A stretch of DNA of 64,000 nucleotides from Dacryopinax spathularia. Its lineage: Eukaryota > Basidiomycota > Dacrymycetes > Dacrymycetales > Dacrymycetaceae. The stretch spans positions 1,426,001 through 1,490,000 of the forward strand of contig JBBPFI010000003.1 of NCBI GenBank assembly GCA_037974965.1, written 5' to 3'. A program made the translations under genes and the position numbers. How positions within the stretch are numbered: the first letter of the stretch is position 1; every line of letters starts with the position of its first letter. The notes under the pieces are model-generated. The model did no database searches. It was not told the origin of the DNA and was given only the letters and a program-made list of their open reading frames with translations. Positions 1 to 64,000 of this stretch are shown piece after piece.

Positions 1-1459
1 ATTAAGCAGAGCAGAATAGACTGCGTGCGGGGTTTATTTATACGTCTTGCAGGCAGCGTATTCGTTTAAATGGCATCTTCGAGTGAGACCGAGGCTTATA
101 CGCCCATTGAGGGGGGAAGGGGTGAATGACGCGGTTCTTCCAGGAAGGGCAAGCGGCGGGGGATGCCGGAATAACTCATGCTGGCCGGACAGGGATGTGC
201 GTCACTTGCCGGACCTTGCGGGGATGAATACAGAGCCGGTCGGGCCATACATCCCATGTCAGCTTACGGCGCATAGAACTAGCTGAAGAGGAGGACCGGC
301 ACTCATTTGCGATATGGGCGAGTAATGCGGTGCACCAGAACAGTGGGAATCTCGCGACTCGCGGCGACGGTCCCTCGCGGGAGATCGAGATTGCTGAAAG
401 AACGGCCCTGAGAACGCAGGACCACCGACGCCTTCCTTCGCTTTCTGCGCTCCTCTGCTCCCTGAGACCGGCCCTCCGCGGCTCGGACGGTCGGCATTCG
501 GGTGATTACGCATATGGGCGCTTCGGCTGAGCAGATTGCGCGCCGGTGCGATAGTCGAGATAGTCCTCAGTAGATGTGCCTGACGCAATAGGTTTTCGCT
601 GGCAACGAGCGAGAGATCCGCTGGAACTTCGGCTCTTGCCCGGCTTGCTCGAATAGGCAGCAGGATAGCCCATGTAGCAACCTCGACCCGGCCATGCAGA
701 GATGAACCAGACCCCGAATATCGGCCCACAGAGCGACAGAATCGCACACCAGAAACGGGATGCATGTTCCAGACTAAGCCGGAATTGACGATGCGCGTCA
801 TCTGCGTCCTTCGGCGCGCCGGAACGCAAGGGCCGGCAGACCAGCAGACCAGGCGTGACAAACCTGCGTCGGCCGGTAAGCTGGCGCGAAGCGAGGGTCA
901 GCGCGAGAAACGTGTTGCCGTTTGATCAGCTCTTGGTGGTGTTGCTGAAACACCTACCATTGAGCTTGGTTCGTGCGAAGGAGCGGTATGCAAAACGGAT
1001 TATGACCCCCGTCATCACCTGACAACACCTTCAACATCAACCCTAGAAACCGGAGCATCGACCTCTCACCATCCATTCATTCCCCCTTGACATCCTCGAA
1101 GTAAGACCTAGGGGTCGACCAGGAAGGACATTTCCGGCTGGTCATGCCCGCCACACTCCCGCCCGATGGCTGCCCGATACGAGGGGTGGTGATGTAAGCC
1201 GGCAGGCTGGTGGACATGTCGGGCCGTAATGGAGGCCTCCACTGCCGGAGGGCGGTTTCCGGTTACTGAGGAGGCGCCCTTGTTCTAGAGAACATGTCGA
1301 CGAGCGAGTTTTCGTAGTCGGTCGACGGCTAGCTGGGTGAAGAGGCCCCCAAACGCATGGAAGTGGTGCTGAACAACGTGCTGCTGACGTCGGCGCGTAC
1401 CCGATCGAGCGATCGAGTTGATCGACGTGATCAAGGTTGAGCGATAAGCGCGCAAAGTT
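1..1459. other. No supported gene
   Basis: GC-rich DNA whose open frames are short, overlap on both strands and show no recognisable domain or splice-linked continuation. I see no RNA gene. The last nine bases (1451-1459) are the left copy of the target duplication of the transposon that follows. Confidence 0.5.
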
Positions 1460-1953
1460 GAGCGAACGACTCGGATGCCCACATTTGACGCGAGTAATTG
1501 CTCCGATACCCACGACCCTTAAAGTTGCTCCGATGCCCACGATGAATAAGAACGCTTTTGCACCCATAAGACCCTTACTCGCCAATGAAAAGACTCCAAA
1601 AAGGAGAAAAAAATACTTAACCCTTTATTTACACTTAGTGGTAGCATATTATTGGCATAGGGACGGTTTTGGGTCAAACATGCGCGATTCATTGAGATTC
1701 ATTGAGAGACCAAATTCTCGCTATTTGGGCAACAGTTTAACCTCCCAACTTTTGCCCCTTAACTTAAATGGCCCTATAAATTTGTTTTAATCACAAGGAG
1801 GAGCATACTGGGGGCGAAATTAATTTTTTTAGGGAAAATACAGATTACTTAGATTAATTTACGACGCGCGACGCGTCGTTTGGTGGGCATCGGAGTCTGT
1901 GTGGGCATCCGAGCCCATCCCGCGCGGAACGTGGGCATCGGAGTCGTTCGCTC
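1460..1953. mobile_element. Short non-autonomous DNA transposon (MITE), Mutator-like by its target duplication
   Basis: A 494-bp element bounded by 23-bp terminal inverted repeats, 1460-1482 and 1931-1953, that differ at one position and begin GAGCGAACGACTC. Both ends are flanked by the same nine bases, CGCAAAGTT (1451-1459 and 1954-1962), a perfect target-site duplication. The word CTCCGATGCCCAC or a close variant occurs three times at the left end (1470, 1501, 1528) and three times inverted at the right end (1883, 1901, 1931), which looks like a cluster of transposase-binding sites. The centre (about 1545-1860) is AT-rich and carries no transposase frame, so the element must have been moved in trans. 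A 9-bp duplication is typical of Mutator-like elements; that assignment is inference. Confidence 0.85.
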
Positions 1954-1962
1954 CGCAAAGTT

Positions 1963-2809
1963 CGACGGAGGCGGATTTAGCTCGTTGCGGCGAAGACAGG
2001 GACCGTTAACTTGGAAGTACCTCGCAGATGTTCAGCTTAGTTGCCCGTTATAGCAACACCTCTCATCTTATCCCCCTTTTTCACGATTGTCGGCTGCCTA
2101 CTAGTCCAAGATAAAGCGCATCAGCGCACCCCCTTTGTCGGACTTCCACCCCCTTGCAGCACCAAGTCGAAGATCCTGCCACTCACCCGTGCTCGAGTTG
2201 ACGTCAGCACGAAACTCTTCTCGCCTGTCGAGCTCTATTTTCGTCCACCTTGACAAGTACCAGCTTGCACATTACTACCCCTTGCTGAGCAATAAGGACG
2301 TCATAATTGCCAGCATCCAGAAATACGCGAAACACTTCTGCATGCAACGAGCAATTTGAATTTTGCAGCGAGCTGAGCTCCGGGCGTACCCGAGGCTTCC
2401 TGTGGATCCGGAGCCGAGGCGGCTCGCTTCCGGTCGTCGGACTTCAGCTTGGCCCGATCTCGCTTCGGAGATAGTGGTCCAGGCCGAAAGGTTTATCGCC
2501 GACTTTATCTCTAGTGCCTATCGCCGACGTTCGTCTACCAAGGTGGGGGCCTAGTGCTTGCATTAATCTGCTATGAGCAAAACGATTGGGGTGCTGGTCA
2601 ACGGTGTTACTTCGGCTGTCAGGGTGAAGCTCTACTGCCACGCATGTATGAGTTATCGTGCTCAGCAAGATGGTGAACTCGCTGTCTTATCGAGCCCCCT
2701 GCGCTGGCAGCGGCTCATTTCTCCACCTCCAGGCTTCTCGAGGAAGCATGATATTATCTCTATCTATCCCCGTATACGACACCATTGTCATCCATGACGA
2801 CTGACGACC
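1963..2809. other. Intergenic region, promoter of the downstream oxidase
   Basis: No gene recognised. The last 100 bases before the ATG at 2810 are pyrimidine-rich, as expected of a fungal promoter and leader. Confidence 0.4.
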
Positions 2810-4406
2810 ATGACCACACCCATTCAAGTTCTCATAGTGGGTGCGGGCGAGTTCGGCCTCTCAACAGCACTTCATCTCCTCTCTCCCCACGATTCCTCCA
2901 ATACATCTGCCAGACAGGAAAGCAGGAAGTACAGCGTAACGATCCTTGAACGACATCCTTCTGGCCTTGCGCCGGATGCGGCCAGTATGGACTTGAACAA
3001 GATCGTCCGTTCTGACTATCCTGATCTTCTGTATGCCCGGTTTGCGAGGGAGGCAATCCGGCTCTGGAAAGAGGAGGGATGGGAGGGAGTGTATCACGAG
3101 TCCGTCTCTCCCTCCGTTCTATGCTGGCTTGAGGAAGGGAATGAACAAAGGACAGGAACGGAGTCCTCGTACTTGGTGATGCCTCCCCAACAGGCCAATA
3201 CACCTCGGCATCGCTCGAGAACTCGCTTGCCCTAGGATGCAGGATCGTTCCCACGTCCGATGAGGCAGAGCTGCGTGAATGTTTCCCGCCAAGAGCAGCT
3301 ATTCCGAGCATGGATGGTGCGGTGGGGTATGTTAATAAGGACGGTGGGTGGGTCGAGGCTGAGCGGGCTATGCGCCTCTTACGCACGAAAGTGGAAAGCC
3401 TGGGAGGCGTTCTCCTGGGTGGAAGGACCGTCTCGCGGCTGTCGAAGGATGAGAAGGGAGAGATTGATGGCGTCGTCCTCTCCTCGGGCGAAGTGACGAA
3501 AGCGGACTTGATCGTCCTCGCTACGGGCGCTTGGACGCCGTCCTTATTTCCTGAATTGGGTGTGCATGGGAAGTTACTGGCCACGGGGCAGAGCGAGCTG
3601 TTCCTCCACCTGGAGGAAGGGGAGAGGGAGAGATGGAGAGGCGGACCGGTTGTGCTGGACTGGAGTGCTGGGATGTCCATCTTCGAGGTGCATATCTGCT
3701 CCACCACATTTCCCTGCACGTCTTCTCCGCCCTCTTCTTGTTTTCCTGGCAAGGGTGCCGAGCTGAGACAAGTCTAGCCAACAGCAGATGGAATCGTCAA
3801 GATCGGACTGCATCATGCCGGCTTCGTCAATCCTCTCCCAACACCGACCGGGCCGTTAGTCTCTACACCTTCGACATCCGCGATCGGGGACACCACTCTC
3901 CCAGCGGTCCCAGTGGAGATTGTGCAGCAAATGCGAGCCTGGCTCGGTCGCCGATACCCGGAGCTCGGCAAAAGGTCATTCGTGGGCTCGAGGATGTGTT
4001 GGTACGTCTTCTCTCTCCTTGAACAGCCTGCGAGGAGGGCAAGGCGGGTGTTGAGTGGAAACAGGTACACGGACACTCCCGATGGCGACTGGCTGATCGA
4101 TTTCCATCCTGAGCATCCGAGAGTCGTATTGGCCACAGGAGGGTCCGGGCATGCGTTCAAGGTATGTAGTCTCCGCCGCCTCATCCCGGCGGAGCGGCAA
4201 CCTGATGTCCGATCCAGTTTCTACCGAAAATCGGTGCCCTCGTTCGCCAGAGGATAGAGCGCACGCTTCCTTCGGAATGGGCAACAAAGCTTGCGTGGAA
4301 GAAGGAAGGTGGAGGGGCGGATATGACCCGGGTTGGGGAGAAGACTGAGGTGTTGGCAGGGAAGGCATTGGCGGCTTTGGAGGACCTGGTCAGAGTAGGG
4401 TTATAA
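2810..4406 (+). CDS. FAD-dependent amine oxidase, amadoriase / L-saccharopine oxidase family
   Basis: Five exons: 2810-3099, 3156-3687, 3778-4001, 4065-4161, 4218-4406, giving 443 residues; all introns are GT-AG and close in frame. The N-terminus has the FAD-binding Rossmann motif VGAGEFG, followed by the family signature DLNKIVRSDY. Near the C-terminus RMCWYTDTPDGDW carries the cysteine that in fructosyl-amino-acid oxidases and monomeric sarcosine oxidases bonds covalently to FAD, followed by GGSGHAFKFLP. Family members oxidise secondary amines such as fructosyl amino acids, saccharopine or pipecolate and release hydrogen peroxide; the exact substrate cannot be read from sequence. I see no signal peptide, and the end (RVGL) lacks an obvious peroxisomal SKL tripeptide. 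An inverted repeat begins 30 nt after the stop. Confidence 0.85.
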
Positions 4407-4436
4407 GGCTGTAATGGAAGTGAAAAGGATGTCTTG

Positions 4437-4476
4437 GGACGCATATATGCGCTGGATTGAGCGCATATATGCGTCC
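4437..4476. repeat. Perfect 16-bp inverted repeat with 8-nt spacer
   Basis: 4437-4452 and 4461-4476 are exact reverse complements around the spacer TGGATTGA. Each arm contains the self-complementary word CGCATATATGCG found elsewhere in the window. It lies between two convergent genes, 30 nt past the oxidase stop and 160 nt before the MsrB stop, so a role in transcript ending is possible but unproven. Confidence 0.85.
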
Positions 4477-4636
4477 TACTTGGTCGACAAGAACAGGCCT
4501 CGGGTCTCAATCTCGTAAAGCCTCGCAAAAGCGCGGTCGGGAGAATAACAATTGATCAGAAAGTGTTCATACAGTCAGTCAAACGAGAACATAGCGTGAT
4601 GATACAGCATCCCCTTCAACCACTCGATCTAGTAGT

Positions 4637-5347
4637 TCACAGCTCCGCCTTGCCATCTGCCTTGCCGTTCTCCTGCTGCTGTTGCTGCTGCTGCTTCCTC
4701 CACTCCTCATCATCCTTAAAGTCCAAGCTCACGCTGTTCACACAATGTCTCTCGTCCGTGGGCACATCGAAGCCCTCTCCCTTGAACACATGCCCCAAAT
4801 GCCCTCCACAAGCCGCGCAGGTAATCTCCGTCCGGGTCATGCCGAACGTCCGGTCTTCGTGTCGCTCGACGGCGCCGGGAATGGCGTCGAAGAATGCGGG
4901 CCAGCCACAGCCGCTGTCGAACTTGGTGGTGGATTTGTAGAGCGGTGTGCCGCAGGCGGCGCAAGTGTAGACGCCGGCTTCGGAGTGATGGTTGTATTTG
5001 CCGGTGCCGGGACGTTCGGTGCCCTTTTCGCGGAGAATGCGGAACTGCCGGGAGCGTCAGTCCCTGCCTTACTCCTTACTGGATTATAGAAGACGTACCT
5101 GCTCCTTGTTCAGGATGGCCCTCCACTCAGCATCGCTCTTCGCCTTTGAACCCTTCTGGATATCGCCCATATTGTCACTGGTACTAGTATTCTCGGTATT
5201 GGAGTTGGCAGAAGCTTGAAAGCCCAAAGCACGCGCAGTGAAGAAGATCGTAGTGCCGCCTGTCAGGCCTTGTCGTAGCGGGATACGGGTGGAGAGGAGC
5301 GTACGCGAAGCAGGATAGAATGAGGATAAGAGGCGTCTGAACATCAA
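4637..5347 (-). CDS. MXR2: Peptide methionine-(R)-S-oxide reductase, probably mitochondrial
   Basis: Two exons on the minus strand, 5099-5347 and 4637-5044, intron 5045-5098, 218 residues. MsrB enzymes reduce methionine-R-sulfoxide in oxidised proteins using thioredoxin. The core has the structural zinc pairs (YTCAACG and ITCAACGGHLGH), the substrate-site stretch DSGCGWPAFF and the catalytic cysteine in RHCVNSVSLDF. The first 40 residues (MMFRRLLSSFYPASRTLLST and on) are rich in Arg and Ser with no acidic residues, typical of a mitochondrial presequence. The C-terminus carries seven consecutive glutamines encoded by a CTG/CAG run (about 4673-4694), an unusual tail for this family. It is divergent from the RED-like gene, with a 370-bp shared upstream region holding a TGACGTCA site. 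Confidence 0.93.
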
Positions 5348-5717
5348 CCTGCTTGCTCGGATCGAGCGGCTTATGTATGCGTGGTTTTTGGCTGGGAAGC
5401 ACTGGTGGTGGTGCTTCTTGGTCGTGGAAGATGCTGGCTAGCTGGTGGGAGTGGTTGGTAATGGTGGAGAGGGAGCGGTGCTCAACACCTTGGAGCTTGG
5501 CTGCGAGCGATATGAACCAGGTGGCTGCTCTGGATCGAGTGCGGTGCGATTGCGATGCGGGGGAGCCTGCTGACGTCAGACATGGGAGGCACTGCCACTT
5601 CGGCTCCTCGGAGTCGGAGAAGAGTCGGAGCGTCCCCTAGGCTTTGGTGGTGGTTGGACATTCCTCGACTCACCTGGACCAAGTCGTGTAGTATACCCTC
5701 TCCATTCCTTGGGCAGG
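5348..5717. promoter_or_regulatory. Divergent promoter region with a CRE-like TGACGTCA site
   Basis: 370 bp between the MsrB start (minus) and the RED-like start (plus). The palindrome TGACGTCA at 5571-5578 matches the consensus for ATF/CREB-type bZIP factors, which control oxidative-stress genes in fungi. Only the sequence match is seen; binding is inferred. Confidence 0.5.
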
Positions 5718-7187
5718 ATGGATCAGGTACGCGCATATATCCTAATTTCATTGTTGAGGTTAACTCATAGATGCGCACAGAATGCATTCCGTTCCATGCT
5801 CTCGAGACCGCGGACGGTCTCCGCGAGTGCGAGCGTGTCGTCTCTCCAGGGCACCTCCGTCTCACGAGGTCAAGCGCGGGGCAAGCCTTCGTATGCCCAT
5901 CGTTCGCCGGTCCTTTGTTCTGGAGCTAATATGTGAACAGACAAGAACCTGCGCCGACCTCTTTCAAGCCGAGAAAGATTAAGGATGCCCCGCCGGCGCC
6001 TAAGCTGGCGGTGAGTGACGAAGGAAGGAGTGGGTCGGACGACAAGGCTGCTCTAGAGGAGGTGTGTGCCCAGTTCTTCTTCAACTTCGTTCCCGATTGT
6101 ACCTGCCTACGTTGCATCACACTATATGGGTTCTGGCTGACACGTCCGTAAGATAGCAAAGATGGTCAACTCCCTCCGTTCCAACCCTGACGGTCCCTCC
6201 GCTCAATCAACTAGTAACGACCAAGACCTGGACGCAACGCTCGAACAAGCCTTCGAGGAATCAAAACCCGAACCTCCTCCCCAGGTAGCCGGCAAGAAAC
6301 GAACAAGGGAAGAGATCTTGCGTCAGCTGAAGGGAAGAGCTGGATCTGCCGAAGCGAGCGGGAGTAAGAGCCCTGAGCTGGAGGAGGGGAAGGAGGAGAG
6401 GAAGGGGTTTAAGCCTATCGGAACTACGAGTGCTAGTGGGGAGAAGGAGGTCAAGAAGGGTTTCAAACCTATCGGGGAGAAGAAGAAGAAAAAGAAGGTC
6501 AAGGTCGCGGCCGACCATGATCAAGCTGTCAAGCCGAAGGGCGATACCAACACTCCCGCGGACGAAAAACCGAGCTCGGCAAAGCCTGCACCACCAAAAC
6601 CCGAGCCTCCAAAGGCTCCCCCAGGTCTGCCTGAAATAGAGGTCGACATGGACGAAGATATCTTTGCCGGCGCAGGGAGGTTTGAGGGGTATGACCTCTC
6701 TTCCTCGTCAGACGAAGAAGGGGAGTCCAAAGCCAAGCCCGGCGAGAGCAGCAAGTCCGCCGACGTTTCACCTACTCAAACTGCTGCAACTACTACGGCG
6801 CCTGCTGCGCCAGTTAAGGCAAACTGGTTCAACGAGCCCTCCCGGTCTCCTTCACCTCCTCCCGTCCACCGAGCTCCCACTCCGCCACCACCTGCGCCCG
6901 CTGCAGAAGAAGAAGAGGAAGGCGAACTCCGTCTAAAGCCACTAGAGTCCTCAGCTCTCCCATCTGTCCGAGAACTCCTAGCGCAGGACAAAGAAGCAGA
7001 GGCTCGTGCCAAACGAAGAGCTAAGAAAGATGCCTGGAGGGCGAAGCAGGGTCTTGGGCCTAGTATGAGGGACGACGACGATGACGATTGGGATGGAAGG
7101 GGCGGATGGAGTGATGAGGATGAGGGTAGGAAGAAAAAGAAGAAGAAGGGCGGTGGGCTGGAGGGAGAGTACAATAGGCCAGTTTGA
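5718..7187 (+). CDS. RED/IK-like low-complexity nuclear protein
   Basis: Four exons: 5718-5726 (only ATG GAT CAG), 5781-5890, 5941-6061, 6153-7187; 424 residues. The start MDQNAFRSMLSRPR resembles the N-terminus of fungal RED-like proteins (IK/RED is a spliceosome B-complex factor). It is followed by PTSFKPRKIKDAPPAPK, a KKRTREEILRQLK segment, two KGFKPIG repeats and a basic K run, suggesting a nuclear protein. The remainder is acidic and proline-rich (SSSSDEEGES, DDDDDDW) and ends in a lysine cluster. The third intron could instead begin at a GTGAGT after residue 80, removing 17 residues without changing frame. The tiny first exon, supported by GTACGC/CACAG borders, is the least certain part. 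The family assignment rests on motif resemblance only. Confidence 0.6.
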
Positions 7188-7999
7188 TTGCCCTCGCGCT
7201 GAAAGCTTTTGCTGATTGGGAGATAGGCTGCAAGCGTATATGAAGAAGTGACCTCTGACGCTGCAACTGTCCGGAGCTCGAAGGCAAGCAGAGACCCTCC
7301 AAACGCGAGTTATCGCCGAACGAACGGACAATGTAACGACCTCCCGCAATACACGTTCAGTGAAGCAGGTTTTGGGTGAAGGCTGCTTTTTATCCGGGAT
7401 AATCGTCCGTGCGATCGACCATTCCCATCAACGCATCCACGAGCTCTTCAACTCCAACCGACGCGTGCATCCCAAACGTTCGCCGCAGCGCCAAGATCAT
7501 TTGTACTCGGTTCTTGCAGCAGCACTCGAGGAGAGCTTCTAGAATTTATGCAGTGTCTCACTCGTTGCATAGGGAGTGTGTGGCAGGGATCTCAGTGCGC
7601 GTCACGATGCTGTGCAGCCTTCCCCGAAACTGAATAAGGAGCGCTCGCTTCGCTTCTTGATCAGTATCAACCCCGAGGCATTAATACATTTTGTCTGTCA
7701 AACATCTGTACATTTGACGGCGTTACACTTGTCGGTGCAGATAAGTTTTGAATAACTTTCGCCGACGCGGGCTGGTCTGAACCGCAAAAGTGGGTGCGGT
7801 GGTTGGTCCGCGGAGGGCGCACTGGCCGAGGTGTATGATGTACGGCGCGCTTCCAATCGCGCAATAAATTGGCGCCCACAAGGGTCTCCCCATGTCGGAT
7901 CCCCTATAAAGCCAGACAGAGTGCCACATCATCGTCCTCTCTTTGCCAGTCATCCCCACCGCATACATACCACTACTTCACCACATACACTAGCTCAAC
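7188..7999. promoter_or_regulatory. Intergenic region with TATA box for the dioxygenase gene
   Basis: 812 bp with no further gene seen. TATAAA lies at 7905-7910, about 90 bp upstream of the ATG at 8000 and followed by a pyrimidine-rich leader, a convincing core promoter. Confidence 0.55.
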
Positions 8000-8674
8000 A
8001 TGCGTGCCTACTACTACGACGACGAGCCGACCGACCAGCGCCTCCCGCACGACTCTGGCGAGCCCGTCTCGGTCGACACGCTCAAGCACCTAGGCGTGCT
8101 GTACTGGCACATCCCTGTTGGCGAGGGCGAGTCTGTCCCCGAGGGAGTGGACGAGATTGCGAAAGAGAGGGACTACAAGAACAGGGACGTGATCAATGTC
8201 AGCAAGGAGGGGCTGGGCGATGCATACGAGACGAAGATCAAGGGGTTCTTCGAGGAGTGCGTTCTTCAGCTCTTGCCCCATGCTATTGCGCGGGGACTGA
8301 CATGGGCACATAGGCACATGCACGAAGACGAGGAGATTCGATACATCCTCTCCGGATCTGGATACTTCGATGTGCGCAAGCACGCTCCTAAGCCCGAGCA
8401 GGAGCGTTGGATCCGCATTCTGTGCGAGCAGGGCGACCTGATCGTTCTTCCGTCCGGCATCTACCACCGGTTCACATTGGACACGAACAACAGGATCAAG
8501 GCTGCGCGGTTGTTCAAGGCCAGTTGCTGCTGTTTGTCGTGAGTCGAGACGGTGATACTGACTCTAAGACAGGACGAGCCCAAGTGGGTGCCGCATAACC
8601 GTGGCCAGGAGACCGATGTCAACCCGTACCGGATTGGCTACGTCTCTTCCCTCCCGCCGATCAGCGTTGCTTGA
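8000..8674 (+). CDS. ADI1: Acireductone dioxygenase (methionine salvage)
   Basis: Three exons: 8000-8256, 8314-8518, 8573-8674; 187 residues, normal for the family. The enzyme oxidises acireductone in the methionine salvage pathway; the metal in the cupin site (Fe or Ni) decides the product. The metal-binding signature [12 protein letters not shown] supplies two His and a Glu, and SGIYHRFT supplies the third His. The N-terminus [20 protein letters not shown] is typical. The first intron is 57 nt, a multiple of three without stops, so it can be mistaken for coding sequence. The second intron joins ARLFK to [10 protein letters not shown] exactly as the family requires only if its donor is GC (8519-8520) rather than GT, with a normal AG at 8571-8572. 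Confidence 0.92.
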
Positions 8675-11600
8675 GAGATTGTGAGGATTGGATGGAGAGC
8701 GAGATCTTGTTGCTGTATCGATGTATAAGGGATATAACCGAGGTTTATGAGTATCATATTCCATTCAAAAGTCGAGCCATGGTTCTGCGGTGCGACTTTA
8801 GCCCGGAGGCACTGCCTGGCTGCCGATCCTCAGCCTGTCACCTATCGATGCTTCGAGGCAATATGACGATAACATCTTCTCTGTGGCCAGCCGCCACGCA
8901 AAACGCCCGTGTGGTGATATATGCATTTGGCAATTTCTACATGGAAAGCTATTTCTAATCTTATACGCTGAGCATCTTCGTTCCCACATTCCCGCTCTCC
9001 CCACTCCTCGGCCCAATAAAGCCCCTCAGAACTCTTCCATCTGCGAAGATAAGATGGCCGTGCGAACAGAACATCTCATCGCTTCTAGCCCGAGCTCCCA
9101 GAAGCGGGGATAAGCGCCGCGAAGCTTCCAACCTGCTTGATCCGCTGCCAACCCGGCAGGGCAGCCAAGGACGAACTTCGGTGTTTTCCCAGGCGGCCCT
9201 GAGCTGAAAATAGGAACAAATTCCTTCCACTACCGGCGTACTGAGCGGTGTTCGCTCTTGTTCTCGGGCCGTTGCACTCCTTGAATAGCACGGAAGGTCG
9301 CAGTCGAGCAGTGAGAGTTCTTCAGGACGTCTCTACCAGTGCGTTGGATGAGGTTGACTTGTGCTTGGTTTTCGTTGCGCGCATATAGGTTTACACGGCG
9401 ATCGGGTTGAGAAGGACCGCTGGGTGGAGCGGGTTGTTCCGCTATTGGAATACAGCGGCTGCGCCTTTGTCGGTTCCACATGGTAGTCTACCTTTGAGGT
9501 AACCAGTCATCAGCAACCGCAATCCGCTGTGACAGAGTCGTGGACGTACGTAGCGCGTTTCCATACGCACTTCCGGAGACGCGTATCATGGTGATCGGTC
9601 ACTGCGGTCGGGTAGCCGCTTCTGATCTCGGCCAGTTGTCATGGATGATGATAATGACTCGAGATGGTCTAGACTGGCAATGAAGCCGCACGACAGGCCA
9701 ATAACCCGGCGCGTGCGAAACACGTTCGGTTCGGAGTAATTCTCTCGGCGTTAACGTTCTTCCCGGTCGATCGGCACCAGGTTATCGCAGAATCCCCGCG
9801 AAAGTGAGGGTGTGCCGTCATGGCCGATGCGGCTTGAGGATCCAGAGACGGGGATCTGCCCGCTGGGGTAGCGGGAGGCGTGGACACCATCAGCCAAGAA
9901 AGGATAATCGATGGTTATCGGCCGTGCCAAGGCTCGGAGCCGGATGGTGGCAGGAATGTCATGCACCATGCGTACGACCATGGTATCGTGTCGCCGAGAG
10001 AGTGGATGGATGACATCCCGGAGATACGCAACCGGTACCGCCGCTCCCCTGGCTAAGATGTGAGTAAAGGAATGAGATCGACAGGAGATTGGTAGAGTAA
10101 GCAGCGTACCTCTCCAATAACGGGCGGGTTAATCAGATCAATGCCACCGTATCGCCCAGCGGAGGTCCGACAGAGACAACGCAAAAGGAAGACAGCACGG
10201 GGCAGTCCGGCAAACTCGTCGGAGGGCTGGACAATGCGTCGTCTTGGGTCTCGGGCCCACGAAGTGAGAAGGAAGTCGGTGGGATGCAGACCGTTCCACA
10301 GAGTAACGCAGTGATCGACGCGGGAGGTTGTGCTTGTCATCGATGTCTGACTGCTCGGGCAGACTGGTTGAACCCCTGGATACGTTGTAGAGCAAGGACT
10401 CGATGGACCAAAAAGCTGGCAGAAGAGTTCATCGGCGTTCGGCGTCAGTATCTTTGTATCGTCAATACGTGTGTCGTTATTCTGGGCTGAAAGAGCCATA
10501 CCTATCATATCGAGGGCACGCTCTCTTAAACCGTCGCTGTTTGCGAACCGTCTGGCATCGCCAGATGCAGCATCAAACGGCGTATCGGCTGAGAGCCAGT
10601 ACAGTCGCAGGATCCGCCAGATGTCTCTGGTGGTGCGCAATCCTGCAGGCGTTCGTTGTGTGAGACATCATTGATGAGCGGAGCCGTGCAGCGTGCATAA
10701 CTGAGCAGTTGTGGCTGGCAAGACAATATAGAGGAAATCAAACTCGAACTCACCTGCGTCCAGTCACGTTGAGCAGAGGCGAATGAAAGGGGGCTTGGGG
10801 GGCTCCTCAGACGCTGCAGGCTATATTTCGAGTTGGGCTGACGAGCCCGTCATGTATACGGCCCGCACTTCCTCCGCCGAAGTCCAGGAGAGGTGGTGCC
10901 TGCATATACCCGCGGTCCTCGGTTGACAGTCGGCGAACGGTAGTCTAAGAGCATGTTTTAGCACAAAAATAGCTCATGACAAAAAGAGCTCCTACAGAAC
11001 GTGGCCGCGAATATCCCGTGTTGATCAACGCCATTCGAGCAGCGTTGCTCCAACCCCCACAAGTGTGGTAGGGAGGGTGCGCCATGCCCCGCGGAACATG
11101 CTCAGATAGGCTTGAATCTGATAACATAGCCCGATCGCGCGGATGGGCGATTCTCGCCCGTGGTCCACTTTGAGGCGTCGACGTAACGTGGTTGAAGTTC
11201 ACAGTTGCGAAGACGAGAAGACAACGAGAGCCGCGGGGTTTCTGGCCTGGTCTACCTCCACTCGAATCCTTCCTAGGATGATATACGAGCGTAGTCATTG
11301 GTCGCGTTTGGCATAAGGGTATTGACCCAGAAAAGACGGACGAACGCTACGAAGCCCTTCTGCTCCAAGCTTGGAGTGGACTTCGACTTGAACGCCGACA
11401 GTTCCGGCAGATGCGGGAAGGCAGGGGTTAACTGTATGACCGGCGTCTCGTCATTGGTTGGAACGATGCAAGCAGTGCTTCTGTAGTCAAATCTGAAGAA
11501 GCAGGTATACATCTCCGTGATGCGAGACATCCGACCGTCCGGCACCAGTAGCAAAGCGAATCCAGTACGTTGACCAAAGAATGCCCGTTCTTGCCGGGAG

Positions 11601-14333
11601 AATCGCGTGTGGTGGTCGGTTCCAATACCCGACACAGCAATGCACCGTGTCCAACAGGTCGCCGTCGAGTTGCGGTCAGACATCACCGAGTTCGCGTCGG
11701 TCTGGTGATGGGATGCGGTATGCCGAGCGCCTGGCATGATCCGAGCATAGGGACGGAGATGTTACCAGGACCACAGACGGGTAAGCTCCTGATGCGGCAG
11801 TGCGGATGACGCGTCTATTTCGAGCGCCCTCTCCTGAGCGGGCATGCAAGCGGTTCCTCGGCGAGTTTGCATCGACGATGGCATCCTCCGCCGATGCGCC
11901 ATGTCGTCAACCTTGAGCCAGAGCCATCTCAAGCGCGCTCCCGCTTTGCTGACTATTCGCCAGACGCGCGTGAAACGGTGGTGGGTCGAGCGTCCCGTTG
12001 CTAAATTTACCGTAGATTCGCGATGTTATCGTATCTCGTATCTGATTAGTCGAAAGAGGCGATAGAGCCGCGAGAACACATGTCAGAGCAGGGGCGTTGA
12101 GGCGAGCAAGACTAATTAGCCTGTTGCGGTCGAGCTCGCGGTGCGCGCGTGCATATGGACGAAGAGCGAAGACGAGAAGGTACACGTTTTGGAGCGCATC
12201 CCGATGCAGATCAAGGAGCGATAAAGAAACCAGTCGTATAGGCGACGTCATTCGCGTAGCTTGTCTTGGCAACCCCACCTCCGTCATTCGGGTTGTTATG
12301 CACCTCGGAGAAGCGGTCAAATATTGCGACCAAACCGTTGTTCCTGAATCGGGCATATGTCGCCTGACTAGATCTGCCGAGATGGATGAGCCAAGCTCAG
12401 GGATCCTTATATCCTTTGTTGGACGAGCGCAAAATAGCATGGGCGAATAGTGTGAGGAGTGAGCCCACCAGGGCGGAGGAGAAGCACCGCTGGTGGAAGC
12501 GCGCGGAGAAATACTGCGGCGTAATCACGCGTTGGAAACTTAGAGCCGACTTCCGCCGCATAGATTAGAAGGAAAAAGGGAGAATGCCGCGGGTGGAGGA
12601 AGCGGACTGATTGGGAAGTCGTTAGATGGAGAAGAGCGACAATAGCCAGCTATCGCTGATGTGGCAGTTCGGTCGCCTCATGCAAGGGGCAAATCGGGCA
12701 CCAACAGATGCACAGCCGGCCAAGCTTGATTGCGCGCTGGCTCGCCCGTGAACATCAAAGACGTGTGACGGGAGCGTTGGTGGAGTGCGCATCAGCGAAC
12801 AAAGCTGAAATAGACAGTCCAATCCAATCCCAATCCTCTTTTTCTACCTCCCTCATCCATATGGGGGGAATGCACGTGTTTCTAATAGCATGCGACGAGC
12901 CAAGGCTTCACGCTCTCGCTGCTGCGTCGAGTCCGTGAAGAGATGGATGGTTGGCGGTGGTCTGACAATTGATGCGGGTTCGGGTGTTGCATGAGGCAAC
13001 AATCGGCGAAGCGACGAGAAAAAATGTTATCTCTGATTTGTCCATATCCGGTAATATCCGCGAGATACGCAGATAATCTCTTCGACCACGGCCACGGTTC
13101 TGGGTGGTGTGTGCGTGCGATGATGTGACGTGTGGGCAGGATGGATCTCCGAACGAACCCGCTTATGTCATGCAATAGAGTATTCATCAGTAAAAACCCT
13201 GAGCAGCTATGTAGCCTTAAATAAGCTACATAACGACCATAGCACCCATTGCGCAAGTGCCCTTCATATAGTCGCAACATAGCGCTCATAGCAAACAAAA
13301 TTGTACTCATTCAAGGAACATGAGTTCTTGAAACTGCTCTCTATGGTGCCTGCACTACAAGCCGAGTGAATTTTGATGTCAGAAAGACCAGGACAGCATA
13401 CTAAGCGACTGGAACAGTTTGGCATAGCACCCATAGCACCCGTATAGACCCCCACGCTATGAGGACCCCAGGTTTTTACAGATGTTTGACTTTCAGAAGG
13501 CACAGAAGGAACCAGGTGACCCAAGTTGGGCGTTACAAAGGTGGACAAGCAAAGATCAGCCAAATGCGCGCGTTATCACTGGTCGATGGAGCAAAAGAGA
13601 TCCGACTCAGCCGAAACACCGGCGCGGGAACGGAGGCATTCCTTAGGCGGGGTTGCAAAAGGGGCCTGGAGGGCCTAAAAGGGTTCCGGGCCACGCTGTT
13701 ATCTCTGAATCCGCATCAGTACGTTCCTTGCCTTCGCCGTGTGCTGTACTCGCATGGCCATGATTCTCTTCGGTGGGTGAGGTGTACAGCCAGTGCTTGT
13801 CAGATTATCAAGTCTGAAAACTAGGGCACCGAACAGAGTTAGGAACAAGCAGGGTCGTCTTCGTTGTGAGTTGGAAAATAGCGGAAAGGGCGGAAAAGAG
13901 CAAGAGGAGAAGGAAGCAGCCGACGCGTGGAAGGGGACCCGCGCATGCCGGGGCGTATGATCATGGCAGCGGCGGTCCATTGCAAGCGACGTCGATCTTC
14001 CCCCACGGAAGCAGATGAGCCCGCGTCCAACCAGCTTCCGCCAATTATAAGGAGAGACGCATCATCCAGCAGACAGCCCGCCCTGCCATTCCCCCCCGGC
14101 TTCGTTCTTCTCGTCGCCTTGTCATATAAGGACACTCGACTTTCTCCTCCCTCAGCTCCTCTGCCAATATTTACCCCTCGCTCAGTCGGCGTTCACAGTG
14201 CATATAACATTGTGTTTATACGCATATACGATCGCAGCAGTCTCGTCGACTCATCCCACGTCGCCTAGCTTGGTCAGCTGACGTGCATATACCTACACCA
14301 TCTACCCCTGATCTGCTCCGAATCGGTCGTTCA
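8675..14333. other. Gene-poor block, 5.7 kb
   Basis: No gene I can name. Open frames are short and mutually overlapping. The most coding-like stretches are on the minus strand: 10053-10640, 9751-10020, 11273-11737 and 11907-12440. None shows a known motif and I could not chain them with consistent splice phases. A stem TATGTAGC...GCTACATA lies near 13207-13231. The final 250 bp before 14334 hold CATATAAGG-like and CGCATATAC words and form the leader of the GATA gene. Confidence 0.5.
9751..10640 (-). other. Possible degraded or unrecognised gene, minus strand
   Basis: A 195-codon open frame (10053-10640) ends at a plausible donor (GAG then GTACGC, about 10110). After a TTAG acceptor near 10050 another open stretch runs to 9751 and reads like coding sequence (for example RMVHDIPATIRLRALARP). 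The two are not in compatible phase with the donor and acceptor I can see, so this is either a broken gene, one with an extra intron I missed, or chance. No function is proposed. Confidence 0.15.
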
Positions 14334-16244
14334 ATGCGCGTGATCGTTGCGACCTACCAACCGTCCCAGTCATCCGGCGGCCTTGCTTTGGACCGTCCTT
14401 ACCCACCCGTACCCGCCGTATCACACCTGCCATCCATGTCCCGCACCCCGGTGAAGCGAGCCGAGTCTGCTACCTCCGGTGAATCCTCCTTCAAAGTCTC
14501 AGCATCTACGCAAAAATCTGGCTCGGGTCAGAAATGCGTCGCTTGTGGTGCTACGTCCACACCGCTATGGCGCAGGAACGAGCAAGGAGCAACTGTCTGC
14601 AACGCTTGTGGTGCGTCATCTGTTATCAGTAGATCTTCTTCCGTGGCTAACGGACACGTCTCCTTTTCGGTTTTTGCTCACAGGCTTGCAAGCCAAAGCG
14701 CGCCGATCTCCGAAAGCCGGGAGCGCCGGTCGACAATCGCAGCCGCCACAATCCACCGGATCCTCCACCGGCCATTCACCTCCTCAGATCGCAACCACAG
14801 ATGCGGCACCCCCTCCAGGATCCTGTCCTGGCGACGGCCTGTGCAACGGCACCGGAGGAGCAAACGCTTGCTCTGGTTGCCCCGCTTTCATCAATTCTCA
14901 TCCAGCAGACATGGGTGAAAGCGGCCGTGTTCGTGCACCTGCTGCAACTGCAACCGCTGCGCCAGGGGTCGGCCCACTCAGCTGCGCGAATTGTCATACC
15001 ACCACTACACCCTTGTGGCGAAGGGACGACGCCGGCAATAATATCTGCAATGCCTGTGGTAAGTTTCTGCTTCTCAATTTGCCGCTGTTCTGCTTTCTTC
15101 GAGCGTTTGCTCCTTGCACCGCTTATCTGGCCAGGCCGAGATCTGCACGTGACCACTCGGCGATCTTCGGGCAGCGGAGGCGGATCTTATCCGATGAGCG
15201 ATAACAGATTACAATTTCCATCTCGCCCTTCCTCGTTCGTTCCTTCTTGATGGAGCGTTGCTGACCACGGATTACGTTGCTATAGGCCTCTATCAGAAAC
15301 TTCATGGGAGCCGGCGCCCCGTGACTATGAAAAAGGCTGTTATCAAGCGAAGGAAACGAGTTCCCGCGGCAAACGCAATTGTCTCCCACACGAATCACGC
15401 CGACTCCCCTGGCCCCTACGCGCACAGCACGCATACATCCACCTTGACGATGGCCGACCGCGCTGCCGCAGAAGCCCTCGTTGCCGTGGGACGGTCTGGA
15501 GCGGACGAACGGAGCAGGAAGAGACAGCGGAGAGATGTAGACAGCTCGGCGCTCGAGCGCGACGAGCTGGAGGACGAGTATGATGATGGCACGGGGGACG
15601 AATCTGCTGCGTCGTACGAAGAAGCACGCGCGGCGCTTAGGACGGTCGCAGACCATCACGCCTATTCCCGAACCTCGCCGCCCGCACACCCTGCATCCCA
15701 GCATGAAGAACCTCGACGCGTCTCACCCCGAGGCGGCGGATACGATCTTCCGCCGCTGAACAGCGCCGTCGGTGAATACCGTCATGGCCGGCCTGATGAA
15801 TCCCATGGACATTCACCGATGCGTCGGGACGTCGTCGACCCAAGCTCTCGGTACCTCCCTCCTCCCCGGCCTTCATACAACCTGTCACCGCGTGGTCACA
15901 CTTCGCACCTGCGCTCAATGTCTCCACCCATGTCCCGCTCCCGTTCACCTGGTGGCCGTTCGCCCAGGCCAGACACGCATTACATGGCGTCTATCCCCAC
16001 ACGCGAAGAACTTCTGCAGCATCACGCCCAGCTGCGTGATCAGAAGCGCGGACTGGAGGAGATGCTCCGCCGGACAGAGCACCTCCTCCGGGGCGTTGAG
16101 CGCGGACTCGAGACGACAAGCACCTACAATGGAGGACACGTGGACGGTGAGATGCCTCGCGGTGCGAGTGTGCGCTTGCCCAGGAGGGAGAGGGAAGAGA
16201 GCGGTGAGCGCTGGAGGTGGGAGACGCGGGGCGGTGAGCAATAG
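14334..16244 (+). CDS. SRE1: Iron-responsive GATA repressor, Sre1/Urbs1/Fep1 type
   Basis: Three exons: 14334-14610, 14684-15058, 15286-16244; 536 residues. Two GATA zinc fingers of the C-X2-C-X17-C-X2-C class lie at about residues 68-92 and 193-217. Between them is the cysteine-rich block [20 protein letters not shown] (about 140-159), the hallmark of fungal iron regulators, whose four cysteines sense iron. These proteins repress siderophore synthesis and iron uptake when iron is plentiful. Both introns split the codon after the finger sequence CNAC, in the same phase, consistent with exon duplication of the finger. The C-terminal part is Arg/Ser/Pro-rich and ends with a predicted coiled coil around [20 protein letters not shown]. 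The ATG at 14334 is the first in frame; 14436 ([10 protein letters not shown]) is an alternative. Confidence 0.93.
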
Positions 16245-17022
16245 CGCCTGCGCCCTCTGGCACCTAGTTGTATAGCGCCCTGCACCACCTGCTTGTATAG
16301 GATATGATATTATCGTTGATATCCGGAGTTGTGGTTCGCAGCTGTTACTAGAGATGACAACGTGTATTATTGTTTTTGGTGTAATGCGAGCTTGTTGAGG
16401 CTGCGATCATGCGCACAAGTTGCCAAGTAGAGCAAATCCCCCCACAACAGGACGAGCCAGCAGGAGGTCCAGCCAGCGAGTAGTAATGGCCCAAGGCGGA
16501 GGGAGGGGTCGAACGTTCATCCGCTGGCTCGTCCGAACGCCCGACGACGCCCTCAGCCCCCTTTCTCATCCATACACCCAAACCACTCACAGCAGCCAAC
16601 ACAGCCAAACAGCCCCATTCCCAAAAGCCTCTGTGAACCCGGCCCGACAGTCGACAGTCCACGCGCTGCCTTGTGATTGCACCCGAAATCACATTATGTT
16701 TTGCACCCACCCCTGCGCCATTTTTCACGTGCTCGGTTGCCCCGTGCGGAAGGGTGGGCGAGCGTGTGATTTACACCATTGGGCTCGTGCAATCGAGCGA
16801 CACTCTCAGTGGATCCCCTTCCGTCCCCTGCCTCGTCTTGTGTTGTCCAGCATCCTCCTCCTCCTCCTCCTCGACCTGAGCATCTTGCTCGTCGTCGTCG
16901 TACTTAACGAACTACTCATCGCTGTCGGCAACTGGGAGAACGTGGGTGGTAGAGATTGGATAGGCCGGATTTAGGGGACCCTGAAGAACCCCCCTTCCCG
17001 CCGAATGATATTCTGAGCCTTG
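16245..17022. other. Intergenic region upstream of OPI1
   Basis: 778 bp without a gene. A CACGTG E-box core occurs near 16727. The stretch just before the OPI1 start is CT-rich with a CTCCTCCTC run. Confidence 0.4.
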
Positions 17023-19425
17023 ATGGCGACCACTACGACCCTGAGCCCCGTGTCGTCTGCTCCAGCGCCGACAACGACAGCGACGAATGGCCCATCGTCC
17101 TCACCAACCACTCAAGATCATGCGATGGACACTAGGCCCGAGAGGTCCGAGGGGACTAGGGAGGGTGCGGGAGGGACACGTCCGACGAGGGTGTTGAGCA
17201 TTAATGAGGCGGATGAGGATGTGCTTATGGCTGTGAGGGCGCTGGGGGATATGAGGAACCAGAGGGTGTCTCCGCCTTCGTCTACTACCAGCCATGGTGC
17301 GCTTTATCCTCACACTCCCTTACGCAGCTCGTACTGACTGGTGTTCTTAGCTCTGGCGTCACCGACCTCGCCTGACAGGAGGAGCGACCCCTCGACCGCC
17401 CCGCCCGCCGGGACAGCGCCAACCGAGCAAGCCCAAGGCCAACAGCAAGGCGACTTCGTCTCCCGCGTATCGTCCCATTTCCCAATAGTGAACACCGCAC
17501 TCCGGGCGTACGAGAGCTCGAAGAACTCGTCCAGGGTGGTCAAGGTGCGTCCCTTCCCCTCGCGCGTCGTGCGTGATGCAGAGATAGAGTGACTGATCGG
17601 CCGTCCTTGCATGTGATTTCCTCTTCTTGCTCCGTTTTTTTGCTATTCAACGTACTGCGCACGCTTCGATTATCCCCTTCTGCTTCGGGTTTGGCTTCGG
17701 TTTGCTCGCGCTCGCCGTGTGCGTGTATGCGCGCTGCACCCGCATAGATCGGAGCGGAGATGGTCGAATCTTCTATTGCGACTCTGTCCAGGCCCGTCAT
17801 GGACCGGCTGCCCGTCGCACAAATGGACGGCTTCGCGTGCCGACAACTAGATAAGGTGCGTCGGCCCCGCCCTTTTGTCCTTCCCCACATCGTCCCCGAG
17901 ACACGACGAAACACATACTAACGATGAGTTCTACTTTCGTCTGGCAGCTTCAAGCTCGGAGTCGATCCTATTCTGGCTCACACCCGAGTGCGGGCGCTGG
18001 CGCTCCTGCGTCAGATGAGCAGCCACGCGATTGGGAGGTCAACACTCCCTCGAGCATGAAAGCGCTGTACACGGCGGGTGACAACGGCTCTACGATGTCG
18101 CTCGACACGCAAGGTGCGTCCACTTCCCCCCCTCCACGGCATTTTCACGTGCCAGGCCGCCCTAGTCAGGCACTGCCGCAATAGGGAAAAAGCGCATGCT
18201 CATGGTTGCCTCGCGTCGGCGTGATTTTTCGCGTCTTTCTAGATACATATTCTTCCGACGCGCTCCCTCCTCTCTCGCCCTCCACCACGAGGGACACTGC
18301 TCCTGCTGCTGCCGTTGCTTCGAGGGATATGGACATGTCTGCGCCTCAACAGTCGCGCGCTGGGTGGCAGACGATGCTTGTCGGCGCCGGCGGGCTGAGC
18401 GCAGCCGTGAGCGACGAGAATATGCGCCGGCTGCAACTATGTCTCGAATGGCTCAGGGTGCGTTGCCGTTTGGGCGCTTTTCCCTTGCTAGCGCTTGTTA
18501 ACTTGGCCATCGTTCATTCGTTGTACGCACAGTGGGCAACACGCATCACCGATCAACACATCAACATCCTGCGCAACTTCCTCGCTTCGCTCTCCATGCC
18601 CCCTCCCAACCCCGAGTCCACCCCCATCTCCCCCGCCTCGGCACGCACGCTCGCAGAGGCCCAATCAGGCGTAGTCGACGCCATCAAAAAAGTCGTCAAC
18701 ATCGTCTCGTCCTACGCGGGCACGGCCCTCCCCGACCCGGCCCGCGCAGCAGTACGTAAATGGATCCTCGAACTGCCTGAACGTTGGCGCGCGGCGACGC
18801 TCGCCCATGAGCGGGAGAGGAACCTGAACCCGCAGCATCATCAGACGCTTATGACACCCGAGGGGCAGCTGCCGTCGTACACGACGGCGAAGACGATGGC
18901 GCACAAAGTCCTGGCTCTGGCGCTCGAGAGCTTGGACATGCTCCGCGCCGTAACGGGCGTGTTTATGGACAGCCTGCAGAGTGCTGAGAAGTGCGTCTCT
19001 CCCCTTTTCCTTTTCCTTTTCCTCTCCCTCTCCCTCTCCTTTCAGCTGCCTTTCAGCTGCCTTTCACCATCACTCCTCATTGCCTCCACCCTTTCTTCTC
19101 CCCGTGAAAACCCACGTGAATCCCAAACCTCTTGAATTCCAACTGACGGATAAACCTCTCTACCTCTAGCTGGCTAGACAGATTCGGCCGCCCACGCCCC
19201 GGCGCCCCACCGCCAGCCCTGCCCTCCTCCACATTCTCGTCCGGAACTACAACACCCACGATCGGCCAACACCCGCCTCATGGCGCTTATTGGCCTACTG
19301 GCCCGGGGGGGCAGGATCTGAAGTCGGATCCGTATGCTGCTGCTGGGCAGCAGGGGTACTACGCGTATGGATCTGCCCCGGGGCACGTCGATTATGGGTA
19401 TGAGAAAGGGAGGGAGGGGCGGTGA
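17023..19425 (+). CDS. OPI1: Opi1 transcriptional repressor of phospholipid synthesis genes
   Basis: Seven exons: 17023-17296, 17351-17544, 17748-17855, 17948-18113, 18243-18457, 18533-18990, 19170-19425; 556 residues. In yeast Opi1 is held at the ER by phosphatidic acid and, when released by inositol, represses INO genes. Family blocks are clear: INEADEDVLMAVRALGDMRN, then FVSRVSSHFPIVNTALRAYE, SSRVVK joined across an intron to IGAEMVESSIATLSRPVMDR and FACRQLD. The C-terminal half has WATRITDQHINILRNFLASL and a final SAENWLDRFGRP block. The usual YGAEM reads IGAEM here. Low-complexity Ser/Thr/Pro/Gly sequence separates the blocks. Nearly every donor reads GTGCGT. The start follows a TTG in frame and is the first ATG. 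Confidence 0.93.
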
Positions 19426-20540
19426 GCCGCCCGCTGGCTGAGAGCGGATCAAGACGAGGGAGGGCTCGGGCGTTGGGGGGAGGGGCGAGGGAGATGCGCT
19501 GTGCTGTGCTGTGCTGGTAAGACGGAGCGTGCTGTATGAAGCTGGCGGGAACATGAAAAGCTGAACAATATCGCACGAGCATGCGCTGGCGAGCCTGCAC
19601 TTGCTTGCGCCTGTGTTACTGCTTACGGTTGTGAAAGAGAGCAAGCGGGACGGAAGATGCATATACCCGACTACAACAACCATGTACGCTTATACGTTGT
19701 ATGACGTTCGTTCGGGGCTTGGCTTGGATTCGGATTTGGTTCTTCGCTTTGGATTCGCGTTTCGCCCTTTTTTGCACTTCGCTTGGACGGATCTTCTATC
19801 GTACATAATACCGCCTCTTTTTTGGCACGCTGTGTTCGGTTATTTATTCAATACAGTTGTTGTTCGACATGAGCGGAACAACCTGCACCAAGTCTTCTTG
19901 AGAAATACGCGCAACTGAACGACTGATCGGGCGTATCTCGGCCAAGATATTGTGCACCGACACGCAAATCATACATTACGACCGCGCTCGGCCCAAAAAC
20001 TACCTAAAACAAGCAACAAAGGATGGACTACCTACAGCGAAGGCAAAGCAAAAAGGAAAGGAAAGGTGAGGTGAAAGAGCGCGGATCGGCTATGTACTGT
20101 CTGTTTATGAAAGCTGAGGGTGGGAAGTTGAAGATGTGTGTAGGAAGGAGAGGGATGATCCATGTCCGATCGATATGCTGAGAAAGAGAAGGCAAGCGGA
20201 GCGGAGCGGCACCACCAGGGATACGCCGTCCTGCGTCCCGTGTAAGGATGTACATGAACTTGAAGCGACGAGGATTGGAAAGGAGTATGAGGTATATGCC
20301 AGAGCGATCTTGCTATCTTGCTGGTGCTTGCATTGTGGATGCGTGCGTGCGAGTGTGCGTGCGGATATGCCATCATTGCAGGAGAAATCGATACCGGGAG
20401 ATCGGGGTGGAGGAAGAGCCAGACTGGGAGCGTAGGAAGGGCAGGAAGGGCAGGAAGGGCAGGAAGAGCAGGAAGAGCAGGGAGGACAGGAACGAGCCAC
20501 ACGGAGCAGCAGGTAGGAAAAGCAAGAGGTACGAGCCCGA
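19426..20540. other. Convergent intergenic region
   Basis: Holds the 3' ends of OPI1 (plus) and the glucanase (minus) and a decamer repeat at 20434-20492. No gene seen; the open frames over the repeat are artefacts of its periodicity. Confidence 0.5.
20434..20492. repeat. Decamer tandem repeat (AGGGCAGGAA)n
   Basis: About six units of a 10-bp purine-rich repeat, the last ones changed to AGAGCAGGAA, downstream of the glucanase stop. Confidence 0.8.
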
Positions 20541-22358
20541 TCAGCTGCTCCCGCTGCCGCTGCAGATATTCGGATACAGCCGCTCATTCGGATCGGACGG
20601 GATCCAGCCGTTCGCGAGTCCTTTCTGGTATGACCAGTCGTCTGCCTGTTCGTTCTGTCGCACGCGAACAGGAGAGTCAAGTCAGTATGAGCTCGTATCA
20701 TCACGCAGGGACAGGAGCAGGGACAGGAGCAGGGACAGCAGAGGAGGCGGGGACGTGGTGAGGTGGGGTGAGGTGGGGTGAGGGGAAGGTGGTATGGAGG
20801 GGAAGCTGGGTGAGAGGGACGGATGGAGGAAAAGGAGGAGTAGAGCGAGAAGGACGGCAGAGCAAGCGGACGCACCTTCCAACACCAATATATCCACCCC
20901 TCCGCCATCTCATACGCCCCCACCTGCGCCTCCCAAAACATCCTCAAAAACCCCCTATAATCCCCATCAAACCCACTCGCATCGCCCGTCTTCCCCACAC
21001 AGCTCCCCATCGCCGCCCCCCCATCCCCAAACGTCCCGTCATATCGCGCCCCCACGCCCCGCCCGTTCAGGTACTTGGCGCAGTCTGTGCTTGCTGTCGA
21101 CCATTCGCCTACGACGGTCCAGATGTTCGAGTGGGCGAAGGAGGACAGGCGGGGCCCGTTGGAGCAGGCGGAGGAGATGTGTGCTTGGTAGGAGTAGGAG
21201 AGTTGGGCGTCGTTGAAGACTTGGTAGATGTGCTGTTTACCCCCGAACGCACAAAAATGTCAGATATATGCGCTTTACCCGACGGAGACGGAGGGCAGGA
21301 GGGGATGGGATGGGGACGTACGGTATCCATGAGGACGTTCGAGGCACCCGTGTTGGGCGTCAAGAACCCGTTCCAGTAGCTCAGGTCTTGGAAGGCATCG
21401 TGTAGCACCACCACGAGCCCCCCGGCACTCCGGACAGTACTGTACGTATCGCCATAATAGTTCCTCGCGCAATTCAATAAATCCTCGCTCATATACCCCG
21501 CGGGCTCATTGACCAACTCAATAGCAGTGACGGCGCCCCCGTACTGACCCTGCGAGAACTCGTTCGCGAGCGTCTGGATGATCGCTTTCGTGCGCGAGAC
21601 GTTGTCGGCGTTGGTGTGCCATGTGGGCGAGCCGCGCTGGCCCGAGTTGTCGTATCCGTTTTGACTGCCGGGCACGCCGTGCAGGTCGACCCAGACGGAG
21701 ACGCCGTGGTTCGAGGCCCATTGGACAGCTTGCTTGAGGTAGGAATATTGCTGGTCTTTGATGTATGGTGTGCCGGCGTTGTCGAATGCCCAGAAGCCTG
21801 CACAACACATGCATGCGTCAGTCACCCTCGCCTCATCTTCTTTTTATGTGGAGCGGGAAGCGCGCGCACCAATGGGAATCCGAACATGGTTCAACCCCGC
21901 AGCGGCAATAGCGGCAATATCGCTCTCCGTAATCCACGAGCTCCAATGACTCCTGAGCGTATTAAGCGCAGTATTATAATCGCTATACTGCCCCAGCGTC
22001 CACTCATCGACGATCGCGTCGTTGCCCGTGTTGTCAAATATGCTCGGGGTGATCCAGGGTTCTGTCCCGTCATGTCAGTTCGCTTTCCCGATGAAGGGGT
22101 GAAGGGAGGGGGGAACGGACCTAGGACGAGCCATCCGCCTAGGTTGACGCCTCTCACGGGTGTGGAGCCGTATGCGAAGCCGTTGTTCCTCGGCGTTGTG
22201 GTCGTGTTCGTCGATGAGGACGCAGCGGGAGCAGCGGCACCAGGCGGAGGAGGCGGTGGGTTGGCGAGAGAGCCTTTCTTCCGGAGTGTGCAGCATGGTG
22301 CTGCGAAGACAGCACTGGTGAAGAGCAGAGCGTGGGCGAGCAGCGTCGAGGTGCGCAT
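20541..22358 (-). CDS. EXG1: Secreted exo-beta-1,3-glucanase (GH5)
   Basis: Five exons on the minus strand: 22121-22358, 21870-22061, 21322-21797, 20876-21232, 20541-20654; 458 residues. A signal peptide (MRTSTLLAHALLFTSAVFAA) is followed by a short Pro/Ala linker and a GH5 barrel that hydrolyses or remodels cell-wall beta-1,3-glucan. Landmarks in order: [51 protein letters not shown], the acid/base Glu in ELVNEP (about residue 241), HIYQVF, the nucleophile Glu in VVGEWS (about residue 345), and EGWIYWCWK spliced to NEQADDWSYQKGLANGWIP. The ending LYPNICSGSGSS is normal. The last intron (221 nt) is long for this locus and contains GGGACA and GGTGAG repeats. Confidence 0.94.
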
Positions 22359-23389
22359 GCTTGCTTCTGGTGGAGGGAGGAGGAGGAGGAGACGAGAGAG
22401 AGAAAGGAGAGTGATGCAGAGGCAGATGCTGGCAGGAGGAAAGGACGATAGTGTAGGACGAGGACGAGAAGGGAGGAGGAAGAGAGGCCAAGTGTTTATG
22501 TTTGGCCTTTTGCCTCGTATGGGATCTGATCGCTCGATCGACGGATGGGAGGGATGGAGGGGGGGATGCCGTTACTATGCGGTCCTTGTGCGTGCGGTGT
22601 AAGCAGCGTGTCGAGACCAGCAGGACACAGGCACGCAGCACTAGTCGTGGGAAAGGGGGAATGATAGAGCTGTGTTTGGGGGTGATGTGGTGAGACTGAT
22701 ACAGAGGGAAGAAAGGGAGAAAGCAAAGAGGGATGAGGGTGATGTGAACACGAAGGTTGGTCGGTTCGTCTCGTACAGCCGAACGACGGTTGACGCACTG
22801 CCGTTATCCCCCTTTCAAGTCTGTTATGATCGCCCCCTCCTTAACTGAAGCGCCGTACGTACGCGCCGTGCCAGTGATCAACCAAGACGTGCGTGGTGTG
22901 TTGAACAGCGAGCCAGACCAACCATCCAGCACGCCAGCCAGGATGTTATATGCGCCGTCCATCGGTCCCCCCTTACACATGCTTCCCAGCTTCTCCGAGC
23001 CGAGAGAAGCACATGCACATGTCCCCCCCGGGACAAGCGGGAAGGAAGGAGAATGCCGATGAAACGTGCACCCCCATCCATTCACGAATGGGGCGTGTTT
23101 AGAGCATGTGTGCGTGTGGATTACACGATCCACTGTGTGCGTGCTGTGTCAGGACCGAAAAAGCCAGGGAAAACGAGGCGCGAGCGCGAGGCCGACGCGC
23201 TTTCGCTTTCGGGTTTCAGGGTTCGGCGCATCTTCGCTTCCTGCCAATCTATAAGTTAAGGCAAACCGGGTCAAGGCGATGCAGAAACCCCGCGTGGCTG
23301 CCACGTTCTGGTGCCACGTGGCGCGGAAGCAAAAACGCCCGGCGCGGCCTCCGGGCTAGGGACCAGGCTGAAAAAAAGGGTTAGGGTCC

Positions 23390-24500
23390 TGGGGGGGGAC
23401 TTAAGTATACACTTATTAGTAGAATGTTTGCGCAAATTGTAAAATAAATTAGAAAACATGTAATATAGAGTTAAATAAGCATACAAACCATTGTGCAAAT
23501 TAAATAAATTAGAGTAAAAAGCTGCAATTGTGGTAGGTAATATGATACCGGGGGTTTTGGGACAGGAATTGGGGCAAAGGAAGTGTGGTACCGGGAAGAG
23601 CAGATATGAAACCCACTTGCTTGGGCTACCTTCTTAAGTTGGCCCTTGACATGGTCCTGTTGCTCAAAGCATGGGATCATATTTTCCCCTGTTTTGTTAA
23701 ATAAACACTATGGGATCAAAATACTTGGCATAGCAATTGAGCAACAGGGTAATGGGGTAGGAGATGTGGAACACATGGGAGACAGGGATGTGGGACAGGA
23801 GATGGGAAATGGGAGACAGAAGACGGGTGATGCGAGATGGGACACGGGACACGGGGGACGGGGGACGGGACACGGGACACAGGACACGGGAGATGGGAGA
23901 CGGGAGACGGGAGACGGGAGACGGGAGACGGGAGACGGGAGACGGGAGACGGGAGGATTGGGGAAAAGGGGCTTATTGGCAGATAGGTGGATTAAGGGAA
24001 AAGGAGGAAAAGTTGCAAGACACAGTAAATGCAGAGAATTAAGGGAAAATGAGGTTCTGTCAGAATGGAAATCCTCCTTATCATGGAGTGGAGCATTTTC
24101 TGATGCAAGAAGTAGATTATCAGAAGGAGGAAGAGTCATGAAAGAGGAAGTTACTCAAGATAAACCACCATGAACAGGCAGTTATTTATGCCATGTACAA
24201 TGCCGTATCCAAGGGTAGGGGATTTTACGAGCAAAGCATGGCAGACATGTGCATGCATGAGCCTGGGAGACATAAGCTACCTAAAGAGTGATCTACCACT
24301 ATGCTTGCTCGGTTAGCTGATTCACTTTGCATACTTGACAAATACCACCATGCGCCACCAGAGCGCAGCGGAGGTGTGCAAGCATGGACCTGAGAGAAAT
24401 AATCTACGTAAAAGGAAGATTTACATTACAATTGGATGGTTAGCTAACTTACCTTGCATACTTAACTAATAACTTAAGTAGAATTGCTCAAGAAAAAGGG
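23390..24500. other. AT-rich island, possible eroded mobile DNA
   Basis: Composition drops sharply from the GC-rich surroundings, with words such as TTGTGCAAATT and AAATAAATTAG. ACTTAAGT occurs at both edges (about 23399 and 24475), but I could not confirm extended inverted repeats or a target duplication. No coding potential is seen beyond repeat artefacts. Confidence 0.4.
23765..23955. repeat. GGGAGAC / GGGACAC minisatellite
   Basis: A 7-bp tandem repeat: degenerate GGGACAC/GGGAGAT units from about 23765, then nine or so near-perfect GGGAGAC copies to 23955. Long frames predicted across it on both strands come from the 7-bp period. Confidence 0.85.
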
Positions 24501-24607
24501 AAACCGACGAAAAAATCACATTGCGGAACGATGAGCGAAGCGAGACGGGTTAACCTCGTCAAGATGACATCTCCGTGCAGTGAGGTGGTGGAAACGTGTT
24601 ACACCGC

Positions 24608-24676
24608 CATCAATCTATCAATCTATCAATCTATCAGTCTATCAATCAATCAATCAATCAATCAATCTATCAATCT
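24608..24676. repeat. ATCA/ATCT microsatellite
   Basis: Runs of ATCAATCT and ATCA tetramers with a few interruptions. Confidence 0.85.
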
Positions 24677-25647
24677 ATGAACGGCATGGCGTTTGTGGCA
24701 AAGCGTGCAATCCCGAGCAACATCCACTATCAGCCCCCCTGTGCCCTTAGTCTGATAGGCTATCGAACACTACTCAGTACTACTCAGTCTCACAGCTGAA
24801 GACAGGCCCTTGATCGTCACGCAATAAACGCCCGATCTGCGATGAACGTGTATCCCCTGCAAAAGCCTGTGAAACCCGAAGTGCTATATTTGTGGTGAGG
24901 TGTCGAGGCCGTTGGTGGGCTCCGGTGCGGAGCGGAGACTCGAAGGCAAAGGCAATAAGAGGTCCGGGCCCGAGGCGTATGCATTTCTGGGCGAGGGAAT
25001 GAATGGGCATGAGACTTGACAATCAAGCCGTCAGGATTAACGGAGCCAGCTGCAGAGCAATCCCCGGATGTCTTGATACAGTAATGTCGGATCGTCGGAC
25101 AACGTGTGCGGGGGCTGGGAATCGTTTGGACAAGGTTGGGCCGTACGCGTGCACCGACGCCTCTTCCTGTAGGACCTCTGTCTACGTAGTATAGAACTTG
25201 TTTCTTTCCTACCTGTACTTTGGAATTCCTGGTGGCGGCGTCTTCAGGCACGTACTGTTGAAGAGGAACGGAAGGCGATCGATCGGTATGCGTTTCCTGC
25301 GAATCTATGCGAGAAGTTGCGGCGGGGCGAGTCGCCCAGCTTGTCGCTGGTGCAATCGACAGCTCGAACGATCTTAGCGTATCATTGAACCCCACAGCAA
25401 TCCGTTATATACTAGCCTTACAGTCATGCTCCCTCGTCCGAGAGTTCCATCGAACCCAGCAGTTCCAATTCACAAAGCTCGAGAACCGTAGCAGTTCAGA
25501 ACCCCACGAGATTGGCGATCCTCCTCCCCACAAAGCCCAGTGCCATCCCAGCAAACGAACTACCCCACCCGCGACGCGCACAAGAAAAGGCACAAACACA
25601 ATCCCATTCAACAACATCCCATCCACTTTGAAAAAAACAAAACAGGC

Positions 25648-26814
25648 TCACTCAGCATCAACAGGATTCCAAGTAATCGCCCCCCTCGCACCCCTGTCCA
25701 GCCCGTCCAAGCGGGCCATCTCCGAGTCGGAGAGAGTGAACGAGTAGACGTCGGCGTTGGACGCTACGCGTGCCGGGGTGGCGGATTTCGGGAGGGGGGA
25801 GTAGCCTTTTTGGAGGGACCAGCGGATGAGGATCTGGGCGGGGGATTTGTCGTGCTGCGTAGGTCGTTAGCACGAACTCGGAGAGAGGAGAGCGGGAGGG
25901 GTGGAGAGGGAAGAGAGGGAAGAGGGGAGGACGCACAGATTTGGCGATCTCGACCAGTGTCTTGTCATTCAGGTATTTCCCCTGCGTCAGCGGGCTGTAC
26001 GCCTCAACGACAATATTGTGCTCTTTGCAGTACGCCACGATCGGGCGTTGCTGGCACCATGGGTGGAGCTGCCCTCCCATGTCAACATTACGCCCACCCC
26101 GTTCTGTAATTAGGGACGAACCTCAATCTGGTTCACAGTCGGGGTCGGCAAGCCAGCAGCCTTGATCTCCTCCAAATGATGCACCCCACTAACCCCGCCC
26201 TCATCAGCCTCCCCCTTTCTCTCTCCCGCTAGAAAAGAAAAGAGGGCGCACTAATTCGAAACCCCCACACTCCGGATCTTCCCCTCCTCCTGCTTCTTCA
26301 GCAGTGCCTTGTACGTCTCTAGCCGCTTGGCCTTGCCCGAAAGGGGGTCGTGGATCAGGAAAAGGTCGACGTACTCCATCTTGAGCGCTTTGAGGGATTG
26401 GTCGACGGAAGCGAGGGTCTTTTCGTAGCCTTGGTTGAAGCCGGCGACTTTGGTAGCTACGCCATATTCCCATTAGCCCCGCTTCTCCCAATAACCAGGA
26501 AAGGAAAGGGCAGGCAGAATCAGAATACCAGGGAAGAGAAGGACAGTAAGAGGCAGAAGGAGAGGAAAAGGGAAAGCAGAGAACGCACTAATAAACACCT
26601 CCTCCCTCCCCAACCCGCTCGCCCTGACCCCCTCCCCGACCTGGTCCTCATTCCTATAATACTGCGCCGTGTCCACATGCCTATACCCAGCCTTGAACGC
26701 CGCGGCGAGCGGCTCCGCACATTGCCGCATTTGGTACACTCCGAAGCCTAGGCGGGGCATTTCATACCCTGACGAGAGGGGGAACGTGCTTTGGAGAGTG
26801 AGGGTGGAGGCCAT
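25648..26814 (-). CDS. Aldo-keto reductase 1
   Basis: Five exons on the minus strand: 26589-26814, 26252-26456, 26122-26188, 25937-26068, 25648-25854; 278 residues, normal for a single-domain aldo-keto reductase. These cytosolic NADPH enzymes reduce aldehydes, ketones and sugars. The catalytic tetrad is visible: Asp and Tyr in YRHVDTAQYYRNE, Lys in ITTKVAG, His in LFLIHDP. SVGVSNYGVHHLEEI and PLTQGKYL are family signatures, and the C-terminal KSATPARVASNADVY region binds the NADPH phosphate. It starts at MASTLTLQS and has no N-terminal extension, unlike the two paralogues at 28.8 and 36.5 kb. It shares three of its four intron positions with them; an intron after NQIE is unique to it, and it lacks the one after HDP. 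Confidence 0.93.
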
Positions 26815-27070
26815 TCTATGCATAGAGGAGTAGTCTCATCAGCCGCAAATCAAGTTTACTGCCAGAAATGGAGCACGTACTTGACTGGTGATGTGGACAA
26901 GCGTCGGGTGCTACTGAGGATTTGGCGAGGGAGGACGTTCATACCAAGAGAGCTAAAACGGTCTGTCGGCCCCCAGCAACACAGTTATAGCATACAGCCT
27001 CGTCACGTCTTATTGTGGGACGCGCAATGGTTCAGTGGTTCGAGATCGCGGCGCGTCCCGATCCATGACG
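26815..27070. promoter_or_regulatory. Upstream region of aldo-keto reductase 1
   Basis: A possible hairpin pairs GGGACGCG (27017-27024) with CGCGTCCC (27052-27059). The right end, ATGACG at 27065-27070, is the left target duplication of the next element. Confidence 0.4.
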
Positions 27071-28084
27071 TATGGAAGCCTTCCGCGGACAGCTCCCTGA
27101 GCTGTCCGCAGAGGGCTACCGAGCTCGGTCAACGCTGGACTTGACCGGGCTCGACCCCCACTATTAGGGTATAGGACCCCTATAACCCGGGCTTTGGGTC
27201 AGGACCCTTGGCTTTTTGAATATAACAAATAGGTCGCAAAGTATTACACAACACTTAGCAATAGAAAAACATGCAATTTACCCATTTTGTTTGGCTTTTA
27301 CACAAGTTGCTTTTATCTTTGTTTTTTCTCATAGAATGTTCTGTATCTTGGGATTAAAACAAATGTGAACTTGACTAAGTTGAGCTTATTGCACATCTAC
27401 AAAATGTTAAGTAAACAGCTCAAATTCCTACGTTTGTTTAAACACATTTTGCAGTGAATATTGACTGAACTCTAGCATAAAAGTAAACTGTCTTTACTTT
27501 ACGTCCAAAAAAAACTGGAATATTTTGGGATATCATCCATTTTAATGTTAACTTTAAGGTAAAATACTAAGTGTTTAGTCTACTAGAGATAATTATGTTT
27601 ATTAGCATGAGGTAAAGTCACTTTCCCAGTATATACTTGTTACTTTACTTTACTCTAATTTTTTTCCAAGTAGCCTTTACTCTCAGAGTTTTTTTTTCTG
27701 TGGCCAGCAATTATGATATCTGGGCATTATGCTTTATTAAAGGTAATTATTGCTGCAACTGTACAAAGAGATCTCTAAGCTTATTCAAGTTTAACTTACC
27801 AATTAAATTGCTAATTTACACTTCGTTATATCGGTATCTAGTTTAATTATGTGTGAAGGCCAAAAGCAACTTATGCAGAAACAAAACCTAAAAAGATGTT
27901 ATTATTTTTTCTTCTCCCCCTTATTAGTCGCTGCATCAAGGTCTTTTAAGTTACTACTTCAGGCATTTGTCATATTTCTGCCCTTCGGGCCTTCAAGCCC
28001 CTTTGCCTGGCCGCTTACCGGGTCCCGCGGTTTTTGGACCCTGAATGGACCCCAGAGTCGAGCTGTCCGCGGGAGGCTTCCATA
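27071..28084. mobile_element. AT-rich non-autonomous DNA transposon with 25-bp inverted ends
   Basis: A 1014-bp element with terminal inverted repeats at 27071-27095 and 28060-28084 that match at 24 of 25 positions and begin TATGGAAGCC. Flanking copies of ATGACG (27065-27070 and 28085-28090) form a 6-bp target duplication. Just inside the left end the arms GCGGACAGCT and AGCTGTCCGC (27085-27110) make a tight hairpin. The interior is strongly AT-rich and has no transposase; its longest frames are under 80 codons. It sits between two aldo-keto reductase genes. The superfamily is unresolved because a 6-bp duplication is not diagnostic. Confidence 0.75.
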
Positions 28085-28810
28085 ATGACGACGATGAGTC
28101 AGCTGCCAGTGACCGTGATTCATCGCCGCTGGACACCGAATGGACGGTCACCTCTGGACGGTCTGACTGCTGGCTCTACCGTGACAGTACTAGTATTGGA
28201 TAACTGGGTCGTGTTCAGCCGCTAGAAACTGAGCGTAGCTGGATTTGGGCAAGCTGTGGTGGTCTAACTTGAATTCAGTACGCTGACGTGGACGGCAGCT
28301 GCAGACGTCCGGGGCATGAGCTGTCCGACGAGGGACGCCTGCTGGAAGTCTCATTCGTGCTGGAGCAGGATGTATGCGCTCTGGAATGCATGCTGAAAAG
28401 AATCTGAATCACGGTCGAGGAGGAACGATCACACTTGCCGCAAGACGCGCCGAATCTCGCTGAACACCGAACACTCACAGATATTACCCATTCACAGCCG
28501 GGTATCACCAACAGCTGACATGTTGGGTTGCGTGAAAGACAACTGCTGCTGGCTAGTGCTGGCGTCTTGAAGACGAAACGCTGTGCGAGGGTTTTGTCTC
28601 GATCGGCGTGGCAGGAGGGGAGTTCGTCGGATTTACTAAGTGATGCCGTTCTTGTCCACCTAAGGAGAAGTGCGTATATGCGCTGTACGTCTGTCAACCT
28701 CCTTACAGCCGAACATTCCATCCATTCCGATCCACATCCTCCTTCCTTGCCATACAATACCCCTACCATCCTACATCCACGTACCGGGACACCCACACCC
28801 ACGGGCTCCC
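28085..28810. other. Intergenic, no gene seen
   Basis: 726 bp between the transposon and the 3' end of aldo-keto reductase 2. One GTGCGTATATGCGC word near 28671 belongs to the recurring palindrome family. Confidence 0.45.
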
Positions 28811-30346
28811 TCAAGGCGCATTAACAGGGTTCCACGTAACAGCCCCCCCATCCCCCCTATCCAACCCATCCAGCTCCTTCATCTCCTCCGCACTGAGTTC
28901 AAAATCATATATGTCCGCATTTGCCTTCACTCGGGCCGGGTCGGCAGATTTGGGGAGGGGGACAAAGTCGTGTTGCAGGGACCAGCGGATGAGGACTTGG
29001 GCGGGGGATTTGTTGTGCTACCCATGAGAGTTGCGTCAGCTTTTGCTCTTCGCCGGAGGCGAACGGAGCGAGGACGGAGAGGCGGAGACGGACAGGGGTG
29101 GGGAAGGGGGGGTGGAATAGGAGAGATAGGATGATGATGAAGAGGAGGTACGCACTGCCTTTGCAACCCTCTGCAAAACCGGATCATCAAAATACTTCCC
29201 CCTCGTCAACGGCGTATAAGCCTCAACGACGATCCCGTGTTCCCTACAATACTCGACAATAGGCCTCTGCTGGTCCCATGGGTGGAGCTCGAGCTGGTTC
29301 ACGCTGGGCGTGGGGAGGCCGGCTTCTCTGATTTCTTCGAGGTGTTTTACGCCGCTGCACGTGGGGGGATCAGCTTAGAGTGGAGGAAGGTGTAGGAGTA
29401 GGAGAGGGGGGACGCACTAGTTAGACACCCCGATAGACCGCAGCTTGCCCTCTTTCTGCTTTTCGACCAGCGCGCGCCACGTCTCCACGCGCTTCTGTTT
29501 CCCCGAGAGCTGAACCCAGTCAGTCAGCCTACACGCAAATGCAGCACGACGACGGCGGCGGCGGCGGCGAGGACGAGCCAGAGGCGGCGAGGACAAGACG
29601 GAGCGGAGGACGAGGGGGAGGGCGAGGGGGACGGGGACGAGAAGAACGAGAAGGAGAGAGGAGGAGAAGAGCAGGAAACGCACAGGATCATGAATCAAAT
29701 ACAAGTCCAAATAGTCAAACTTGAAGTTGCTCAACGACTCCTCTACGGCCGCCTTTGCTTCCTCGTACCCATGTTGGCTGCTGAAGACTTTGCTCGCTGT
29801 TCGCAACTCGTCAGCCTGCCTTCTCACGCACAGCCCGCCCCTCCCAGCCAGCCATCCAGCCAGCCAGCCCGAGGCACAGAGAGGAAGAGGAAGCCAGAGG
29901 AAGCCAGAGAAGAGCAGAGAAAGCCAGAGAAAGCACAGAAAGGCACAGAAAGGCACACAGAAGGAGGAGGAGGAGGAGGAGAACGCACTGATAAACACCT
30001 CCCCCCTCCCCAGCCCACTCCGCCTAACAGCCTCCCCAACCCCCGCCTCATTCCTATAAAACATCGCCGAGTCCACATGTCTGTACCCCGCCTGAAACGC
30101 AGCAAGGCACGCGGGGAGGACGTCGTCGTTCATGTATACCCCCAGGCCGAGGCGGGGGATGGAGTGGCCGGAGGAGAGCTTGACGCTCGAATTGATTGAC
30201 AGGGGGCCTATGGAGGACATGTTGCGCGAAGTAGTGCTGGAGAAGGGGCGGAGAGTGGAGGGTGTGGGTGGAGCAAGAGAGGTGGGCAGGGGTAGAGAAC
30301 GGGTGAGAGAGGGGAGGGAGGAGAGGGAGCGCTTTATGTACTCCAT
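28811..30346 (-). CDS. Aldo-keto reductase 2 with putative mitochondrial presequence
   Basis: Five exons on the minus strand: 29989-30346, 29684-29796, 29418-29509, 29156-29354, 28811-29017; 322 residues. Tetrad residues lie in YRHVDSAMFYRNE, the ITSKVFSS lysine (across the first intron) and LYLIHDP. GKLRSIGVSNYGVKHLEEI and PLTRGKYFDDP follow. The first 41 residues are Ser/Arg/Pro-rich with only one acidic residue and end RPFSSTTSRN before a second Met (30220), which looks like a mitochondrial presequence; translation from that Met would give a cytosolic enzyme. All four introns match aldo-keto reductase 3 in position and phase, so the two are duplicates. Introns here are longer (63-192 nt) and filled with purine-rich low-complexity sequence. 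Confidence 0.92.
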
Positions 30347-31132
30347 CCCTCCTTTCCTACTCCCAGTCGCACTGGCACTGGCACTCACGAGCACAAAGCT
30401 CCTCGGTAATGTAAGCTGGCACCCACTTCCGCGCAAACCGACCTTCCCCGGGTCTGGAGCTGTAGGAACACAGACCCTGAGCGTAACGTGCACGCGGGGA
30501 TGACGAACCTCCCAGCAGCTCGTGAAGTGTGGGCGAGAGTCATCGTGCTCGGAGTTTGGGCCGAGACGGGCGGCGATCGGCGAGGATCGGGGATGGTCTG
30601 GGATGTTGCGGGGACCGGGGATGGTTGAGAGCGGTGAGTACTTTGCGCTGCTGCTTGCAGAAGTTACAGCGTTGGAGTATTCTGGACCACTACTCGGGGT
30701 TTTGTGTATCTATGTTTGCAATTGCTTGGATGTACGGCGGTCGAGTCTAGGTGTATCGCGGCGTGCCAAGAGGATGGTGATTGAACCTTTAGCCGGAGAA
30801 GGGGGTCGGCGTTAGCATTTCACGCTAGATCATGATGGACCATAATGGGGACCTCCGTGGTGCCAGCTAACCATCAAAGAAACCATCAGTCAACCAATCA
30901 ATCAATCAGCAGTCATTCATTCATTCATTCATTTGAAAGTTAATCATGGATATTACCATTCATGTCCAGGCCTATCATATCAATACACTTGATCTCTGAT
31001 ACTCAGGGATGCAATTCGACAATCTTCGGTCTTCTTCCGATGCGGCGGCGGATCACGGAGAATTACGAATATGGGCAATGGACATATATGCGCTCGGAGC
31101 ATAAGTATGATGAAGACGTTATGTTGAGGTGC
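30347..31132. other. Intergenic, promoter of aldo-keto reductase 2
   Basis: No gene seen. A short CAAT/CATT microsatellite lies at about 30893-30933. Confidence 0.5.
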
Positions 31133-32336
31133 TTATACGAGCCGGGGCTGCACCCAGACGCGCAGGGCGCGTTCGAGCAGGACGGTGGCGCCGCCTGAGG
31201 CGAGGAGGACATATGTCCATTTGTTCGTGATTGCGTTCAGGCCTGCGTACATTATCAGTTCCGGGTCCCGACGTGAAGAGAGGGGAGGGAGAGGGGTAGG
31301 GTGGGGTGGAGAGGAGAGGAGGAGAAGGACGTACCAGGCCAGAACGAATTCACCTCCCTCGCCCAGTTCTTCCACTCGTTCCACTTATGCGTGTCCTCCC
31401 TCGCGTACTTTGCCACCTGGTCGCCTTCCTCCGCGTCGCCACCCACGAACCTCAGATACACGTAGTTCGCGAGCGGGCCGACGAGGTACCACGGGTTCCA
31501 GTACGAGGTCGAGAATGTCAACAGGGGGAACGAGAGATGGACGAGCGCGTCGCCGAGGTAGTTGGGGTGGCGGACGAGGCTCCAGACGCCGTTTGTCTGC
31601 ACCTTTCCAGAGTGGGCCGGGGTGTGCGCGGAGAGCTGGACATCAGCGAGCACTTCGAGGGCGGTTCCGACGCCGAACAGGGCAACGGCGATCGCGTCCA
31701 CCGATGTCCAGGGGAAACCGGCCAGAGCGTGCGGTTCGGGCGAGAAGCGGAATGGTGCCGTGAATGGAAGGCTGATCAGAGTTTGGAAGAGCGCCTCGGG
31801 GAGGTAGAGCTTGAACAGCGCCGAGTTCCAGAACCCAGGCTGGGCCTTCAAAGGCTCATAGCGCGGGTCGTCCTTCCCCCTTGCGATAGAACGCGACGCA
31901 AGCCGGTAGAAGAGTCTGCCTCCCCAGGTCGTCACGCCTGCCAACTAGATATCACTCTCTGTCAGTCCTGGTGCCCGCATATACGATGATGCGAGGAGGA
32001 TAGAGGGGGACGTACGAGGAGCTTCTCGCGCCATGTAAGCTCGCCCCAGGCATCAGAGAGCTTCACCCCGTCGTACACCACTCTCAAGCCCAGAGCCTGC
32101 CACCAAGCATTCAGCACCATCCCGCTCGGCCAGAGCAAGTCCTTCGCCTCGGCCCTATTGGTCGTCCTCCCAATGGCATACACAGCGAGGTTCGTCCCTG
32201 CATGCAGGAGGAAACTGGTGCCCAAAGGAGGGAGCAAGGAGCGAGAGGCGGGGACGTGAGGCGTGTAGGGAGGGACTGCAGCCCGGGAAGTGGCAGTTTG
32301 GGGAGTGAGGACGGGGCGGTCGATGTTGATCGCCAT
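31133..32336 (-). CDS. DUF1295 / steroid 5-alpha-reductase-like membrane protein
   Basis: Three exons on the minus strand: 32016-32336, 31335-31944, 31133-31242; 346 residues. Several hydrophobic segments are present, and the conserved block GVWSLVRHPNYLGDALVH is the signature of the DUF1295 family, related to steroid 5-alpha reductases and isoprenylcysteine methyltransferases. It probably acts in an internal membrane on a lipid, but the substrate is unknown. The N-terminal region contains FLLHAGTNLAVYAIGR and the C-terminal exon a hydrophobic YVLLASGGATVLLE segment. It is transcribed divergently from MCM2 with 435 bp between starts. Confidence 0.8.
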
Positions 32337-32771
32337 CTTTGCGGTTGCGTTGTTCGTCTCGTCTCAGTCAGTCGTAGGAGCAGGAGTAGGAGTAGGAGTA
32401 GTCAGGTCGTGTCCTTCTGAGTACGCGATCAGCCGCAAAGGGCGCGCCATCCTGCCGTCTTATATGCGTCCAAGCCAGAGACTCGGACTGACGAGAAGAG
32501 CAGAGGCAGATGACGTAGACGAAGCACGCACCTGACGCGTTCGTGGTCCAGAAGTCTTGGCGGGATCAGATGGTGGAAGAACTGAAGCTGGAGAGACGCG
32601 CCACCGCCGGGTGCTTTTGTACGGAAGCGGAGCTTGGAGGCAATGTAGGACGCGTCGCGACGCGCTTTTGGGAAGGGGGAGTGGTTCATTCCAACCGACG
32701 CGCGTGAAGGAGGTTGTACTTGCTCTTTGCTTTGCACGTAAACGAACACTTCTCTTTACTTACTACACAAA
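32337..32771. promoter_or_regulatory. Shared divergent promoter with two MluI cell-cycle boxes
   Basis: ACGCGT occurs at 32535-32540 and 32650-32655, with further ACGCG cores nearby (GACGCGCC, CGACGCGC). In fungi the MBF complex binds ACGCGT and drives G1/S genes, including MCM genes. The sites are closer to MCM2 (start 32772) than to the DUF1295 gene (start 32336). Confidence 0.65.
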
Positions 32772-35700
32772 ATGGTAAGATATCTTCTAAAGGCTATAGA
32801 GTGCAGGGGTACTGACGACGGCAATGCAGTCTTCATCACCCTCCATACCCAGACGCGCACCCAAACGCCCCCGCTCGCCAGGCCACCGTTCCCCCGAAAC
32901 GAGCGGCACCCAACGTCCTCCCTCTCGCAGCTCCCTGCCCCCCTCTTCCCCTCCCGCTCCCTTCCTGACGGACGACAGCGATGCCGAAGCTTTGCAATAC
33001 GAGTCCGACGAGCCCGTTCCGCGCGCTGACGCGCTGGACGAGTCGGACGACGAGGGCGAAGACCTGATGGCTGAAGACCTGCTCGAGCAGGACTATAACG
33101 ATAATGTCCTTCTCGACGCGTACGATGCGGCCGATATCGATGATGCCGAGTATGACGAGATGGACCTTGCGCAGCGCAGGGCTGCTGAGGCGGCTATGGC
33201 TCGCCGGGATAGGGCGGAGAGGGGGCTGGCGAGGAGGCCGAGGAGGGCGCCCGGGTTCTTGCCGAGTGATGATGGTGAGGAGGACGATAGGGGCCCGTTG
33301 GAGGGGATGGTGAGGAGGACGAGGAGGCAGTATGATGAGCGCAGGGTGGTGGATGACGCTGAGGGCGTCGACGATGTAATCCCTCTCCCACTCTTCCTAT
33401 ACAAGCCGGGCTGACGCGTGCCATGCAGACTATCCCTCTTGAGGACCTTGGCGATATCAAGGCCGATTCGATTGCTGAGTGGGTCAGCCTACCCAACGTC
33501 GGCAAGGCCATCACCCAGCAGTTCCGCGCCTTCCTGACCGGCCACACGGACGGCGGTATGGAGAGCGTATACGGCGCAAAGATTACGCGTCTCGCCGAAC
33601 GTAAGCGCGTCCCAAACCACTCGCCCCTCACATCTAACACGATCAACAGAAAACCTGGAGTCCCTCGAAGTCTCGTTCAAAGACCTCGCCGACTACAAGC
33701 CCATCCTGGCCTACTTCCTCGCCAACTGCCCCGCGCCCATGCTCGCCTACTTCGACGAAGTAGCCATGCAATCCGTGCTCGCCTTCTACCCGGCCTACGA
33801 GCGGATCCACGCCGAGCTGCACGTCCGGATCACCGACCTGCCCACATCCTGCACGCTACGCGACTTGAGGCAGAGCAACCTCAACTGCCTGGTCCGCGTG
33901 AGCGGGGTTGTGACGAGGAGGAGCGGCGTGTTCCCCCAGCTGAAATACGTCAAGTTTGACTGTAAGAAATGCGGTGAGACGCTCGGGCCGTTTTATCAGG
34001 ATGCGAGCAAGGAGATCAGGATTAGCTATTGTCCGAGCTGCGAAGGCAGGGGACCGTTCACGATCAACACTGAGCAGGTGGGCGCATGGCCTTTTGAACA
34101 CGTGAATACAGGCTGACGGCCTCTTTTTTTTTCGCAGACGGTGTACAGGAATTATCAGAAGATGACTCTGCAGGAGTCGCCTGGGTCTGTGCCTGCTGGT
34201 CGGTTGCCCAGGCATAGGGAGGTTATCCTCCTCTGGGACCTGATCGATTCTGCCAAGCCTGGCGAGGAGATCGTACGTCCCTCGCACCCAAAGATGCGCG
34301 AACCGACTGACATGCTTACAGGAAGTAACCGGTATCTACCGCAACAACTTTGACGCCTCCCTCAACGCCAAGAACGGATTCCCCGTCTTCTCGACCGTGA
34401 TCGAAGCGAACCACATTAACAAAAAAGAAGACCTCTTCGCCGCTTTCCGTCTTACAGAAGAAGACGAGCGCAAGATCGTGCAGCTCTCTCGCGACCCTCG
34501 GATCAGGAAGCGCATCATCAAGTCCATCGCGCCGTCCATTTTTGGGCACGACGATATCAAGGCTGCGATCGCTCTCTCCCTGTTTGGCGGCGTGCCCAAG
34601 GACGTGAAGGGCAAGCACCGCATTCGCGGAGATATCAACGTGTTGTTGCTCGGGGATCCCGGTACGGCCAAGTCCCAGTTCCTCAAATACGTCGAAAAGA
34701 CCGCCCACCGCGCCGTGTTTACCACTGGCCAAGGCGCCTCCGCGGTCGGTCTGACCGCCAGCGTGCGCAGGGACGCGGCGACGAGGGAATGGACGCTCGA
34801 GGGCGGCGCGCTCGTCCTAGCCGACAAGGGCGTGTGCCTGATCGACGAGTTCGACAAGATGAACGATGCCGACCGGACTTCGATCCACGAAGCGATGGAG
34901 CAGCAGAGTATCTCCATTTCCAAGGCTGGCATCGTCACTACTCTCCAGGCACGGTGCGCGATCGTAGCTGCCGCCAACCCCATCAGGGGTCGGTACAACC
35001 CCACCATTCCCTTCCAGCAGAATGTCGAGCTGACGGAACCGATCATTTCGCGGTTTGACGTGCTCTGCGTGGTGAAGGATACGGTCGACCCGGTGAAGGA
35101 TGAGCTGCTGGCTAAGTTTGTGGTGGATAGTCATACGAGGAGCCATCCGACTTTCAAGGCTGCGGCGGACGATGACGAGATGGACGCGGCTGATATCGCT
35201 GGGGCCAAGTTCCAGCAGAAGATGCATGAGCTCGACGCGGATGTACGTTACCCACACAACTATGAAGAGGTATATGCTGACCAGACGCGCGTAGATCATC
35301 CCGCAGGACATGCTCCGCAAGTACATCATGTACGCCAAAGAGCGCGTCAAGCCCAAGCTGCAAGACATGGACCAAGAGAAGCTCGCCCGCTTATACGCCG
35401 ACCTTCGGCGGGAAAGCGTCGCCACAGGCTCGATGCCGATCACTGTGCGGCACCTGGAGAGCTGTATCCGTATGGCCGAAGCGAGCGCGAAGATGCAGCT
35501 TCGCGAGTATGTCCGCGCGGACGATATCGACCTGGCGATCCAAGTGAGCGTGGGCAGCTTTGTAGAGTGTCAGAAGATGAGCGTGAAGAAGACGCTTGAG
35601 CGGGTCAGTCTCCTCTCCTCCTCCCCTTCTCCCTTCTCCCTGCTTTCGCGGAATTGGTGGCTGATTTTTGACCGGTAGATGTTCCGCAAGTACGTCCATC

Positions 35701-36123
35701 GGGCGAGGGACCATGAGGAGCTCCTGCATTTCCTGATGGGCAACCTGATCAAGGAGAAAGTCCGGATCTATCAAGCGGCGCACCATGCCCCTCCAACAAG
35801 CGTAAGCGTCAAGATCTCCGAGCTGGAAGATTCGGTACGTCCCTCCTCACCCTCTCCTCCCACAAGTCATATACTAACCCACTGGCCAGGCACGCGAACA
35901 CGAGATATACGACGTCCAACCTTACCTCCACTCAGCCGTCTTCCGCGCAAACGGGTACGAGCTCGGCAAAGCAAAGGAGAAGAACAATACCGAAGTGCCC
36001 GCTGTGATAAAGCATTTTGTTGATCCGGAACATAGGCAGTCGCCGCCGCCGCAGAGGAGGATGCCGAGCCGTGCGCCGTCTGATGCGGATTATGTGTTTG
36101 TTGATGGGCAGGATGCGCAGTGA
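32772..36123 (+). CDS. MCM2: DNA replication licensing factor MCM2
   Basis: Nine exons: 32772-32774, 32830-33375, 33429-33600, 33650-34077, 34138-34272, 34322-35242, 35295-35603, 35679-35834, 35890-36123; 967 residues. MCM2 is one of six subunits of the replicative helicase. An acidic Ser-rich tail (about 1-180) precedes the MCM2-type zinc finger CKKC...CPSC (about 345-371), followed by [15 protein letters not shown]. The ATPase has Walker A GDPGTAKS (about 539), Walker B LIDEFDKM (about 603) and arginine finger ISRFD (about 671). The C-terminal [12 protein letters not shown] block is typical. The first exon is only the start codon, ATG followed directly by GTAAGA, with branch-like TACTGAC and acceptor ATGCAG; if it is not used, translation could begin at 32824 with almost the same protein. 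Confidence 0.95.
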
Positions 36124-36461
36124 ACGAGGTATAGTAGTGGGAGGTGGTGTAGAAGTGGCTGTGGGCGGAGTGAGGGTGGAGTTTCTGTTTTGTATCATTG
36201 ATCTTGTCTCGGAGTCGCTTTCTGGAATTGAATTTCGCTATTACAATGATGTCCCATAACAGGACGCGATCATTCCCATGGGTCGCGAACCTTCATCGAC
36301 CGCAGATGACTCACTTTCGCAGCCAGTTCCCGTCATCCGAACATTCCCCGCCCATGACGGGCCCTAACATGGGTCCGTGAGCTTCGTCTCTGATCCTACC
36401 GGTCCTATTGCGTGGATACGCACCAGCTTGCGACTTTTGAGAAGCAGCATAGGAGAATGGA
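36124..36461. promoter_or_regulatory. Intergenic, promoter of aldo-keto reductase 3
   Basis: 338 bp, no gene. A TATATAAAT box lies at about 36469, just inside the longest reading frame of the downstream gene. Confidence 0.45.
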
Positions 36462-37677
36462 ATGGCGTATATAAATCGCTCGATCTCCCGCCTTGCTCGT
36501 CAACTGCCCCCCTATCTCCCCACCGCAACGGCCCCACACAGCATACTCCTCAGCACCACAATACCACGCAAGATGTCCGCCCCTAGCTCTCTGTCAATCA
36601 ACTCCACCATCAAGCTCTCCTCGGGCCACTCAATCCCCCGGCTCGGACTAGGAGTATATAAGAACGACGACGTCCTCCCCGCTTGCTTAGCTGCGTTCGA
36701 GGCTGGATATCGGCATGTGGATTCCGCTCGGGCGTATAGGAACGAGGCTGGGGTTGGGGAGGCGTTGAGGAAGAGCGGGTTGCCACGGGAGGAGGTGTTC
36801 GTCAGTACGTACTCACACTCTGCCCACCAGATGGCCGCTCTGGGTGGTGAATGTGGGATGTGGGCTTACGGCTTCTTGTGATAGCGAGCAAGGTCATGAG
36901 CAAGGAACATGGGTATGAGCAGGCCAAGGCGGCGGTGGAGGATTCGTTAAGCAACTTCAAGTTTGACTACTTGGACTTGTATCTTATCCATGATCCTGTA
37001 CGTTCGTCCACCCACTCTGTCAGGAGACGGGGACTATCGAGGGCTGACACGGTTCCTGTAGCTCTCGGGCAAAGAAAAGCGGCTCGAGACTTGGAGCGCG
37101 CTAGTCGAAAAACAGAAGGAAGGCAAACTGCGTTCTATTGGTGTCTCCAACTAGTCCGTCCATACCATCTCTCCCGCTCCTTCCTCCGTCAAGGCTAAGT
37201 TCGCCTTTGTGCAGCGGCGTAAAACACCTCGAAGAGATCAAAGAAGCCAACCTCCCCACTCCCAGCGTGAACCAGCTGGAGCTCCACCCCTGGGACCAGC
37301 AAAAACCGATCGTCGAGTGCTGCCAGAAGCACGGGATCGTCGTTGAGGCTTATACGCCCCTCACGAGGGGCCAGTACTTCGACGATCCGGTGCTACAGAA
37401 GCTCGTCAAGACTGTACGCCCTTTGTCCTCTGCGCTCTTCTCCTTGCTGCTTGCTGACGTCCGTGAATAGCACAATAAACTCCCAGCGCAGATCCTCGTC
37501 CGCTGGTCTCTCCAGCGGGGCTTCGTCCCTCTTCCTAAGTCCTCCAACCCCGAGCGGGTCAAGGCCAATGCTGACTTATACGATTTTGAGCTTAGCGAGG
37601 AGGAGATGAGGGAGCTTGATGCGCTGGATAGGGGCGATGAGGGTGCTGTTACGTGGAATCCTGTTCATGCACCTTGA
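36462..37677 (+). CDS. Aldo-keto reductase 3
   Basis: Five exons: 36462-36804, 36885-36997, 37062-37153, 37215-37413, 37471-37677; 317 residues. It is a close paralogue of aldo-keto reductase 2: exons 2-5 have identical lengths (113, 92, 199, 207 nt) and the same phases. The tetrad lies in YRHVDSARAYRNE, VSTSKVMSKE (across an intron) and LYLIHDP. The longest frame starts MAYINRSISRLARQLP, similar in style to the presequence of the paralogue. However, a TATATAAAT box sits a few bases after that ATG and 105 nt before the next Met (36573, MSAPSSLSINS), so the shorter form may be the real product. The paralogues share SINSSVKLSSGHSIPRLGLG and SINSTIKLSSGHSIPRLGLG, respectively, just after that Met. 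Confidence 0.92.
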
Positions 37678-38033
37678 TATTGGTGTTGTGCAGAGCGAGA
37701 TGAATTGTTGTTAGTCGATGTAAAGTAGGGACCATTGCTATGGGCCTGATGCCCGCATACACTCCATCGCAAAAAGCGATCGCCAGAACCGCTGACACGG
37801 CCGAATGAGATAATGAATGCAAGAATATCGCATGTCATAGTAAGCGTCCCCCGATGCGATGGGTATCGGTACATTACACTGTAATACACAAGGAAAGTCC
37901 ACCCCTAACCGACACAAGCGTCTCAAAGATCGGTCCTCTCCTGCTCACTCCCCACGCTAGCCTCCCACCCTCGCGCGCCACAACCGCGGTCGGTGACATG
38001 CACATCAACTCCCATATAATCGCAGCCTGCAGG
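37678..38033. other. Convergent intergenic, no gene seen
   Basis: 356 bp between the stops of aldo-keto reductase 3 and the SNARE gene. Confidence 0.5.
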
Positions 38034-38478
38034 CTAATGCGCTGGTGCTCTCCACCAGATCCACGCAAAGATCTTCCATATGAACCAGAGACCGATGATC
38101 GCTCCGATGATATACAGGATCAGTAGGTATTGGGAGATGTTCCCCCGTATGCCGAGTGCTCTTGCTGCTCGGTTCGCAGACTGGGATAGGGAAGCTCGGA
38201 ACGACGCGAAGGTGTTTATCTATCACAGCTATCAATATCGTCGTGTGGGGAGTAAGGAGAGGGGAAACGCACTGTGTCATCGAGGTGCGTGTTACCTCGC
38301 TCGGCTTCGTCGTAGATGTCTGTTGTCACCTGCGCCCCCTGGTAAGCCAGTGGAACTCCTCGCGGGCGTGGGAACGACGTACGCTTCGTAGTGACCGGAT
38401 CTTTGAATGCAGCTCGTCCAATCTCCGGTCATTCTGCTGCTCGTATGTGTAATCGTCCCGGTCGCGCGACGTGGACAT
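38034..38478 (-). CDS. Tail-anchored Qc-SNARE, Bet1/Sft1-like
   Basis: Three short exons on the minus strand: 38383-38478, 38273-38329, 38034-38219, with introns of 53 nt each; 112 residues. The first exon reads MSTSRDRDDYTYEQQNDRRL and continues into the SNARE heptads (LDELHSKIRSLRS, spliced to VTTDIYDEAERGNTHLDDT, spliced to INTFASFRASL). The C-terminus is a single membrane anchor (YLLILYIIGAIIGLWFIW) with four tryptophans and only a few residues beyond. Bet1 and Sft1 are small SNAREs of ER-Golgi and intra-Golgi fusion. The zero-layer position, Gln or Ser in known members, aligns with Gly in AERGNTHLD. No single frame exceeds 62 codons, so it is easily missed. Confidence 0.85.
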
Positions 38479-38848
38479 GGATCCCAGCTCCTAGCCACGA
38501 GACGAATGCGATGATGATAATAACAATCAACGGCGATCCACGGGTACCTTTGACTGGATAGATGCTTGCTGTCTAAGCCTGTATGTGGGAGTCGTACGCG
38601 CCGGAATGTGTGTGTGATGAGGTGGGGAAGTCGAGGTGTGGAGAGACAAAGGTTAAGACTCAATCGGCACTGCCACCTTGTTGAAGTAACACATCGGCAA
38701 ATGCCGATCGCGGTCCATTTCCTTCTTGTGTCAAGCTCTTACTCGAGTCCTGCTGGACAATCGCCTGCCTCTCGTCTATCTGACTGAACCTGGGAAGAAA
38801 CGGGCTCTTGTATCATTTGAAGGGGAAATACGGCAGTAGCCGGTGGTA
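38479..38848. other. Upstream region of the SNARE gene
   Basis: 370 bp between the SNARE start and the stop of the next gene; no gene seen. Confidence 0.45.
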
Positions 38849-40027
38849 TTACAGTAGATCCGGGCTAACGCCGTTCATCTGCGCAGGCTGGCTCCGCAAA
38901 CAATTCCTCCACGCGCCGGTCAGCCAGTTCTTGTTCAGAACTTGCCGCTGCTCGACCTTGACCCAAATATCGAGCTCCCTCCTCTGCTCCGTGCTGTGGC
39001 TCGCGATCGTAATCGGATCCAGCAGGAGTGTCGTCAACCCGGGCAAACCCAGCTCGCGGCACTTTGGGATGCGCGCCTCCAACGCGTCGAGCAGGAACTC
39101 GACCGAGAAGCTGCAGAAGGCCATCTCGAGCGTATGCATTTTCGGAGCCAGGAAAGTGTTATCCTTGAATTTACCCCATTCGGTGATGAAGTTGTCGCAG
39201 GAGAAGAGACCGGCCGCAGGGGCGAGGAGCTCGAGTTTCTCCAGGAGGGGTGTGTGCGCAAGAAGCCTGCACAGATCCCGGTTCCATACGAACCCGCCGA
39301 TGCTGAGCACTTTGAGCCGTTCGAAGTTCTGCCAAGCCCGGTACGGGTCCGCGGCAATCGTGAAGCTGAGCACGCGTTCCTTTGGTGACGTGTTCCAATG
39401 GTGGCAATCGATCGCAAGTCGGAGATGCTGAAGCTTTGGCATGTCGACCATACGGAGGAAGTCGACCATGCCAGCCGGTGGAACTCCGACGAGGTCGAGC
39501 TCGTCGACATGCTCGAGCGCGTATGCCGCTTGCGGTAACAGCCGGCGGAAAGAGGAGTTGATCGCCGAAAGATGCTTGATGCCGTTGGTCGATGGTCCCA
39601 AGCGGATGATCGCAGGTAGGAGTATCTCGGGGGTTTCGAAGAGCACGACATGCTCTAGCTGTGGCATGCGAGCCTTCATGAGAACTTGGACGATGAGGCG
39701 TTCCGTGAGGGTCTTATGCTGAGCGTGGTAAAAGACTACCCGCTTGAGTTGCTGCCATGCCGCTGCTTCTGGGCGCATCGAGCGTTCGAATACAGCCATC
39801 CATATACCGGCGGGAAAGACACCACCAGACGCCCTCTCAGTATCGGTTATCCCGGTGCAATCGAAGAGGAGTGACCATGCCGGGGTTTGTTTGGCTTTCA
39901 TAAGGGGCGCTACGACCCCGCTGATCGTGCCGATGAAGTTATCCCTCCCATGTCCAGCTGGCGAGGGGATCATCATCCAGTATTCGGCAGCGACAGGCCT
40001 TTGTTGCAGAGCGGCTGAGTTGGACAT
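38849..40027 (-). CDS. Orphan leucine-rich protein, tandem paralogue A
   Basis: Single exon, 392 residues from the Met at 40027. The frame opens 36 codons earlier (40135), but a CTATATAG box at 40101-40108 lies in that extension and the paralogue next door aligns from MSN/MST, so the shorter start is preferred. The protein is a series of leucine-rich alpha/beta-like segments, for example LEHVDELDLVGVPP and FLRMVDMPKLQHLRL, resembling the repeat part of basidiomycete F-box/LRR-like proteins, but I see no F-box. No signal peptide or membrane segment. Function unknown. Confidence 0.75.
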   Translation of the reverse strand: MSNSAALQQRPVAAEYWMMIPSPAGHGRDNFIGTISGVVAPLMKAKQTPAWSLLFDCTGITDTERASGGVFPAGIWMAVFERSMRPEAAAWQQLKRVVFYHAQHKTLTERLIVQVLMKARMPQLEHVVLFETPEILLPAIIRLGPSTNGIKHLSAINSSFRRLLPQAAYALEHVDELDLVGVPPAGMVDFLRMVDMPKLQHLRLAIDCHHWNTSPKERVLSFTIAADPYRAWQNFERLKVLSIGGFVWNRDLCRLLAHTPLLEKLELLAPAAGLFSCDNFITEWGKFKDNTFLAPKMHTLEMAFCSFSVEFLLDALEARIPKCRELGLPGLTTLLLDPITIASHSTEQRRELDIWVKVEQRQVLNKNWLTGAWRNCLRSQPAQMNGVSPDLL

Positions 40028-40483
40028 ATTCTTGGAATGAAGGATAAGCGAGAGGAGTTCCGATGACGAGCTGATCCTGCACTCGACCTGATTTCCATAG
40101 CTATATAGGCTCTGCGCACGCCTCTCACCACGCATTAGACAAAAGGATCGGGCTTACAGGCGGCTAGGGCCATGACTCGCCTCAATCCGCGTTTGCGGCA
40201 ATAGAGCGTTGTCGCATGATTCTCACGTGGCCCACTGGTTTTCAAGGAATGGAAAGTGGTGTCTGATACTGCGTCTCGCTGTTCGCTGTTCTATGAGGAG
40301 CTTACTGGCGGAGACATGGAAATTTGCCAGTGAGTGGCCTTATGAAATTGCTGACTGGCTGCTCTCCTGGTCACCCGGTGAATATACCTCATATGCCTCC
40401 TCGCCGGGCTCCGCCTGAAGGGAAACAAAGATCACATTGTCAAAGAAAAAGCTGTGCGGAACTGCCGGATCCTAAAAGAAAGC
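40028..40483. promoter_or_regulatory. Region between the tandem paralogues
   Basis: 456 bp with a minus-strand TATA-like CTATATAG at 40101-40108, about 75 bp upstream of the preferred start of paralogue A. Confidence 0.45.
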
Positions 40484-41617
40484 TCACGACCATGGGCCCT
40501 CACGCCAGTACCTCTCCACGTCTTCGTCCTCTGCACGGTAGGGCACAACGCTGACTATGCTCTCCAAGACGGTTCTCACGGGAGCCGCTAGGGACCTATA
40601 CGTACCGCGATCCAAACATAGCGTCACTATCGCTTGACGACCATTCTGGTTCGCTGTCGTGTTTCGACGCTCCAAAGCGCTCGTCAGCCTATGGGGCATG
40701 AAGGTACAATGTGCCAGTGTGAGAGACTCCAGCTGGGGTGCCGCGTAGGCTCCATCGTGCATCTTTCTGCTCCATTCCCTGAGGAAAGCGTTGCAGTCGA
40801 ATGCCTCGTTGTCGACATACGGTGCCACAACCTCCAATCGCTTCAGGCTCGCGCAGTGCTCCAGGATGTAGAGGAGCTGATCGGCAGTGATCCAACCTCC
40901 AACTCTGAGTGTCTCTAGCCGCGAAAGCTGTTCGTAGAGAAGCGCTGGGGCGGCAATGGTCCGAGACCATGCCATCATGTGCTGAATCCGAGCGCCTCCA
41001 GCCTGTACCGAAACGGCGAATCGAAGGTGTCGAAGGGCGGGCATGTCCACGACTCGCAAGAAAGTGGCAACGGTGAACGGGGGAACGGCAACAACGTCCA
41101 GTGTTTGCACTTGTTCGAGGTCGTTATAATGCTGGATGTCCTCCGGGGCCATTTGGAGGATTGTCTTGAAGAGCGAGAGTCGCTCGACGTGCCCATTCCG
41201 CGCCACAAATTCGCTCAAGGTGGAGAATGACACTTGTACGACTTCTCGGAAGGTGAGGCGGATGAGCCTAGGCAGCGCGAGGGGTTGGAGCACAACACCG
41301 ATAGCTTGCTCAATGATGTCTTGCTCGGTAGCGTTCTGGAATTCGAGGGCGGTCAGGAAGGAGCAGGCCGGTGATGGTACAAGCACATTCTTCAGCACAC
41401 GAAGCCAGGTGGCTGTCGCATACTGGTTCCTGCTTGGCTTGCCGACGACGCCTTTGCAGTTGACGACCAGGGACCAAAGTCTCCCGGTATTGTTCTTGTT
41501 GAGCAATGGAGAAAGTCGGGCCTTAACGGCATTCTTAAAGCCGCTCAGCCTTTCAATGGGCGAAGGTAGGATGACGGCTGTGATGGAAGACACTTGTGCA
41601 GGATTGGCGGTCGACAT
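40484..41617 (-). CDS. Orphan leucine-rich protein, tandem paralogue B
   Basis: Single exon, 377 residues from the Met at 41617; the open frame begins at 41776, but alignment with paralogue A starts at MSTANPAQ. Shared landmarks are a WSLL/WSLV strand, the block VVAVPPFTVATFLRVVDMPA (VGVPPAGMVDFLRMVDMPK in A), a LRVGGW / LSIGGF strand, LLYILEHCASLKRLEVVAP and the sequence LESLTLAHCTF. The two are therefore diverged tandem duplicates of an orphan leucine-rich family. No catalytic motif, F-box or signal peptide is seen. Confidence 0.75.
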   Translation of the reverse strand: MSTANPAQVSSITAVILPSPIERLSGFKNAVKARLSPLLNKNNTGRLWSLVVNCKGVVGKPSRNQYATATWLRVLKNVLVPSPACSFLTALEFQNATEQDIIEQAIGVVLQPLALPRLIRLTFREVVQVSFSTLSEFVARNGHVERLSLFKTILQMAPEDIQHYNDLEQVQTLDVVAVPPFTVATFLRVVDMPALRHLRFAVSVQAGGARIQHMMAWSRTIAAPALLYEQLSRLETLRVGGWITADQLLYILEHCASLKRLEVVAPYVDNEAFDCNAFLREWSRKMHDGAYAAPQLESLTLAHCTFMPHRLTSALERRNTTANQNGRQAIVTLCLDRGTYRSLAAPVRTVLESIVSVVPYRAEDEDVERYWREGPWS

Positions 41618-42089
41618 GCTGAAGGGCGAAGCAACGTCCCGAATACGAAGTGATGGACAAGAAAGGGAGAGTGAGGAAGGGCAATACGAAGCTATTCGTG
41701 CCCATTCTATACCCACGGCGTGAAGCATACGCGAGTCCTCCGCGGGCACGCGACAGCCGCCCTGTATTGGAGCCATAATTGGAAAAGGCTGGGTCGAGCC
41801 GTCAGGAATAGGGGTTGGGAAGGATTGTAAGACTGCCGAAGCTTCTTCGCCGTTTTATCGCCCTGCATCAATGATTTCATGCCAGAGTAGGAAGATGAGA
41901 GCATCATGGAGCGCTATCCATCCGGAGGAAGGGCCGAAGTGTGCCAGCGGCTAGTCTGAAGCATCGGACAACTTCGTGATTGAAGTGGTGCTATTACTTG
42001 ATTGGTGCTATGTAGGTCTACAAATCTGCTATGGAGATTGTTACAAAGTCAAACAATGCCTGACCATAATGAGACACGTAATGTTGCGA
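41618..42089. other. Intergenic, no gene seen
   Basis: 472 bp between the start of paralogue B and the stop of HSP78. Confidence 0.45.
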
Positions 42090-45000
42090 TTAGTTGTGAT
42101 GCTCGTCCTCGTCCAGAACTTCCAATGCAATAGGCTCAGATTTCTCATCGGGTTCGTGATTGTCCAGGATATCCAAGGCGGTGTTGTCGCTGGCGACACG
42201 AATCGTAACGATGTCTCCATCCCTGCGAGAAGTGTTAGCTTGAGCATACGACCGGGAGCTGGGCAAGGCGATAAACATACCTGATGGTACCGGCCAACAG
42301 TTTGCGAGCCAGCGGGAAGGCAACTTCCTTCCTGACCACCCTGGCGATTTCTCTTGCACCGTACTTCTCCGAATAGCCCTTCTCCAGCAGCCAGTTGCGG
42401 GCAGCCTGGTCGACATCAAGCTTGATCCTTCTGTCCTTGAGGCGGCTCTCCACATCGCGGAGACGCATGTCGATGATCTTCTCTACAGACTCCTTGCCGA
42501 GCTTGTTGAACACTATTTGCGAATCGAGACGGTTCAGCAGTTCCGGAGGGAAGAACTCGGCCGCTTCAGCGAGGACTTCCTTCTTCAGCTCAGGCGAGAT
42601 AACAGGAGGAGACTCGGCCAGAAGGTGGGAGCCTAGATTGCTGGTCAGCATGACGATGGTGTTCCTGAAGTCGACCTGTCATAATGGTTAGCGGCCCTTC
42701 GTTAATACATCTTGGCAATATAGTACACACCTTTCGGCCTTGGCTGTCGGTCAAGACGCCCTCATCGAGAATCTGAAGGAGGATCATGGAAACATCCCGA
42801 TGGGCCTTCTCGATTTCATCAAGAACGACGACAGCTGGGATTTGCGTTAGTACAGTAGTTCGCGCGACACTGGAATGGATGCACATACCATATGGCCTAC
42901 GCCTGACAGCCTCCGTGAGCTGGCCACCTTCCTCATATCCGACATAGCCCGGTGCAGCACCAACAAGCCGTGAAATGGTGTGACGATCGTGGTACTCGCT
43001 CATGTTAATGGTGATCAAGCCGCGATGTTCATCCGAGAACAAGAAGCCAGCGAGAGCCTTGCATAGCTCGGTCTTGCCGACACCAGTAGGGCCGAGAAGG
43101 AGGAACGAGGCAACGGGGCGAGTGGGAGCCTGGAGTCCAGCGCGAGAGATACGTACGGCGTCGGAGACGGCTGCGATTGCTTCCTCCTGGCCGACGATGC
43201 GCGAGCGAAGAGCGTCCTCCATCTGGAGCTGAGGTCAGCAAGAGTGTTCGATCAAGTTACGTTGATAGAGACATACATGAACCAACTTCTCCCTTTCGCC
43301 CTTCATCAAATTCTGCACTGGGATACCGGTAGCGCGAGCGACGACTTTGGCGATGTCAGCAGAGGTGACACGGTCGTGGAGCATCTGTCCGAGAGCCGGA
43401 TCGTCGGTCTGCCCGTCTTTCCCATCTTCCTTCGGAAGCTTGGACTCAAGCTCCGGGATAACGGCGAAGCGGAGCCGGGAAGCACGCTCATAGTCGCCCT
43501 GGCGCTGAGCAACCTCGAGTTCGAATTTGGCATCCTCGAGACGTTGCTTGAGCTTCTGGATCTCCTCAAGACGCGCGCGTTCTATCTGAGTGTTAGCGAC
43601 ATGAGATGTGCAGGACGAGACAGGATGACATACCTGCTTGCCAGATCTGCGTCAAGCGTTGTGCCTCCTTGCGCTTAGCTTCGAGCTCAGACTCGACCTT
43701 CGCACGCCTCTCGGCGCTGAAAGTGTCTGACTCGTTCTTCAAGCTTTCGCGCTCAATCTAGTTGAATGGTCAGAATGTTGATCATGAATACACAGCATAT
43801 ATGCGCACCTCGAGGGTCATAATCTCCCTGTCCAGAGCCTCCAGTGCGTCAGGCTTCGACTCTTGGGCAAGACGAAGAGCACTAGCGGCCTCATCGACCA
43901 GATCGATAGCCTTGTCGGGAAGGAAACGATCCGAGATGTACCGAGCGCCGTATACCGCAGCTGCTCAGGGTGATAAGTATCGGCTCCAAGCGTCTTGAAG
44001 TAGGGTACATACCAGTTACCAAAGCGCCGTCTGAAATACCAACACCGTGATGGACCTCATATCTGCTCTTCAAGCCACGTAGGATAGAGATGGTATCTTC
44101 CACAGTAGGCTCCTCAATCTGAACAGGCTGGAACCGTCGTGCGAGAGCAGTGTCTTTCTCGATGGTTTTGCGGTATTCGTCAGCTGTGATAGGAGGTATT
44201 AGTATCATGTATGAAGATAGAGTGCGTAGGACACATACGTGTAGTTGCGCCGACGAGTTGCAGGCCACGGGCCAGCGCAGGTTTGATCATCTGACCAGCA
44301 TCTACGCTGCCTTCAGCCTTGCCAAGATTGAGAAGCATGTCTGGACGCGGGTCAGCACAAGCTCGGTACTTCAGCATGAGAGCACAACGTACGGATCTCA
44401 TCAATGAAGCAAATGACTCCGCCAGCCTCCTCTTCTATATCTCGCAACAGAGCCTTGAACTTCTCCTCGAACTGGCCCCGTATGCCCGAACCAGCAAGAA
44501 GTGCAGCAAGATCAAGGGATAAGACACGCTTGTTGTGTAAAGACTAATGGCACGGTCAGCACACTGTTTTGCTAGGGAGTTTGGGGATGAAGACGTACCT
44601 CTGAGACAGTTTTCTCAACGATGCGGGATGCTAGACCCTCGACGATGGCAGTCTTGCCTACACCCGGCTGACCCAGCAGAACGGGGTTTGATTTTGTTCG
44701 TCTTGATAGGACTACAGAGCGGTTAAGCACACGAGACTTTGCTTCGTGTTGAATAACATACTTTGGATCGTTCTTCGAATCTCTACAATACAGGGTTAGC
44801 ATTCCTCGCCGTTCTCTCATCATGCGAGTCGCTCACCTTCATCCCGCCCAATCACGGGATCCAGCTTGCCATCCCGGGCCATCTGGGTGAGGTCGACACT
44901 CTGCAGCCTTGTCAGAACATGCTCAGCACGACATAGAGCAATCACGTACGAATTCCTTCAGTGCATCCCCCTTCGCCCTCTGTTCCTGCCCTGGCATCCG

Positions 45001-45129
45001 CATGCCAGGGAACTGGCCTCCCGGGAACTGGGCGTAACATCGTTGTTGCTGGCGGACGACTCGTGCAACAGCTGGTCGTAGAAGCGGTGGTAATGGCCTA
45101 TGGCCCCAGTGAGTGAGAAAGGCGTTCAT
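42090..45129 (-). CDS. HSP78: Mitochondrial ClpB-type disaggregase Hsp78
   Basis: Fourteen exons on the minus strand: 44950-45129, 44837-44900, 44762-44782, 44599-44711, 44393-44543, 44239-44340, 44013-44183, 43809-43960, 43634-43757, 43277-43581, 42889-43222, 42731-42834, 42281-42675, 42090-42222; 782 residues. Hsp78 is an ATP-driven hexamer that resolubilises matrix proteins with mtHsp70. The first 60 residues ([20 protein letters not shown] and on) are Arg-rich without acidic residues, a mitochondrial presequence, and the Clp N domain is absent as is usual for Hsp78. AAA1 has Walker A GQPGVGKT (about 102-109; GEPGVGKT is usual) and CFIDEI; then [14 protein letters not shown]. The coiled-coil middle domain is in exons 8-10. 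AAA2 has GPTGVGKT (about 505-512), [11 protein letters not shown] and [10 protein letters not shown]. Exon 3 is a 21-nt microexon. Most donors read GTATGT or GTACGT. Confidence 0.95.
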
Positions 45130-46433
45130 CGCAGGTGCGAAATGTATGCGCGGGAATTCAAATGCCGTACCATTCTGCGGCCAACGCCGCTATAAGAGGC
45201 GGGGAGAACGACGCGAATTGGACACCGGAAGCGAGCGCGTGAAAGCGCACGAAGGTGCCAGAAAAGGATGCCTGGGCGCAGAGTCACGTGCACCACAGCG
45301 CTCTAGCGGGAGCATTTAAGGCTTGATCCTTACACATTCGAGCTGGGCCTGAGCGACAAGCCGTCTTGCCTATGCGCTCTTCAACCCAATCTCGCTTGGA
45401 ACGCTCAACAAGGAGGAGAATGAGGAATCTCATATACTTGACCCTACCCCTAAACCCACTCTGCCACTGCTTGTACTTTGTATGTGCTCTTATAGATCTC
45501 CCAGTTGCGCTTCATAGACAAAAGAGCATATGTGCATTCTAAGCAATCTCTAATCTACTTTAATTGAATCCATTTACTCAATTTATTACTAACACAATTG
45601 TGCAAATTGCAAGTGTAATAGCAAACAACCACATGTCTGCAAATACCAACCAACTGAAAATCAGGGGCATTGCAAAGAGTTAGTGAGGGGCGGACCTATT
45701 CAATTCTTGACATAATTATCACATGCCATCATCGTCATAGCATTCCAGTGCACCAGGGATCGCTTCATGTATCAGAGATCCGCACTGATCCGGTAACGGT
45801 TGTAGGGTAACAAAAAATCTGCCCGCTCTAAATTCAGGCACTATCAATGTACCCTGATGATCGGCATAAGATCAGCGGTGACTCAACTGTGGGTGGTTTA
45901 CTCATGATCTATGCACAATATTGTGCACGTTACCGATTGCGAAATGCATGGACTTCCAATTTGCACAGCCCTGATGCCCTTTGCGCAAAGTAGGCATCTT
46001 CAACATCAGGGCTTGATGTGTTGTGATAATCACTGCTGCAGTCATATCTGACAGACGAAGCGCGGTTATTAGTCTGAGACCTAATGCCGTAATACAGTAT
46101 CCGACACATAGAGCCTCACTTACTGGCCTTGCGCAGTTTCCCGTCTACGAATGCACCATCCAGAAGTTGCGGAATTAGAGCCACTATAGATGCTGCACAA
46201 GGATATGCTCACATATATGTACCGTCTTCTCCCATCATCGAGAGAGATCCGAGGAGAGAAGAATGCTGAACGCGTCAAAAGGGCACATCGGGGTCCGAAG
46301 CACATTCTGCCCCCGCGCGTCCTGCGGAGACATCCTATACGATGGCACGCGCTCTTGATGGCCTCTCCTCTCGCACCGTTCGTATCTTACTTCCATCATC
46401 CTTGATGTTGAGCGGCCATACCGACTCCCAGCA
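45130..46433. other. Intergenic region with AT-rich stretch and strong palindromes
   Basis: 1.3 kb with no gene recognised. 45500-45720 is AT-rich. A 16-bp perfect palindrome, TGCACAATATTGTGCA, lies at 45912-45927. A nested inverted repeat lies at 45967-46013. Confidence 0.5.
45967..46013. repeat. Nested inverted repeat (cruciform-like)
   Basis: Outer arms AGCCCTGATG (45967-45976) and CATCAGGGCT (46004-46013) are perfect reverse complements. Inside them GATGCC (45973-45978) pairs with GGCATC (45993-45998), and the core CTTTGCGCAAAG (45979-45990) is itself a 12-bp palindrome. Confidence 0.8.
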
Positions 46434-49400
46434 ATGGTCTCATCTGCTTTGGATGCGGTCGAGTATACCCGATCTCCCCACGAGTATGGATCGAGTATCG
46501 GCGTCCTGACGGGCACCGCGGGCGGCGCTTCCCCGAATGACGACTGGCCGTTCTTTCGGTCTCCATTATCACCAATCCCTCCATCTGAACTCTCCTGCTC
46601 TGAGACGGGTCCCCCATGTGAGGATATACAAGGGCCAGCGCGATACGAGCAGACTTCGTCGTCAGCTACGCGGATCGCCGATCCGCCGCCCGCAGTGGGC
46701 TCATACTCACCCTCTGCCTCTGTCGCCAAGCCATCGCTACAGGCTCTGTCCGATACTACCCCAGCGAAATTCCAACACATGCTCATCGGACTCAAGAAGG
46801 TCGGCGAAAAGCACCGCCCATTCTCCGTCACGAAGCCCGGTTTATCAACCCCACCTAAATCTGCAGCCTCAACTTCCCCGGACCTCGGATCTGGTGTCAC
46901 TTCCCCATGCACAGCCTTTGTGCCCCAAGCGTCACCATCGTTCAGTGGGATCGATGAGCACTCGCGGGATCGAGAGGATTCAAGAAAAGACAAGTATGGA
47001 GGTTTGAAGTTTCCTAAGAAGCCATCCGCTGCCGCGGATGCTACTACGCGATCGCAACCACCCCAGCGTCCCGGCGTTCATGCCATAAATCCATACCAGA
47101 GGGACGTTTCGTGGCCCATGGTCCCGCGTCCTGTCCCTCCCATGCACAGCCCCTACATGCACGGAACGAATCGTGTCGATTTTGCCGCTCCTACTCCTAC
47201 CTTGCAAGTTTACTCTCATCCGCATACCCACGGTGCCTTCGGCCCCTCGCGACTCCCTCAGGAACAGGTCACGATGACAAGTCAATACCCCGCGATAGGA
47301 ACCTATCCTCGCGAGTCCTGGGATTGGCACACGAACGCGGCGGCAAGTACGACAATGCAGCGGGACGCTTGGCCGCTTGTTCCGCCTCCGGAGAGCATAC
47401 AACAGCCGACTCCGGCACCTGCGACGCAGTCCTATATCGTAGGGGGAACTGCGTCAGAAGAATTTGAGCCTTTCCTCGGTAATCCGCATCGTAAACCGCA
47501 AAATCGAGGCCCACCGCCACAGAAACAGTCACATGCGCCAGACGTCCAGGACGTCGAGGTTGATTCGCCACCAGAACAAATGGTTATCGAGCAGCGTTCG
47601 GCTGTGGTTGTAGCCGATGACCTGTCCCTTCCGCAATGGCGATGGGTGCCTTATCCAGAGAGTAAGCGCTTCATCTCTTACATCGTTGTCCAATCTGACG
47701 TGGGCTGTAGTGGAAAATCTGCTGGAGGTCGGTTCAACAAGCCTGCAACGTCGCAGTCTCACCCAGGCTGCATGGACCAATGGCTTTCGAGGTCTCCCAA
47801 AATCGTCTCCCAGAAACACCCTGAGCAAGAGCGAGCTGCCATTGCCTCCCTCGAAACCTGCTGTCTGGTTTCGTTCGTGGACGGCTGTGCTCGAGTCATC
47901 GGCATATGGCAACCTGCGTCATGGCGTGCAACTGGGATCGCGTACTCTGGGGGCGGAGTCCGCCACAGCCCTTGTCCTGCAAGGATCTGCCGGCCCGGAC
48001 TCCAGCTGGGACGATGAGCGGTTGACCATTACCATGTACGTTGTCCTGCATCTGCAAAGGGTATGTTTGACAAGTAATTGTGCAGAAGACGTCCCGTGAA
48101 ATTTGTCGGCCTTGAACGAAGGACACCTAGTCGCGGACAAGGTCTCGGTGCCATTGGTACCTCTTCAAAGTCTCTACTAACGTAAACCACAGCAAACCCG
48201 CGTAGCGGCACTCGCATGAAAAAGAGGCTTAACCCAGATCAAGCCGGCCTTCTGAACGCATGGTATTCTGGTCACCACGTAGACATTCTAGTGAAGAAAG
48301 ATTTCAGTCTACTCCGGTTTAAGCTGGAAGAAGAATATGCCCTCCTGGGAGCTTATAAAATCACTGGGGTTAGTGGATCGCCCAATTTGAGTAACCTATT
48401 CTCATGGCCGAATCACAGGTGAATACCAGCGCTTCTGCCGACCCTACTAAAGAGTGCATATTGCAGTTCACTTTCGAGTGGGACCGAGATACAAACCAAG
48501 GCCTGCCATGGTGGCAGCATCCTGCTGAACTATGTGCCTTCCCTCCGTTGAGTTTAGGCAGCGCAGGTGAACTTGGCATATCGAAAGCTTCTCTCCACGC
48601 GAAATATCGAATACATCATTCGAACCTCGATGCCGGCTTGCTGGCTGCCGCGGAGGATCTGCCTCATGTTGCCGACATGGGCTCTATTCTCTTCGGATGT
48701 GCGATCTGCCATAAATGCGGCCTGTCTGCTTATAGGAACGCTTTGGTCGACTGGACGTGCGGAGGATGTAAGGGTGATATGGTCAGTGTATTGATCCTAC
48801 GGTTCGGCAATGCTAACATCGATTACAGCCTCGCTGGCGCGCATCTCCCGACTGGTTTCATCGCGTAAAGAACGACTGGTTCACAACGACTGTGGACTTC
48901 GTTCACGACACGGAGGGCGATTCCGCGCTGTCCGCTGGATCGACCTTGAATGGGACGGTTCTCCTGGGGCATCTACCATGGCACGATCGGAATGGGACAG
49001 TCGATCTGGCGCAGGCGCTCATGCCTGATCCAAACAAAATCCTGCAAAGTTTCCTCACTGAACCTTTACCAATGCTTCGTATCTCTTCTCAAGGTAGCAT
49101 GTTCAAGTGTAAGGTGCCGCCATCTTGCCAGCGTCAATCAACTAAAAAGTATCCAGGGAACGACGCTTCGGCGGATTATTTCGTTCACAAAGCAAGTTGG
49201 AAAGAGAAGTTGTCGCCGAATGCCCCTCAAGAACAACACTGGAATGACTCTCTTCCTTCGACTGCAGACGCTCTCAATTTGCTCAATCTCCTGGCCGTGC
49301 AAGATGGAATGAAGCGTGTCTTCTACTCCTTGACTACTGTGCTTGGCACATCATACAGGGATTGCAAGGTTTGCAGTATTGCGCTCCGTTGACGAATCGT

Positions 49401-52311
49401 TCTGACCAGACGCAGTTCGAGGTTCGTGCAGGCGACGCGGTGGCCCTGTTGGCTCTGCGCTCGCCGGTGCTTATCAAAATCTCACTCAAGATACCCCCCA
49501 AGAAACCGAGATCACCAGAAAAGCCGAAGACTAAGAAGAAGGTTATCATCATGACAGACAAGGGTCATTTCATTGAGCAGACGGACAATCCTCCTCAGGC
49601 AATCTATCTAAAGGAGGGGTTTCAATCAACTAGGGCCGTTCAAGATGGTTCCTATGAACCTGAGGTTCCCGACCGCAACATTCAACCGGGTGTAGTCGCC
49701 AGACTTTGGAAACGCAAGCCAAAGCCCCTCGGCCTGAGAACCGCGACACAAACGAAGAAGTTTAAGCCAAGTCAGAAGATCAAATCAGCGTACCTGAATG
49801 GCAATAACGGAATCGGTTCACGAACGCGTCACGCGCACTTGAAAAGAAAGAAGGCAACCGTTCTTAATTACGCTAAGGGAAAAGGAAAAGGTGTGGGTCC
49901 AGGAAGGGCTCGTAAGCCACTCAAGGTACCCCAATCCGCTAAAATATCCGCGCGTAATCAAGTCGTACTTGAACATGGAGAACGTCTTCTTTTGCGAACG
50001 TCTCAGGATATAATTGTGAGGCATCCCCATGCGTACCTATTCAATGACTTACCTCCCCGCAGGTGTCGTTACAATGGAAAGAATGCGGCTTCCGTAGGTG
50101 TCTCATTGTTCGTTGGATTCGAACTCACGGAGAGCAGTCTGTATTGCTACTGCAGACGACCCCCCGCCTAATCTCCCAGAGAGCTCCCTACCCTCCAGAG
50201 ACGGAAGTGAGGAGCCTTTCCACGTTCGGGCCGAAGACGACACTTTCGCTCAGCCAAATTCGGAAGTACTTACATCTGTTATTGCATCTCTCAAAATCGA
50301 TACCGAGTTCGAAAGCGAAGATCCGATTGAGTCCACAAGTGAGGAGGAGAGACTCCCCGCTCGGAGACACGAGATGGACCGAAATTCGTCCTTCGACAGC
50401 CACACGGAGGACGAAAGGGAAGCGGGACGCACAAAGCTCTTCAGGAAAGCAGACGATACGCTGGCCCTATCTGTCCGGAATATCGCGGGAGACCGTCGAT
50501 TTGTCGACCCCCAAGGCGTTCCAAGCGGCAGTCCTAACAGGATGTCTATCGCGTACCTAACTCGACCGAGTACTGGCTCCGACAGTGGATGTGATATGGA
50601 TATGTCCGATATTGAGGAGTTGACTCCGTCAATAACTGAAAAATCTGATGACAGAAGTGATGACCGCAAAGTAGATCTCGTGTCGTTGTCACCTGCTGTT
50701 TCCAAACTGTGGGACCCCGAAACACTGAGCACCTTCGATCGGCTCAATACAGCTGGGCCGCCGTATCACAGCAGAGGTAGTGAGGAATGCCCTTCTACAC
50801 CACGGCAGCTCCCTCAGCAAACGGATGTGCCGGCTGGAACGGAGATAGTTTCACTCAAGTCGAGCTGGCCAGAATTCTCCGTCCAACCAATCAAAGGGAG
50901 GCAGCCAGTCGTTTCTGGCAATTCTACATTGGAAATCATCACAAGAAGTACGTCTTGCCATCCGATGCGACGCGGACGCGACGGAACACCACGGTCCAAC
51001 CAACAGCCAGTGGACGAACTTCGATCTTGGGCAACTGACGACAGCCCGCTTACTCCTCTTCCATCAGACATCGACCTCGAAATGGCCAATGAGATGGATA
51101 TCGACGGGGATGTCAGGCAGTCGCACGAGACGAGTCAGATCGACCCATTCCAAGCGACCCCGCCTTCATCTCTCTATCTTCCCGCCGCGTCCACTCTCGA
51201 AGTACCTCCGCATGGCGATCTAGCTAATAAGATGTCCGACCCAGACGAGATTGAGACCGACAGCGACGTTCCATCCTTGCCTGACCCCTCGCGGGAGGCC
51301 GTCGCCTCGGGCCCGACACCAATGCCTGTAGATCTCTCGGATGCCGACGCGGATGGCGAGACGGACCCAGACGCCGACGGTGAGACAGACACCGCGGACA
51401 CGGATGCTGGGGCGGATACCGCCGACGCGGACGGTGAGGAGGACACCGGCGATGAGGAGCACGAGAGCGAGATGGGCATCGAGTCAGAGGGTACTCCTAT
51501 GCCTGAAGTCAAAGAAGAGGCGCCACTGGTTCTTGTCACTGGAGAAGGGGACGCACACACGACCGTGCGAGTCAGCGGCTCTCCGACAGGCGGTGCCGTT
51601 ACGGACCCTCGAGCAAACGATGCGGTCCTCGATTCTCCAGCAGATCATGCTCCCTTCGCAGCCGTCGCTGGTCCGACTCGCGCTCCGACTCCTCCCGGAA
51701 ATGTAGGGAGCCCCTTGGATGACGGACAAGAGAGACATGAGGCCGACAGCATGCCAACGGCCGACCACACAAGCCCTGAAGCATTGTCGTCTACACTCAG
51801 TCGTATCCTCAGCGTGGAGCCTCGCAACCTTGAGCTCCTTTCTGTCACCACAAGTCCTTTACTGGAGGTGGAACGAGACGAGAGTGTCGACCCTCTGGCC
51901 TTGATAGACAGGGAAGACGCGGCACATCTGATCACATTTATCAACAAGCTGTCTGATGAGGAGGACGAGCCGCAGCCGGCAACCAAAGCACCTGAATCGA
52001 ACGACCTCCCCACACAAACCGCGATACCCGCAGAATTGGCTACACCGCCGCACTCCCCGCCAGAGCAGGCCGCAGATCCGACCGATCCGGAAGAATGGTA
52101 CGGCTTCCCGACTCCGCCACCGGATGATTATCAGGAACAACCCTACGGCTTCCCCTTCCCCAGTCCGCCGCAGGAGCATCTTTCGCATGGAGAGCCGCAC
52201 GACATCCTCCGCGAGTACCCAATGAGCCTTGATCCTCAGCCCGACAATTTGTACGAGCCAGGAGGGTTCGGTACTCTTCTGGAGGACGATATCGAAGAAT
52301 TCGTGGACTGA
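46434..52311 (+). CDS. Very large protein of unknown function with a zinc-ribbon-like cysteine cluster
   Basis: A nine-exon model closes in frame: 46434-47661, 47711-48035, 48086-48141, 48193-48368, 48419-48781, 48829-49368, 49416-50015, 50063-50093, 50156-52311; 1824 residues. Every intron is 47-62 nt with GT-AG borders, and several contain CTAAC- or CTGAC-like branch sites. The N-terminal 400 residues are Ser/Pro-rich. The middle has CAICHKCGLSAYRNALVDW ending TCGGC, a CX2C...CX2C cluster that faintly recalls agaricomycete proteins next to AlkB-like 2OG-Fe(II) domains, but I see no HxD iron site. A basic Lys-rich stretch (KPRSPEKPKTKKK, KRKKATVLNYAKGKGKG) follows. The last 700 residues are acidic and repetitive (DADGETDPDADGET). 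The C-terminal exon might be a separate gene starting near 50098; the 31-nt exon 8 is the weakest link. Confidence 0.55.
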
Positions 52312-53493
52312 AGATCCACGCCAGACAACAATCGACTGCTCGCACTATATCTTTCATCGCCTCCTTTTCAACTCGTCTATGAAAACATGAAGTGTGTACT
52401 ACCCTCCCTCTCGTCATTATTCCTCGATTTCAGCTAAGACCCCGCGCGTACAAGTCTACGACCCTCTCTCTACGACCCTTGCTTTCCCTTCTCACTCAAG
52501 ATCTTCATGCGCACCCCTCATCGACCATTTCACCAGGGAACCATCCGGGTACCACCAATCCATACCACTTTCTCCCGAGTTTCTGAGTTGCGTAAAGGCG
52601 CGCTCGTGTATATTCGTATAATCGTCCCTCTAACTTCCAAAAGGCGGCCGTGGTTGAAGGGAGGGGCAGCCGCCAGGATTGCGTATACTAGCTTTAGATT
52701 GTTGTGCTGTTTTTCGGTCCGTATGATAGTTACTTCTGAATTACAATGTTGTTTCATACAGTGTGAACGCGTGTTGCATAGCCAATAAACGAAGCCGACA
52801 AATTGCGAATGATGTGTATTGACCGTGAAGAAAGGCGTCCAAGTAAGACGGAGAACGCGGTGGCAGGGGTCCCACTGAAGAATCTGCTGAAGAGGGATCA
52901 CCTTTTTATTTCGGCTAATCCCGAGCACATGTGTCCCGATCTCCGGATCACAGGCCGCTTCTGCAATACATATTCGTCTATATCGTCCCAAACAACCCAT
53001 GATCGATCCCTATAAGGGATGACAATTGATGATCAACATCGATGTCTACATAGGACAACCCCTATGCCTCGGGACCCCGACTCATACTCAGGAACAAACA
53101 ACGAATTGCGGCCGTTTTTCGCTGTCCGCCGAATCTTCCGACATAAACAACGCGTGCCTTTTCTTGCCGCCTCACCTCGCCTCCCAGGCTTGAATACGCG
53201 CCTGACCCGGGGCACGCAACCACGCGAACCACACAACACGCTCATACGGCAATCCCGTTCCTCGTTCGTGGACGCGGCACGGCATATCCTTACATCGTGC
53301 ATACGGCACCATATCAGCCCCTTACTATTGCTATCACCACCCGCTGTAAGGTCGCCTGCCCAACAAGTCGCGCCTCGCACCGCCCAAACTCGTATTAGCA
53401 CCGCCCTTTCCCCTATTTGGCTCGGCGTCTTCCTCATCCCAACTCACCCTAACCCCGCCCTTCTGTTCTGTATAACCTCGCCCCGCGCGCGGG
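52312..53493. other. Intergenic, no gene seen
   Basis: 1.2 kb. A 156-codon minus-strand frame (52530-53000) has no recognisable motif and no splice-linked partner. Confidence 0.45.
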
Positions 53494-55690
53494 ATGTCCG
53501 ATACGACCCCCGCCGTCGCCGGTGCTGCTGCCGATGGCGCGCCGGACCAACACCCTCCGACGTTGATCGCGCCTGTACCCGCACCACCAGCACCGAAGCA
53601 GGAGTGGGGGAGAGGTACGTCCCGCGATCCCTTTCCGCTCTTCTTCAACTTCTGTTCTCCGTTTCCCTATCGCACTTGCTTCTCGCCGCTCTGATTGCAC
53701 GTGCTGACCCTTGATTGTCGCAACAGTGCTACTATGTGGAGGCACGAACTGGTATGCATGCCTTCTACATCGCATATATGCGTGTCAGATGGTTAACACA
53801 CTGTCAGGTTAACGCTAGGGAAGAAGGGATTACCTGCGGATCCGCAACTGTACGTCAATACTATCGTTCACTTGCTCTGCATTCACTAACGCCTATGCCA
53901 GTCCCGACCTACCGTCTCCACATACCCTCCGATCCCTTTCGAACGTCAAAGCGACCGGTGTATACACCTCCCACTCGTCATGTCATACTATAGTTCTTGA
54001 TGGTATGCGCATATATGCTACTCTCCTTCCCTCTACGCGTGCTAAGGCCTTTTCTCTAGTGGCAGGCGCAGCCTACCTCTTCGGACGCAACTCCTCTTCC
54101 TGCCTCGGCGTACCGAGCACCGCCAACCCCTCCATCTCACACAACACGCCTCGCCGTCTTCTCCCAACCGATATCGGCGCTGCAGCAGGGACGAAGTTCA
54201 TACATGCTGCTTGTGGGAGGAACCATTCTGTTCTTGTAGGAGACGATGGGAACGTCTGGACGGCGGGGGCGAACGCGCATGGGCAGTGTGGACATCCTGC
54301 TGGTGGGGAGGTGGGGAGCTTTAGGATGATCCAGGGTGGGTGGGCGAGGGGGAAGCTGAGAGAAAAGGCAGTCTTCGCTTGTACGTGCCCATCCGTCGAA
54401 AAAGTAAGATATATGCGTGCTCATGGGATGGTGGACAGCGGCGGGTGTGACGTTTACGCTGGTGTTGACGGAAAATGGACGAGTATATGCGTTCGGAAGT
54501 GGCGAGCATGGGCAGCTGGGCAATGGTAGGACTGGGGAGCGGATCGCCCAGGCGAACAAGACGATCTACGATATCGAGGATGAGCCGAGTACGTCCTGCA
54601 CCAACCGTTGCATCCTCAGAGCTCCCAATCAATACCTTTTGTAGTCCTTGTCAAAGGTCCCTTGGAAGGCAAGAAAGTCGTCCAGATCGCCTGTGGGCAG
54701 CAACACGCCGTAGCACTAACGATGGAGGGCCTCGTCTTCGTATGGGGATTCAACGGCTACTGCCGGCTCGGCCTGGGACACCAGAAAGACGTGCTCATAC
54801 CCACACTCGTACCTCAGTATGCGGGCCAGAACCAAGTCACGCGAGGCGCATTCGTCGCTGCTGGCCCGACATCGACCATCGTCATTGATCGGCAGCGGAT
54901 GCTGCAAATGGCGGGGAAGTTCAAGACAAGCGGAGCGGGCAGTGTGGGGCAGCCGTTTTCTACTTTCCGATATTTCCCAGAGATTCAGTGCGTGCATCTC
55001 TCGCCAGGTCTGTCTTGAAATTATCTGACCGCAGCCACAGAGGGTGCAAAGTCCTGATCGCTGCAGCCGGCGGTGTCACCCACTTCGCCACAGCAGACGA
55101 CGAAGAGTCCGGTGGGATAATGACGATCGCCTGGGGCCAGAACGCGATCAACTCCGAACTAGGCCTGGGCGAAGGCCAACCGAAGTCCACTCCCAAGCCA
55201 GTACGGGTCGAGACGCTCAACGGAATCGACGTGATCGGCCTTGGCGCCGGTCAGAACACGTCTTTCTTCCTCGCACGGCCGAATGACGCGCTCTCCGACC
55301 TGCCCCGGTTCCCCGAGAGCGTGCCCGCACCCAATCTGTGCGTGGTGTGTAATGAAGACCGCGAGGCGCAGGGGGAAGAAGCGCTCGAGTGCGAGAAATG
55401 TGATACGCCCTATCACTTAGGATGCCTCGATCCGCCGCTGAGTGAGATTCCCGCGGGACAGTGGTTCTGCCCTAAATGCGAGAAGGAGTTTGAGGAGGCT
55501 CCGCCGCCTAAGAAGGCCGCAGTGAAGAAGCAGGAAGAAGAAGAGGGGCCGAAGAAGCGCGGTAGGCCGGCGAAGAGGAAGGCGGAGAGTGATGAAGATG
55601 AAGGCGAGGCGAAGAAGGCTAAAGGTCAGCTCTTTTACCTTTCTAGTCCTCAATCTTTGCTGACCTGTGCGGACAGTGGCCAAGAAATGA
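53494..55690 (+). CDS. RCC2-like beta-propeller with C-terminal PHD finger
   Basis: Nine exons: 53494-53614, 53727-53751, 53808-53849, 53902-54002, 54066-54380, 54439-54588, 54645-54987, 55041-55624, 55677-55690; 564 residues. After a Pro/Ala leader, the sequence VLLCGGTNW split over two tiny exons (25 and 42 nt) matches the start of RCC2 (TD-60). RCC1-type repeats follow: ACGRNHSVLVGDDGNVWTAG, TFTLVLTENGRVYAFGSGEH, ACGQQHAVALTMEGLVFVWG and a degenerate last blade ending LGAGQNTSFFLA. A C4HC3 PHD finger then runs from CVVCNEDREAQG through CEKCDTPYHLGC to WFCPKC, which would read histone tails, and a basic KKRGRPAKRK AT-hook-like tail ends the protein. Human RCC2 has no PHD finger. Three introns carry the CGCATATATGCG-type word. 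Confidence 0.88.
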
Positions 55691-56062
55691 CCAGGCGAAG
55701 CTGTATGCTAAGGGTTGGTGTTGTGCATAGCTCCGAGGCGTTTTTATTAAGTGGGGTTGGGGTGTTTTCTCTTCTTCACTCGTCGTTGTATTACTGTACC
55801 TTATCCCCGCTCGTAATTGTTTATTGTTGCCTTGCGCAGGATCGCTTACCTTCTGATTCTAATTATACATCCACAAGGACAGTTGTGCAAGTGTTGGAGG
55901 GCGCGTGATCCGTGTGCGAAAGACATCATCATTCCTAAATAATGCCAGAACAAGCAGGTATGTACAAGCCACAGCCCGTATCCCACCAGCGGCAAATCCG
56001 CCTCCCACCACCAGCAGTCCAAAGAACTGATGAACCGAATTTTATGACCCCCATGCCCTCCA
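55691..56062. other. Convergent intergenic, no gene seen
   Basis: 372 bp between the stops of the RCC2-like gene and ERG9; T-rich in its first half. Confidence 0.5.
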
Positions 56063-57610
56063 TTACATCAGGTCAAACCACCAAATAACCGCAAACGCGA
56101 TCCCCGCCGTGACCGCAAACATCAGAATGGTCGTCCCCAGCATAGCCGCAATCAGCCACCACGGCGCCTGGTCCTCCTGTTGCTGCTGGAGCTTTGCCGG
56201 ATCCAGCCCTACGCGGCGGGCCATCTCAAGCTTTTGCTTCTCGTTCTCCCTCACCATCCTCCTTTGGTAGATCAGGGCGCGGGGGTCGCCGCCGGGTGCG
56301 GTGGACCCGATTGAGGGCGGGGAGTCCTTGGATTGGGGCGCGATGAGGGATATGAACGACGGATAGTGGTGCTCTGCCCACTGCTCGATCTTCCCGCACG
56401 CCACGGACAGCTTGAGATAGTTGGGATCCTGCGGCACGGCCTTGGCATGGATGCGTCTCGCATAGTCCCTGAACACATATGCGACATCGCGAGGGTTCGT
56501 GGCCTTGCCCATCAGCTGGACGGTGACCCCGCGCCGGATCTTGACGTTCTTGTGCAGCACGTCGCGGTTCATGAAGCACAGCGCCAAGGTGGCAATGGCC
56601 ATTACTTGCGGTATAGCGACGAAATTGAACACGCTCTGGTTCTTGAGCATCGTGAGGTAGTCGAGCGTGTCGACGGAATGGCGCAGCGCATCGAGGATCA
56701 TGCCGCTCAGCGCGAAGAGCGCTTTTTGCTCGCGTGTGGGGAGGGTAAGCTCTTTGATGTCGTCAAAGCCGTATTTGCCCCAGATCTCTTTGGGCCAGAA
56801 GAACCGGCCTTCGTCCACGTCCTCTCGGAAATCACGGGTGATGTTGGTTTTCTGGAGGAAAAGCCCGCAGGAGTTGGAGAGCTCAAGTTGGTCCGCGATC
56901 CATTCCTGTTCTTTGCCAGCAGCGGCGAACAGCCTGCTCAAGCCTTCTCCGACAAGACCGGCAACGTAGTGGCAGTACAGGTCGTACTCCTCGATCGTCT
57001 CGACATAGAACGACCGGCCCGGCGAGACCCGATCGCAGAAATCGGCCATGCCCTTCCCGGTCTTGCGCGTGATATCGCGGATGATGTCGAAGCAGGGTTT
57101 GGGCAACAACGCGAGCTCGGAGATGATCACGTCAAAGTGCACGCATACGTCTCGGTCTTTCTCGTTGGGCCCGTTGCCCGTGAAGACCCAGCCGGGCTGG
57201 TCGAGCTTCTTGTAGAAGTCGCGTAGGAGGGGTTGTTTCACTTCGACGGGGATGGTCATGTCGTCCTCGATTGTGTCGAGCGCACGCAGCACCAGATAAA
57301 ACAGGCAGATCTACAGCCACCCCAAAAACGGAAATCAGCAAACACCAATCAGACCCGCGGCTACGGGAAAAAGACGCACGATCCTAGCCAAATCCCCTTG
57401 CAGGTTCTTGATGACCACGGCAAAGCTCCGGCTCGTCATGTCCAAATACCCCCAGCACTGGCGCATCGTCTCCCTATCCCAGCCAGTGCTCTCCTTCTCC
57501 TTCGGGTCGGCCAGATCACGGTTGTCCGTCCAGAGCCAGTATTGCGCGAGGGCGCGGAGCTCGTTAGGGTGAGTGAAGAGGAGGTAGACGAGTTCGGTCG
57601 CTTTGGGCAT
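56063..57610 (-). CDS. ERG9: Squalene synthase (farnesyl-diphosphate farnesyltransferase)
   Basis: Two exons on the minus strand: 57380-57610 and 56063-57310; 492 residues. The enzyme joins two farnesyl diphosphates to squalene, the first committed step of ergosterol synthesis, at the ER membrane. The two Mg-binding aspartate motifs are DTIEDD (about 89-94) and DFREDVDE (about 237-244). Other family blocks are RSFAVVIKNL, GNGPNEKDRDVCVHFDVI, YVAGLVGEGLSRLF and LQKTNITRDF. The C-terminus has one membrane anchor (WWLIAAMLGTTILMFAVTAG). Start: MPKATELVYLLFTHPNELRA; the frame is open 38 codons further upstream, but that stretch is low-complexity and not family-like. Confidence 0.96.
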
Positions 57611-58113
57611 CTTGGCTGTTATTTTTCCTTGGGTTGTGAGGGCAGTAAGGGAGGGACAGGGAGGAGGGAGGAGAAGAGGGGCAGCTCGAGGAGGAGGTGG
57701 CCGGGCAGAGAGAGAGACAGGCACGGGGGTCTTGCAAGTTGTGCAGTGCGGAGAAAAGGACCCTTTGAGGCGTCGGTTGTGTGGAGGAGGAACGAGGAAG
57801 GAAAGTGAAGGTCAGCCGAGAAACACAGCCACACCACCCACCGGAGCCGCTATGAAAAGGGACCGTTAAAGCGAGATCAAGTTGGGCCAGCACCGAGTGT
57901 ACGTTGCACGATATATAACCCCCCGACAGAACTGCGATAAGGCACCGTACATTCGGCTCGGTACGCCATCGGTCCCGCCTCCCTCCATCTGCTGTTAATC
58001 CAAGAACTTGCAGATAGCCCATCACCCAACCCCCGACCCTCACAAATTTCCCTTCCAAGCATCAAGCAGTAATCAGGGTCCTCACCCACTTCAATCCCAC
58101 CGCACCAAAAATC
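57611..58113. promoter_or_regulatory. Divergent promoter region, ERG9 and small ORF
   Basis: 503 bp, purine-rich on the plus strand near ERG9. No specific sterol-regulatory site recognised. Confidence 0.4.
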
Positions 58114-58308
58114 ATGGACACCCCCCTCTCCGCCCCAGTCCGGATCGAGCTCGTCTCCGCCCAACCCGTGAAGGAAAGTGAGGCGGCAAAAGAGCTGCAG
58201 AAGTTCTTAGAGGGGTATGTGGGGAGGGCGGAGAGCGGGGATGTCGTGCTGGGGCAGCTGGAGAAGCTTGCGGGTGCTTTGGAGGAGAGGGGGAGGGAGG
58301 GTCAGTAG
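58114..58308 (+). CDS. Small hypothetical protein
   Basis: A 64-codon frame, MDTPLSAPVRIELVSAQPVK and on, with an amphipathic helical middle (AAKELQKFLEGYVGRAESGD) and hydrophilic end. No family recognised. Codon use resembles neighbouring genes and a pyrimidine/CA-rich leader precedes the ATG, so it may be real; further exons cannot be excluded. Confidence 0.45.
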   Translation: MDTPLSAPVRIELVSAQPVKESEAAKELQKFLEGYVGRAESGDVVLGQLEKLAGALEERGREGQ

Positions 58309-59055
58309 CACAGCGCCATCGATGGTGTTGTTGGTGATTTGGTCGGACAGCTGGAGATCGGTATGCGTCGGGTTGGACAAGCTGATTGGAAGGAGGGAGA
58401 GTGGTTGTCTCATCGGCGCGATCCGGCGCTCGTCCACCGAGCTGATGCTGCCGGGTTTGCAAGTGGGAGGACCGAACGCGTGCTTGATCACATCGACGAG
58501 CCTGGTTCATCAATTGAAACCTCAAGATGACCGCAAATCCATCGCTCGATAAAGAACGACCCGGTACGGCAGATGTATGCGCCTCGGTCCCGCGACGACG
58601 CGAACAATCTCGGTGGTTGATAAGGGCAGGGACACGCTTCCAGGCTTCTATTACCCTACCTAAGTCTCGGTATTTCTCTGTCATATCTGTACATCATATA
58701 ATAGCTACATTGTCATTGTCTCCTAATATAACAATCATCACACATCTCCCAGAGCCCGACGATGTTGGCCGGAGAAACCGCGCCGCATGGTCTGCACAAC
58801 AGTAGTTACAGGATCCGTGCAGTTCTGTCCGGGTCCAATCTGTCCGAGCGCGCGGACACCAAGTAACCGGCACTGCCACCAAAAGGGTTCTGTGCGCGTA
58901 AGCCATAAGCCCATGTGTAATCAAAAATTCAGGCATTAGTGACTGGACCTAAATTTGACTGGCGATCCGTTCCCTTATCCCCGCTCCGCTTCGACATCCC
59001 GCTCCGCTTTGACATCCCGCTCATTCTCTACCTCGACTGTCGACATTGTACAACA
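58309..59055. other. Intergenic, 5' flank of the KDZ gene
   Basis: No gene seen. A 17-bp tandem motif (CGCTCCGCTTCGACATC and CGCTCCGCTTTGACATC) occurs at about 58983-59020. Confidence 0.45.
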
Positions 59056-61224
59056 ATGCTGTTGTCCGAACTGTACAAACGCTTGAAGCATCATCGGTCT
59101 TCGCTAGGCAATTTGTCTGTTGATCAGGCACTGGAGTTCTTCGCTGCTGCTCGTCGTCTTCAAAACCGCATCTCTTGGCAACAAAACACTAGTCTTGAAG
59201 CACTATCTGGCCCGCCAGCGGATCTTCCGAATTCTGTTGTGTCTTTTCTAGCCGGCAGTCTGCATATCAGCCATGGCCAGGTCCTAGCTCTCTGGACTGC
59301 TTTGCGGGAGGCGATCTGGATCCCGGGCAAAGATGTTACAGCAATGTCGCCGGCTCTAATCGATGACTTCCGTATCTTCGCTGAACATGCCCCCAGTTAC
59401 GAACTCGGTAAGACCTCACGCGCCCCATTCTCCGCTCACATCCTTGACTCCGCTTAGCCGCAGAAGAGTTCTACCCGCCGACTCGTAGCTGCACATACCC
59501 AAATTGCCCTTTCTATGATGCTCAAGGACGTCGCGCTCGGCTCTCGGACCCACGGAGATACAAAGCATCGCTTTATACGCTTGGTCGAGGCGCCTTCCCT
59601 GTTATCGTCACATCTTTACGTTGCCTATTCTGTCAGTCAACGTATCACTTGAATTACGCCTGTCAATCTGGCGCGGATGGTCAGATATATCGCCTTTATT
59701 ACACTGGCGTCCCTGCCATCATTCAAGCCGAGAAGCATTTCCTATTCGAAGATAAGCTGTGTGACCTCTTTAGAGCACTTACCGTGTTCTCTCAGTGCGT
59801 GGTCTCGTCTTACAACTGTTTCTCTTCCAATCGCTAACTAAACTTCGCACTGCAGCTCCTCTATGAACTCAAATGCGCTCGTGTATAATACGACCCTGGC
59901 CCGGCCGCAGTATCCTACAAAGGGCAGCTATCAAGTCCCGCTACTCCGGAGCGAGTATGTTGGGGATCTCTTCGATCTCTACTCGCTACTTCTGCATCAT
60001 GCTGAGCATGGCAGCCAGCTCCGGCTTCTGCACTTCCCTGGACTGACCCAAACGGAACGGCTCGCGAGCGCCATGCTCGAGCGGAATGTCTTCATTGCCC
60101 AAAGGGGCCAAGAGCAGTGGGCTCATGCATGTGATACATGTCGGAAATTCTTCATGAGAGATGGCCAAGAATGTGAGCCCTTTTGCCGCTCCTTCGGTGC
60201 TCGCCTCACCTATCAGTGCAGACATGCTTTCATGCGCCGTTACTGACGGTGTATCGATCAACCGGCCATGTTGCGCTCAACATAATTGCTGTAACCCGCT
60301 CGTGACCAACCGCGCCCGCCACTGTCACGAACATGCGTACTTGGAATCCATCTGCAGCGTTGAAGGCTGCGATCAGCCGGCCAGGCACTCGCATCAAACT
60401 TGCACTATTCCCGAGCATGCAGCAATAGAAACGAAGTTTCGTGCGGAGCACCAATCGTTCCATCTCCTCAGAAAGCGGCTCGATCGCACGCACGCCTATC
60501 TGCGAGGCGATACACTTCTTCAAGGCGATGATATCGAAGGAGCCACGGATGTAGAAGGGGAATTGGATGGAGAAGTTGAATTGGATGTGCCATCTACCGC
60601 CCAGCAAACCAAGAGAATCAAGGCACGATTCACACGCAGACGCACTCACAATGAACAACTCGTAGTTCGGCCTTGCGGTATTATTCTGGCACGAGGTACT
60701 TTCTATGGAGGGGAAACGTTGGAGTCTGTTGCGGTGCGCGCGATCTCCCTCTGGCTGATAATCCATTTTTACTTGACATACAGGCTTTTCTTCGAACGGT
60801 CTTTCCCACGCCAGCGTCCCTGCCCGACGTCTTGTTTTACGACAGCAATTGTCAACTACACAAATACGTCAATGATCGCCCGCCCCTTCGAGATTTCTTC
60901 AAAGATACCGCTCTCGTCGTCGACGTGTTCCATTTCAAGAGTAAGCACACGGAGAAGGACTGGTATTGCGGATATCATTGCAACCCTACTGCCTACCCGG
61001 AGCTGGTTGACGAGAAGAACAAGCGATGGACATTCAATTCCTCTAAATGTGAGCAAGTTAATGCGTGGCTCAGGAACTTCTACCCCATAGTTCGAGACAT
61101 GCTGCCCGTCAGATACGAATTCTTTCTGGATGAAGTCATCAAGGTCCACAATCGCTTTCTTGTGGATGAATTGCGCGCTCGCGGTCAGTCCCCCCACACA
61201 ATTCCCTCTGTTAGTCTCCGATAG
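59056..61224 (+). CDS. KDZ-type DNA transposase gene with CxC5/CxC6-like cysteine clusters
   Basis: Five exons: 59056-59407, 59458-59794, 59856-60172, 60222-60733, 60784-61224; 652 residues, no interruption. A helical N-terminus (MLLSELYKRLKHHRSSLGNL) precedes a first cysteine cluster (SCTYPNCPFYD, LRCLFCQSTYHLNYAC, HACDTCRKFF). A second cluster follows (CCAQHNCCN, CHEH, CSVEGCDQPARHSHQTC). The C-terminal part has DVLFYDSNCQLHKYV, VDVFHFKSKHTEKD, YHCNP and NSSKCEQVNAWL, patterns of fungal proteins of the Kyakuja-Dileera-Zisupton (KDZ) transposase superfamily; the aspartates in DVLFYD and VDVFHFK are candidate catalytic residues. Introns are 49-61 nt like host genes. I could not define the ends of a transposon. 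It could be active, or domesticated. Confidence 0.8.
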
Positions 61225-61897
61225 ATTTGTTTGTACTTCGTGTATCCTTCCTGTCCATTTAAGTACTTGTGGAATCCAAATATCTGCCTGGCTGGTTACT
61301 GGTTGTGATTGCAAGACACTGCTTCTGAAACAACCCACGCACCTCTATGAATTCGCACCCCGCGACTCAGCCTGCACATACAGAAACAATTCCGCTGTCT
61401 CTTGCGGTGCTAGCCAGACCCAATAAGTGATATGCGGACGGGCGTCTCAGCCTACACATACCGCTTGAGCGTTGGTGTTCAATGTCGATCACAGAGGCGG
61501 ATAACGTTGCTAGTCGCATACCCTGCATGTCAGCTTGCACATACAGGAGCGATTCGGCTGTTGATAACAAGGCCGGAAGCGGGACAGCTCGACCGCTACC
61601 GTACATCGCAGCCTGCACATACAGGAGCAGGTGGACTGTTCAGCGTTGAAGATGCGGCATTTACGTTGAAGGAATGATATTAAAGGATAAGTATGATAGA
61701 AAGCAACATAATACGCAGAAGATGGACATGGGAGATTGCATAGTGGATGTAACAAGTGGGAATGAGGGAAGCGCTAGACCAATAAATGAGTGTGAGTGCG
61801 GGTTGGAATCCCAACCAGGCAAAGTAGCGTAACGACTGTGACGTTCAATCAAAGCAGAGCGAGATGTACCTTATGTACGTCGAGAAATGATCAGTAT
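61225..61897. other. Convergent intergenic region between KDZ gene and cysteine-cluster gene
   Basis: 673 bp with no gene. It contains the array of about 80-bp repeats described separately. Confidence 0.5.
61368..61622. repeat. Four degenerate ~80-bp tandem repeats
   Basis: The word CAGCCTGCACATAC or a near variant begins at 61368, 61448, 61531 and 61609 (spacings 80, 83, 78). The last two copies extend to ACAGGAGC. Sequence between the cores is diverged. Confidence 0.7.
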
Positions 61898-63940
61898 CTA
61901 CAGTCTCTGCCTCTTCGAGCTGAGCTTCAAGCTGTCCTTTGTCTTACCTCGACCGTTCACCCCCATCTTGACATCCATCTTGCGCGTTGCATTGCACGCC
62001 ATTCCGATCCTTCTTGCCTCCTTTGTTGCCTCCTTCCGAAACGCTCGCCAGCTCCTGGATGGCTCCTCGTCGAAGACAAGTTTCGTACTCATGGGGGCTT
62101 GATCATAGAACTTCACCTGGTCATACCACGTCGAGCGAGGGACAGCGTACTTGACCACGCGCAATATAGCTGGATCAACGTCGACCCGCTCGACCTTGTT
62201 CAAGTGGTGGACCTTCCGAATCGCTAGCAGCAGCACTTCTGAGTACGATCGCTCGCCTGGCCACGCGCATTCAGTGTTCTCTGGCTTTGGCGGAGTGAAC
62301 GAGATGATGGAGCCAGATGACGAACGAGAACGGGCCGACTTGGGTATTTCCGCGAAGATCTCCTCAATCGATGGGAGGCTGGAATCCGAGCCGCTCGAGG
62401 GCACTCTCTTCCTCTTCTGCTTCTCGTCCTGCCGATCTTGCATTGGCACACGCTGATCAGTCATGACCCTCCTCTCATCCTGGCCCGCTCCCTTTAACAT
62501 CCCACTCCCCTTCGACATGCCTTTATCCTTCGACAACCCACTCCCCTTCCGCATACCGATGTTCTCCTCAAGTGCATCAAGTCGAGTTAATGAAGTTGTG
62601 TTGACCTTCAACACTGGGTTGCGATTTGGCGTTTTCTTCGGCGAGAGATGTTGACTCGCTGCACGGCGGGGTGCATCACGGTAGAAAGGAGGATGCACCA
62701 CCTCCGCCACTTCATGTAGTACGTGGGGGGCATCTGAACTGACACCTGGTAGACGGCAAAGGAGCCGCTCGTTCCTTTCGATACTCCGCAGGACGTCCCA
62801 TCCGTAGTATTCCCACTGACCGGTCGCTGCATTGAATAGTTCCAATGCGGTGTAGTCTTCCTGGAGAGACGATCTGAGCAATCTCAGGACGTGACCTGGC
62901 CATTCATTTATGCGCGTCAACAACCCATCGGTGCTCTTCTTGGCTTTGAGCCCAGGGAAGGGGAACGACCCATCCTAAAAGTTCAAGTCAAGCTATGTGA
63001 TATAGGCGAGGACCAAATCCCCTTACGATTGTAAGCACCACCAGCGTAAAGTGGAGAGCTACTTCTTCCTCGAGTTGCCGTGCTTCCTGCGCCTGCTTCT
63101 CCATAAGATGTCTTTCTTTGCGGGCCTCATCCCGCAGCGCCGAATAATCTTCATCAACAACGCGACCCAGCGGTCGTGGAAGTCGAGGAGTAGACGGACC
63201 AAAGAAGGCCCGAGCAGGCTGAGAGGCCGGCGTTCGATCACCAGCCTCTTTCTGAGTACTCCCGTTCCGCAGAGGTAAGTCGGGGATTGCATCCACATCG
63301 ATAATCTCTTGGGGATGGGTGCTTTCAGCTTTGAAGTACGGTGCTTTCTCGGGCGCCCACAAAGGGTGGGCGCTACACTCGTATGGTTGGCGAGCTTGGC
63401 GAATCTGGCAACAGGTCCGACATAACTGGTGTCGGCACTGCATGTTCCTATGCTTTGGACAGCCAGCGCATGGCACCTTCACCTTGCGAGGAAGCAGGGA
63501 AGGTCTCGGAGGAGACGCGTCCAGCTTCCACTCAACGTCAGGTGGATCGACCGGCGGGCTCGATCGGTCGGAAGGCTTGAAAGTAGGCGGCCACCTGTTA
63601 AGCTCATGCTCCACAATGTCGATAGCCGGCTTCTTCAGCTTGTTTGTGACGAAGTGGAATGAGGCGTTGAAGTGCTGGACCTCCTCGCACTGAAAGCCTT
63701 GTCAGTTCAGTAATGGGCTGAGCAGACCCCACGCACCCTCGTGAACACCCTGTATAGATTTTCAGGATGTTCCCCCCTGCGATCGTATGATACACGGGGG
63801 ATACCGGGCAACGAACACTTCCCACATCTCAACGCCGGCAGCGTGTCCAACTTCCACCACTCCATCACTATGCGTACATCTTCAGGCCATTCCTTGTCCG
63901 GTATCGCAGCGAATTCTTGACGACGACGTTGCTGAGACAT
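61898..63940 (-). CDS. Cysteine-cluster protein of unknown function next to the KDZ gene
   Basis: Three exons on the minus strand: 63737-63940, 63027-63689, 61898-62974; 647 residues. Exon 1 has a CGKC pair (LRCGKCSLPGIP) after EWPEDVRIVMEWW. Exon 2 carries a compact cluster VPCAGCPKHRNMQCRHQLC continuing CCQIRQ and CSAH, likely zinc-binding, then a predicted coiled coil (EARKERHLMEKQAQEARQLE). Exon 3 holds a repetitive KGSG-rich stretch (MRKGSGLSKDKGMSKGSG), a Ser-rich region and a basic C-terminus ending SSKRQRL, which looks like a nuclear localisation signal. I recognise no named family. It converges on the KDZ gene across 673 bp, so it may be part of the same mobile unit or a host gene. 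Confidence 0.7.
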
Positions 63941-64000
63941 TGAGCAGCGGCGTTGAGTGATTGCAAGATAAATCAAGGTATAGAAGACGACGAGTATTGC

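What the first reader, a model, noticed from the sequence alone, without database searches (positions are those of the whole stretch)
59056..63940. KDZ transposase gene paired tail-to-tail with an uncharacterised cysteine-cluster gene
An uninterrupted KDZ-type gene and a convergent gene with its own dense cysteine cluster and nuclear-type tail are separated only by a 673-bp repeat array. KDZ elements in basidiomycetes are known to travel with other genes. If this pair is a unit, the second gene would be a new accessory, possibly a DNA- or chromatin-targeting factor. Pairing is inference from position and shared cysteine-rich character.
Basis: partly seen in the sequence, partly recalled or inferred. 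Interest (0 to 1): 0.72.

Follow-up and report, generated by a model that had tools for sequence, protein, structure and literature searches.

The report
Five-gene jumping element in a fungus
The two neighbouring genes are part of one large mobile DNA element that carries about five genes and its own sets of short repeated DNA motifs, which may help it escape silencing by the host.

Summary
A CxC5/CxC6 (KDZ-associated) gene at 59056-61224 (+) faces a second gene at 63940-61898 (-) across a 673-bp spacer with repeats. In the window's own 29.2-Mb genome, 25 of 25 detected loci of the second gene lie within 17.3 kb of a CxC5/CxC6 locus; 25 of 28 CxC5/CxC6 loci have the second gene nearby. Two copies give a complete 17.6-kb element with 8-bp target duplications and imperfect terminal inverted repeats. 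It carries three more genes; no TET/JBP match over cut-off was found in the genome.

The second protein holds a cysteine cluster spaced like the plant SHI/SRS RING-like finger (Pfam DUF702, below cut-off). An 18-bp repeat recurs in the leader of gene 1 and the linker of gene 2 in all eight elements examined. The window's element has 40 sites of a motif absent from seven others, four of them read only in part. Young copies differ by excess C/T changes before G, as methylation would leave.

Best reading: a KDZ-like multigene transposon whose second gene is a DNA-binding accessory acting on the element's repeats, possibly an anti-silencing factor working like plant VANC. Mobility is shown; that function is inferred.

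The parts
58792..58799 (.). Candidate 8-bp target duplication CTGCACAA (left copy); its partner beyond the far end was not seen
   Evidence: Position only: eight bases before the terminus; the right flank was never retrieved (genome tool not answering from then on)
58800..58819 (+). Element terminus on the transposase side (CAGTAGTTACAGGATCCGTG)
   Evidence: Resembles the CAGTAnnTCCAGsTTCCGTG terminus of ten other copies, each with different 12-bp flanks; the two C5/C17 copies have a more divergent end
58989..59006 (+). 18-bp repeat R18 in the leader of gene 1
   Evidence: whose C3 coordinates are one too high; a site 178-328 bp from the terminus in 8 of 8 elements at up to 5 mismatches
59056..61224 (+). 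Gene 1: CxC5/CxC6 protein, 650 aa, putative KDZ-class transposase, five exons
   Evidence: Gene model; Pfam; 28 loci in genome; purifying selection on exon 5
60540..60575 (-). R18 repeats inside the linker of gene 1
61366..61624 (+). Four copies of the family motif CTCAGCCTGCACATACAG (0-2 mismatches) in the 673-bp spacer
61898..63940 (-). Gene 2: 647-aa accessory protein, three exons, basic C-terminal tail
   Evidence: 25 loci in genome; exon-3 dN/dS 0.13-0.26 in the unsaturated between-family pairs printed
62492..62545 (+). R18 repeats inside the linker of gene 2
63366..63470 (-). SHI/DUF702-like cysteine cluster of gene 2, residues 142-176 (C-x2-C-x7-C-x4-C-x2-CC-x10-C-x2-H)
   Evidence: Pfam DUF702 residues 140-176, E 0.13 here, best E 0.0021 in a paralogue; pattern found in all 18 gene-2 loci fetched, 15 distinct sequences

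Best explanation
The pair lies in a KDZ-like cut-and-paste DNA transposon of about 17.6 kb with five genes. Gene 1 (CxC5/CxC6) is most likely the transposase; it recognises the imperfect terminal repeats and leaves 8-bp duplications. Gene 2 is an accessory DNA-binding protein (SHI/DUF702-like finger, coiled coil, C-terminal helical domain) that acts on short repeats spread through the element, most likely to keep it active against host methylation, in the way plant VANC proteins do. Shown: the unit, the ends and duplications of two copies, gene order, co-divergence, element-specific repeats, excess C/T changes before G. Inferred: catalysis by gene 1, DNA binding by gene 2, which repeat it binds, and anti-silencing.
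For: Linkage 25 of 25 loci. Complete copies C12:171061-188629 (TSD ACAACACA) and C4:1089972-1107533 (TSD CCCAGAGT). Gene C: 15 of 16 matched loci near gene-1 loci; gene D: 7 of 10. Co-divergence. Purifying selection on the exons compared; gene-2 exon 3 changes faster than gene-1 exon 5. R18: 26 and 16 sites in two elements against 0.2 and 0.1 in shuffles, 1 in 58.8 kb of flanking DNA; leader and gene-2 linker sites in 8 of 8 elements. Own motif: 40 sites here, 0 in seven other elements, 1 in the flank. Finger spacing as in SHI/SRS (passages of PMC10576376). C/T differences before G 3.9-14.6 times those before other bases in four comparisons. VANC targets are family-specific, tandemly repeated and mainly non-coding (abstract and passages of PMC5735166).
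Against: No binding, expression or methylation data. The DUF702 match is below Pfam's cut-off. The structure model of gene 1's core failed (mean pLDDT 41), and hmmscan listed no KDZ transposase domain. Fold search of gene 2 found nothing significant. ACTCTAC, the published STY1 site, is not enriched. Of four family motifs tested, two are private; the C17 motif is also found 7, 5 and 3 times in C12, C4 and C3, and the C14 motif 4 times in C5. Eight of 40 own-motif sites fall in coding stretches (7 in gene D's open frame, 1 at the end of gene C). The C12/C4 pair shows only a 1.6-fold excess before G. Gene C was matched near only 14 of 28 gene-1 loci and D near 7. Genes C, D or gene 1 itself could be the repeat-binding protein.
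Confidence: 0.5

Rival explanations
1. Gene 2 is part of the transposition machinery: it binds the repeats to pair the ends or to assist gene 1, without any role in silencing.
Against: Most R18 and family-motif sites lie deep inside the element. The family motif differs between families while the terminus is recognisable in ten copies. The structural rows are below the level the tool calls informative.
Confidence: 0.3
2. Gene 2 is a passenger that hitch-hikes with no function for the element.
For: No function tested; three gene-1 loci lack a detected gene 2.
Against: Present near 25 of 28 gene-1 loci, which I group into about 17 lineages, co-diverging with gene 1 and under purifying selection.
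Confidence: 0.08
3. The copies are segmental duplications or passengers of another element (for example Copia, as proposed for CxC5/CxC6 copies in Pleurotus ostreatus), not a transposon of their own.
For: PMC7641404 (passages and one results section) links such an insert to Copia elements and saw no KDZ transposase near it. No search for LTRs was made here.
Against: Two copies have 8-bp direct repeats exactly at both ends and unrelated flanks; the transposase-side terminus recurs with different flanks in other copies.
Confidence: 0.04
4. The family-specific repeats are neutral microsatellite-like expansions with no bound protein.
For: Tandem arrays expand by slippage; the units in gene D's open frame are multiples of three (45 and 102 bp). 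A 16-bp repeat upstream of gene 2 was not element-specific at 4 mismatches (8 sites in the flank).
Against: Own-motif sites occur in five separate arrays, each in one orientation, and R18 recurs at two homologous places in eight elements.
Confidence: 0.2

Closest known systems
KDZ superfamily DNA transposons (Kyakuja, Dileera, Zisupton) of fungi
   Same: CxC cysteine cluster on the transposase-like gene, 8-bp target duplication as reported for Dileera and Zisupton, large size
   Different: No KDZ domain listed by Pfam; 17.6 kb against 9-11 kb in Cryptococcus; four extra genes, no TET/JBP match over cut-off; imperfect short terminal repeats instead of 139-241 bp TIRs; the two Kyakuja families described have 7-bp duplications and no TIRs (PMC12730594, PMC12810828)
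CxC5/CxC6 'insert' in MSH4 of sporeless Pleurotus ostreatus (PMC7641404)
   Same: Same Pfam pair in a 660-739 aa protein, multicopy, repeat cluster inside the insert
   Different: 6.8 kb, described with one ORF and linked to Copia; 'inverted repeat' and 'target site' do not occur in its main text and no partner gene is named in what I read
VANC/VANDAL anti-silencing system of Arabidopsis (PMC5735166)
   Same: Transposon-encoded fast-evolving accessory protein; family-specific short motifs in same-orientation tandem arrays through the element
   Different: Different superfamily, kingdom and protein; binding and demethylation are shown there, not here
SHI/SRS (STYLISH) plant transcription factors, DUF702
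   Same: Cysteine spacing CX2CX7CX4CX2C2 of the RING-like finger in the window copy
   Different: Last loop 10 against 6 residues, no Pfam match in the rest of the protein, DUF702 score below cut-off, STY1 site not enriched

Membership tests
KDZ superfamily | KDZ transposase catalytic domain | tested here: inconclusive
   hmmscan of gene 1 listed CxC5, CxC6 and two sub-threshold rows, no KDZ domain. TDG / YDNNC / KCEQ motifs are conserved between copies, but calling them a DDE triad is my inference; the AlphaFold model is unusable. The own-genome search with the recalled accession PF18758 did not complete
KDZ superfamily | CxC cysteine cluster on the transposase protein | tested here: met
   CxC5 93.9 bits, CxC6 74.3 bits, cut-offs 26.9 and 27.5
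KDZ superfamily (Zisupton/Dileera type) | 8-bp target site duplication | tested here: met
   2 of 2 copies closed at both ends; not tested for the window's own copy
KDZ superfamily | Terminal inverted repeats | tested here: met
   Imperfect: 15 of 20 terminal bases match in the C12 copy
Kyakuja | 7-bp duplication, CA..TG ends, no TIR | tested here: not met
   8-bp duplications, far end starts GAGG, imperfect TIR; definition from two families in PMC12730594
TET+ KDZ transposons | TET/JBP gene inside the element | tested here: not met
   Four sub-cut-off exon matches in the genome, none within 80 kb of the listed gene-1 loci. The search rang in 0 of 14 control genomes, so its power on fungal TET genes is unproved
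VANC-type anti-silencing (works like) | Family-specific motif arrays confined to the element | tested here: met
   Met for two of four motifs: own motif 40 sites against 0 in seven other elements and 1 in 58.8 kb of flank; C12 motif 25/24 against at most 1. Two other motifs are partly shared, and four of the eight elements were read only for 6-7 kb
VANC-type anti-silencing (works like) | Encoded protein binds the motif and removes methylation | not testable with these tools
   Needs EMSA, ChIP-seq and methylome data
SHI/SRS (DUF702) | RING-like finger CX2CX7CX4CX2C2X6C | tested here: inconclusive
   Window copy has the same spacing up to CC, then a longer last loop; Pfam 19.1 bits at best against cut-off 20.6
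SHI/SRS (DUF702) | Use of ACTCTAC sites | tested here: not met
   0-2 sites per element in four elements against 0.8-2.0 expected

The most novel reading that the evidence does not exclude
Basidiomycete KDZ-like transposons have evolved, independently of plant VANDALs, a sequence-specific anti-silencing system: gene 2 (with gene D or C) reads a motif that each family has spread through its own spacers, so that each family protects only itself from cytosine methylation. This would be a second, TET-independent counter-defence in KDZ-type elements.
Probability: 0.33. Interest if true: 0.87.

Novelty: new variant of a known kind. Interest (0 to 1): 0.7.

Why it matters
CxC5/CxC6 proteins are abundant in Pleurotus ostreatus (44 to nearly 60 copies, PMC7641404), and that paper found no transposon of their own for them. 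Here they sit in elements of which two are closed by ends and target duplications, with a conserved set of partner genes, so the element can be annotated and tested. If gene 2 reads the family's motif, fungal genomes offer many natural protein-motif pairs for studying how transposons escape silencing, and possibly new sequence-specific demethylation tools. The listings seen here (several capped at 10-30 papers) showed no title on such a five-gene element; gene 2 has no name to search for, and the 2014 PNAS paper that defined KDZ (Iyer et al.) is not held and could describe parts of it.

Tried and rejected

Copia passenger, TET+ element and Kyakuja membership were considered and set aside. STY1-site enrichment was tested and failed. 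A 16-bp repeat upstream of gene 2 was not element-specific and was dropped.

First readings corrected: I first took the C12/C4 shared block to end 1.2 kb upstream of gene 2; more flank showed a repeat array and a longer element. I first thought all family-motif sites non-coding; one search puts 7 of 40 inside gene D's open frame and 1 at the end of gene C. The C3 coordinates printed are one too high (found). The 5-mismatch scan has no shuffle control; one search has one at 4 mismatches. The first CpG count had a biased denominator; one search replaces it. No host baseline was measured. One search printed only pairs with pN below 0.42.
Full report
What is there. Gene 1 (59056-61224, +) gives a 650-aa protein after removal of four introns with CxC5 and CxC6, the cysteine clusters Pfam links to KDZ transposases. 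Gene 2 (63940-61898, -) gives 647 aa from three exons and has no Pfam family over cut-off. The spacer is 673 bp with four copies of an 18-bp motif about 80 bp apart.

Linkage. Gene 2 matched 52 stretches (25 loci) and gene 1 matched 99 (28 loci) in the 29.2-Mb genome; the tool calls such counts lower bounds. All 25 gene-2 loci lie within 17.3 kb of a gene-1 locus, 11 within 1 kb; 17 are convergent, 8 on one strand. At most 4% of the genome lies within 20 kb of a gene-1 locus, so the nominal binomial P is about 1e-35. Several loci are recent copies of each other; I count about 17 lineages, partly from equal scores where no DNA was fetched. Three gene-1 loci (C10:636946, C4:1749427, C8:912016) have no detected gene 2 within 20 kb. 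Protein distances of the two genes correlate (Mantel r 0.84, P 1e-4 for 10 non-redundant copies; r 0.66, P 2e-4 without the outlier). The exons compared are under purifying selection: between the C14 copy at 492 kb and the C14/C6/C15 trio dN/dS is 0.03 for gene-1 exon 5 and 0.24 for gene-2 exon 3; most other gene-1 pairs and many gene-2 pairs are saturated at synonymous sites.

Ends. Two copies, 96-98% identical in their three main aligned blocks, are bounded exactly at C12:171061-188629 (17,569 bp) and C4:1089972-1107533 (17,562 bp), flanked by ACAACACA and CCCAGAGT twice each. The ends are imperfect inverted repeats, 15 of 20 bases alike. A terminus like the transposase-side end recurs in the window at 58800 (with more differences); among the copies compared, ten others share it with unrelated flanks and two more have a more divergent end. 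A genome scan for that 20-mer with up to three mismatches gave 23 hits against 3 for the reversed control; by position 12 are ends of gene-1 loci, 10 are elsewhere and 1 is ambiguous. The window's far end lies beyond C3:1502500 and could not be read, so its duplication is untested.

Further genes. Gene C (about 870 aa, cysteine-rich near its end) matched 16 loci, 15 within about 12 kb of a gene-1 locus by subtraction of coordinates, serving 14 of the 28 gene-1 loci; the exception is a weak match at C7:290442. Gene D matched 10 loci, 7 in elements and 3 weak ones elsewhere. In all 7 elements with a D match the order and strands are gene 1, gene 2, D, C as in the window's element: gene 1 (+), gene 2 (-), D (-), C (+). 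Gene E, with a hydrophobic stretch seen by eye, was found in the C12 copy and, by DNA match, in the window's element. None of C, D, E has a Pfam match. In the C14/C6/C15 trio the inner block is inverted, so gene C faces gene 1. Four weak TET/JBP matches in the genome are not in these elements.

Repeats. R18 (CTTCTACATCCCACTCTC, up to 4 mismatches) occurs 26 times in the C12 element and 16 in the window's, against 0.2 and 0.1 in shuffles and 1 in 58.8 kb of flanking DNA. At up to 5 mismatches, in eight elements (C12 and C4 nearly identical; four read for only 6-7 kb), it recurs in the gene-1 leader and the gene-2 linker in 8 of 8, about 1 kb from the end in 7 of 8 and near 1.75 kb in 5 of 8; in the four elements read far enough (C12, C4, C3, C17) there is also an array of 12-23 sites between genes 2 and D. 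Family motifs: CTCAGCCTGCACATACAG 40 times in the window's element and 0 in seven others; CCTGTGAATCCACCACTATC 25 and 24 times in C12 and C4 and at most once elsewhere; the C17 motif (11 there) is also seen 7, 5 and 3 times in C12, C4 and C3, and the C14 motif (12 there) 4 times in C5. Of the 40 own sites 32 lie in spacers, 7 in the open frame of gene D, where they encode N-terminal peptide repeats if translated, and 1 at the end of gene C.

Gene 2 protein. All 18 gene-2 loci fetched (of 25; 15 distinct sequences) hold C-x2/3-C-x6/7-C-x4-C-x2-CC-...-C-x2-H. The window copy has the plant SRS spacing CX2CX7CX4CX2C2 and then 10 instead of 6 residues to the next C (passages of PMC10576376). Pfam DUF702 reaches E 0.0021 in one copy and 0.13 in the window's. 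AlphaFold gives confident models only for this cluster, a coiled coil and a C-terminal helical domain; no significant structural relative was found.

Host pressure. In four comparisons of young copies (three pairs, one in two segments), C/T differences before G are 3.9 to 14.6 times as frequent as before other bases (66 of 5793 against 27 of 15626 summed); the more diverged C12/C4 pair shows 1.6. This is what methylation at CpG followed by deamination leaves; methylation was not measured and no host baseline was taken.

Interpretation. The pair belongs to a self-contained KDZ-like transposon. That gene 1 is the transposase is likely but not proved: catalytic-looking motifs are conserved, yet no KDZ domain was listed and the model failed. 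The family-specific motif arrays, the fast-changing accessory protein and the signs of methylation resemble the VANC system, in which a transposon protein binds family-specific tandem motifs and induces methylation loss (abstract and passages of PMC5735166). This is a likeness in working, not a membership claim. An end-binding or transposition-helper role is the main rival.

Literature. PMC12730594 (abstract, introduction, two of three parts of the results, first part of the discussion) describes TET-bearing KDZ elements with 7- or 8-bp duplications. PMC12810828 and PMC12510652 (passages) describe Cryptococcus KDZ elements of about 9-11 kb, in the first with 139-241 bp TIRs. PMC7641404 (passages and one results section) describes a CxC5/CxC6 insert linked to Copia. 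PMC8290104 and PMC7473861 (passages) list KDZ elements without gene content. None of what I read mentions a gene like gene 2.

Noticed in passing
L039 (C12 copy) and L041 (C17 copy), gene 1: Lesions: the C12 gene-1 frame holds an in-frame TGA, and the C17 copy has K where its 99.7% identical C1 partner has the conserved E of KCEQ.
   Followed up: no
C4:596196, C5:29935, C3:2007709, C17:792445, C7:69924, C7:1373748, C8:953935, C9:344050, C14:778454, C16:544019: Ten matches to the element's 20-bp terminus away from any listed gene-1 locus (where the control gave 3); they may be non-autonomous derivatives, remnants or in part chance.
   Followed up: no
C14:104-120 kb, C6:1055-1071 kb, C15:67-83 kb: Three near-identical copies in which the inner block (gene 2 to gene C) is inverted relative to the other families.
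   Followed up: partly
C14:120844-122966 and C14:124007-126209: Two gene-C-like copies in tandem between two gene-1 loci.
   Followed up: no
C3:1495389-1496762 and C12:176.8-178.2 kb (gene D): The N-terminus of gene D is a tandem peptide repeat encoded by each family's own DNA motif, while its last 190 residues are conserved.
   Followed up: partly
upstream of gene 2, e.g. C3:1490.2-1490.4 kb: A degenerate 16-bp tandem repeat recurs upstream of gene 2 in many copies, but its consensus is not element-specific at 4 mismatches.
   Followed up: partly
window 56063-57724 and 54608-55908: Host neighbours: a squalene/phytoene synthase gene and an RCC1-repeat/PHD-finger gene.
   Followed up: no
C8:998044, C13:1016521, C8:499943, C8:761543: Four sub-threshold TET/JBP exon matches; whether they sit in another transposon family was not examined.
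   Followed up: no
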